Source: Ichthyophthirius multifiliis
Lineage: Eukaryota > Ciliophora > Oligohymenophorea > Hymenostomatida
DNA length: 56,733 bases
Direction: 5' to 3'
Assembly: GCF_000220395.1 (NCBI RefSeq)
Contig: NW_004087701.1
Coordinates: 1-56,733, forward strand
Shown here: positions 1 to 56,733 of the stretch, in pieces
Layout of the letters: each line of letters opens with the position of its first letter
How positions within the stretch are numbered: position 1 is the first letter of the stretch
The notes under the pieces: generated by a model
Databases searched by the model: none
What the model was told of the DNA's origin: nothing
The model's input: the letters and a program-made list of their open reading frames with translations, nothing else
Program-made: the position numbers and the translations under genes

Positions 1-1945
1 TAATAATAATAATATAAAGCCAAATTAATATAATTAAAAAATAAGTCTTATAAATTAAATTAAAATTATTTAAATTTAAATTTAAATTAATATTTATTAA
101 ATTTATAATTATTATATATAAATTTATATTTTTTTTTTGTTTCCATCTCATATATTTAATTTAAGAAATTTGATTTTAATTTAAAATGAATAAAAATTAA
201 AATATAATTTTTATATATTAAGCCTTTTTTATTTTTTGAAATTACATTTTTAATTAAAATTAAAATAAATTTTTTATTGATTATATTTAATTTTACTTTT
301 TTTACGAAAATTATTTATTTATTTTTCTAAAAAAAAAATTATTAAATATTAAAAATATAGAAAATATTTAGTATAAAATTTTTGTATTTCATATTTTCAT
401 ATAAAAAATTAAAATAAAAATATATTAAGGTCAAAAAAAATAAATTAATTTAAATTTATTTTATTATTATAAAATATGTTTTACTCAAACCTCAAATAAA
501 AATACAAAATAAATGAATATACTTCAATTTTTTTTTATAAAATAAAAAATTTCAATTTTAAAATATTAATAAGAAAAAGAGAAATAATTAGGAGTAATTT
601 AATAAATATTTTATAGTACTTTTCAAGATATTTATAAATGGAAGAGTAAATAAATTACTGTAATATTTTTTAATAAACTATTAAACCTTCTTTATTTCTA
701 ATCTTGTCTTTAAATAAAAAAAATATATTAATTATTTTTAAAAATATTGCATTAAAAAAAATATAAAGCTTAATTGTTTGTTTATAAAAATCTTTAGAGA
801 AAAAATGATAACTATTAATTTAAATGATAATTATTATAGTTATATATATATATATAAATAATTTAAATTATTATAATATTAATAATAATGTATATAACTT
901 TTATTTAAATCAAAATAAGTTTAATTTACAAAAATAATGCAAACCTTCACTATATTATCACAAACCACATATTTATATTATTATTTTTTACTTTTTTTTT
1001 AAATAAAAATTTCACTAATATAAAAAATAATTAATACAAATATATTATAAATTTTTTACTATTTTATATTCATTATTTTTAAAAATAATTTTTATTTTAT
1101 GAAATGTATCTAATTTTTATTAATATGTCTTTTATTTAATTATTTAATATTTTCCTTATGAAATTATAATATATAAGTTTAAACTAAGAAATAAAAGTTT
1201 TATATCAATTTATCTTTTATTTTTGATAGGGTATATAATACACTTTTTTAATTTTTTTATAATCATAATAAAATTAATTTAATATATAAATTTCATTTAA
1301 AATTGAAACAAAAATATGTTTTATTTTCTTTAGTTTAATTTAATATTTATAAATTTAATAAAATATAAATTATTAATAATAAAGATAATAAAAAATTAAA
1401 ATATAATATGTTTGTAATCAATAAATCTGTTTTATAAATCATTATTATTATATATATTCAAATTAAATATTAAATAGTTTTTATTCATACTAAATAGTTT
1501 AGTATATTTTATTTTTTTTAATAGATCTTTATTATGAATTAAATTTTTTATGATAAAAATGAAATAATGGTAAAAATAAAATCATAAAAAAAAATTATAA
1601 TAAATTTGTAATTTACTATTAATATTAATTATAAATTATTATTTATATTGTTTTTTTTATAATAAAAATAAATAAAATTGAATAATGATAATTCGAATAT
1701 TATTTAATAATAATAAGTATTCAAATAAAAACGATTTTACATATTGATAATAATTGTTTATATTAATGAAAATTAGTCATTAATATTCTGTAACTATATT
1801 AAATATATATATATTTAATAAATTAAATAATATATATTAAAAATATTTTAAAATAAATTAAAATAGTAAATTATTTAACTAACAAAATAATTATTAGTAT
1901 ATAAAGTAATAATAGTAAAATATTAAATTTTTAAATATTATCAAT
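1..1945. other. A/T desert without recognisable genes
   Basis: I see no conserved coding stretch, tRNA or repeat family in this region. It is almost pure A/T with frequent TGA in all frames. A slightly less A/T-rich patch near 930-970 has no recognisable identity. Confidence 0.6.
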
Positions 1946-3412
1946 TCAATTGTCTTTTCTAACATATTTCTAATATCTTTCTTAATTCCTCTAAAGAATA
2001 CCCTCTATAGGCCCCAATAATCTTTTAAAGCTATCACTGTCTAAATAAAGTAATTTACAATCATCCTTAAATAAAATTTAAAATAATTTAATAAATTATA
2101 AATATATAATTAAATATATTACTAGTGCAATAACATTAGCCTATCTTGGAACATTATTGACAAGAGCCAATTCACCAAAGTAGTCACCTTCTTTATATTC
2201 ATAAACAGTCTCTTCTTTTCCATTTTCTAAAAATTATAAATATAATATATATATATAAAATAATAAATACTGTCAGTTTTTGAAGCTTTTAAATTTCCAC
2301 TTTCCACAATATAAAAATTATTTCCAACTTCTCCCTTTTATTTTGTTTTTTTTTAAAAAAATATAAAAAAAAAATACTTCTCTAATAATATATTCACCAG
2401 CTTTATATTTAATGTCTTTCATACCATCACATAAATTAGTTAATTCATAAGGATCCATACATTCCAAAAGTTGAACTTTTTTCAAAGTATATTCCATTCT
2501 TTCTCTTTTCTTAAATGTAGAATCTTTAACAATATTATTAAAGCATTCCCTATCTAATCTAAATAACAAGCTATCTACTTTAGCCTATATAGAAGCTGCC
2601 CTTGGTGCATTATAAAGTAAAGCTAATTCTCCAAAAGCTTCACCTGGTTTATATGTTTTTAAATAAGTGTTTTCATCTGAATTTTTATTAAACTTTTTAA
2701 AACAATCTAACTCTCCTGAATCTACAACATATAAATTATCTCCATCCTCCCCTTGTTTTATTACCCATTCTCCGGCCGCAAAACGTACTTCTTCCATTGC
2801 ATTTATAACTATTTCTCTTTCTTTCTCATCCAAAGCAGAAAACATAAATGCTTGCATTAACCTGTGTTCAATTCGTTTTTTTGAATCTTAATCTTTTTAT
2901 ATTACTTTTGCAAAATAGGACTTCTTCTAATTAAAATTTCCATATACTTCAGCACTGACACTGGTTCGCATATTTTTTACGGGTTTTTAACTTGCTTATC
3001 TTTTTATTTAAGTTTCGTCAAATAACTCTTCTTCATCATCTTCTTCATCATCGGATTTATGTAATAAATCTTGAATTGCAGGTTTACCTTTTGGGGAAAA
3101 AAATTATTAATGATAATTTTCTTCTTCTTCTTCCTTTTTTTTATTTATTTTTAAATCTTTTATATTTATTTTACTAATTGTTTAAAAATTTTTATTGGTT
3201 ATTTTTATATTTCAAGGTCTTATTATTTTCCTTTTGATTCCAACCAATCAATGATAAATTTAATCTTTTTTTTTTTTTTTTTAAGTTTTTATTTATATTT
3301 CTCTTACATGATCTTGAGGCATTTCTTTTATTAAATCTAAAATTAATTTCTCAAATACAGGATTTATTTAATTTTTGTATTTTTACAATTATTCTAATTT
3401 TTCATTGTTCAT
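1946..3412 (-). CDS. cAMP-dependent protein kinase regulatory subunit (PKA-R)
   Basis: Regulatory subunit that inhibits the PKA catalytic subunit until cAMP binds. Reading from the ATG at 3412-3410, the N-terminus resembles a dimerisation/docking domain (FEKLILDLIKEMPQDH, interrupted by an intron, then IKFIIDWLESKG). An acidic linker follows, then a pseudosubstrate-like segment MRTSVSAEVYG, equivalent to the RRGAISAEVY inhibitor site of type I subunits, and two cyclic-nucleotide-binding domains. Both phosphate-binding cassettes look intact: FGELALLYNAPRAA in domain A and FGELALVNNVPRQA in domain B, each with the Arg that contacts the cyclic phosphate. At least five A/T-rich introns are inferred. 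The stop is TGA at 1948-1946, and several in-frame TAA/TAG read as Gln. It is transcribed divergently from the next CNB gene across a 168-bp gap. The family call is very sure; exon edges are manual. Confidence 0.93.
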
Positions 3413-3580
3413 TTTTATTATTTTTTATTGTTATATTATAAAAGTTTTTTATGTTTTTTTATTTATGTATTATTATTAATATATATATTTAAAAAACTAT
3501 TTTTTTACATTTTATAATCATAAAAATTAATATTGATAAGTAAAAAAACAAGCATTTAAATATATATAAATATAGAAAAA
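3413..3580. promoter_or_regulatory. Shared divergent upstream region of two CNB genes
   Basis: Only 168 bp separate the start codons of the minus-strand PKA-R gene and the plus-strand CNB gene, so promoter elements for both must lie here or inside the genes. The tract is A/T-rich. I see no specific factor site. Confidence 0.45.
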
Positions 3581-6448
3581 ATGAATTTGATTGAAGAAAT
3601 ATATCCAAGAGTTAAAAGATCAATAGATTTATCTTTATAAAATTAAACAAAAATACAATAGAATTCTCTATTTTTAAAAAAGAAAACATTTGAATTTACA
3701 GAGGAATAAATAAATAAAAAAAAGTAATAAATAGAAGAGAATTTGTTAAAAAATCAATAAAAAAACGATTAAGTATCAAACCATTAATTATAACTAGATA
3801 TATTAGAAGAAGATACGTTAATAAATGTATATTTTTTTCATTTTTTACTAAATAAAAAAATATAATAAAAGGATGCAATTAAAATATTAAAAAAAGATCA
3901 AAAATATAGAACTTAAAAAGAAATTTAAATTTTATTAAAATGTGCTGGAGACTTAGCATTTTTTAAAAATTAATTCGGAGAAAATAATAAAAAATTAATT
4001 CTTGAATGTACTGAATATTTTTAACATATTTCTATCAAGTAAGATTAAATAGTTTTTAAATAAGGTATATTTAATTTTTTACTAAGAAAAAAAAAACAAA
4101 ACAAAAATCTAAGGAATGCCTGAAAGTTTATTTTATATTATACTAAGAGGAACAGTAAGTGTAAATATTGATGTTAAAAGTATTATTTAATAAGAAACTA
4201 AAAACGGAATAGTAGAGTAAGAAATTATTGAAAATGTAAAAATAAGGGAATTAAATAAAGGTTTTAATAATTAATTCAATATTTTTTTATTTTTAAACAA
4301 TATAAATATATAAATAAAAGGAGAAAGTTTCGGAGAATTGGCATTGATAGATAAAAATCCAAGAAGTGCAAATATAGTTTGTTTAAAAGACTGTGATTTT
4401 ATTACTTTAGATAAAAATTCATTTAATAAAATATTAAGTATAAATTTTAAATAAGAAAAACATGTTTTATTTTAAAAAATATAAAAAGAATCTTATTAAA
4501 TTACAAAGTTAAATGAAGAACTTACTATTCTAAAAAAAAGTCCTTTATTTTAATTCTTTTAATTGAATACTTTAAAATAAATATTTTTATTATTTTAAGT
4601 AAATAATTATGTTAAAGACGAATACGTAATTCAAGAAGGATAAATAAGTGATAAAATATATTTTATAAAAAATGGAGAATTTAGGGTTATTTTTAAGATT
4701 TTAATTATATTTATTATTTATAAAAATAAAAGATTACTAAATCTGTATTAATTAAAATAGAAGATGAAGAATAGTGTTTTCTTAACAAAAATGCTAAATA
4801 AACAAAAATTTAAATGTTAAAAGTAAATAATATATTTATTATATATGACTATAAAATAAAAACAAAGATTGGTATTTTAGGCGCTTTTTAGACATTTGGA
4901 GAAGAAGAATTTTTTACAAATGATAAAAGATAAGTAAATATTAAGTGTATTTCTAATACTGCTTAAGTGATTTTATAATGCTCATTTAATTTATTATTTT
5001 TTTTTAAAAAAAAAATATATTAATATATAGGTTATGATATTAAATAAAAAAGATTTCATGAAAAAAATGGCAAATGATAACGAACAATTATAAAAAATTT
5101 AACAAATAACTTTAGAAAAAAAAAAATATAGAGAAAATTAAATATAAATTTAATTGTCAATATTTTAAAATATATATAGATAAACAAATAACTAATATAT
5201 AGAAGAATATCCAATAACCCCATTTAATAAATAAGATACTAAATATCATTTTTATACTATTAATAAAAGAAAGAAATTCTTAAAAGAAGAATAAAAAAAT
5301 AACATTTCAAATGAATCTTACCATTATGAAAAGTCTGAAACATAAAGTTAAAAAGAAAAAAATCTTAAAAAAAAAGTTTTTTTTTTTTTCCTTTTTTTTT
5401 TTTTATTTTAATATTTATTTTTATTTTGTTTTTTTTATAAAAATATTTAAACTAAACATTTTTCTAAAAAAGGAACATAAATAAAATGTTCATCACCGAG
5501 ATAAAAAAATAATACTCATAGTGATTATAATAGGTAAAAAAATAAATAAAAAATACACTATAAAATAAAAATTAAAAGTGAATGCTAATTAAATAAATTA
5601 TGTTCGAAAAGAACTTATGATTAATCTAATGAATAATAATATGTAGATAAAACAAAAAATAATGACTATAAATTATAATAACTTGAAAATTAAGAACAAA
5701 AATAATTATCTTTGAAAAAAACTTAATCAAAAATATAATAATTAGGATATATTTCACCTAGATATTAATAGTAATAGTAATAACTATAATTGTTGAGTTT
5801 TTTAAAAATGCCTTTATTATAAAATGTACATAAACCATTCTAAAAATCTTAAAAATTTAAAAATATTTTCTTTAATAGTTTAGAAGATAAAACAGCAGGA
5901 ACATGGAATTCTTTTATGGAAGCCAAAATAAAAAATATAAAGCCAACAGTTGATTTAAAAGAATATTTTAGTCATAAATAAAAGCAAAAATAAATATAAA
6001 CAAATATTTCAACTTTTAATTAAAATTCTTTATCAAGTTCTCCACGATACTATCCTTTTAATTAACCTTTAGAAAATCCAAACAAAAGCTAATAATTATT
6101 TTAAAATCCTATATATAAAATACAAACTCCATAAATATAACTAAAACAAAATTTTACTTAACTAACTGGTATAGAGAATACAAAAAATAACATTAGCAAT
6201 AGTATTATTTAGAATAATAATCTTTCTTATTCCTAATAATCACTTAAAAAAAATTTTTTGATAAAAAATAGAATAAATTACCATTTTAATATAATTAGAA
6301 TACTTTAAATAATGTAGTTTAATATATTAACCAAATCTTTTATAAAAAAAGAAATAATTTTGATAAATTAAATTAAGGGAATATTTATAAATAAATATAG
6401 AAAGATAATTAAAAATTTAGTTTAATTGATCAAAATAGTAAAATATGA
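3581..6448 (+). CDS. Cyclic-nucleotide-binding domain protein with Gln/Asn-rich tail
   Basis: The start MNLIEEIYPRVKRSIDLSL is chosen because it opens the frame just after the divergent spacer. Two CNB folds follow a charged N-terminal region. The first has a canonical phosphate-binding cassette (FGELALIDKNPRSA). The second keeps entry strands such as VKDEYVIQEGQISDKIYFI, but its cassette is degenerate (FGEEEFFTNDKRQVNI, no Arg-Ala pair), so it probably binds no nucleotide. After about 5150 the protein is low-complexity, rich in Gln, Asn, Ser and Lys, with no domain I know. There is no catalytic kinase domain, so this is a PKA-R-like or scaffold protein rather than PKG. Several short introns are inferred, for example one ending near 5031. 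The frame changes once at an A8 run (6246-6253); the other frame ends in TGA at 6446-6448. Confidence 0.82.
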
Positions 6449-6709
6449 TTAAATAAATAATATTATTTTTTTCTTATTATATGTTTCTATAAAAAATATA
6501 AATAAAATAGAATTAAAATTATATATTTTTAATTTAAAATAATATAATCAAATTAATAATATTTATTTATCTTTTAGTTTTATGATATATATTAATTATA
6601 TAGAGAAGAAAAAAATATATATTTTGAGATTCTTTATTTTAAAATTTTAATTTTATTTATTGATTTTTTATTTTTTTTTCTAAAATTACTTATAAACAAA
6701 TAAACAATA

Positions 6710-7537
6710 ATGAGTAATTATTTATTATATATATTTTTAATAAAATTATTATACCAAAAATAGATTAAAACTAACAATCTTTATAGCTTGATTTAAAAAG
6801 TGAAATAAAAATTACTTAAAATATAAATAATGATATAATAAAGGATTCAATAATTCCTTAAATATCAAACACACCAAAAAGCTTATAAAACATCGAAAGT
6901 TAAGATTTATAAAATGAATAGTAAAATTAAAAAAATTATATTTTGATTTAAAAAAGTAAATAATTAGTTTATATTTTATAGAATTATGGCAATTTAAGAT
7001 TTTGATAATTTGAAAAATGTAAGTGAATAAAATTTAGCTATTTTGGAAAATAAAAAATAAATAAATAAAAACTTTATTTTTATAAATTATGAGATACTAA
7101 GATATTAATTAATTAAAGATATATTACTTGTAGCAATTTTTTTTTTTATAGCATTAAATTTATTTAACTTTATTTATGGAAGCCTGCAAGTTTATAGATT
7201 AAAAAATATAAATATTTAATACATAATTGTCCTTTTATTAGAATTAATATTAATAATTCCTCTAATACTGTTTTTTGCAATAATATTAAACGATAATAAT
7301 TTCATATAAAATAGCAAAATCCTTCATAAGATTCTTAAAAAAATAAATTTAAACTAAACTTTCATTTTATTTTTTATCATCAGTTGTACATAAGTTATTT
7401 TTTTGATAATTTTTTTAGTGTTTAATTATTTGAATTAATTAAAATTAGATTTTTTTAAATATATAATATTAATTTCTGTATTTTCTAAATATCTATATAT
7501 ATAATATATATATTTACTTGAAAAAAGTTTAATTTGA
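6710..7537 (+). CDS. Small multi-pass membrane protein, unknown function
   Basis: Not recognised. The start ATG at 6710 is followed one base later by a 50-odd-bp intron ending in AG at about 6764, giving MNQNQQSLQLDLKSEIK. A second intron ends with ttttatag just before the exon that continues IMAIQDFDNLK. The N-terminal half is hydrophilic and Gln/Asn rich. The second half has about four hydrophobic spans: IKDILLVAIFFFIALNLF, YIIVLLLELILIIPLILFF, FILFFIISCTQVIFLIIFLV and YIILISVF. It ends at TGA 7535-7537. Topology suggests an endomembrane or plasma-membrane protein with a cytosolic N-tail. It lies 140 bp upstream of the tRNA. Confidence 0.68.
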
Positions 7538-7676
7538 AAAAGTTTATTTTTAAAAAAATAATTACTTAAATATAAATATAAATGACAATAAAAAAAAAAA
7601 AACTTTATAAATATAAATACATAGATATATAATAATAAAAAAATAAATTAATATTTAGTTAATAATTTATATAAGT

Positions 7677-7749
7677 GGGTGTGTAGCTCAATTGGCAGAG
7701 CGCTTGATTTGCATTCAAGAGGCAGGGGGATCGATGCCCCCCTCATCCA
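7677..7749 (+). tRNA. tRNA-Ala (anticodon UGC)
   Basis: All cloverleaf arms can be drawn. The acceptor GGGTGTG pairs with CTCATCC and discriminator A. The D stem is GCTC/GAGC. The anticodon stem CTTGA/TCAAG carries loop TTTGCAT, giving anticodon TGC. The T stem is GGGGG/CCCCC with loop ATCGATG. The acceptor has G3:U70, the classic identity determinant of alanyl-tRNA synthetase. Pair 6-67 is U:U, a mismatch. There is no intron. It is by far the most G/C-rich patch in the window. Confidence 0.95.
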
Positions 7750-7753
7750 TATA

Positions 7754-7761
7754 TTTTTTTT
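7754..7761 (+). terminator. Pol III terminator of tRNA-Ala
   Basis: A T8 run begins five bases after the discriminator base, as expected for RNA polymerase III termination. T runs are common here, but position makes this one meaningful. Confidence 0.75.
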
Positions 7762-7860
7762 ATAAAAATTAATATTAATTAAATTATAATTTTTTTTTTT
7801 TTTATAAATATTTATTAATTTAAATAATAAAATATATAAGTAAGAATTTAGTTTATTTAA

Positions 7861-9498
7861 ATGGACTAATATTAAAAAAAAATACCTATAAGCGATTGGA
7901 TAGGAAAAACAGTATGTTAAAATTATAAAATAATACAAAAAATCGGATAAGGATCATTTGGTAGTATTTATAAAGCTTCTCGAAATCCTGAATCTTAAAA
8001 TAAACATTTAAATATAATAGGAGATGATTTATACGCAATAAAAATAGAAGAAGATCTAAAAAATGATATATTAGTAAAAGAAGCTCGAATACTAAATGAA
8101 TTAAATGGATAATATGGATTCCCAAGAATGCATTATTTTATAAAAACAAAAGATGCAAGTAAAATGGTTATATCATTATTAGATAAATCAATAGAGATTT
8201 TATTTAATATATGTAATAAAAAGTTCAAATTAAAAACAATATTGATGATAGCTGATTAAATGATAACAAGAATTCAAGATTTACATAAAAAAATTATATT
8301 CATAGAGACATAAAGCCTGATAATTTCATGATTGGAAGAAAAGAAGAAAAAAACTTAATTTTTTTGATTGATTTTGGACTTGCTAAAAATTTTCTTAAAA
8401 AAGATGGAACACATATCCCTTTTTAAAATAATGTTGGATTGATTGGAACTACCAGATATACTTCAATTTAATCTCATTTAGGTAATGAATAATCTAGAAA
8501 AGATGATTTAGAATCTTTAGGTTATTGCTTAATATATTTATTTAATGGAACATTGCCTTGGATAGACTTGAAATGTAAAAATAAATAAGAAAGATAATAA
8601 ATGGTACTTTAAATTAAATAAAAAATATAAATAACAGAATTATGTAAAGGTATGCCTTTTGAATTCAATAAATATATGATTTATGTAAAAAATCTTTCCT
8701 TTACTGAAGAGCCAAATTATAATTTTATTAAAAATCTATTTAGAGTACTTTTCTTAGAATTAAAATATGAATATGACGATAAATTCGATTGGATTATTCA
8801 GGATTGTATATACTTATTTTTAACTTTATTTTTTATTTTTTTGTAAAAAAAATTATAAAATAAATAAAAAATAGAATTAAATAATAATGAAATATAATAA
8901 AACTTTTTAAGTATATAATCACTATAAAACTAATAATCAAATATCCCTTAAAATACATCGAGTTCATATTCAAATAAAATAAATATTTTAGATAAAAATA
9001 TATCAAGTGAAGATAAGCAATGTATGCATAATGTAATTTTTTTCATTTTTTATTTTAGTTGGAAATTACAGGTAAGTTTGTTAGAAGAAAGGTTAAAAAC
9101 TAAACTTAAGAATAAAAAAAAGTTGAAGAATTATTTATTAAAGACGATATGAGATATTTTGTTGATAGGTAATTAGATATAAATAGCAGTTAAAAATCTA
9201 AAATAAATAGTTAAAATAATAATTTATAAGAAGAAATTAATAAAATTGATAATTATGAAAAATAAATTATAAATTTTTAATTATAAAAAAATAATTTAAA
9301 TTTATAGTTTGAAGAAAATATTATGAAAAATGATGATGAAAATATTATGTAAAATGATGAAGAAGAAAAAAAAATAGATGAAAATATGAAATAGTTAACA
9401 AATAATTATATTAAAATGTATTTAAAATTTTATATATATATATATATATCTATATATATATATTTATTATTTTTAGAAAAAGATTTTAACAATTTTGA
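7861..9498 (+). CDS. Casein kinase 1 family Ser/Thr kinase (frame broken at an A run)
   Basis: The kinase domain starts almost at the N-terminus. Visible are the glycine loop [12 protein letters not shown], the ATP lysine in YAIKIEED, the catalytic loop [14 protein letters not shown] in LIDFGLAKN, and the CK1-specific GTTRYTS with [19 protein letters not shown]1 enzymes lack the APE motif and carry this signature instead. The C-terminal tail beyond about 8875 is Asn/Gln/acid rich, without known domains. Introns at 8806-8874, about 9028-9060 and near 9420-9475 are inferred. TGA is at 9496-9498. The frame breaks at the A7 run 8287-8293, between QDLH and the catalytic loop; A8 would restore it, so I regard this as a sequence error in an active gene. 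Its position next to the tRNA is probably incidental. Confidence 0.9.
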
Positions 9499-10054
9499 TT
9501 TTAAACTATATTAATCATATTAATCTATAAAATAATTTATTTGATATAAAATTATTTATTTATAAATTAATTTTTTATATAAATAAAAAAAAAATAATGA
9601 CTAAAATATTAAATAATTAAAAAAAAATATTAGATATATAAAAATAATTGATATTATATAAAATGAATAATAATTATATTATGAAATTCTACATTCAATA
9701 ATTATTAGCATTAAAAAAATTAATTAAATATTAATTAGTAAATATTTTAAAAGTAGAATAAAGATATTTACATTTTTTTGTATTTTAATATATAATTAAA
9801 AAAATTAAAAAAAATGAATTTAATATATTAATAATAAATTTTTATATTAATTAAAAATATTAGAAAATATAATTAATAAAAAAAAATATGAATTGAATAA
9901 AATTTTTTGAAAAAAATTAAATATGAAAAATAATATTTTTTTATAAATAAAATTAAATAAACTGAAAAGATAAAAAATTACAATATATAAAATTATTTGT
10001 AAAAAATATATAACTGTTTTAAAATTAAGATACAATATATTAAAAAAATTAAAA

Positions 10055-10055
<1 letters not shown>

Positions 10056-10106
<51 letters not shown>
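10056..10106. repeat. (TAA)n microsatellite
   Basis: Uninterrupted trinucleotide TAA/ATA repeat of about 17 units in noncoding sequence. Confidence 0.9.
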
Positions 10107-10577
10107 TTTGATATTATAAAAAAATCTTAAAACAAAAAAAAATACAAAATAAACATATATATAAATAATAATTTATTATAATAATAATTTTAAATATATC
10201 TAATAATTTTAGTTATTATATTTATGAATAAAACATGATTATTTTTTAAAAAATGTGCTAAAAATGAATATAATTAATGATTATATAAATTATTATATTT
10301 ATTATTTAATTTAAATATATTTATAATATTTATAGTACATATTAATTTTTATAATTAAAAATATTTTAAAAAATATCTATATATCTTAATAATTAATTTT
10401 TTTATTTTATATTTATATATTTAGAAGCATCATAAATTAATATTTTCTTATTATTTATTTTTAAGAAATAAAAATGAAAATCTATTAATAATATTAGAAA
10501 AAAATGAATATAATTTAATACAAATAATAAAAAATATATTATAAAACTTTGAACTTGATAATATATTTAATTCCTAT

Positions 10578-10599
10578 TCGTATAACTTCGTATAATGTA
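10578..10599 (+). other. loxP-type sequencing-linker remnant
   Basis: Bases 10581-10599 contain a complete 13-bp loxP arm and the first five bases of the loxP spacer (ATGTA). Together with the four preceding bases they match, from memory, the beginning of the loxP circularisation linker used in 454 Titanium paired-end libraries. The right half of the linker is absent. Chance is very unlikely, given four or more G/C bases in an otherwise A/T desert. I infer an untrimmed adaptor, not a genomic recombination site. Confidence 0.7.
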
Positions 10600-11012
10600 A
10601 CTTATGTTCTTTTTTTTATTAATATGATAATTAATTATATACTTAATGATTTTTTTTTTTAAATATATTTTATGACGAATGCAATTTAGATTGCTATAAT
10701 TTTTTTATGTTTAATATCATATAATAAAAAAAAATTAATTAATATAATTTGAAAAGTAATATATAAAATATAAATTCAAATTATAATTATAATATATTTA
10801 GTTGAAGAAGTAAAATGGAATAAAAATGGTTAGAATAAAAATATTATTTTTTAAAAATATATTTTTTATTAAATAAATTATTTTTTTATTAAAAAAATAA
10901 AAAAATATTTTTTAAGAAAATTGTTTTAAAAACAAAACTTTAAAAAAAAATATAAATAAAAATAAAAAAATTCATATGTAAATAAAAATTCTTATATAAA
11001 TAAAAAATATAT

Positions 11013-12552
11013 TCATCTATTATTTTTATTATCACCATTAATAGCAATTTCATTATTGGTAGTATTATTATAAACAAAAGAGGAATCTTCTATAAAGATC
11101 CTTAAATTATTTTTTTCCTAGTAAATGTTTTTTTGTTCACATTTTTTTATTTTTCTTGATTTAATTAAATTCTGATTTATAATTATCATCTATAATATTT
11201 ACTTATTAATTTTAAGTACTTTTATCATCTTCCTTATCTTTATTATTAATTTAAAAATTATGTTTTTATGTTTCTGATTCTTAAATATTTATTAGTTCTG
11301 GCTCTTCAACAAGAGCATTTTTATCATTTTTTCTCTTCTTAATAATAAAAATTAAATACCAAAAAGCAATTATTAAAATAACGAAAGCTGTCACAATAAC
11401 AAAATAATAAAATATATGCATATTATTATTATTATTTAATTTAAAATTATTTTCATTTTAAATAATCTCTGAAACTAATTAAAATTCAACGTTTTCTTAC
11501 GCGTAAATAATAAACTCTAAATTTTAATAATTTTAAGGTAATTTAACTTAAAACTCTTACTAATTTTCTATTTAAAAAATATTTTCTTTGTTCGAATTAA
11601 ATTAATGAATTATAATAACTTTAAAATCTTTTACATTATTCTTTAAAATTAGATTATAATGGCAAATCTAATTATTTATTTCTTTCCTTGGATTCTAAAA
11701 TTATATTATTTCGAAACCTTATAAACCTATTTTTCCAAAAACACTTTTAGTTAAAGGAAAAACATTATTTTTTTCAAAAATAGAGGATTTAAATGCTATC
11801 TAGAATCTGTTTTCTTACGAATTAAAAATATTAATTTACAAGAAAGAAGGAGTTTTTTCCAAATAAAAATAAAACTGAAATATAGAATTATTTTAAAGCA
11901 CTATTTATTGATAAGATTAAATATCTTCTTAATTATTTGGCTTTATTTATATTTATATTTCTTTATTGTTTTTTAATTGTAGACTATTTTAATTATTTAA
12001 CATATAAAATTCTAATAAATATTTCTAGCTTATTTGCAAAGGCTTTATTTTTTATACTTAAAATTCAATTTTTTCACCTTTCAATATTTATTATTCTTCA
12101 AAATTTATTGCTTTTTTAGATTTATCATTAACTTATATTTCTATTTGGAGATTTTGTTCACCTTCTTAAATTAATATGTAATAATTAAGAGTTTCAGAAA
12201 GGTATATTGTACATATTTCTAAAAGGGAAAATAAGCAAATTTATTAATATTAGCTATATTAATAGTCAAATTAATTAATTTCCAAATGTTTTACAAGTTA
12301 TAATGCAGACTCATAATTATTAAATATATGCATTTAAGGATAATTATGATAATCTTATATATCCTTTAATTTAATTTAAATTTCTTTAGTCTTATTAATT
12401 TCTGAGAGACTAAATTAATACATATTTTACTTAAGCTAATTATTTATAATTATCTAAGTAGGCTTATTTATGGGAATGTCTTTAAATAATTTTTATTATT
12501 GCGTTTTTATATTTATTATTATTAAAAAAAAAAAAAAAAATTTATATGTCAT
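11013..12552 (-). CDS. Type I single-pass membrane protein, unknown function
   Basis: Not recognised. From ATG 12552-12550 the protein begins MTYKFFFFFLIIINIKTQQQ, a clear signal peptide. About 400 residues of Gln/Asn-rich, apparently beta-rich ectodomain follow (for example IQEGEQNLQIEIQVND and GFEIIQFQNPRKE). A transmembrane span MHIFYYFVIVTAFVILIIAF then leads into a basic stop-transfer KKRK and an acidic cytosolic tail. It has no evident introns. The frame shifts at a T7 run (A7 on the coding strand, 11142-11148): one frame stops at 11137, while the other continues IFIEDSSFVYNNT to TGA at 11013. Six bases in the run would join them. It likely sits in the plasma or secretory membrane. The gene faces away from its plus-strand neighbour. 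Confidence 0.72.
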
Positions 12553-12896
12553 TTTTTTTTTTTTTATTGTTAGAATTATAGGCAATTATATTATATTTTA
12601 TTTTTTAAAATAATATATTGACTTCTTTTTTTAAAAAAATAAAATATTAAATTAAGTATATTTAAATATAAAAATATAAAAATATAAATTTTTAACTTAT
12701 CTTATTTTATTTTATTTAAAATAAATAACAAATATAAACTAATAAAATTTATTTTTATTATTTAAATAAATATCTAGAAATCAATTATATTTTATTTTTT
12801 AAAAAAAAATAATATAAATATAATTTAAATTTTATAATTTTTTATTATAAATATAGATAATTTCTTTAAATTTTATTTCAAAAAATATTATAAAAA
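12553..12896. other. Divergent intergenic region
   Basis: About 340 bp of A/T-rich sequence between two divergent start codons. I see no gene in it. Promoters for both genes probably lie here. Confidence 0.5.
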
Positions 12897-14561
12897 ATGT
12901 AATAATAAAAAGAAAATATTAGCTTTTTTGCATCATTAAAAAGATTTATATTTGGAAATTAGTAAAACTCTTAAGTAAGATACAAACAAATAGAATAATT
13001 ATTAAATCAACATTAAAAAAGTATAAAACAATTGCAAGAATTTATATAATAATTAGATGAATTATAATATTTTTCATTTTCAAAAACATTCAAATTCAAT
13101 AAAAACATAAATAAACATTGCGAGAAGTATTTTATGACAGAAGAAGATATAAGAATATAAAGAATATAAAAAGATTAAAAAAAATATTAAAGTATTTAAA
13201 ATAACAAAAAAAAATATGATAATGAAAAGGAATAAAAATAGGAAAAGAAATTCACATAAATAATATAAAACAATTAATAATAAAAAAATTTATAAGAAAA
13301 AGAATAAAAACATTAAGAAAATATAGAAGACGAAATAACTGAACGAAAGAAGATATTTAAATAAAAATCAAGAAGATCATAAACAATAAATAAACTATTA
13401 ACTTCTTATCAAGTGGTAAAGAGTAGAAAAATAGCCAATTAAGCGATTACAATTCAAGTTTTTTAAGATGAATAAATAAAAGATGAAAATGATAGAAGCT
13501 TTTATAAAATTATTATTAATGAAAAAAATTATTTGCAAAAATCATCCTAAAATAATACGTTATATAATAATATGGAAAATATAAAAGATAATAATATTAA
13601 TGAAAATATCAAAAACTGTGATTCTTATTTTCCTTAAGTTGTATTTAGATTTGCAGATAATTTAATTAAAATGAATAAATGTAGATATAATTCTATTTAA
13701 GTTAAAGTACATTAAATATTATTAATAATAATTATATTTAAATATATTTAAATATTAGCTAGAATATAATTATAATTAAGATTTGACAGAAGAAGAAAAA
13801 TAAATAAATAAATATATTGATAAATTAGACCCAATTTATAAAAACTTAACATTTTTATAAAGAATTTAAGGACTTTTATCTTTTTATCTATATGAAAGTG
13901 AATCAGTGCTAATTAAAATGTAATAATACTAAGAAGCTTATACAATAGAAAGGTAAAGATTAGAAAATTTATAAATGAATACTAAAGCAAATAGTGCAAC
14001 AAAGAAAAAAAATAAATTTGAATAATAATAATAAAATAGAAAAAGTCAAGAATACAGTTTTAAATAATATTTTATAAAGTATTATTTAAATAGAGAAGAA
14101 GATCTAAGAGTAAAAAAAATATATACATATAAATATAAATATACATATACATATAAATATACATATAAATATATATATAATAATATATAAATATATATTT
14201 ATATATATATTTTTTTTTTTATATATATATTTTGTTTTATTTTTTAACAAAAACAATACTTTTTGATTATTTATAGCATATAAATTATATTATATAAATT
14301 ATAAATATATAACAAAAATTATTAATTTTTTTTTAGTTTTTAATGCTTCATTTAATTAATAAATAAATGTTATACCATACTTATTGTCTTGAATAAATTA
14401 ATATTGAAGAGAGATGGATATTATCAAATTAAGGTGAAGATGGATAAAATATAAATGAATAGATAGAATGTGTTTTAGATGAAGTCAATTCTTACTTAAA
14501 TGAAGTTATTAAAGATAAAAATTTAAAAGATGATGAGGAGAATTAAAAAAACAAAAAATGA
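12897..14561 (+). CDS. Hypothetical charged, coiled-coil-prone protein
   Basis: Not recognised. It starts MQQQKENISFFASLKRFIF, followed by a long Lys/Glu/Gln-rich stretch likely to form coiled coil. More ordered parts follow: SYFPQVVFRFADNLIKMN, then after an intron (about 13688-13754) LDPIYKNLTFLQRIQGLL and YLYESESVLIKMQQYQEAY. A second intron, about 14109-14335, is unusually long and carries TA repeats. The last exon reads MLHLINKQMLYHTYCLEQIN and ends NLKDDEENQKNKK at TGA 14559-14561. Length is about 460 residues. It has no signal peptide or membrane span, so probably cytosolic. The ordered C-terminal half suggests a conserved ciliate family, but I cannot name one. Confidence 0.7.
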
Positions 14562-14761
14562 AATATTAATTTTTAATTTTAATTAATTTTAAACTTTCTG
14601 TTTATTATTTAAAATAAATTACTAATACATGCATTTAATACTTATTATTGTTTTTTTATTTCAAATTAAAAAGTTAAAAAAAAAAATTAAAAAAAATTTA
14701 AAATAACAGAGTAATTTAATTTTTATATTTTTGTTTTTTATTATAAAAAAAATATAAAAAA

Positions 14762-16411
14762 ATGCATAAATAATCTTTATTTTTAAAAGAAAATTCTGCA
14801 AAACATTCACGTTCAAAATCAACTGCAACCGCTCAAAATTGCCTTTAATTTTTTCCTCAAAACCTACAATAATATTAATAATAATAATAAATTGAAAAAA
14901 AGATTTTAAAATAAAAAAACATAAATAATTAATATCCCATTAATTAAAACGATTTAATATTGAGAAAATGCATAACTCCGTTTGATAAAGAATGTAAGAA
15001 AAAATAATCCTCATAACGTGTCATATAAAAAGACTTAAAAAAAATAGTAAAATCGCAATATTTATATATATATATGAAATTTTAATTAAAAAATAGACAA
15101 TTCTTCACCTGATAAATGTTAAAGTTTTCATCATTCAAGGACCATATCTCATACATAAGATACATCATTTTAGCAAAAGTAAACCAATAAATTAACACTA
15201 TCATCAAATACATCAAAACATATAAGCGGATTTCGAGCATAAAATACATATAAGAATATAAACAACATCAATAATAATACTAAAAAAATATAAAAAAACT
15301 AATAAATAAATTACTTATCAAACTAAAGTGTTTAAATATAATAAGTAAATGCTCCAAACTATTATTATAAAAATGAATATAATTCCACAAAACCACAATA
15401 AAATAGATAAAGAGCCAATAAATCAGTTAATGGTTAATTTTATTTTTAATAATAACAATAATTATATCCTCCGCAATAAAAATAATAAAATATGAGTAAT
15501 TATAATGCAAATAATTTATCTATGTCTTTTTAAAAAGAAGATAATTATTATACTTTATAAAAAATTCCAAAACAACCTATTTTAAATAAAGCCGCAATTG
15601 AATTTTTCTAAAAAGGTAAATAATTATTTAAAGAGAACAACATTGAAGAAGCTTTAAAATGTTTCAATGAAGCACTTAAAGAAGATCAAATGATGCTTGA
15701 AAGTTAATATTTATTAGGAGTTTGTTTCTTATCTTTTAATTAATATTCTAAAGCTATAGAATAATTCTGTGATTTATTAGAAAAAAATGAAAATTTCAAA
15801 AAAAACGTTTTTTTATTAATCGCTATTGCTTATAAAAAAACTAACGAAATTAATGCAGCTATATAAATAGTAAAATTTTTTTTTATTTACTTAAATATAA
15901 ATATTATTTATAAATAGCTTGGAAAAGCTATAATGTAATATCCTTAATATTACGATGCTTATATATATAGAGGCAAGTTATAAGTTAAAATGAAAAGATT
16001 TGAAAAAGCAATTTAAGATTTTGATATAGCTATTCATTTAAATCCTTAATGCGGTTTAGGTATTTTTATATAACTTTTTTAATTTGTTTTAATACTATTT
16101 TTATTTTTTTAATAAATAAAATAGGTTATATGGGAAAAGGAGATTGTTTAAGATTTAGTGGATAATTTAGTAGCGCTATAAATCTTTATACATAAGCCTT
16201 AGAAAAAGAAGAAATAATTGGGTAAGTAGCAATTTTAAAAAGAGCAATAACTTATATAGAAGCAAAATAATATGATAACGCGAAATAAGATTTATAAATA
16301 GTAAAAAAAAATTGATAAATATTTAAAAAATAAAATATAGATATTAAATTAAGATAATAAAAATTCAGAAGCGTATTATTTTAAAGGATTATTATACTAT
16401 ACATAAAGTAA

Positions 16412-16474
<63 letters not shown>

Positions 16475-19123
16475 ATTTATTTTTTCTTTTAAAATAGATA
16501 ACCTTAATGATGCCATATTATGTTTTGAATAGGCTATAAAACATAATAATTCTCGAAAAGCTGTAACAAAAGCATTATATTAAATAGCTAAAATAAAAAT
16601 AGAATTACGTGATTTTTATTAAGCATTCCACACAATAACCAGAGCAGAATTTTTAGACGTAGATAAAAAGGCCTTAGAAAAATTTAGAATATTTACAGAC
16701 GGAGTAACTTTTTTAATGAAACGTAAATATTAAGAGGGAATAGAAAATTTATCTAAATTAGTAAAAGGATATAATCTGGGTGATTTTTTGAAACCTTTAG
16801 TGTATACTTATCGTTCTTACGGATATTTTTGTTTAGGAAAACATCAAAAAGCACTCCTAGATTTACAAACTGTAGAAAATAAACTCGAGAAATGTTCGAA
16901 TTATAACAAATATATATGCGAGGGAATTTTAAGTGCCCAAAACAATTAATTCGAACAAGCCATGAATTTTTTTAATAAGGCCAACAAACTTTTCTCTCAA
17001 AAAATGGAACCTTTCTTCTATAAAGCAATGACTTTAGTAAGATTTACTAATAAACTAATCCCCAAAACCGACGAATAAAAGCGAATTTAATACAAATAAA
17101 ACGCTTTAAAAAACCTCGATAAAGGAATAGAGTTAAATGATCAAAATGCCAATATATATTTTCATAGAGGAGTCTTACGTTTCTCCTTAAACTAAATAAA
17201 CGACAGTATATAAGACTTTGATAAAGCAATAGAAAAATCAGAAGACAATAATGCTAAACACTACTATGCTCGAGGACTAGCTTATGCTTGCATAAACTGT
17301 AAAAAATAAGCCATAAACGATCTTTCAATAGCCATAAATCTCGACTAAAATTACTCAAATGCATATTTAAATCGTGCGAAATGCTTTCACTTAATTGGTG
17401 ATAGAAATTCTGCTTTTGTAGATTTATAAAAATTTGTAAATATAAAACCTTAAGACCCTGATATTCATTTATGGGCAGGTAATCTACTATTTAACATAGG
17501 AGCATATGAGGATGCAATAAAAGCTTATTCTCATGTAAATAATATAAGTAAAAATTGCGATATACTTCTTCTAAGGGCAAAATGCTATATGGTATTTAAA
17601 GAACTAAATAGTGCATTAGAAGATATGGAGAAAATAATAGAATTAAATTAGGAAAATTTAGATATTCGATTCGATTAAGTTTGCCTTATGTCGCTTAAAA
17701 TTGCCTCTTAAGGAAGTCAAGAAATCGAATAAATTTCTTTTTTTGAATAGGCACTTGAGAAAATTTAATAAAGCAAATAATTCGAAAAAAGGTCAGGAGC
17801 TTTTTTTAAAAGATCAGATAGTTTATTCTTTAAAGGGTTCTATAAATTCCATTTAAGAGACTATGAAGGAGCTTTAAGAAAGTTTAAAAAAAGTTTCGAA
17901 TTTAAAAATTAAGAATGTAAACTTAAAGAATAAAATCTTTGCGAATTACTTGAAGATGATGATGAAGCAGTACATATTTCAGAACTAGAAGAATATGAAT
18001 TTTAGAATAAAACTTATAATATTTATGAGTATTATTATAATTGTGCCAGTTGTCTTATTATGATGGAAAAATATCAAGAAGCATTCAAATATTTAATATA
18101 ATTATAAGAAATATTACCAGAGGAAGAAAAAGTCAAATGTTTGGAAGGACTTTTATTGGTTTTAAATGATGAAATTGAAAATAAAAATACAAATAATATT
18201 TGTAATTTTATTTTTGAATATATATATTTATTAATAAATATATATTAATATATATATATATATAGATATATATACTATTATATATATATATATATATATA
18301 TATTTATTTATTATATATATATATTTTTAGAATTAAATAACTTTTAGCTATTTCCTGTTAAAAATAGACTTTGCTCAATCTTCCCAAGTTTAAAAGCTCC
18401 TTTTAAATCGCATAAAGATTTTGTAATTTTATTATATTATATAATAGTTATTTATATTTTTTAAAAATTTTCTTTATAAGTAAGTTACTTTATATTTTTG
18501 TTTACCAAAAGTTGAAGCACCATCTATGATTCCATTCTTTGATGAAAATTTACTATAATAATTATAGGTATTTTTTTTATATATATATATAATAATTTTG
18601 TAATATGTAATTTAAAAACATAACAATAAATAAAGCCTACTGTAGTAGAAAATAAGCCTGAAGCTCCCTGGATAAGGAAGACTTCAGAAGGAATAATATT
18701 CACAGATAATGTTTAACATTTTGAAGATTTAGATTTGAAAACAGAAACTAAAAGAGAATCAGGTAAATATTTTTTTATAATAATTAATTTTTTTATTTTT
18801 TTAAAATAGATGATAATTAATAGGAAGAAGTATAAAATAAAAATATTAATTAAAAAATTCATGCTTTTGATTATGATGAATTAATGTTTGATAACTCACA
18901 TTATTTATATAATGATTATAAAGATATAGGTATTTTTATTATTATTATTAAAATTATTTATAAAATACTCTATATTTATTAAAATTTTTAAAATAAAGAT
19001 TATTCTTATGATGGAGATGAAGGTAAAAACGATTAAGTTATTGAAAAAAATAAATTAAAAGATATTCTTAAATTAGATGAGGATATTGAAAAAAAATTAG
19101 CAAAATTAAATAGAAAAATATGA
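14762..19123 (+). CDS. Large tetratricopeptide-repeat (TPR) protein
   Basis: Scaffold-type protein of roughly 1,200 residues. A Ser/Gln/Asn-rich N-terminal region of about 230 residues precedes many TPR units from about 15580 to 18170. Clear units include KAIMQYPQYYDAYIYRGKL, KRFEKAIQDFDIAIHLNP, SAINLYTQALEKEE, KALLDLQTVENKLEKC, DSIQDFDKAIEKSEDNNAKH and QAINDLSIAINLDQNYSNAY, with the usual Ala/Gly/Tyr spacing and Pro at helix ends. The tail is acidic and ends LAKLNRKI at TGA 19121-19123. About nine introns are inferred, including a 40-nt one near 16301-16340 that could be mistaken for a frameshift, and two filled with TA repeats. TPR solenoids bind partner proteins. Such long ones are frequent in ciliary and trafficking complexes of ciliates, but no catalytic domain fixes the role. 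Confidence 0.86.
16412..16476. repeat. (TA)n tract inside a TPR-gene intron
   Basis: Near-perfect TA dinucleotide run within an intron of the large TPR gene. Confidence 0.8.
18249..18325. repeat. (TA)n tract inside a TPR-gene intron
   Basis: TA-rich run occupying most of the intron before the C-terminal exons of the TPR gene. Confidence 0.75.
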
Positions 19124-19650
19124 CTTCATATCATAATTAAACTTAAAAAACTTTAAATTTTATGATATCTTATAATATTATAATAATATAATATATTTTG
19201 CCTATAAATTAAAATTAATTTATTTAACTACATTTTTTAAAATATTAAAAACTTTTATAAAAATAAATAAATAAACAACTTTTAAAGAAATGAAAAAGGA
19301 AAATAGTTATATTAATTGTTAACATTGTTTTTTTTTCATATTTTCTATAATAAACTTAATCAAAAAAATAAAAAAATAGAAAGACACATTGAATAAAAAA
19401 GCCTTTTGTTTTTATTTTTTTGGATTAAATTTAAAAAATAAAAAGAAAAAATAAATAATATATTATTTTATTTTATTAATTATAAAATATATACATTTAT
19501 TTATATATATATTAATATTTTTTTTTTTAATATTTATATTATATCTTTTTAAAATAAATTCAATTATTTTTAAGATTACAAATTAAAAAAATTATTTCCA
19601 AATAAAAAAAAAGCAAAAATTAATTTAACAAGTAAAAATATATTATTGAA
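19124..19650. other. Intergenic A/T tract
   Basis: About 530 bp between two tandem plus-strand genes. No coding pattern or RNA gene seen; it should hold the 3' end of the TPR gene and the promoter of the SET gene. Confidence 0.5.
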
Positions 19651-21815
19651 ATGGCTCCCAAAAAAAAAAAAAATCAAGTCAATTAAAATCAAAACCAGTC
19701 TTCAAATCAAGTCCAAGCTGATAAATTAAAAGTAAAAAAGTTTAAACTTTTTAAAAAAAATTAATCTCATAACAACAACAACAAAAATTATCTATAAAAA
19801 TATAATAAAAAATTCAAAGGAATTAGGGAATAAATCGTTATAAAATGAAAATTATTTAAAAGCAATAGAACTATATACATAAGCAATTAAATTAGATGAT
19901 TAATCTTTTGCATATTTTCATAATCGCTCTCTGGCTTATTATTTATCAGAAAAATTTGAAGAGTCTTTATAAGATGCGACATAATGTAAAAATTTAAACC
20001 CTGAATATATTTAAGCATATTTAAGAGAATCATCAGCTTTACTATAATTAGATAGATTAGAAGTTTTCTTTTAATTATAAAAATAAAAAATATACATATA
20101 TTTAAATAGGAGTCATTTTAAGTATTAGAAAATGGATTAAAATTGGATAATCAAAATGAAGAATTATTATAATTAAAATAAAAAATATAATAAGAAATAA
20201 ATTAAGTATATTTTAAAAAAGTTAAAAAATTATTAAATTAAAAATTAAAAAAAAAGTTAAATATATTACCTCCTAATCATCCTGAAATTGTAGTTCATTA
20301 AAAACTTTTAGATTGGCTAAATGATGGAAAAGCTGAATTCAGTAACTTAAGAATATAAACCTATTGTAAAAATTATAGAGGAGTACATACACGAAGAAAA
20401 ATTTATGTAAAAAAATAATATTTATTACTTTTTTGTAAAATAATAAAAAGAATAAATAAATAATACTATTTATTCCAAAATCTCATTTAATAACATTAGA
20501 AATGTCCAAATAAACATCAGTAAGTAAAAAGATAATAGCAAAAAAGCTAAATTTATTATCCCCAAAGCATTCCTACTTATCCACATTTTTATTATAAGAA
20601 AAAAGAAATCCTGACTCACTTTGGTCTATTTATATAAATATTCTTCCAAGTGATTATAATCAATATCCTATATTTTTCCCAGAAGAAGATCTCGAATGGC
20701 TTTCCGGTTCTCCATTTTTGAATTAAGTACTTGAAAAAAAAGCTGATATAAAAAGAGATTATGATGATATATGCTCAATAGCTCCAGAGTTTGCAATAAA
20801 CACATTCCAAGACTTTTGTTGGGCAAGAATTACTGCTTCTTCAAGAGTTTTCGGTCTTTAAATAGATGGATAAAAAACTGATGCTTTTGTGCCTTTGGCA
20901 GATATGTTGAATCACAGAAGACCGAAATAAACCTCTTGGTAATACGATGATAATAGACAAGGTTTTATAATTGAAGCTTTAGAAGATATTCCTCGAGGGG
21001 ATTAAGTATATGACTCTTATGGGTAAAAATGCAACTCGAGATTTTCCTTAATTATGGATTTATTAATATGAATAATGATGCAAATGAAGTAGCTTTAAAG
21101 TTAAATTTTGATTAAGACGATCCTACTTTAGCTAGAAAAATAGAAATGATGGGAGGTGAACTTCCCGATCTGAAGATTTTTAGAATTCAAGAAAACTATT
21201 AAGAGACTAATGTTATTGAATTTATGGGATATATTAGATTTATTCTTATTAGAGATTAATAAAAATTACTTCTATTAAGCAATTTATAAGAATAATAATA
21301 AGAAAATAATGACAGTAAATTTTACAAGCCTAAAAAAACTCCGCCTATTTCTATACAAAATGAAATCGATATGTGGAATAAAATAAATTAAGTTTGTTAG
21401 AATTAAATGTAATTATATAAGACTAATATTGAAGTAGCTTTTTTTAGTTTAAATTTTATATATATATTTTAATATAATTTAATTTATTAGGAAGATAATT
21501 AATTACTTTAAGACAATAATCTAACTTTAAATTAAAGAAATTGTGTTTTATTGAGATTAGGAGAAAAAGATGTAAATATATATTTTATTTTGGTTATCTA
21601 TATTATATACAGATTTTGAGATTTTACATAGAAATGTCATAGAAAATGATTACATTATTAAAATTAAATAGAAAAGTTTTTTTTTTTTTTAAATTTAAAT
21701 TTTTTTTTTTTTTTAGGAAATTAAAAAAGTTTATATCTAAGGTTAATACATTAAATACAACTCTTACATAAATAAAGTTATTATTTAAACACTTCTATAA
21801 GTAAATAACGAATGA
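19651..21815 (+). CDS. TPR-SET protein lysine methyltransferase (SETD3/LSMT-like)
   Basis: Predicted SAM-dependent protein lysine methyltransferase. The start is MAPKKKKNQVNQNQNQ. An intron ends at the TPR module ADKLKELGNKSLQNENYLKA, followed by two more TPR-like units. The split SET domain of the RuBisCO-LSMT/SETD3 class follows: YRGVHTRRKIY at its entry, then after an intron ILFIPKSHLITLEM, and later the core motifs DAFVPLADMLNHRRP and YGQKCNSRF plus FLNYGF. The NH..YG core would bind SAM and the target lysine. After that comes a helical region resembling the substrate-binding domain, ending at TGA 21813-21815. The frame breaks in the middle of the SAM motif at the T4 run 21042-21045; five T would restore it. 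About six introns. The TPR front end probably selects substrates. Confidence 0.9.
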
Positions 21816-21909
21816 AAATAAACAAAAATAATATATATTTGTTTTTGTATTTTATATAAGCTTTAATTAAATCAACTTTCGTTTGTTTATTTATATATTT
21901 ATTTAAAGT

Positions 21910-22831
21910 TCAAATAATTTTTATTACTAATTTAATATTTTTAATTTTTTTTTAAATATATATCATATATAAATATATATATGTTAATAAACTCTCTTCA
22001 TTATTTTTTTTTTCTTAAGTAGTGGTATACTTAGGAATTTTAGAACTAAAGTTTTAATATTATTTAAATGCTATGTCTAATATAAAAAAAATATATATAA
22101 TTATAAAATAATTTTATAAGATATAGAATACCTCTATATTATTAATATTATTAACAAAAATCTATTTTTAATACACTTGTTAAATATCCATATGTAAATA
22201 AAGTATTAATAAGTAGACAAGCTGTAAATGTCAAACTAAATTAACAAATAAAGTTAGAAAGTAAATATAATCCAACAATCAACTTTTATTTTAATTAATC
22301 AAAAATAATAAGTATTTAGAATTAATTAATATATAAATTGATATTTTTTTTTGTTACTTTTATTTATAAATCAGTTGACTAGTGAGTTTTTTTGAAAAAT
22401 TATGTAACTGCAGTCTTAATATTCAATATCTAAATAATGTAAAGTTAAATTGTTTCTTCAGTTACAAATAGGTAATCTTCATCTTCATCTCTATATATTT
22501 TTTTTTTAATATTTTATATTGAAAAACATATAAATATATCTTTTTTATATTACGAATTTTTAGTTTTCAAAACAAATTTAAGTAATAATAAATAAGCAAT
22601 ATTGAGCAAAGTAAATATGAATGCAAAACTAAGTAAAGAAGCGAATAATCCTTAATCATTAAGATATATCGAAAAAAATAACGCATTTAAGGTTGCTAAA
22701 ATAAGAATAGATTATTTTTAGTTTTTCCATGAAAACAATTCTGGCAATTCTATAGAAGTAAATATAATATTTTAAATGTAAAATTTAAACATATATATAA
22801 ATTATATATATTTAACACAACAAGTTGACAT
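21910..22831 (-). CDS. Reticulon-like ER membrane-shaping protein
   Basis: The reticulon homology domain is recognised from LPELFSWKNQKQSILILATL, matching the family opening (hydrophobic, W-[KR]-[DN]-x-xx-S). The first long hydrophobic hairpin follows, ending LLKFVLK. A hydrophilic loop of about 60 residues then leads to the second hairpin (IVGLYLLSNFICQF and ACLLINTLFTYGY). Reticulons wedge into the ER membrane and make tubules. The start is MSTC at 22831; the next intron is optional because it is a multiple of three. Four or so introns are inferred. The C-terminus is uncertain: the frame runs to TGA at 21910, but one more A in the run near 22005-22014 would stop it earlier. The gene converges tail to tail with the SET gene, about 95 bp away. 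Confidence 0.76.
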
Positions 22832-25283
22832 ATTTTTTATATAAATTAATAAATATATCTTTTTTTAATTAAAAATGCAAAAATATATATTATATATTAT
22901 ATTAATATATAAAAATTATTTTTATATTTATTTTATTTTTTTTATAATATTTATTATATATATTAAAAACTTATATAATTAATTGATAATAATATGAAAA
23001 AAAAAAAAAATTATAAAAACTGACATTTTATTTTCTTTAAAAATACAAAACCATACTTTAATTCTATAAGTTTAGATTCAATTTTTATTTTTTTAAATGA
23101 TTTATGAATTTAATTAAATTTTATTATCATATAATTTATTTGTAATAATAAAAAAAATATATATATAAAAATTAAAATATTAACTTTTATATATAATTTA
23201 TATTAAATATTCAAAGCTTATATGAAATCGAAATTGGCCATTAATTAAAATCTTCATTATATAATTAAAAAAAAAATATTAAAAAATGAATGCAATAATA
23301 TATTGTTAATATGACTATTATAATAATTTTTTTTTAAATAAATTAAATTTATTATAAACAAGAATATATATATATTTATATATATCTTATTATATTTTAT
23401 GTAAAAAAGATTATTAATGCAAATTTGTGATATTCGCAAAATATTTTCTGAAAATTATAATTATCATTATATAGATAGAAAGCATAATTTTTTAAACTTT
23501 ACGAATTATAAAAAGATATATTAAACATGAAATATTTTTAAAATAAATACATAAGTAATAATATATAAAAAAGTCTTTTAATAATATTTTTTTTATCAAT
23601 TCGAAAATAGGTTATTGAAAATTTAAACTTATTTCTAATTTTTAATTAATATTAATTAAAATCTATATAAAACTATTGTCGAACTTTAATATATATAAAA
23701 AAATATATAAATATATTTAATAATTAAATATTTTAAGAATTTTAAATTATTTCACTTAAAAAAGAATTGACGATTTTATTTTATTAATATTTAAATAATG
23801 AAACAATTATTATGAAAAGATTAATATTTTTTTATTAATACTATTTTTAATGAAATGAAATTTATTTTTAATATTATACAAAATAAAATTATTTCTAAAT
23901 ATTTAAATTAACTTAATTTATTTTTTTTTAAACGCAAAAAAATTAAATTATATTTTTAATTTTTATTCAATCAATCGATATAGTATTTTTTAAATATAAT
24001 TATATGAATAATTACTGTAAAGCTAACTATAACTAATTCCGTTTTATAACTCTTATCTCGATTTATTTTTAGTTCTATTGTATAATCTTATCCTTCCTTC
24101 AATTTACTTCTTTTATATCATTCGTTTCTTATTTTTTAATAATAACTACTATATTTTATTTAAATTTTTATAATATACTGAATAAATATAGTATATATGC
24201 TTAACTAATAATTTATTTATTATATTTTACAATATTGAAACATGAATACGTATATTTTTTCGAATTACTTACAATAATTTAATTATTTTATAAGTTCAAT
24301 AATCAATTTGATATATAAAATTATTTTGAAATAATGTACATTAAAATTATGTTTATAATTAAAAATTTTTGATATTAAAAAAATAATATTTATTTCCCTT
24401 TCCCAAGTATTACAAAAAGGTAACAAAAATTTAAAAAAATGTCATTACTTTTGTATAACCTCATTTCCCATTAAGAAGGCTAATTTATTAATTTTAGAGA
24501 GAGTTATATATGGTCTCTTTGTCAGCAATGAAGGAAAATAAATTAATTTAAGACATAATGAACTATAATTAATAATATAAATAAAATAAATATGGAAAAT
24601 ATATATTATAAAATAATATATATAAATTAACGAGTTTCTAAATATTTAAATAATTATAAAATTTGTCTATGAAATAAATTTTATCAAACAAATGATTAAT
24701 ATAAGTTATATTAAAAATATGTATTTATATATAAATAAGTAATATAAGTCAATAAATAAAAATTAACTTATAAGTATTATATTATTTTTTATTTCATTTA
24801 AAAATAATTTATCATTTTTTTTAAGTCTATTTATTAATAAAAAAAATAATTAATTTGAATTATTAATTTTAAAACAAAATATTATTTAAAAATTACCCAT
24901 TACTAGATTAATATTAAGAACCGAAAATTTTATGTGAATATAAAAATTGTCTAATATTTAAATTTTAAATTCAATCATAACAAATGAATTTTTAATTTTT
25001 TTATTTTGTACTATGCACTTTTATAAATTTATTATTATTTTTATTTTTCTATAAAAGAATAAATTATGCTATTTTATAATATCTATATTTTTTTTCCTCT
25101 TTATATATTATAATTTATTTTTTAAAAAAAAAAAAAAAACTAAAAAGCAAAAAAAGCAACAAAAAAAGCTTTAAAGCGAACTGAATATAAAAAACAAAAT
25201 TAATTAAAAAAAGTCATCGAAATTGAGTATAAAAATCCTCCACAATCATAAGAACACATTTATCAGACTTCGACTACATTTTT
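22832..25283. other. A/T desert upstream of the Rab-like gene
   Basis: I see no gene. A patch at about 24410-24550 is less A/T-rich than its surroundings and holds a 30-codon open frame (MSLLLYNLISHQEG start), too short to support a call. About 150 bp upstream of the GTPase start (25135-25283) is also richer in G/C and may be its leader. Confidence 0.5.
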
Positions 25284-26355
25284 ATGAACCAAGTTTAATC
25301 TACTTTAGATATTATAATATTAGGAAACCAAAACGTGGGTAAATAATCACTCAGAAACATGCTAACGAATACGTAAGAAGACGAAAGAGACTTAAAGAGA
25401 GTAATAAAATAATAAAAATAAATAAGAATAAGTATAATTTAATTTTAAATAATTTATATTTGAATAAAAGAACTCAAAGGCAAACAGAATTAACACAACA
25501 AGATGCATGTATCAATTGAATAATAGTATGAATTTTAGAATTAGATATTGGATAAATAGGGGTGAATTTAAATAAAATTAATATACTTTAAAGACTATTG
25601 AAAATATTAAGGTTATTATTGTACTTATTGATCTTAGCGGTATTTTTTTTTTTGGGGAAAAATATGAATATATTTACATATTCTTACTCTTATAAAACTA
25701 ATTTATTTTTAATAAATTAATTTAAATATATTCTATATAGATAGAAAATCTATTTAGAATATAAACAATATTTTCTTTAGTTTTTAGAAGTAGAAGTATC
25801 CTTTATTTTTGATAGGAAACAAAACAGATTTATAAAGGTTTAAAATAAAAAATAACATATAACTTATATCAATAAAAATATATATTTATATATATACGAA
25901 GGTAAATTAGTTAATAGTAAGTAATGTCTTTGATAACAAAATATGATGTTTAATATATGGAAGTTTCTTTGAAAAACGGAGAAAACACACAATAGCTTTA
26001 TTAATCAATTCTATTAAGTGCAATAGTTGATAATTTTAGTCCTTAAAGCATCCGTACTTTTATTAAAAACATTAGAAAAATACAAGTTTAGAAATAAAAA
26101 GCATTATATTATCGATTAGTACTTGAAAAAAGTTTTGGAAAATATTTCAGAAAAGACATTCTCGATCATACTCTAAAGAATATTATTAATAATGATTTAA
26201 ATGATAATGAAATAAATATAGAATGTTGTGAAATAAACAATAAAGAAATACCTTAATATAACCTTTGTTTCCCTATTAAAAATAATTATCAAAATGCTAA
26301 GATCATCTAAAGTATTGAATACTAATCTTAAGATATATAAAATATAGCTTTTTGA
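25284..26355 (+). CDS. Atypical Rab/Ras-like small GTPase
   Basis: Start MNQVQSTLDIIILGNQNVGK is typical of Rabs: few residues before the P-loop strand. G1 reads GNQNVGKQS, so Gln (TAA) occupies the place of the Mg2+-binding Ser/Thr after Lys. The next exon gives FRIRYWINRGEF where WDTAGQE is expected, so switch II is degenerate. After that the fold is regular: IKVIIVLIDLSD, then PLFLIGNKTDLQ with an intact NKxD guanine-specificity motif, and YMEVSLKNGENT in the G5 position. A C-terminal extension of about 130 residues follows, without the usual terminal Cys prenylation motif (ends DIQNIAF, TGA 26353-26355). Three introns. It may bind nucleotide weakly or not hydrolyse it. Subfamily is unclear. 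Confidence 0.82.
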
Positions 26356-27458
26356 AGCGATATTTTATATTTTCAATATTGATTGGTTTATAAAATTATT
26401 AAGTCGAAGTTTATATATATTATATATATATCATCTATTATTATTTTTTATTTTTAAAAAAATAAAAGAATTTTTTATTATATTTTTACTTTTTTTCTAT
26501 TTTTTTTTAATTTTTTTTTTTTTTTAAAATATATATATAAATAATATTATTTTTTAATATTATCAAATTTTAATTTATACTTTAAAATATAAGAATAATT
26601 TTGTCAATTTTCTTTAATATTTTAGTTGTTTTTAAACTTTAAAATTGTAATTTTATTTTAATTAAATGCTTTTTTTTAAAAGAATATTGAAAATTTATAA
26701 ATTAAATTTATTGAAATATTTTTATATTATTAAACATAATATTTATTTATACATATTTAAGAAATTCATATTTATAATAGTTTAACTAATGTAAACTCTC
26801 ATTTAATAAAAATAAAATTTTCAATAATATTTTATTCTTAGTTTTTTTTAAAGAAATAATAAATTATGCAATTTTTTTTTAATAAAAATACCATTTTAAT
26901 ATAAATAAGTACTTTTACATAAAATATTTTTAAACAAAAAGACATATCTTTATACATTAATTAATATTTATTTTTCATTTTCTTAAATTTAATTAGATAT
27001 TAATCATAATTTTTTTAAAAAAATAAAAATAAAATAAAAACATAACAGCTAAAAATTAATTATAATTTAAATTTTAATAAAATTATATAAATAAAAATAA
27101 TGAAAAATATTAAAATCATAAATTAAAAAAAAAATTCTACTTTATAATATATTTATAATCTAAATACTTTCAAATTTTAATATTTCTTCTTATAAAATTT
27201 AGATAAATTATTAAAATACTTTTTAAATATATTATAATACTAAAAAAATATATCAAATATTAATTATAAAATTAAGTTAAATATTAAATAAAAATTAAAG
27301 GTATAAAAAATAAATAAAAAGATTTTTTTTATATTTTCCTTTTATTAATAATATAAAGAAAAAAATACAAAGTAAAAACACTTATAAATAAAAACTAAAT
27401 ATATATTTATAATAATAAAATTAAAATTAGAAAGAAAGAAAATAAAATAAAAAAACAA
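26356..27458. other. Intergenic A/T desert
   Basis: No coding or RNA pattern seen in 1.1 kb. The last 150 bp should hold the ribosomal protein S8 promoter; I cannot point to a defined box. Confidence 0.55.
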
Positions 27459-28156
27459 ATGGGAATTTCAAGAGATAGCCGTCATAAAAGAAGAGCAACA
27501 GGAGGTCGTATGCCTATTCACAAAAAGAAGAGAGCTTTCGAAAAAGGAAGACCAGCAGCATTAACAAAATTAACAACTCAATCAACCACAATAACTGAAA
27601 AAAGAAGAATTAGACCCATTAGAGCTAGAGGTGGAAATATGAAATTTAGAGCTTTAAGATTATTTGATGGTAATTTTTCATGGGTTCTGAAAATATAACA
27701 AGAAAAGTAAATATTATAATTTTATTTATAAATTATTATATTTTTAATTTAATTTTTTGTAAAAAAAAGACTAAAATTTTGGATGTTAAATATAACGCAA
27801 CAAACAACGAATTGGTTAGAACTAAAACTCTTGTTAAAAATTCTATTGTAGAAATCAATGCCACTCCATTCAGAGAATGGTACAAAAAATATTATGGATT
27901 AGATATTGGTCTTAAGAAAGGAGGAGGAGTCTAATCAGTTTTAGGAAATAAAGAAAAATCCAGACATGTTGAAAAGAGAGTTAAAAGACAAAAAACTAGA
28001 GTCATTGATCCTAAAGTTGAAGAATAGTTCCCTTCTTAAAGAATACTTGCTTGTATTTCTTCAAGACCTGGATAATCTGGAAGGTGTGATGGTTATATTT
28101 TAGAAGGAAAAGAACTTGAATTTTACGTAAGAAAATTAATGTCTAAGAAGAAATGA
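27459..28156 (+). CDS. RPS8: 40S ribosomal protein S8 (eS8)
   Basis: Small-subunit ribosomal protein, recognised across its length: [18 protein letters not shown] at the start, [17 protein letters not shown], then [16 protein letters not shown] and [20 protein letters not shown] before the stop TGA at 28154-28156. One intron is inferred at 27707-27769. It is 63 nt, a multiple of three and without TGA, so retention would only insert 21 residues. The frame breaks at GGG 27682-27684: the expected NFSWGSEN needs a fourth G. With that base and without the intron the product is about 211 residues, the usual eS8 length. Coding A+T is visibly lower than in neighbours, as expected for a highly expressed gene. 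Confidence 0.95.
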
Positions 28157-28466
28157 AGAAAGTGCTAATATCTTTATTTTTTATAATAAAAAAAAGTATT
28201 TATTTTTACTTTTTTTTGTTTTTTATTTCTTTATTAATATATGTGTAGGTTTTTCTTACTCTTTTTTTATTTTGCATAGCCATTTTTTTTATTCTAAAAA
28301 AAATAAATTTGCAAAATAAATAAAAAAGGAGATAGATATTATTTAAATATTTTCATCATTTATTTTATTTAAAAAAAAAAATTGTAAAAAAATACTATAT
28401 ATTGAAAAATTCAATTGAAATAAATATATGTTTCTAAATAATAATAAAATAAAAAAAACATTAAAT
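28157..28466. other. Convergent 3' intergenic region
   Basis: 310 bp between the convergent 3' ends of RPS8 and NNT. A/T-rich; no feature recognised. Confidence 0.5.
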
Positions 28467-31400
28467 TCATTATTTATAAATATTTTCTAAATTGGCTTTA
28501 ACTTTATCACAAACATCTTTAGCTCCACCCAACAACATTTAAGCATTTTACTTATAGAAAAGTGGATTATCAATATCAGCATATCCAGTACCCATAGATC
28601 TTTTATTAATAATTACAGTTTTAGCTTTCCAAACTTCCAAAACAGGCATACCAGCAATAGGTGATTCTGGGTCTTCTACAGCACTCGAATTGACAATATC
28701 ATTAGCTCCGCAAACTAGAACAACATCAGTATTTTCGAAATCATGGTTAATTTCTTCCATTTCATGTACAATATCATATGGTACTCCTACTTCTGCTAAA
28801 AGTACATTAAGTTAACCAGGCATTCTTCCAGCAACAGGGTGAATAGCAAATCTAACTTTAACTCCATTAGAGATAAGTATTTTACAGATTTCATAAATAG
28901 GATATTATGCTTAAGCAACTGCCATACCATATCCAGGGACAATAATAACAGATTTTGATTAAGAAAGAAGTTCACTAACTGTATCGGCATTAGTTTCTTA
29001 ATGAACTTTCTTTTCTTAACTTTTCTATAATTAATCAGTCTTAGGTGCAACCCAAGTTCCAAAAATGACATTATAAAGCGATCTATTCATTGCCTTGCAC
29101 ATTATATAAGATAGAATAGCACCAGAACTTCCAATAAGAGAACCCACAATAGTCAACATAGGATTTCCAAGCATAAAACCTTCTGCACATAAAGCCCATC
29201 CTGAGTAAGAATTTAAAACAGTAATAGCAACAGGCATATCAGCTGATCCAATAGAATTAGTAATATTCCAACCTAAAGCAAAAGATGTAAAAGTAGCATT
29301 TAAAAGTGCCAAAAGACCTAAAGTAGGTGATTATGTGGCTAACATAGCAGTTAAACCAATTATATTTAACAAAGCTAAAGGCTTATTCAAATTATTTTTC
29401 ATAGGAAGATCAAAAGTAAACTTCATTCCTGAAAGTTTAATAAAGGCTGCAATAGATCCCGTAAAAGTAATTCCTCCAATAAAAGTACCAAAGTAAGCAG
29501 CTACGGTATGTAAAGTAGTAGGATTTAAATCCATCATAAAAGATGCTATAGATGTAGTTACAGCAGCCAAACCAACTAAAGCATGAAAAGCGGCAACTGT
29601 TTAAGGCAACTCAGTTACCTTTACTTATTATCCAATATATCTTCCAGCAACACCAGCAACTCCTAAAAGAGATAAAGCCTAAACAAGAACCGGGAAAGAG
29701 AAATTCATAGCCAATAAAGCAGTAACGACACCTGTAGAAACACCCATAATTCCCAAAGCATTTCCTACACGGGAAGTTTTTTATGATGCCAAACCTGAGA
29801 TTCCTCCAATACAACATAGACTTGAAGCTAAATATCCCATAGTATATACGGAAGGAATAGCCGCAAAATGGGCAGCTAATAAGCATCCAACACTTCCAAG
29901 GGTAGGGATTGAATACATATAATTATATTCTGCAGGATCTGTTTTTCTTTTAAACATATCAAGCATTCTCTTAGTAATAGTAAATCCACCTACAATATTA
30001 GTGGCAGATAAAAGAACAGCACTAGCCGCCAAAGCTTAAGCTACTGAATGTGGTACAAAACCTCCTCCTAATAAAAGAAGACCTCCAACAGCAGTTACAC
30101 CCGAAATAGCATTAGTAATAGACATCAAAGGTGTATGTAAAGCAGGCACAACTCCCCAAACAGACTAATAACCAGCAACAACAGCCAAAGAGAAAATAGT
30201 AGTCATAGTTAAAAATGCCGGATCAGGGCACAAGACTCCTAATCCTAATAAAGAAGATAACGAAAGAGTAGTATAAAGTGAATTTTTGAGAGTTTTCTAG
30301 TATAAATTAACTGGTTATTATTATTACTAAACAGGTTATTTTTCCATAGGTTTTTTCACCGCATCTAACATAGGAGGATTAGGATTAGGCCATAATAATT
30401 TGCCTTCATGTGTAACAATAGCCCCTCTAGTAATAGGATCTTCTAAATCAATATCAAAATTTTTATCTTTATCACTAAGATGTAAAAGAAACTTAGAAAT
30501 ATTATTACTATATAAACTTGAGGCTGATCCACTCATTCTACTAGGTAAATCAGTTAAACCAACAACTGTAACTCCATTATGTTTAATAACTTAATCTTTT
30601 TAAGTATATTCACAATTACCTCCATTTTCAGCTGCTAAATCAACAATTACACTTCCTGGTCTCATCGCTTCTACCATTTCTTTAGTAATTAAAGTTGGTG
30701 CTTTTTTTCCAGGAATTAATGCTGTAGTAATTATTATATCTACTTCTTTTGCTTAATCCATGAAAAGTTTCATTTCAGCCGCAATAAATTCAGGAGACAT
30801 TTCCTTAGCATAACCACCTGTCCCTTCTCCTGATTCCTTTAATTTTATTTCCAAAAATTCAGCACCTAACGACTTTACTTATTCCTTAACAGCCTCTCTA
30901 GTATCAAAAGCTCTTACTATAGCTCCTAAGCTTCTAGCAGTAGCAATTGCTGATAAACCAGCTACTCCTCCTCCTATAACAAGTACTTTTGCAGGTGGAA
31001 GTTTTCCCGCAGCAGTCATTTATCCTGTAAAAAATCGCCCGAAATGAGTGGCGGCTTCAATAACAGCTTTATATCCGGCTATATTGGCCATAGAAGATAA
31101 GGCATCAAAAGTTTAAGCTTTGGTCATTCTAGGAACTTAATCCATGGCGAGACACGTAATTTTTTTCTAGTTCAATTTCTCAATTAAGTCTTTATTTTAA
31201 GTAGGATGAAGGAAAGATACTAACTTAGAGTTAGGCTTCATTAAATCTATTTCGTGTTTTTTTAATTCTGGATGTATTTATGGAGGTCTCACTTTCAAAA
31301 CAATATCTGATTTGTAAACTTCTTCTGTAGAAACTAACTTTGCTCCAATTTTCTCATACACATCATCAGGAACACTAGCTTATTGACCAGCAGATTTCTC

Positions 31401-31607
31401 TATATTTATTTACTTGTAACCGGCTTTTAATAATCTTTCGACTGCTTCAGGTACTATTGAAACTCTCTTTTCGTTAGGATATACTTCTTTTGGAACTCCT
31501 ATGGAGAGGTTTTATAAACTCTAAGATGAAAAATCTTATTGATGAATTTTGAATAATAATCTTTATTTTTAACATAGAGATATTTTGCGTAAACAATTAG
31601 ATATCAT
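28467..31607 (-). CDS. NNT: Mitochondrial NAD(P) transhydrogenase, single polypeptide
   Basis: Proton-translocating transhydrogenase of the inner mitochondrial membrane: NADH + NADP+ to NAD+ + NADPH, driven by the proton gradient. Starting at ATG 31607, the first 40 residues ([16 protein letters not shown]) are basic and lack acids until Asp, as in a targeting peptide. Domain I begins [20 protein letters not shown] and holds the NAD-binding [18 protein letters not shown]. Domain II is about 400 residues of membrane helices, such as [16 protein letters not shown]. Domain III contains the NADP-binding [13 protein letters not shown] and [18 protein letters not shown], then [15 protein letters not shown]. 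3,141 nt equals 1,047 codons with no intron or frameshift, close to metazoan NNT length. The alpha-beta fused order matches animal and apicomplexan enzymes. Stop TGA 28469-28467. Confidence 0.96.
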
Positions 31608-32309
31608 ATTATTAAAATTATTTTATTTTTTATATTATTATTTTTTTTATACTTATTTATTAAAATGGATTTTTTTAAAGTTTTTTTTTGTTTTTTTTTT
31701 TTTAAAATACAATTTATTTTTGATAGGCCAATTTATAAATTTATATGCATTTTTTTTAGTTTATTTTTTAATATCTTTAAAATTTTACTTTATATATTTT
31801 ATTTACATATTTTATATATTGTTTTAAATATTTTTGCACGTATTTAAATATTATTTGTTTCAAGTTTAATTTTATTTATTTTAATGATTTCAGCGAATTA
31901 ATAATAAAATAATAATAAGATATATTTTTTTCATTTTATTTATTATTTTAAAGTAAAAATTAAAAATTATAAAAAAATTGAAATTAAATAAATAAATTTA
32001 AATTAAATATAAATAAATTTTTTTATTAAATAAATTTTAATTTGTTTATTTAATAAAATGAAAGTTTAAATAAAATAATTAAATTTTTTTCTTTTCTTTT
32101 TTTACAAACTCATATTTTAATTTATTAATTAAATAAGTATTCAAAATAAACAATAACACAAAACACAAATATACAAAAAATTAAAAAAAATATTGTTTAT
32201 ATATATAAAATAAAAATATATTTATTTTATTATTATTATTATTTTTTTTCCTTCATTTAAATATAAAATAAAGAAAAAGCAAAATATAATATAATATAAT
32301 AAATAAAAA
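31608..32309. other. Intergenic A/T desert between divergent genes
   Basis: About 700 bp separating the NNT start from the next plus-strand start. Phe/Tyr-rich open frames at 31585-31847 are composition effects of T runs. No feature supported. Confidence 0.55.
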
Positions 32310-32823
32310 ATGAATAGGTTCTTCAAAGTTAACTCAAATTATTCATATTATAAATATTTAGAAAAATATGATGCCAACTTTTTAAGAAGATACTAATCTG
32401 AAACACATTATTACTTAGGAAGAAGGTTCCTACATAAAAATAATATAATAAAAAAAAAATATTAATATATAAATATTTTAAAAAAATAATATTTACCATT
32501 TATTTAATTAAAAAAATAAAAAATATCAATATTTTAGAGGTGCATGGAGAAACTTAGTAATCAAATATGCTGGTGATCATATTGCACTTGAAGAAGAACA
32601 CAATTTCAAATATAAAACACATTTATCTTTCGTATATTTAAGTTATAGACTAGCCTGGTTTTTATTTGGAATGACTATGATTTATAATACATTTTTATTA
32701 GGTGATATTGGTAAGACTTTTAATATTGGAGAATGGGATTATCCTATTAAACCATCATCCGAAAGAGATTATGCCACTAGATATGAATCATTATATGTTA
32801 TTGATAAATTTCAAAAATGGTGA
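32310..32823 (+). CDS. Small membrane protein, probably mitochondrial
   Basis: Not firmly recognised. It starts MNRFFKVNSNYSYYKYLEKY. An intron at about 32425-32538 is needed, since it joins YYLGR to RGAWRNLVIKYAGDHIALEE. One probable membrane span follows (RLAWFLFGMTMIYNTFLLG). The C-terminus reads GEWDYPIKPSSERDYATRYE and ends at TGA 32821-32823. About 130 residues. Size, a single span, a basic Tyr-rich N-terminus and a WDYP-type tail recall supernumerary subunits of mitochondrial respiratory complexes, which are very divergent in ciliates, but this is inference. Coding sequence is less A/T-rich than most orphans here, suggesting strong selection. Confidence 0.72.
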
Positions 32824-34478
32824 TAAAAAAATAAATATTGAAGAACGAATATTTATTTTAAGACATTATATAAATAAAAAATATAATTTTAAAATAAATA
32901 TTTATCTAAAAAATGCATATTCAATTACAAAATACACATATTAATTAATTTTAGAAATTGAATTCAACAAAATAAAATCATTTTTATTTTAACTCAATTA
33001 TAAAAATATTATAATATATAAATGATTATATTAATATTAAATTACTTTAATATAAAAATTATATTTTCTTAATAATCTCTATAATATTTCCATTTTATTT
33101 TTCAAATATAATTTCCTACAAATACAAAAATTAAAATATTTATGTATGTATTAAACATGATTTAAAACTCATTTTTGACGATTATTTAAATATTTTTTTT
33201 TTTCAAAAATAAATATAGTATTTAACAAAACAACATAATTTAAGTATTTTATTGTTTGGGAAAATCAAATTTTTGTTCGATTTTTATATACAAATGTAAA
33301 TAATCATAATTTTATGAATTTTTGGATAATCTATCTTATATTATTTTTGTTTATATAATCGTAATGTCTAAAAAGCTATCTACTATTTTCAAATTTTAAT
33401 TATATTAATTTTATTTTAAACTTAATTAATTAATATTTTTAATAAAATATGTTATTATTATAAATAAAAAAATCTAAATTAAAATATTTAATCTAAATTA
33501 TTTAATAAATAATTTATGTAGAATATTAATATATATAAATTATATAAATGTCTTAAACATAGTTTTTTAAAACATTTATTAATTGTTATTTTTTTACATT
33601 AAATATGATTACTAAAATTCTTAAAGTTATGTATTTATTTATTGTTAGGCAAAAATTCTTACATATTGTTATTAATTTATCTCTAAAATTATGAGTTATA
33701 TTTATATTATTTTTCTATTTTTTTTCAAAAAATTTGCTTTAATATCTAATTATTTAGCACATGAATTATATTTTTATATTATAAAAATTATCCTATAAAA
33801 CATAATATTAATTTACTTTTATATAATTATATTAAATTATTATTTTTTACGATTATAATTAAATACAAATAAATAAATAAATAAAATATAACTAATAAAT
33901 ATATAAAAACCATTTTTTTTTTAGCAAAATATATTTTAATTATAAATATATATATATATGCTTTCAATATATAGTATTTATAAATTAAATTATATTATTT
34001 ATATTTTTTTTGAAAATAATAATAAATAAAATTACAATTATATATCATAAATATTATTAAATTTTTACTTATCTATAATATTTTATAATAAATTAAAAAC
34101 AATATTATTCTAATAATTTAAAATATTTTTCATATTTTTATAAAAAATAAAAGACTAATTATTAATATTTTTTTTAATGAAAAAATTGTGTAATAAACTT
34201 TAATAAATGTACAAACTATAGTAAAAATATTTGAATAAAAATTAAACTATATATAATAATTTCATAAATAAATAATTTAACTTAATTGTAAAAAATATCA
34301 TTATATAATTTTTTTATATTACTAATATTTCTTTTAAAATAATATTTTAAGTTTAAATAAAACCAAAAAAAAATATGAAAAAAAAAAAGAAATACATAAG
34401 ACATATTAACTTATAATTATTATTTTATTTTGTAATAATAATTTTACAAAAAAAAATAATTTTTTTTTGCTTTTCAAA
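32824..34478. other. A/T desert
   Basis: 1.65 kb with no supportable gene, RNA or repeat. The first 120 bp have a weak Asn/Lys/Ile coding look but no conserved pattern. Confidence 0.55.
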
Positions 34479-35538
34479 TCAATGAGAGAATTTTCTTTAT
34501 CTTTATTCCATAACAGTTTCGTATATACCATCACCTTCAGGTAAACTGACCCAAGGTTTCTTTCCTTATCCAATAACAAAGATATTTCCAATTCTGGTAG
34601 CAAAAGAGTTACCTTTAGTATCTTTAACGTGAACAATATCAAAGGAACCAGGGTGTTTTTCAATATGAGTAATAAGACCAACTCTTCCGATGTTGTTTCC
34701 GTTTTAAACAAAGCATATATTACCAGATTCTAAGTGGGCAAATTCAAGTATCTTATTTTTTACAATATCGTATTTTATTGTATCACCAATTTTAATGTTG
34801 GGATTAGGGAATCTAATAGTTCTAGAGTCATGAGTAACAATATAAGGAACTTAATTAGGACCAATAGCTTTACCTTTAACTTTAAGTAATTTGAACTATT
34901 TTTAAAAAATAATTAAAAAATTATATTATTTCATTCATATTATTTTACTTATGCTTCTTATTTGTTAAGGGTCTTGAGGACAAATCTACCTTTAGTGTCA
35001 TAAAGAACTCTGAATTATTCATCAGTTTTGGGAATGCTTACTACATCCATAAGGCCAGTAGGGAAACTTCTGTCTCTTCTGCATTTTCCGTCAACAAATA
35101 CGTTTTATTCCTTATCATTTAAAATTAAAGTTACATCTCTTCCATTCAAAGCGTAGTTCAATCTATTCCTGTAATTTTTATTTTTATTAATATTGTTTAA
35201 ATTAATTTTATTATTGCAATTATATATATAAAGTTGATTTTTTAATTTTAATTAATTATATTTTTATCATTATTACTTTAATAAAACAAAAAGAGGCAAA
35301 GATTCTCTAAGTTTATGGGGACCTTAAGAAGGTCTAGTTACCTTTTTTTTTTATTTTTTTTATTTTTAAATATAAATATTTAATTATTTTTATTACCCAA
35401 ATTCCTCCTAATTTGCTAATCATCCATGATTTAGGAGCACATATTCTTTTTAAGTGTTTTTTAGGACCTCTTACCTTTTTTTTTTTAATAAATATTTACT
35501 TTTTTAAAGAACAAATATTATTTTTAAATATATACCAT
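34479..35538 (-). CDS. RPS4: 40S ribosomal protein S4 (eS4)
   Basis: Small-subunit protein recognised throughout: [34 protein letters not shown], then [73 protein letters not shown] and the KOW-containing tail [20 protein letters not shown]. The stop is TGA 34481-34479. Four introns are inferred. The first begins immediately after the start codon (35538-35536), so exon 1 contributes only ATG and the next exon supplies VRGPKKH. I chose this start because ATG abuts a good GTATAT donor and the acceptor leaves the conserved [A/V]RGPKKHLKR in phase. An intron near the start codon is common in ribosomal protein genes. Expression should be high and constitutive. Confidence 0.95.
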
Positions 35539-37982
35539 ATTTTTTAATTTTTTTTTTTTTTTGTTATTATTATTATTATTCTTTTATTTTTTTATTTTTT
35601 TATATCCTAATTAATTATTTTTATTTTAGCATTATAAATAATTTCACCTTTTAATTATTTTTTTATTTTAAAAAGTAAAAAAAAATATTAATAGATAATG
35701 AGTAATTTAATAAATATATAAATTTTAGTTTTTTATACTTTTTGATATAAATTGAAACTTTTTAAATATTTATTTCATTTTATTATTTATATATTTCAAT
35801 AATTTCATTAAATAATTTATAAATTTTAGTTAATTATTAACTATCTATTAAATATTTTCTTTTATTCTTAACAAGGAAAACGAAAATTGTACATAAAATG
35901 TGCATTAATAATAATTGTATTTAAAGGTTATCTATATAAATCACATTTAAATATTTTTTTTGAATTTCTTTTAAATATCTTCTAACATTAAAATAATAAT
36001 ATAAAATTTTAATAATTTGTTTTACTTTTTATAATTCGCTTTACAAAAATTACACTTCTTATAATGTTTTATTTTTTATTGATTAATCTAATATGAATAC
36101 TATTAAATTTAATTAATCGTTTTTCTTTTTTTTTTATTATATATAAAATATTATTTCCATTTAATTAATATAGATTTAAAATATTTATTTATAAAGATTA
36201 CTTATTTAAAACAATTTATATAATAAACTTAATAAATTATTATTCTAATTTTAAAACTTATATTTTTTATTTAAATTAAATATATATCATTCATAACTTT
36301 ATTTAAAAGCTTATAATTTTATTTTAGTTTAAAAGTATTTGTTTTATTATGAATTGATTAGTTTTAAATATAGTCGATTTTTTTTTAATAATATAAAATT
36401 TTTATAAATCCTGAGAATTTATAAATTTTATATATCTCAGTTTTTAATATTATAAAATCTATATTTTTTAATACTTTATATTATTTTTCAGATTTTATTT
36501 TATTTATTTATTGTTTTGTTGAATTCATTACTTTAATTTCTTTCATAATTATTAAAGTGATATTTTAATTTATAAATATTTTAATATACTATCGTTATAT
36601 TTTTATTTACATTTTACAACAAAACAACCTATTTTTAAAAATTAACTAAAATAATTATTTTGATATATTATATTTCTTTTTTTTATTTTTAATTTGAATT
36701 TTAAATAATTAACTAATATTTTTATCATTTTACTATTATTTTTTCAGATTTACTTTAGAAATTATTAATTCAACCTAATTAAAGCTTTTTTTATTCAAAT
36801 TAATCTATTATAATTACTGTAAAAATTAATTATAGATAAACTTTGTCATAGTTAAAAAAACCTTAATATAAATAAACTTGAAAAGTTAAATACTTATATA
36901 TTTAATTATTATTATAATATTTATCTTATTTATTTATGTAATATCTAATTTATCAACTATTTTAGTGTTACTATTTATATATTCATTCTTATTTTTATTT
37001 TTAACTTAAATTCATTTACTTTTTATAATTTATGTAAAATAATTTTTCTTGTTTTTTATAAACTTAATATTATATTTTTTTTTGTTAAATAAATATAATC
37101 ATCAATATTTTATTCTTTTAAATTTTTATAAATGAAATAATTTTATTCACATTATTTAAAAAAAAAAATACACACTTCAGAAGATTTAATAAATTATCTT
37201 TTTTTTATAATTTTATTATATTAAAAAAAAATATGATAATAAATATTTTTTTAATATAAAGAATTATTAAAAAAATATACAGGGTATGTTTTATTGGGCG
37301 TTTGCATCAGCAACTTAAGAAAAAATGGAATTTATTATTGATTGAATAATAAGAGTTTTATTAAATTAAGTAAATAGTACATTTTAAAATAATTGGAATT
37401 TTTATATATTAATTATATTTATTTATATTAACATTAAATATAAAATAAAATATTATTTAAAAGAATATTTTAAAATTATTTTATATTTAATACTTAGATT
37501 TATATTTTAATATTTTTATAATAAAAATAAAAATAAAAAAGATATCTAAATTTTAGAAATAAAACAAATATAAAATAATTGTTATATTTATAAATATAAA
37601 TAATTAATTTTTTTTTAAAAAAATATTAATAATAATAATATAAATATTCAATAAAATAAAAACATAAATGATAAATAAAATACTATTAATAAATAAATTA
37701 AATTTTAATTATTTATAACTATTACTTTTTTTTTATTTAATTATTTTTCTTAATTTTAAAATATAAATATTTTATTAATTTAAAATCTTTCTTTAAAATT
37801 TATAAAATAATAAATAAAAAATATTATTAATAATTTTATATATTTTTTATTTATCTATTAATTTCTATATGTATGTATAATATTTTAAAATTCTATTTAT
37901 TATTATATTAATAATTAAAAAAATAAAAAATATCTTGAAAACTAAATTTATAATATTAATAAACTATCATTTAGATAAAAAA
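35539..37982. other. A/T desert with one exon-like scrap
   Basis: 2.4 kb without a supportable gene. The only unusual patch is at about 37281-37345, listed separately. Confidence 0.55.
37283..37345 (+). pseudogene. Exon-like fragment, possible gene relic
   Basis: After an acceptor-like atatacag, the sequence reads MFYWAFASATQEKMEFIID, then TGA. It is much more protein-like than the surrounding desert. The pattern is loosely like the last strand and helix of a PH domain (hydrophobic strand, AxATQEKMEFII helix). There is no partner exon on either side, so it may be a relic or chance. Low confidence. Confidence 0.25.
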
Positions 37983-39906
37983 ATGAATATTAAACTCATT
38001 CATTAAGGGATATAAAATGTTTAAAATAATTAAGTAAATAAATTTTAAATCCAATAAAACTAAATATAAAGTTAATCTGAATAAATAAAAAGAGAATCAA
38101 ATTAAATTAATAATTAAAAAATTTAAAATTATTAAAATGATAAAAAACTAAAAATAAAAGAGCATTTTTAAGATTAATAAATCCATAATTATTTACCTTA
38201 AATAACATAATGTAGTATCTCTTTTGATAAAAAATTACTTGATAAATATAAATCTGAAATAAGTTATTAGGAATAATTAGAATCTTCCGTACAAAAAACA
38301 AACAAAATTTAAAATGGATAAGATTCTAATTATTATTTTAACAATCTAAAAAACTATTTAAAGAAAGACATTTTAATATTTGAGCAAAAGTCAGTTTACG
38401 ATTTAAATGAAATAGTCAATTTATTGGACTTATGCTCAAAAAATTATAAAGAAGCAGCTGTTTCTATATATAATATAATAAATAATTAAATAGGTAGAGA
38501 TTTCAATTAATTTATAAATAAATATAAATTTTCATAATAAGCAACTCCTAATATTAATGCATAATTTCTTTAAGAAATGATAGAAAAACCTAAGTAAAAA
38601 TAAATTTTATAATAATAATAAAATCTTTCATTTATTGATAATTTAGCTCAGTTTTAATAAGAATTGGATATTTTTTTGGATTAAAATGATATTTTTTTAA
38701 TTGAAATAAGCTAGCTTTCGTTTATTTCTTAATTTATTTATTATTTTATAATATTGGAGAAATAAATATAGTATTAATTAAATGAATATGAGATTTTTTA
38801 AATTAATACATTTTAAGATTTTCAAAATTATACTTTAGAATATTCTCTTAATAATATCTTATTATCATAATAAAAACTAATTGATGTACTAATTTAAAGT
38901 ATAGATATATAATAATAATAATAAAAGCTTTAATTTTAAAAAATTGCTTAAAAATTTTAATAATAAAATTTATATATTAATTTCTTTTTTAAAAAACCTT
39001 AAAATAACCAAGCTAAATCAGTATTTTATTTTACTTATATATAAAAAATAAATATTTTTATTTTTTTCCAATTTTTAGCTAAAATAAGTTTTTGATAATT
39101 TAATTACTAAATATGATTTAGGCTGTAAACATTCTTATTTTTAAACTCTTCAAAAAGGAGAAGTTCCATCAGCATGCCAAGGTTCAGATATAGAAAAAAA
39201 GTATTTACATACAGCTCCATTTATTAATTGGATAATATGGATTAGTCAAGTAAAAAATGAAGTCAATTTTTTTCAAAATTATGTAAAGTCTATATTTGAA
39301 ATTAAAAATTAAAAGTTTAACTTTAATAATAATATAGATTTTTTGAAATTTGAAGAAGACATTTATTTGTAAATCTAAAATAATTTTAATTTATATTTAG
39401 GTTCTGTCTTATAATATAATAACGATAATAATAAAAATATAAAAGACTATAATGTATTTAAAAGAATTATATATTTAGCTTAAAATACTCCTATATAAAT
39501 TTAATAATAAATAGATTTTTAAAATATTTATGCTTAATTTTATCCAAATTAAGGTTTAAACGGTTATTTTTACTTTAAGTATAATTATTCTGTTATAAGT
39601 GTTGAAATTAAATCAAATAATAATGATTTATAAATTTAACAAATTTAATAATTATAAGAAAATTTAAAATTTAAATTTGTTTTGGATTAAAATTAATAAT
39701 TTGTTTAAATATTTAATAAATATACTAAAATAAATAACTTTTATTTTTAGATTTTAATTTCATTTGTAATAAATTGCTTAATTGATTATGTTTAAAAAGA
39801 TATTGACTAAAAATAATCTTTTAGTTAAAGAGATTAAATTTTTATTTAAGACTTTAAATAATTAATTAATTTTAATGAATTAATTAATACTAACAAGTTA
39901 ATTTGA
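37983..39906 (+). CDS. Hypothetical Gln/Asn-rich protein
   Basis: Not recognised. About 620 residues from MNIKLIHQGIQNVQNNQ, with one intron of about 58 nt ending near 39078 (donor after NQAKS). Gln encoded by TAA is extremely abundant. The first 100 residues are disordered. A helical region follows (YDLNEIVNLLDLCSKNYKEA and AVSIYNIINNQIGRDFNQFI), with features of an alpha-solenoid. The second exon is more ordered: HTAPFINWIIWISQVKNEVN, FYPNQGLNGYFYFKYNYSV. There is no signal peptide; short hydrophobic strings such as FIYYFIILEK are probably helix cores. It stops at TGA 39904-39906. Composition matches nuclear or cytoplasmic scaffold proteins of ciliates, but function is unknown. Confidence 0.7.
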
Positions 39907-39965
39907 AAAAAGAAAAATATTATAAATATATACAAATATATATTTTAAATAATCAAGAAAAATTA

Positions 39966-39968
39966 ATT

Positions 39969-40007
<39 letters not shown>

Positions 40008-40037
40008 TATATTATATATTCTAATATATATATTTAT
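39966..40037. repeat. (TA)n-rich tract between genes
   Basis: TA dinucleotide runs in the 277-bp intergenic region between the Gln-rich protein and the ankyrin kinase. Confidence 0.6.
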
Positions 40038-40183
40038 AGAACAAAAAGAAATTCTAATTTATTATTTATATTAATATTAAAAAAAAAAATCTTGTATTAA
40101 ACAATAAAAAAATTTAATGTAAAAATAAGTTTTATTAAATCAAATAAATAAACTATTTTTTTAATATACATTAAATAAAAAAT

Positions 40184-42423
40184 ATGCATAATTCCAAATT
40201 TCGATTTGACTCAGAAGATTATGAATCAATATATGATTAATCTGATCATTATTAATCCGAAGAAATGTCGTTTTTTGAGGAATATATGATAGGTTCTTTT
40301 GTTTAATACAACGAAGAAATAACTGAGAAAATATTGACAGATTTTATAATTGAAAATAGTTGTGATTTTGAAAAAAGTCAAACAAATGTATCTATGAATT
40401 TAAATGCCTAAAAAGAAATAGCAAATGACTTAATATTATCGATACAAAAAAATGTTGCAGATTCATAAATAATATAAAAACATTTATATAAATTAAATGC
40501 ATTAAATATAGATACAAAGTAAAAAAAAAAAAAAAACAAAAAAAACAAAAAAAAAGAAATGATAATGGAATGAATGCATTTTTAGAATGTTGTAACAGCG
40601 GAAAATATGAGTTAATGAAAAAATTAGTAATAGATTTTCAAAGTAATTTGGGCTCTATAAATCCATAAACAAAAAGATGCGGTTTACATTATGCGGCAAT
40701 TTATAATAATGCAAATATTATATAATTTATACTCCAAAATAATTCAAGTCTAAAAAATTTTTAAGACTATTAGCTTTGCACCCCATTGTTTCTTGCAGCC
40801 TTAAATAATAGTGAAAAATGTGTAGAAGTTTTATTAAATTTTGATGCAAATATTCATCTTAAAAACATTTAAAATTTTACTCCTTTCGAAGTTACGACTT
40901 CTAAATGTATTAAATAAATGTTTTTAAGTAAATATACACTGATTAATAATGATTTTTATTCGAGAAGCTAATTTGAAAATAGCAACTTTCTCGTTTAAAA
41001 TTCAAGAAAAGATCGAATTTCAAATTTATTATAAAAAGTAAAAATATGTTAGAATTAATAAAAAGAAAAAAGATTTGAAGAAAATAATTAAAAAAAAATT
41101 AATTATTAAAAAAAATATATATTAAAATTAATCGAAAAAACACAAAATTAATTAATAAAACAAGAAACCGTCACATAAGAATATATTGAGTAATTAAAAA
41201 TTTAAAATGATAATAATAAAATAAATTAAATTAAACCAGAGTAAAAAGCAGAACTTAAATTAAAAAAGAAAATTTCTTTGGAAGATTTTATTTTTTACAG
41301 ATCGATTGGAGAAGGTGCTTTTGGAGAAGTTTTTTTAGTTACTTTTAAAGAAGGTGTTTTGTATTAAAATTAAGAATCTTAAATTTTAAAAAACGATAAA
41401 CTTTATGCTTTAAAAGTTTTGAAAAAAGAAATGCTTAAAAAAACAAAAATGGATAAATATATATAAGCAGAAAAGTAAATTATGTAATCTTTTAATCATC
41501 CTTTTATTGCAAAATTAAATTTATCGTTTTAAAATGACACACATTTATTTATTTTAATGGATTTTTGTATTTTTTTAAATTTAAAAATTAAAATTATTAT
41601 TTTCTTAACAAAAAAAAAAGTTTAAGGAGGGGATTTGGGAAGAATCCTAGCGGAAAATATAAAAATAGAAGAAAAGTACATTAAAATATGGGCAAGTTAA
41701 GTTGTTTTAGCTTTAGAGGAACTTCATAATAAGGATATTATTTACAGGGATTTAAAACCTGAGAATTTAGTACTTGATCAAGATGGAAATCTTCAATTAA
41801 TTGATTTCGGGTTATGTAAAAAAGGTGCAAATAATTTAACTGGAAGTTTTTGTGGAACTCCAATATATCTACCACCCGAAGTGGTTGACAAAACAGGACA
41901 TAATAAAATGGTTGATTGGTATAGTTTAGGTGTTATTATATATGAAATGCTTATTGGAAGACCTCCTTATTTTTCAACAGATTATGATAAATTATATAAT
42001 GAAATTAAAACAGCTCCTTTAAGACTACCGAAATCTTTACCTCAAGAAAGTAAGGATATTTTGATTGGAGTATTTTTTATTTTTTTAAATATTATTAATT
42101 TATCATTTAAAAAGTTATTGAAAAAAAATTATAATAAAAGGCTTGGATATAAAAACGATGCATAAGAAGTTAAATAACATCATTGGTTTAAAGATATTGA
42201 TTGGTAATTAGTTTTAGAAAAGTAAATTTATTTTATATATATTATATTTATATTATTTTTATCTATTTTAAGAAAATACGAATGTATAAAACCTAAACTA
42301 TTGAAAATACCAGATCAACCTATGTAATTTAACTTAGGACATGCTAAAAAATAAGATCTTTAATTTACTTAATAATGGACTTATTATAAATAAGCAAGCT
42401 AAAATGAAGAAGATGATGAATGA
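40184..42423 (+). CDS. Ankyrin-repeat AGC-family protein kinase
   Basis: Order: an acidic N-terminus; ankyrin units from about 40570 (NAFLECCNSGKYELMKKLV, CGLHYAAIYNNANIIQFI, TPLFLAALNNSEKCVEVLL); a Lys/Gln/Glu coiled-coil-like linker; then an AGC kinase domain from about 41276. Motifs seen are IGEGAFGEVFLV, ATP lysine in YALKVLKKEML, YRDLKPENLVL, LIDFGLCK, CGTPIYLPPEV and DWYSLGVIIYEMLIGRPPY. All catalytic residues are present. PPE replaces APE, and the activation-loop Thr lies in GSFCGTP. After the domain, RLGYKNDAQEVKQHHWFKDI is the usual AGC lobe end, but I see no clear FxxF[S/T]Y hydrophobic motif. Four introns, including one near 40520-40559 made almost only of A and C. Stop TGA 42421-42423. 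No PH, C1 or CNB domain, so ankyrins are the likely targeting module. Confidence 0.9.
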
Positions 42424-42755
42424 AAAGACTAAAATTCTTTTATATTTTTTATAAATATGAATATTTGTGATATTTTAATATTTTTGATAAATTTATTAAT
42501 ATGCATTTTAGTATATAAAAGTTTAAATAAGTATATTTAAAATAAATAATATAAATTTTTGTATATTATTGACTATGATTATTCAAATAGTCAAATTAAA
42601 TAAATATAGTTTTTACTTTGATATATAGTTTTTTTATATGAATTTTTTTATAATTATATTAAAAAAACTTCAAAATAATTTTTAAATTATTCTAAAAATT
42701 AAATCTAATAAAATATTATTATTAAAATTTAATTTATTCTTAAAAATCAAATAAA
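42424..42755. other. Intergenic A/T tract
   Basis: 330 bp between two plus-strand genes; no feature recognised. Confidence 0.5.
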
Positions 42756-43776
42756 ATGGGTTGCATGACAAATAAACCTAATTAATAACAAAATAGAAGT
42801 TAAAATAATTAATAATCAAATAGGTAAAGAAACCAATTTGAATACTAAGTAAATCATGATTTTGGTCCTATATTAAATATAAATCATCCATATAATGTTA
42901 ATAAAAAATATGAATCCTTTCAGGAAGTAATAAAAGAAAAATATACAGGAGTAGGTTTTAAAAAAACTGTTTCATATAAAACATGCCTAACATAACAAGA
43001 AATGATAATAAAAAGGGAAGAATTTTGGGGTATTATATATTTAAATACTTAATTAATTTATATTGATATATAAATTAATAAAAAAGGAACTAGAGTCGAA
43101 GGATAATAATAGGTTTGGAATTTGCTAAGAAAAGCTCTTGATTTAGAAGAATGTATAATTTTATTAAAAAATTAATAATAAATAAAAAAATATTTTAACA
43201 TATTTTTGATAATATATAGCAAAAGCTTTAGCTACTCTTTTAAATGGTGGAATAAAACTAATTAAAGGATCAATATAAATAACATATGATAAAAATGGTT
43301 TAGAAATTTAATAATTATTGTTATTTATTATTATTAATATTAAATTTAATAAAATAATTAATTATTTTTACATTTAATTGTTTTTTATAAAAAGGACATA
43401 AATATGATTTACCAATTTTCATAATAAACGAACCTTTAGAATATGCTTAATACTCAAAAAAAGAACGATATATTACTTAAAATTTTTAAGTATAGAATGT
43501 ATAAGTAAAAACAAAAATAGAATTCGTTTAAATTTTGCCAAAAAAACATAGTTTTTTTTAAGGGTTATTGGGTTTGATAAAGACTTTTAAATATAAATTT
43601 AGAACTCTGAAACAATTTAAGATTTTAAAAAAAAAGCTCAAATTATCATATAAAACGAATATAAAAGATTTAGATTATTTTTTGGTGGAAGAGAAATGTT
43701 AGATCATCATAAAATTGGAAATTATAATATAAAATAAGATGTAATAGTGTAAGCTTTTGTTTCAAATATAGAATGA
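42756..43776 (+). CDS. UBTD1/2-like ubiquitin-domain protein with myristoylation motif
   Basis: Resembles ubiquitin-domain-containing proteins 1/2. The N-terminus MGCMTNKP has Gly2 and Cys3, a likely myristoyl/palmitoyl site. After a Gln/Asn/Arg linker, the UBTD N-domain is recognised: LTQQEMIIKREEFWGTRVEG, then VWNLLRKALDLEESKALAT, TLLNGGIKLIKGSIQITYD and NGHKYDLPIFIINEP. A C-terminal ubiquitin-like fold reads RVIGFDKDFQIQI, AQIIIQNEYKRFRLFFGGRE and IKQDVIVQAFVSNIE, ending at TGA 43774-43776. Human UBTDs bind E2 enzymes, and the architecture is the same here. Three introns. The frame changes at a T8 run (43552-43559) exactly where the ubiquitin-like domain begins; nine T would join the halves. 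Confidence 0.86.
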
Positions 43777-43997
43777 AATAAATTAATAATAATAATTTAT
43801 GAAAAAAAAATATTTTTTATATAAAATATTATAATTTAATTAAATGAAAATAAAAAAAACTTATAAAAATTATAAAATAAAAATAGTTAATTTATTAATA
43901 GATTACATAATATGAAATTATAATTTAACCAACAAAAATATTTTATTAATAAAGTAAATAAAAATAAATTTTATTATTATAAAGTAAAAAGAATAAT

Positions 43998-44877
43998 ATG
44001 AACAATAATAACACAATATATAATATATTATAAAAACTCATAATAATAATTCCCTAAATAGACATCATAAAAGCTAAGGAAACCATAGAGTAATACTTTT
44101 AAAATGCAAACTAATAAACATAGTAATTATAAGAATAAATAAATGATGTAAATTAATTAAATAATTTGATATAAGAATTAATAAACTAGATATAATTTCC
44201 TTTAAATAAATAAGATTCATAATTACATTTGATTTATATGAATGATTTATCAATAGAACAAGAAAAATATATATAAGTATTTTTAACTTTGCAATAAAAC
44301 TAAAACAAAAAATAAGTTTTTAATAAAATAGAAAGAAACTCGCCATTACAATTTAATAAAAATCTATATGAATAAATTAATTAAGTTAGAAATAAATTTT
44401 AAAATAAAAATGAAATTTTTAATAATAAAAACTAATTTTAAAATAATGAAAATTATGTTCTTTAATAAAAAAGCTAAAATATAATAAAATGTTAAAAAAA
44501 TTTAGGAAAAACAACTATAAATTAATATAATAAAAATAAAAGTAAATAATAAATTCACAATTATATATTCTTTATTATATATTTACATATTTTTTTATTT
44601 TTAATTTATTAAAAATTTTACAGTAGCTTAATCATGTGTATAATTTGATTCTAATGAATTTGATAAAGAAAATGATTTCTATCATATGATTCAGGATTTA
44701 AATATAAATTAAAAACATAATATTAGTTATGATTTTGCTTAAATTAATATATCTAAAAAGTATTAATAGTAATAAATTTCTAATGAAGAAGAATTTAATG
44801 ATTTAAATAAATAAAAAATGAATTATGAAAATTATTTTTAATTAGATTAATTCACTGTTGATGAATATTTATAATGA
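43998..44877 (+). CDS. Hypothetical Asn/Gln-rich protein
   Basis: Not recognised. Two exons with an intron of about 90 nt ending ttttacag near 44622. The N-terminus is helical (IPQIDIIKAKETIEQYF, LQEQINDVNQLNNLIQELI), loosely like a small ubiquitin-binding or coiled-coil segment. The rest is low-complexity with acidic stretches (FDSNEFDKENDFYHMIQDL) and ends FTVDEYLQ at TGA 44875-44877. About 260 residues, no membrane span. Confidence 0.6.
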
Positions 44878-45067
44878 TTAATAAAATTAAAATCAACTTT
44901 ATATAAAAAAAACTTTTATGTTTACAAAAATCTTAATGATTAATATAATATATTTATTAATTCAATATTTTTATTGAAATTAATTATATATATATATATA
45001 TTAATAATTTTTAGCTAAATAAATTTAATTTATTTTATATTTTAGTTAAAAAAAAATAAATTAAAAA

Positions 45068-45875
45068 ATGTATTTTAACAAGTTTATATTATAAAATAAG
45101 GCTAATAAAATATCTAATTCTTGTATCTCTTAAAATAATTCTATTAATAATTCCTTTAGTAATGCTTTTGTAAATAAAATACAACCATAATCAAACGAAA
45201 ATATATAATATTTATAAGATTTATCCTTAAAAAATAATAATAATAATAATACTAATGCTTTCATAAACACAAATTCTAATTAAAATATACAGAAAGAAAT
45301 TTTAACAAATTAAAACTCTATACAAGACTTTCAACTGTAATAGAAAAATAGTATTATAAATGAATACTTAAACATTTAAAAATATAAAAGTAAAAATTAA
45401 CAAAGTTTATATTTATTTTTAAATATAATAAGAATAATAAATGTAAGAAGAACTAAATGAAAACATAAAAAATCTAAAAAAATATTTCAAAGAATAATTT
45501 TCAAGCTAAATTTAAGCTGAAGTTGTTTCTTTAAATAACTACTATGTTTTATATGAAGAAAAGCTTAAAAGATTTGAACTAAAGTTAGAATAAAGTGTTC
45601 TACCCATTAATAAGTTTATAGTATAAAATGGTAAGAATAATAAAAGTTCTTTGAAAATACTAAAATCTTAGTATACTATTGATATTTAACACTTAAATTA
45701 AATTCTAATTAAAATTAAAGATGATATTAATTAATAAAAAAATCAAATCATTAAAGTCTTTAACGATGATGTTAATTAGTCTACAAAAATTCTTTTTAAT
45801 TAAATTGGAAAAGTTAAAGAATCAATTAAAAAAGAAATAAAAAGTAATAAAAAAATTAAGGTTAATAAAAAATGA
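45068..45875 (+). CDS. Hypothetical coiled-coil protein
   Basis: Not recognised. It starts MYFNKFILQNKANKIS. The first 100 residues are Asn/Ser/Gln-rich and contain a run of Asn. One intron (about 45382-45424) joins them to a heptad-rich region: EELNENIKNLKKYFKEQF, VLYEEKLKRFELKLEQSVL, ILIKIKDDINQQKNQIIKVF and GKVKESIKKEIKSNKK. It ends at TGA 45873-45875. About 250 residues; a rod-like filament or adaptor protein is likely. It starts 190 bp after the previous orphan. A single gene spanning both is possible but would require skipping a clear TGA. Confidence 0.62.
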
Positions 45876-46301
45876 TTTTTTAATAAATTTAAATTAATAT
45901 TATATAAATATTATTTATTATTAAAAATTTTTATTAAAAGTAATATTGATTCAATTAATTTTTTTATCTATAACAATTATTTTTATTTTTTAATTTAGAA
46001 TTCCATATAAAATATAATAATTCGATTATATTAATCAATAATAATTATATATATTTCATATAAAAAATAGTTTTTAAAATGAAAATTTTATTATAATTAT
46101 TTAATTTTATATCTATATTAAAAAATAAAACACAAAAAAATATGGAACACATTTAATTCAAAAAAAATATATATATACAATAACTAACTTTTTAACCAAA
46201 AAATAAATAAAAGACTAAAAAAAAATTATTAACAAAAAACTATTTAATTTAATTAAAAAATAAAAGAAAAAAATATGTAAAATAATTAATAAAAGCTATA
46301 A
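45876..46301. other. Intergenic A/T tract
   Basis: 425 bp without recognisable features, upstream of the large TPR/IQ gene. Confidence 0.5.
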
Positions 46302-47562
46302 ATGTCTAATAAAAATTAGTCATATAGCTTAGATGAACTAAATTAAAATTTAAACAAAATAATATAATAAATAAAAGAACAATCTGAAATTCAAATACCT
46401 CTTTAAGAATTATAATAAAGTAAAAAGTTAAATCAAATTTTATAAAATATATATAATAATAATATAAATAGTTCTATAAGAAAAAATTTAAAGCTTAGAC
46501 GAAGAATAATTTGAATTTATGTTTAATACATTAATAAAAGTATTAAATAAACTATCAGTATATAATATGAATTATAATAATTTTGAAAAAGCCAAAAATT
46601 TACTGAATTTTTGTTCCTAGAATACCAAAAATACATAAATGAAATTTTATGTATCTTTAAGGGCTTTAACATTAAATAATTTAGGTTGTTTTTACAAAAG
46701 AGTTAAAGATTTTTCTACTTCTCTCCAAACATTGCAAAAAGCAATTACAATATAAAATTAAAATAATTGTACTTAATATATTGGATTGACATATTTAAAT
46801 ATTTCAGCAGTACTAAATTAAATAGGAGAACATTAATAAGCTCTTAAAAATGCTGAAAGAGCAATATAATTCCTTGAAAAGCAATATGAAGAAAAGAAAG
46901 AAAAAAAAATTATAGATGAAGAGTATATTTATACTTGTAACAATCTTGCATTAGCTTATTTTAATGCTGCTAACGAATAGGAATTCTTTTAAAATATTTA
47001 AAAAGCTGAAGCAAATTATTAAAGGGCTGTCCTATTTTCAAGAGAAGGTAAAAATGAAAAACTAGAGTAAAAATTTAACTAAATTTTAAAACTTTTCATG
47101 GATTCGAAATATAAAAAACAGCAAATACAGAACATTAATTAACAATAGCCAAAAAAATATATAGACAAAAAAAATATTGAAATAAGATAAGTATATATTC
47201 CTAAAAGTCTAAATAATATTCCAAAACTAAGAATGAAATCTGCAGGTAGAAAACTAATATATATGAGAGAAGATTAAGAATTCTAAAATGAAATAAAATC
47301 TCCAATAAAATATAAATAAACGACAATATAAAAAAAATATCATACAATAACTACATAAATGATACGTAATGTTAAATAAAATAAAATAATATATCAAACA
47401 ATAATAGTAATTAAAAAAATAACTTAATTAATAAAAATGATTTCGAGAATAGAAATATTAAATTTAAATCTTCAAGTTAAAATGCAAGAAAAACAGGGGC
47501 ATATACAGCAGCATTAAAATATCATAAAACAAATTAAACAAATAATAAAAAAGAAAAAAATG

Positions 47563-47604
<42 letters not shown>

Positions 47605-50600
47605 GTAATAGTAATAGTAATAACTATGTTACCAGAAAATTTTAAAGTTCATTTAATAAAATAAGATCTTCTTCAACAAATAGTAGGAAAAATACATATA
47701 ATACATAATATTTTTAAAAAGATGTATAATAATTATTATAAAATAATTTTTCATAATCAAACATAAGCAATAATAATATAGAACAATTAAAGTTAAATTA
47801 AATTATCCAATAAAAAAAAGAAATTGAATTATAAATTGAAAAACTGAAAAATATAGAGAATGAAGAAATTCTTAAACTTGAGCTTATTTTAAAATAGTCT
47901 TCCTAATAATTTTTTTTACTGAACAAAATTATATATTAAATCAATCTTAATGCGGTTCCTTATAAGCATCTTTTGATACTTAATCTTAAATTTTACATAT
48001 TTTTTTTACCCCAGAAAACTAAAAGATATACTAAATATTCTTAGACGTGTCTAATTTCCTCGATTTTATTCCAGAAAATGAACTATATGATGTTATTGTT
48101 AATCTTTTTGAAAGTTATGTATTGAAAATTTTATTTTGGGATGAAAATGATTCGAATATAAATATAAAAGTAAATCAAGAAAATCTCTTTTTGCACATGT
48201 AACAATACTTTATGTTATTTGTTGTATAAAATAATAAAAAAAACTATTTCTAAATATTAGATTTATGTAGGTTTTTAAATGAAAAATTACTAAAATAGCC
48301 AAATTTGGAAATAATATAGTCATATTAGCAATAAAATACTTATTTTTATAATACAATATATATAAAAGATTAAATTATTTTAATTTTCATCTAATTTTAG
48401 TGCAAAAGAAATACTTTTGAAAGAAAGAATTTAGATATATCTTGTATATAAAACTAATAAAATAATTAAGAAATATTAAATTAGTTAATTTAAAATTTTG
48501 ATTTTTAAAATTTTAATTGGACAAATAAAATGGATTTTATTGATGAAATTTAAGAAATTTCCTACAAAATTTAAGTTTAAAGTGATAATAAAGGATTTAT
48601 TTTAGAAAAAAATACACATTTTTTTCCTAAAATAATTAAAGATTAATTCTCTTAAAAATATATTAATTCTTGTTTATTTTTATAAGTTTATTTTAAATAA
48701 TAAAAGTTAATTTAATAAACATTAAGTTAAAAATAATTCTTTTTTATTTAAAAAAACTATTCTCTTCTTTAAAATAAAAATCTTTTTTTAACTTTTTTCT
48801 AATTCTAAAATCAGTACTTTTTGACTGCAGATCCTCTATTTATAATAAAAAAAAAAAAAAAAAAAAATTAAACCTATTAAAAAATGTATTTTCTCGTATA
48901 TTGACTAATTAAAAATTGAAAAAAACCCTTCCAAATATGTAATATAATATATTTTATTAAAAATAGTATTCCCAAATTTAATATTTTATTGATAAAATAA
49001 AAAATAGTTTAAAATAAAAAATAATTAATTCATTGAAAAAACGGAATATTTTATTATAATTTAACTCTTTTTTAAAAAAAAAATTGCTTAAATTAATTAT
49101 AATAGATACAAAAAACCTACAAAAAAAAATCATTGTATAAGAGTTTCTAATTTAGATAATTTCAATTAGATTATATTTTATTAAAAAGATATATTTTTCA
49201 ATGCCAAAATATATGTTATTGAAAAAAATAAGCTTAAAAAAATATCATTTTATAATACTAATTAACAAGAAACTAAATATATAAAATAAAATATAAATAA
49301 TTTAAACTAAATTTTTGAATTAAAAGAAAATAAAAAACTTGTTTTTATAAAAAAAGAAGATCTTTCGGCTATTAAAATACAAAATTTCCATAGAAAAAGT
49401 ATTATTTAGAAACAGACACTAATTTAAAAATTAATACCTAATAAACCTGCATTATTATTTCAAATATTAAATAAATAAAAAGAAGATTATTATGTCAAAA
49501 TAGAGAAAAATAATTATCAAAAACTTTATTTATAAGTTCATAAAATATATGCTAAATATTATCTTTAATAAATTCTTCAAAAAAAGTTTAGTTTTGAAAA
49601 AGAGTTCGATTTTTCTTTTAAAGAAAATATTTTTATATAGAAGGAACAAAGAAAAAAGGAAATTTCAACTTAAATTATAAATGAAAAAATCAATCAAAAA
49701 CTACAACTTAAAAATTTGTTGAAATAAAAAATAAAAATACATTCTTAAAAAAAGTTTTTAACAAATCTTAAAAATTAATTTCTTCTTACTTTCTTATATT
49801 CATTTTAAAATAATATATACTATATTTCTTTGTAATCTTTAATAAGAAAATCTATTAAACTTCCTAAAATTAATAAGTTTTTAATTGTTCCTAACTTCGT
49901 TTCTACTCATTTTCTTTAATTATCAGAAGCTTTCTAATTTTTAAACTATGTATTTATTTATTTTTATGAATAAAAATAGTATTATTTTTTAATTTTAAAA
50001 AATTAGTTTGAGATAAAAGAATAGGAAGGAATTTTTGAATGGAAAAAAGACGCTTTATAGAAATTTGCAATTTAAAAAGTAATTAGCTTATTCCGTAAAA
50101 ACTATTTGAGAAAAAATAAAAAGTTTATTTATAATTAGATACTCAAAAATAAATATTTATTTACAATTTAATAAGCCAAATGCCTTAAATATAAAATAAA
50201 TATTTAAAATATATAAAATAACTATTTTTCTAATTTAATAATTAGTTCTCAAATATTTAACAATATAGTTTAAAGCAAAAAACCAATAGAAGAATGTTTC
50301 TAAATAAAAGAAAATCCTTTATAAATTTTATTAAATGAAGAGTTTTTTCTTAATTAATAAATTAACTTTAATAATGAAAATTAAAATAATTAAATAGATA
50401 TTATATAATAAATAAGCTAAAAAAACTAAATAGTGAAATAAATATCTCTAAATTAACCTCTTTAAATTAAAAAAAATTAAATTAAATAAAGCAAAACTTA
50501 TTAGTTAGATATTAGTAATATTAATTAAGAAGAAAATACTAACTTTTTTTAAAAAAATAGCAATAAAAATGATTAAATATAATTTATTAAATCAAATAAT

Positions 50601-52553
50601 ATGAATCGAGAGATCGAAATATTAAATTAACACAATAATAATAAAAACAAAGAATATAATTAAGAATAATAAGAAAACAATTCATAGAAAAGCAAAAAAG
50701 AAAGTAAATAAAATGATCAAACAATTAACTAATAACTTGAAGAGTATAATTAAAATTTTGAAGAACATAATTAAAAATTTGAAGAATATAATGGAGAAGT
50801 ATAAACATAACGATAATAATTAAATTATGAACAATAAGATAAAGAAATTTAATAAAAATAAAATTCAGTTTTTAGTCAAAAACAAGGATTAAGTAGTCAA
50901 ATGATTGCAGATGATAGTGATGAACATTTTTCGCTTGAAAATAATTAAATTTAGTAAACAATAATATTAAAAGAAAGTGTTTTTAGTTAAGATGCACAAT
51001 CTTAAAATTAAATTTAAAACAAAGAAAAGTTAATGAGATAAGAAGAATAAAATTTAAGAGAATATTATGATTTGTAATTTAGGAGTTAACTTGAAAATTT
51101 TCAAAATCAAGAACGTTCGGGTCAACTTTCAAAATTATTATCTTAAGAAAATATTAAAATATAAGAAGATTTAGAAAACTCTAATAAATATAAAAAGTAG
51201 CAATAAGAAAATAATAATGAAACAAGAGAATAATAATAGTTAACCTATAAAGAAGAATAAAGAATAAAAGGAAACGAAGATGCATAATAATAAGAAAAAG
51301 AAGACAAAGTATTAAAAGTAGTAAAAGTAGTAAATGAAGATTTATAAAGTCAAAAAAGTATTGTAAAAAATCCTGAAAATATTTAAGACGAAGATGATGA
51401 GAAAATAACTAAAAACTAAAAATATTAAACTATTTACAAAATTAGTTAATAAAGTTTTGAAAAAATTAACAAAAACCAAAAATTTTAGAAAAGTTTAACT
51501 TTATCTTAAAATTAGTATATTTCATAAATTTAAAATAAAGAAGAAAACTCAAAATTTGTTTCTTAAAGTTTAATATTATAGAATCAATAATAAAGCCAAT
51601 AAAATGGACAAAAGCCTCTAATGAAAAAAAAATCGCTCATAAAAAATGATGAAAAGCAAAAATAATAAGAAGAATAAAATTAATTTAGTAAAATTCATCT
51701 AGATATCAATATATAGAAATAATTAATTGATACTAAAGAATATGAAGTTAATTATAAAGAAATAGATAAAAAAGAAGATGAAAATAATAAAAAATAAAAA
51801 TAAAATAATTAATAGAATCAAGTTTCATAAAATAATTCTAATATTTCAATTATTAGTATAAAAAGTTAAAAATATAAAGCCTTATCACCAAAAAACAAAG
51901 CAGTATCTTTTTAAAAATAAGAAACAAATGAAGCAACTTATAATTAAAATTAAAAACACTATTCAATTTAATTTATCCCAAAACAAGAAAGTTAAATTAC
52001 CTATCATAAATATAATCCTTAAAAAAGTAATAAAATATCTTAAGGAAAGATTGACTAATCTTAGATTTAATAATAATAAATATAAGAAGAAAACAATTAA
52101 TAATAAAAAAATAACTAATAACATGTGATTTAAAATTAAGAAGAAAAATTAATTTAAGAAAATAATAAATATCATTAAGATGAAAATAAAAAAGAAACTT
52201 AAAATGATGTCGAAAACAAAATCTTAGATTAAGTAAATTAAAGAGATTAGGCAATATAAAATATTAAGAAAACACTTTAAAATTAATAAATTTTTAAACA
52301 TATTCCTGTAAAAATTAATTAATAAGTATAAGGAGATGCGAAATTTTTAAGAGTTGGGCTAGAATGGAAAATATAAGTTAGAACTTAATAAGAAAACAAA
52401 TAATTTACAATTTCCGATGAAATTTTATTAGGAATAATTTAAAAATAAAAGAAATAATTTATCATAAATACTTTTAAATAGAAAATAAATTCAACTTTAA
52501 TAATAGACCAAAAAGAATAATTAGTTTTTTAGAATAAAAATATATTCAATTGA
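46302..52553 (+). CDS. Very large TPR and IQ-motif protein, low-complexity tail
   Basis: About 2,000 residues if read as one gene. It starts MSNKNQSYSLDELNQNL. An intron near 46436-46490 restores the frame. TPR-like helices follow at 46540-47050 (LNNLGCFYKRVKDFSTSL, YLNISAVLNQIGEHQQAL, YTCNNLALAYFNAANEQE). Then come a poly-Asn stretch, a coiled-coil piece, and a long middle region of unknown fold (FLDVSNFLDFIPENELYDVI). An IQ-like calmodulin-binding motif lies near 49365-49402 (AIKIQNFHRKSI). The last third is Glu/Gln/Asn/Lys-rich and almost repetitive, ending at TGA 52551-52553. The frame changes near 47375-47460 (intron or indel, unresolved) and at T8 47910-47917. IQ plus TPR suggests a calcium-responsive cytoskeletal or ciliary scaffold. 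It could be two genes, though I see no gap with a stop and a new start. Confidence 0.68.
47562..47625. repeat. In-frame (AAT)n repeat coding poly-Asn
   Basis: About 17 AAT codons followed by alternating AGT/AAT, coding a poly-Asn then Ser-Asn run inside the large TPR/IQ gene. Confidence 0.85.
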
Positions 52554-52658
52554 ATAAAAAAATGAATTATTATTTAATATTCATAAATAATTTTAAAATA
52601 TATATAGTGCGAATGAAAATTGTATTTCTATTTTTTTTAAAAAAGCTATAAATAAAAA

Positions 52659-53687
52659 TCAAAATTATATTTTATATTTTTATGGAAATTCTAAAACTTT
52701 TTATTGAGAGTTTTAATTGCTTATTCATCTAAACCATTGAAGCTTAATTATATTTAATAAATTAATTTTTAATTTAAATAGTTATTTTTTATAATATTAC
52801 CTTAATAAAAATTCACTTTTTAATTCTAGATGTTATTTAATTACATCTAAGCTGTTAATTATATCATTAATACCTTCTAATTACATATAGTTTTTACTTT
52901 TTTTTATTTCAATAAAATAATACATAAAAAATAATATTATATAAAGTACCCTAATAATAAAGTTAAACCTTATATTTTTTTATATTTAATTTATTCAATT
53001 ATTTTTGCAAATTGTTAAGCCCCTTATACATCAATTTAATTTTATCTTTTTTTAAAAAAAAAACAAAAATTGTAATATTAAAAACAAAGAAATCATTTTT
53101 ATAAATAACCCTAAACTCAATTCAATATATTCTAAAAAATTAGATTTCATTTAGGTTAAAGCTTAAAATATAATAATACTTCCTTAATTTTTGAATTTAT
53201 TTAAACTTCATAAAAAAAAATAAAAAAAAAATAAAGTAAAAACGAGACAAAAACTAAAAAACCTTAAATATAATTTAACTTTACAAAGTACAGGAGCTTT
53301 AAAATTATCAAGAATAAATTTAATTTTTTAAGCATCTTCAACACCTTTTAATTTATTAAAACTAAGATTAAGTTCAAATTAATTGAGATGTTTTAATTCA
53401 CAAAAAGTTAAACTTTTTACTAAACTATCAAGCCCAATACTTCTAATTAAATTTTTTTAAAGCTTAATATGAAGTTAAGTTAAACTATTAATGTTAACCT
53501 AACTAATTAAGCTATATAAGAAATGACATGCTGATAGTCCTATTTACTTTACCCTTTAATTTTTATTTAAAATATTCTTATTCTAATTAAATAATATAAA
53601 ATTACTATAAGTTAAAAAAAATCTTGTAAACTTTTTCTTTATTACTTTAATTAATGAATTTTTATAGTTTTTCAAAATCTCCTTCAT
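52659..53687 (-). CDS. Leucine-rich-repeat protein
   Basis: LRR pattern seen in several exons: LTQLHIKLQKNLIRSIGLDS, then FCELKHLNQFELNLSFNKLK, and after introns KYKVQLYYQG and FLLSFNGLDEQAIKTLNKK. Spacing is irregular and the consensus is weak, similar to the many degenerate LRR proteins of ciliates. The start MKEILKNYKNSLIKVIKKKF is at 53687. Several A/T introns are inferred, with edges uncertain in the middle (52980-53290). The 3' end is unresolved: the reading frame I follow has no TGA before it overlaps the opposite-strand gene. One extra A in a run near 52705 would give TGA at 52659, used here. It converges tail to tail with the TPR/IQ gene. Confidence 0.55.
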
Positions 53688-53725
53688 TTTTTATTTCTAT
53701 TTTTTCAGACTTTTAAATATATAAG

Positions 53726-53730
<5 letters not shown>

Positions 53731-53763
<33 letters not shown>
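53731..53763. repeat. (TA)n repeat
   Basis: TA dinucleotide run between two minus-strand genes. Confidence 0.8.
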
Positions 53764-53766
<3 letters not shown>

Positions 53767-53789
53767 TAAATTTTATAATTTAAAATTTT

Positions 53790-54624
53790 TACTATAATGC
53801 AAAGTTTATATAAAACTATGTTTACACTATCTAAACTAATTCTTTATTAGGATCTATTCTAAAAGTCTAGAAATTACGATACCCAATTCTTCTGCTTCTT
53901 ATTTTAATAATATAACTGCTTCTTAGTATTTTTAGCATTCAATTAATTGTAAAAAAGAATTACATTATTCTTCTTTTTCTCCTAATAAACTAATTTAAGA
54001 CAAAACTATACCCGCACTCCACAAATCAGCTTTTTTATAGTCAATGTTTTTTTTATTATTTCTAATTTCTGGCGCTTAATATATTAAATTATCTTTACTT
54101 ATTTAATTTCTACAATATTTAATCCTATTTGTTGAAAAATCGGAAACTTTTGCATAAAGTTTTTCTCCTTATAAAAGAATATTATTAATACTTATATTTC
54201 CATGTGCACAAAGTAAACTTTTCTACAAATAATTTAGTGATTAAACAATTTAATTTAATATTTTCCTTTTATTTTTAACCAATTATACTTATAAATCTTT
54301 AATTTCTTCTACATATTCATATATTACAAATATATTATTATCCTTTTAATATACTTCTAGTAACTTATTTATGTATGAAAAACATTATCTTTATACTTAT
54401 TAATGGATAAATATATCTTCATATATAACTCCGATTTCGAATCTGCTTAAATTTCGATAAGATTTCATTATATAATATGGTGAATATTAAGTTTTGTTTA
54501 CTACTTATTTTTAAACAATATAAATGTTCATTTTTAGAGTTTTTACGATTTGATAATAATCTAATGCACTAATATTGAATATTTATGAAGGCTTTTATTT
54601 ATTTTTTGAACATATATATCCCAT
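53790..54624 (-). CDS. Myristoylation-motif pseudokinase
   Basis: A kinase-like fold with lost catalytic residues. The start MGYICSKNKQKPS at 54624 has Gly2, a probable N-myristoylation site, and Cys5. Visible are YYIMKSYRN (possible ATP lysine), IFVIYEYVEE (hinge strand), SLLCAHGNISINNILLQG in the place of HRDxxxxN, AKVSDFSTNRI in the place of DFG, YQAPEI (APE kept), DLWSAGIVLSQISLLG and the end RLLE. The catalytic Asp is thus Asn and DFG is DFS, while the Asn that binds Mg2+ and the structural APE and DxWSxG remain. No intron seen. Near the end two single-base gaps interrupt LDPNKRISLDS, so the C-terminus is uncertain. It may act as a membrane-anchored scaffold or regulator. Confidence 0.78.
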
Positions 54625-54956
54625 TTTTATTTTTTAGTATATATTTTCTTATTAAATATTAACTTATGTATGATAAAAATATATATTAAAATTTATTTTA
54701 TTATGTAATATAATATAAAATATATATTATATTATTATTAATTATTATATTTTCATTGATTTAAACTAATAATCTTTGATAAATATACTTATATATCACT
54801 AACAGCATTAAAATAAAATAATCATATTAAATAATAAAACATATAATTTAATATAAACAATTGATTATCATCCTCATATATTCAATATATAAAAATAATT
54901 CATTAAATAAAAAAATTACCTAACCGAACCAATTACATAATAAAAAAACTTCAAAA
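54625..54956. other. Intergenic A/T tract between divergent starts
   Basis: 330 bp between the pseudokinase start and the next plus-strand start. No feature recognised. Confidence 0.5.
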
Positions 54957-55665
54957 ATGAGCAAATTACTCCCTAAAAAAAATTCGACACATCCTTAAAA
55001 AAACAGATTAAACTAATCCTATATAAACTAACCTAAAAATTATCTAAAATATTATTTATTGGGAAATATATTACCTTATAATTTAACAGGTAAATAAACC
55101 TTATTGATTTTAATGAATAAAAAAAATAGTAAAAATAATATTATTATTTTTTTTAAAAAAAAAATACATTCCAAAATTTATTTAATGTTTAATAAAGAAT
55201 AATAAATTTTCAATAAACAAGTTTAGACTCTAAAAAAAGTAAAGCATTTTGTTAATATAAAAAAAAAAAATTAAATATTTCAAAAGTAGAGCTTTTCGCA
55301 AAATTTTGAATTAAAATAAATAAAAATAAATAAATTAAAATATAGTAAATAAAAAATAATAAAATAAATAATGTATAATTATTAATAAATATATTAGCTT
55401 TGAAACTGAGTATTTCTAAATAAAAGGATTTGTCTTAATACTAATAAATCAACTTAAAAAATTATTCTCTCTTAAAACTAAGATAGACTTAGATTAAAAA
55501 TTTGAAACTTTAAAAAATATAAATAAACAATGTTCATTAGAATCAATTTATGGTAAGAATCATTAAGAAAATAAACCCATTAATAAAATATGCATTTATT
55601 TAAACGCAGTACAGTTGATTAAGAAACCCACATATTTAAAAAAAACTGGCCTATTCAAATAGCTT
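54957..55665 (+). CDS. Possible gene, partial or degraded (weak RhoGAP resemblance)
   Basis: It opens MSKLLPKKNSTHPQKNRLN, continues YLKYYLLGNILPYNLTGKQ, and after an uncertain intron has coding-like pieces: KHFVNIKKKK and, after an acceptor near 55396, FETEYFQIKGFVLILINQ and YGKNHQENKPINKICIYLN, ending KKPTYLKKTGLFKQ. The last part loosely fits the opening of a RhoGAP domain, where a helix leads to [TE]-G-[IL]-F-[RK]. Nothing resembling the rest of a GAP domain follows, only A/T desert, so the gene is broken, continues past exons I cannot find, or is misread. Function should not be assumed. Confidence 0.35.
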
Positions 55666-56733
55666 ATATATAAAATAATAATTATAGAATTTTATTTTTT
55701 CAAAATAATTTTAATTTTTTTAATATAAATGAATATTTTTTAATAAAAATAATATAAAAGTTGAAATTGTTAAAAAAAATAATCCTTTTATAAAAACATT
55801 TATATTAATAAAAGAAAAACTTAAAAATATATGTCATACATGAATTAAAAAGTTATATATTTAAGCTAAAAAAACTAATGTATTATTTAATTTTTAAATT
55901 TAATATATAATAAAAAGATTAATTATTTTTATTTTCGAATTTTAATAATTTTAATTTTTTAGATATAAAAATAAAAAAGCTAAATATTATTAAAATAATT
56001 ATTTTTTAAAAAGATGAAAAACAAAATTACAAATATATTTCTAAATTCTTAATTAGAAATGATAAATAAAATAAAAATATAATATTATATTAAATAAATA
56101 AAAGTTTCTATATTTTTATAATACTAATTAAAAAAATTATATTTAATAATTTATTTTTAAAAACTAATAAACATATATAAAAATTAAAAATATATAATTT
56201 AAAGATATTCTTCTCTTTCATCAAGTGTTTATACTAAAGAATAAAAAATAACATATTTCATATAATATTTTTTTTATATTTTAAATTTTACTATATAAAT
56301 CATTTAATTTTAAATAGTTGATGTATTTATTGATTTTAAATATATTAAATTTGCAAATTTTATATTTAAAATAATATTTTTTTCATTTAGATATATATAT
56401 ATAAATATATATATATATTTATATATATAAATAAAAGTATATATTTAAATGTTAGATATTATTTATTTTTTATATAAATAAAAATCTATAATTAAAATAT
56501 TCCCTATATTATATTTTTTTTTTAATCAATCAGTTTCAGATATTATTTATCTAAAAATTAAAATATAAGTTTTATACAATAGATTTATAATTTTAGATAT
56601 AAATTATTTTTTTTATATAAAAAAATATAATGAAATTAATAATAATTAATAAAAACAAAATCTAAAAAATATATATATATATATAAAAAATTAAGTAAAT
56701 AAAATTTATGTTTCTTAAAAATAATAAAAAAAA
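55666..56733. other. A/T desert to window end
   Basis: No supportable gene. TA runs occur near 56393-56430 and 56670-56690. There are no telomeric repeats at the window edge. Confidence 0.55.

Follow-up and report, generated by a model that had tools for sequence, protein, structure and literature searches.

The 22 bases at positions 10578..10599 (plus strand) of the stretch of Ichthyophthirius multifiliis DNA analysed here (contig NW_004087701.1, 56,733 nucleotides; hereafter the window) are almost certainly a leftover of the linker used in 454 paired-end sequencing, i.e. a familiar type of assembly artefact without biological function. The likeness begins at the outer end of the 42-base 454 Titanium linker, extends without a mismatch over linker bases 1-22 (22/22) and breaks off at linker base 23. 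Read from left to right on the plus strand, the remnant comprises four linker-only bases that lie outside loxP and are not found beside the loxP site of phage P1 (10578..10581), one exact 13-base loxP arm (10582..10594) and the first five of the eight spacer bases (10595..10599). The second arm is missing, and the term 'half-site', used in an earlier note made from the letters alone, is therefore apt. That note had described a full loxP arm with part of the spacer, arranged as in the 454 Titanium circularisation linker; its coordinates and letters are confirmed, and the order agrees in all 22 bases with the linker given in the available text of PMC5199103, where the same pair of 42-base sequences is printed as mate-pair adapters. 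The arm occurs once in exact form in the window, and each of the five other places listed carries two mismatches.

The surroundings of the remnant are indeed the 'A/T desert' described there, since the GC content amounts to 27% within the 22 bases against 9.0% and 9.5% in the 200-base flanks. The remnant lies in an A/T-rich gap between the end of a protein kinase frame (9.15 kb) and the 3' end of a minus-strand frame (11.14 kb). The former (8256..9149, plus strand; Pfam Pkinase), which is open in the ciliate code, is the upstream neighbour and is untouched by the remnant; the latter (11140..12780, minus strand), a long open frame in the same code but without a Pfam match, is convergent and lies downstream. 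No recognised gene overlaps positions 10578..10599.

Base composition and genetic code of the window are those of the ciliate. Its GC content is 16.7%, and the available text of PMC3341644 gives 15.9% for I. multifiliis, which it calls the lowest value yet reported among fully sequenced eukaryotes. The genes in the window are open only if TAA and TAG stand for glutamine, and the Pfam matches were obtained in code 6. A Plasmodium-like or prokaryotic origin, as the A/T content and the broken frames might suggest, was rejected because this reading of TAA and TAG opens the frames. For example, the gene for NAD(P) transhydrogenase (28476-31499, minus strand) can be read only in this way, and a piece of it found relatives at most 77% identical among the 120 listed from a protein database. 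A tRNA-Ala (TGC) at 7676-7750 was found by both ARAGORN and Rfam. Elsewhere in the assembly, the I. multifiliis hsp90 primer pair of PMC10024447 matches exactly, once each and convergently, on contig C390 (88222-88446); the span of 225 bases compared with the product of 138 bases stated in the available text points to an intron. GGGGTT telomere repeats gave 380 and 467 matches and the reversed pattern 394 and 491; since reversal yields the same tandem repeat, these numbers were not taken as a test.

One alternative is a chance match in a genome rich in A and T. The loxP arm is itself A/T-rich, chance would yield 1-8 exact copies of the arm alone in 45 Mb, and the reversed arm pattern gives eight matches in the assembly. 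Under Markov models of order 0 to 4 built on the window, however, the complete 22-mer has a chance expectation of 4e-10 to 3e-8 in the window and of 3e-7 to 2.5e-5 in 45 Mb, and the linker end extends over 22-24 bases at four places besides that in the window. The 22-mer expectation set against the observed counts refutes the chance reading, whose probability we consider negligible, and the view of the earlier note that a native origin by chance is very unlikely is upheld.

The remnant is one of many in the assembly. Pattern searches over the whole assembly (44,957,332 bases in 937 contigs) recovered the 13-base outer prefix of the linker at 29 sites, 19 for one linker strand and 10 for the other, with 0.03-0.33 expected by chance for each and none for either reversed-pattern control. 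At these sites the exact linker run varies from 13 to 24 of the 42 bases; the whole exact 42-base linker was not found in the assembly. Likewise, the 18 bases of arm plus spacer occur at seven places for one linker strand and at two for the other (reversed controls 0 and 0). Exact loxP arms number 31 genome-wide, and 17 of them are exactly preceded by the four outer linker bases, 13 by those of one linker strand and four by those of the other. At a further scrap (L005), a 22-base linker end directly abuts eight bases matching part of the second arm, the intervening stretch being missing. Shorter prefixes do not extend the picture. Those of 11 bases gave 38 and 24 matches, which include the 19 and 10 of 13 bases; the 19 and 14 beyond that set compare with 9-24 and 11-24 expected by chance, and the reversed controls gave 41 and 39 at a higher chance expectation of their own (39-67). 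As the 11-base prefixes show no clear excess over chance, the existence of many additional, shorter scars is unsupported and we do not claim it.

The sequencing history offers a probable source for such scraps. According to the available text of PMC3253782, the Roche 454 paired-end kit is a Cre-loxP system in which a linker marks the junction. For the I. multifiliis genome, Celera Assembler 5.3 was run on 454 FLX Titanium and Sanger reads with an error rate of 8% (PMC3341644, available text, which lists the read sets SRX036996, SRX036983, SRX036682, SRX036681 and SRX036678). The available part of that paper speaks of 454 shotgun reads, names no 454 paired-end library and does not use the word 'linker'; as far as the available text of PMC2945939 goes, the 454 reads of the project had been subjected to linker detection and paired-end splitting. 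We infer that the present assembly is the one treated in these two papers, in which case linker-bearing 454 Titanium reads formed part of the project.

On this basis, 454 FLX Titanium sequencing of a circularised (paired-end) I. multifiliis library would have yielded a read that stopped within the linker and whose short linker tail may have escaped the linker finder of the assembler and then been retained as genome. That the longest exact run is 24 of 42 bases suggests that longer tails were recognised by the finder and short ones slipped through. At a presumably thinly covered spot the tail would have been written over a roughly equal number of native bases in the consensus, a replacement seen in the spacing at three other sites and presumed for the site in the window. 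The 8% assembly error rate given in the available text of PMC3341644 could have let the tailed read overlap its neighbours. Two observations count against the simplest form of this scheme. Of the 31 arms, five (L002, L007, L008, L013 and L025) possess at least three inner linker bases yet are short of one to four on the outer side, which a plain read-end tail would predict only together with a further error in the read or the consensus; the other observation is the composite scrap L005 described above. That the available part of PMC3341644 names no 454 paired-end library also speaks against the scheme. Among the remaining arms that have no outer bases, some may be chance matches, of which 1-8 are expected.

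What such a tail does to its surroundings can be gauged where it has landed in coding sequence. Protein searches were applied to five of the 29 prefix sites (L182, L183, L186, L187 and L190), a non-random choice of sites at which both flanks are apparently coding on one strand; a codon score of the flanks at all 29 sites was noisy and served only for this choice. The flanks of each scar were translated separately and each was compared with relatives, and four of the five sites proved informative. In the gene for V-ATPase subunit B (18-base scar, L190 1501-1518), the left flank follows chain 36qu_F to residue 356 and the right flank resumes at residue 363; the gap of six residues corresponds to 18 native bases, against 20 in the assembly. 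An ammonium transporter gene (19-base scar, L182 1501-1519) was compared with its L187 paralogue because its downstream piece has no Pfam match, and the alignment reaches residue 143 and begins again at residue 152, with 24 bases expected and 23 in the assembly. In the paralogue itself (13-base scar, L187 1501-1513), the match to the Pfam ammonium transporter family runs up to position 200 and again from 205, i.e. 12 bases are expected and 14 are present. These two paralogues are on separate contigs (C750 and C283), and each has its scar at a different point. In a Rab6-like GTPase gene (17-base scar, L183 1501-1517), the match to the Ras family breaks off at position 77 and continues from 82, and both flanks belong to the same GTPase family in the right order; an intron seems to lie beside the scar, and the site was left out of the spacing measurement. 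So was L186, where beta-propeller matches on both sides were all below the curated cut-offs.

The surplus over native length is thus +2 (L190), -1 (L182) and +2 (L187), whereas an insertion would give the full length of the scar. At these three sites, therefore, the linker replaces native bases and shifts the frame, and the flanks are correctly joined. About thirty linker scars in this assembly probably overwrote native bases in the same manner, those within genes shifting the frame, and some of the genes whose models look broken, split or absent would owe this to scars of the assembly. The frame shift was measured in V-ATPase subunit B and the two ammonium transporters and is likely in others.

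The same measurements bear on whether the linker fused segments that are not neighbours, which would make the linkage across 10.58 kb wrong. Reads from circularised libraries do carry two distant pieces of the genome on either side of the linker (PMC3253782, available text), and two of the 31 arms are terminal in their contigs (C32 and C774). Yet at L190, L182 and L187, and also at L183 where spacing was not measured, both flanks match one gene in the right order and on the right strand, and no exact whole linker was found in the assembly. At the site in the window, moreover, the flanks are similar in base composition, and neither has another, nearly identical copy among the 41 and 47 DNA matches listed, in a search that passes over very common words; the other matches are A/T-rich stretches of 68-85% identity. 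We consider a false join improbable. The earlier note had left the choice between an untrimmed adaptor and a false join: the adaptor stands, given the outer-end identity, the roughly thirty scraps and the linker processing described in the available text of PMC2945939, and the false join does not fit the flanks at L190, L182, L187 and L183. By analogy with those sites, the window's own scar probably replaced native bases and its join is probably sound. The caution of the earlier note over linkage at 10.58 kb goes further than the evidence, which comes from other sites, would justify, and the results suggest that there is no need to doubt linkage where such scars occur.

The significance of these scraps is one of data quality only, the remnant itself being biologically meaningless. 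Linker scraps in genes can make intact genes seem broken, and as the I. multifiliis genome serves for counts of gene loss, linker ends should be masked before broken genes are tallied. Overwriting in place with a change in length of one or two bases offers a signature by which scars can be found.

Finally, the remnant can be compared with loxP proper and with linkers in other deposited genomes. A native loxP-like half-site, left e.g. by a phage similar to P1 or by a Cre-type system, would account for the identity with phage P1 in one 13-base arm and five bases of the spacer. A loxP site, however, consists of two inverted 13-base arms and an 8-base spacer, and the remnant is without the second arm and three of the spacer bases. 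The four bases that precede the arm in P1 (X03453.1) are unlike those of the remnant, which are those of the commercial linker, and this difference in the neighbouring bases points to the linker and not to P1 as the origin. Sister copies, moreover, stop at variable positions of the linker and replace codons in V-ATPase and transporter genes. A native half-site is thus exceedingly unlikely.

The linker reading has ample parallels in the linker contamination of public bacterial and viral assemblies. The 22-mer of the remnant occurs in at least 120 stretches of genome_contigs, the 80 titles listed being bacteria, and in five stretches of viral_contigs. Whole or partial linkers are present in Gemmata sp. 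IIL30, Candidatus Paracaedibacter symbiosus PRA9 and Legionella tunisiensis LegM as well as in a Rickettsia MAG from Diachasma alloeum (all within L039-L158), and the affected deposited bacterial assemblies hold several linkers each. In Lactococcus phage Q33 (JX564242.1, about 17548-17581; L165 61-94), a whole loxP lies at the end of the portal protein gene and is adjoined by the outer bases of the Titanium linker (by visual count, 41 of the 42 bases of the linker); it looks like linker contamination of the deposited genome and not like a native loxP. In the 120 stretches of genome_contigs listed, the whole 42-base linker accounts for 101 of 149 occurrences, whereas at most 24 exact bases occur here: the 454 GS FLX Titanium linker with its loxP core is matched in 22 of 22 bases from its outer end and, in the window, ends after these 22.
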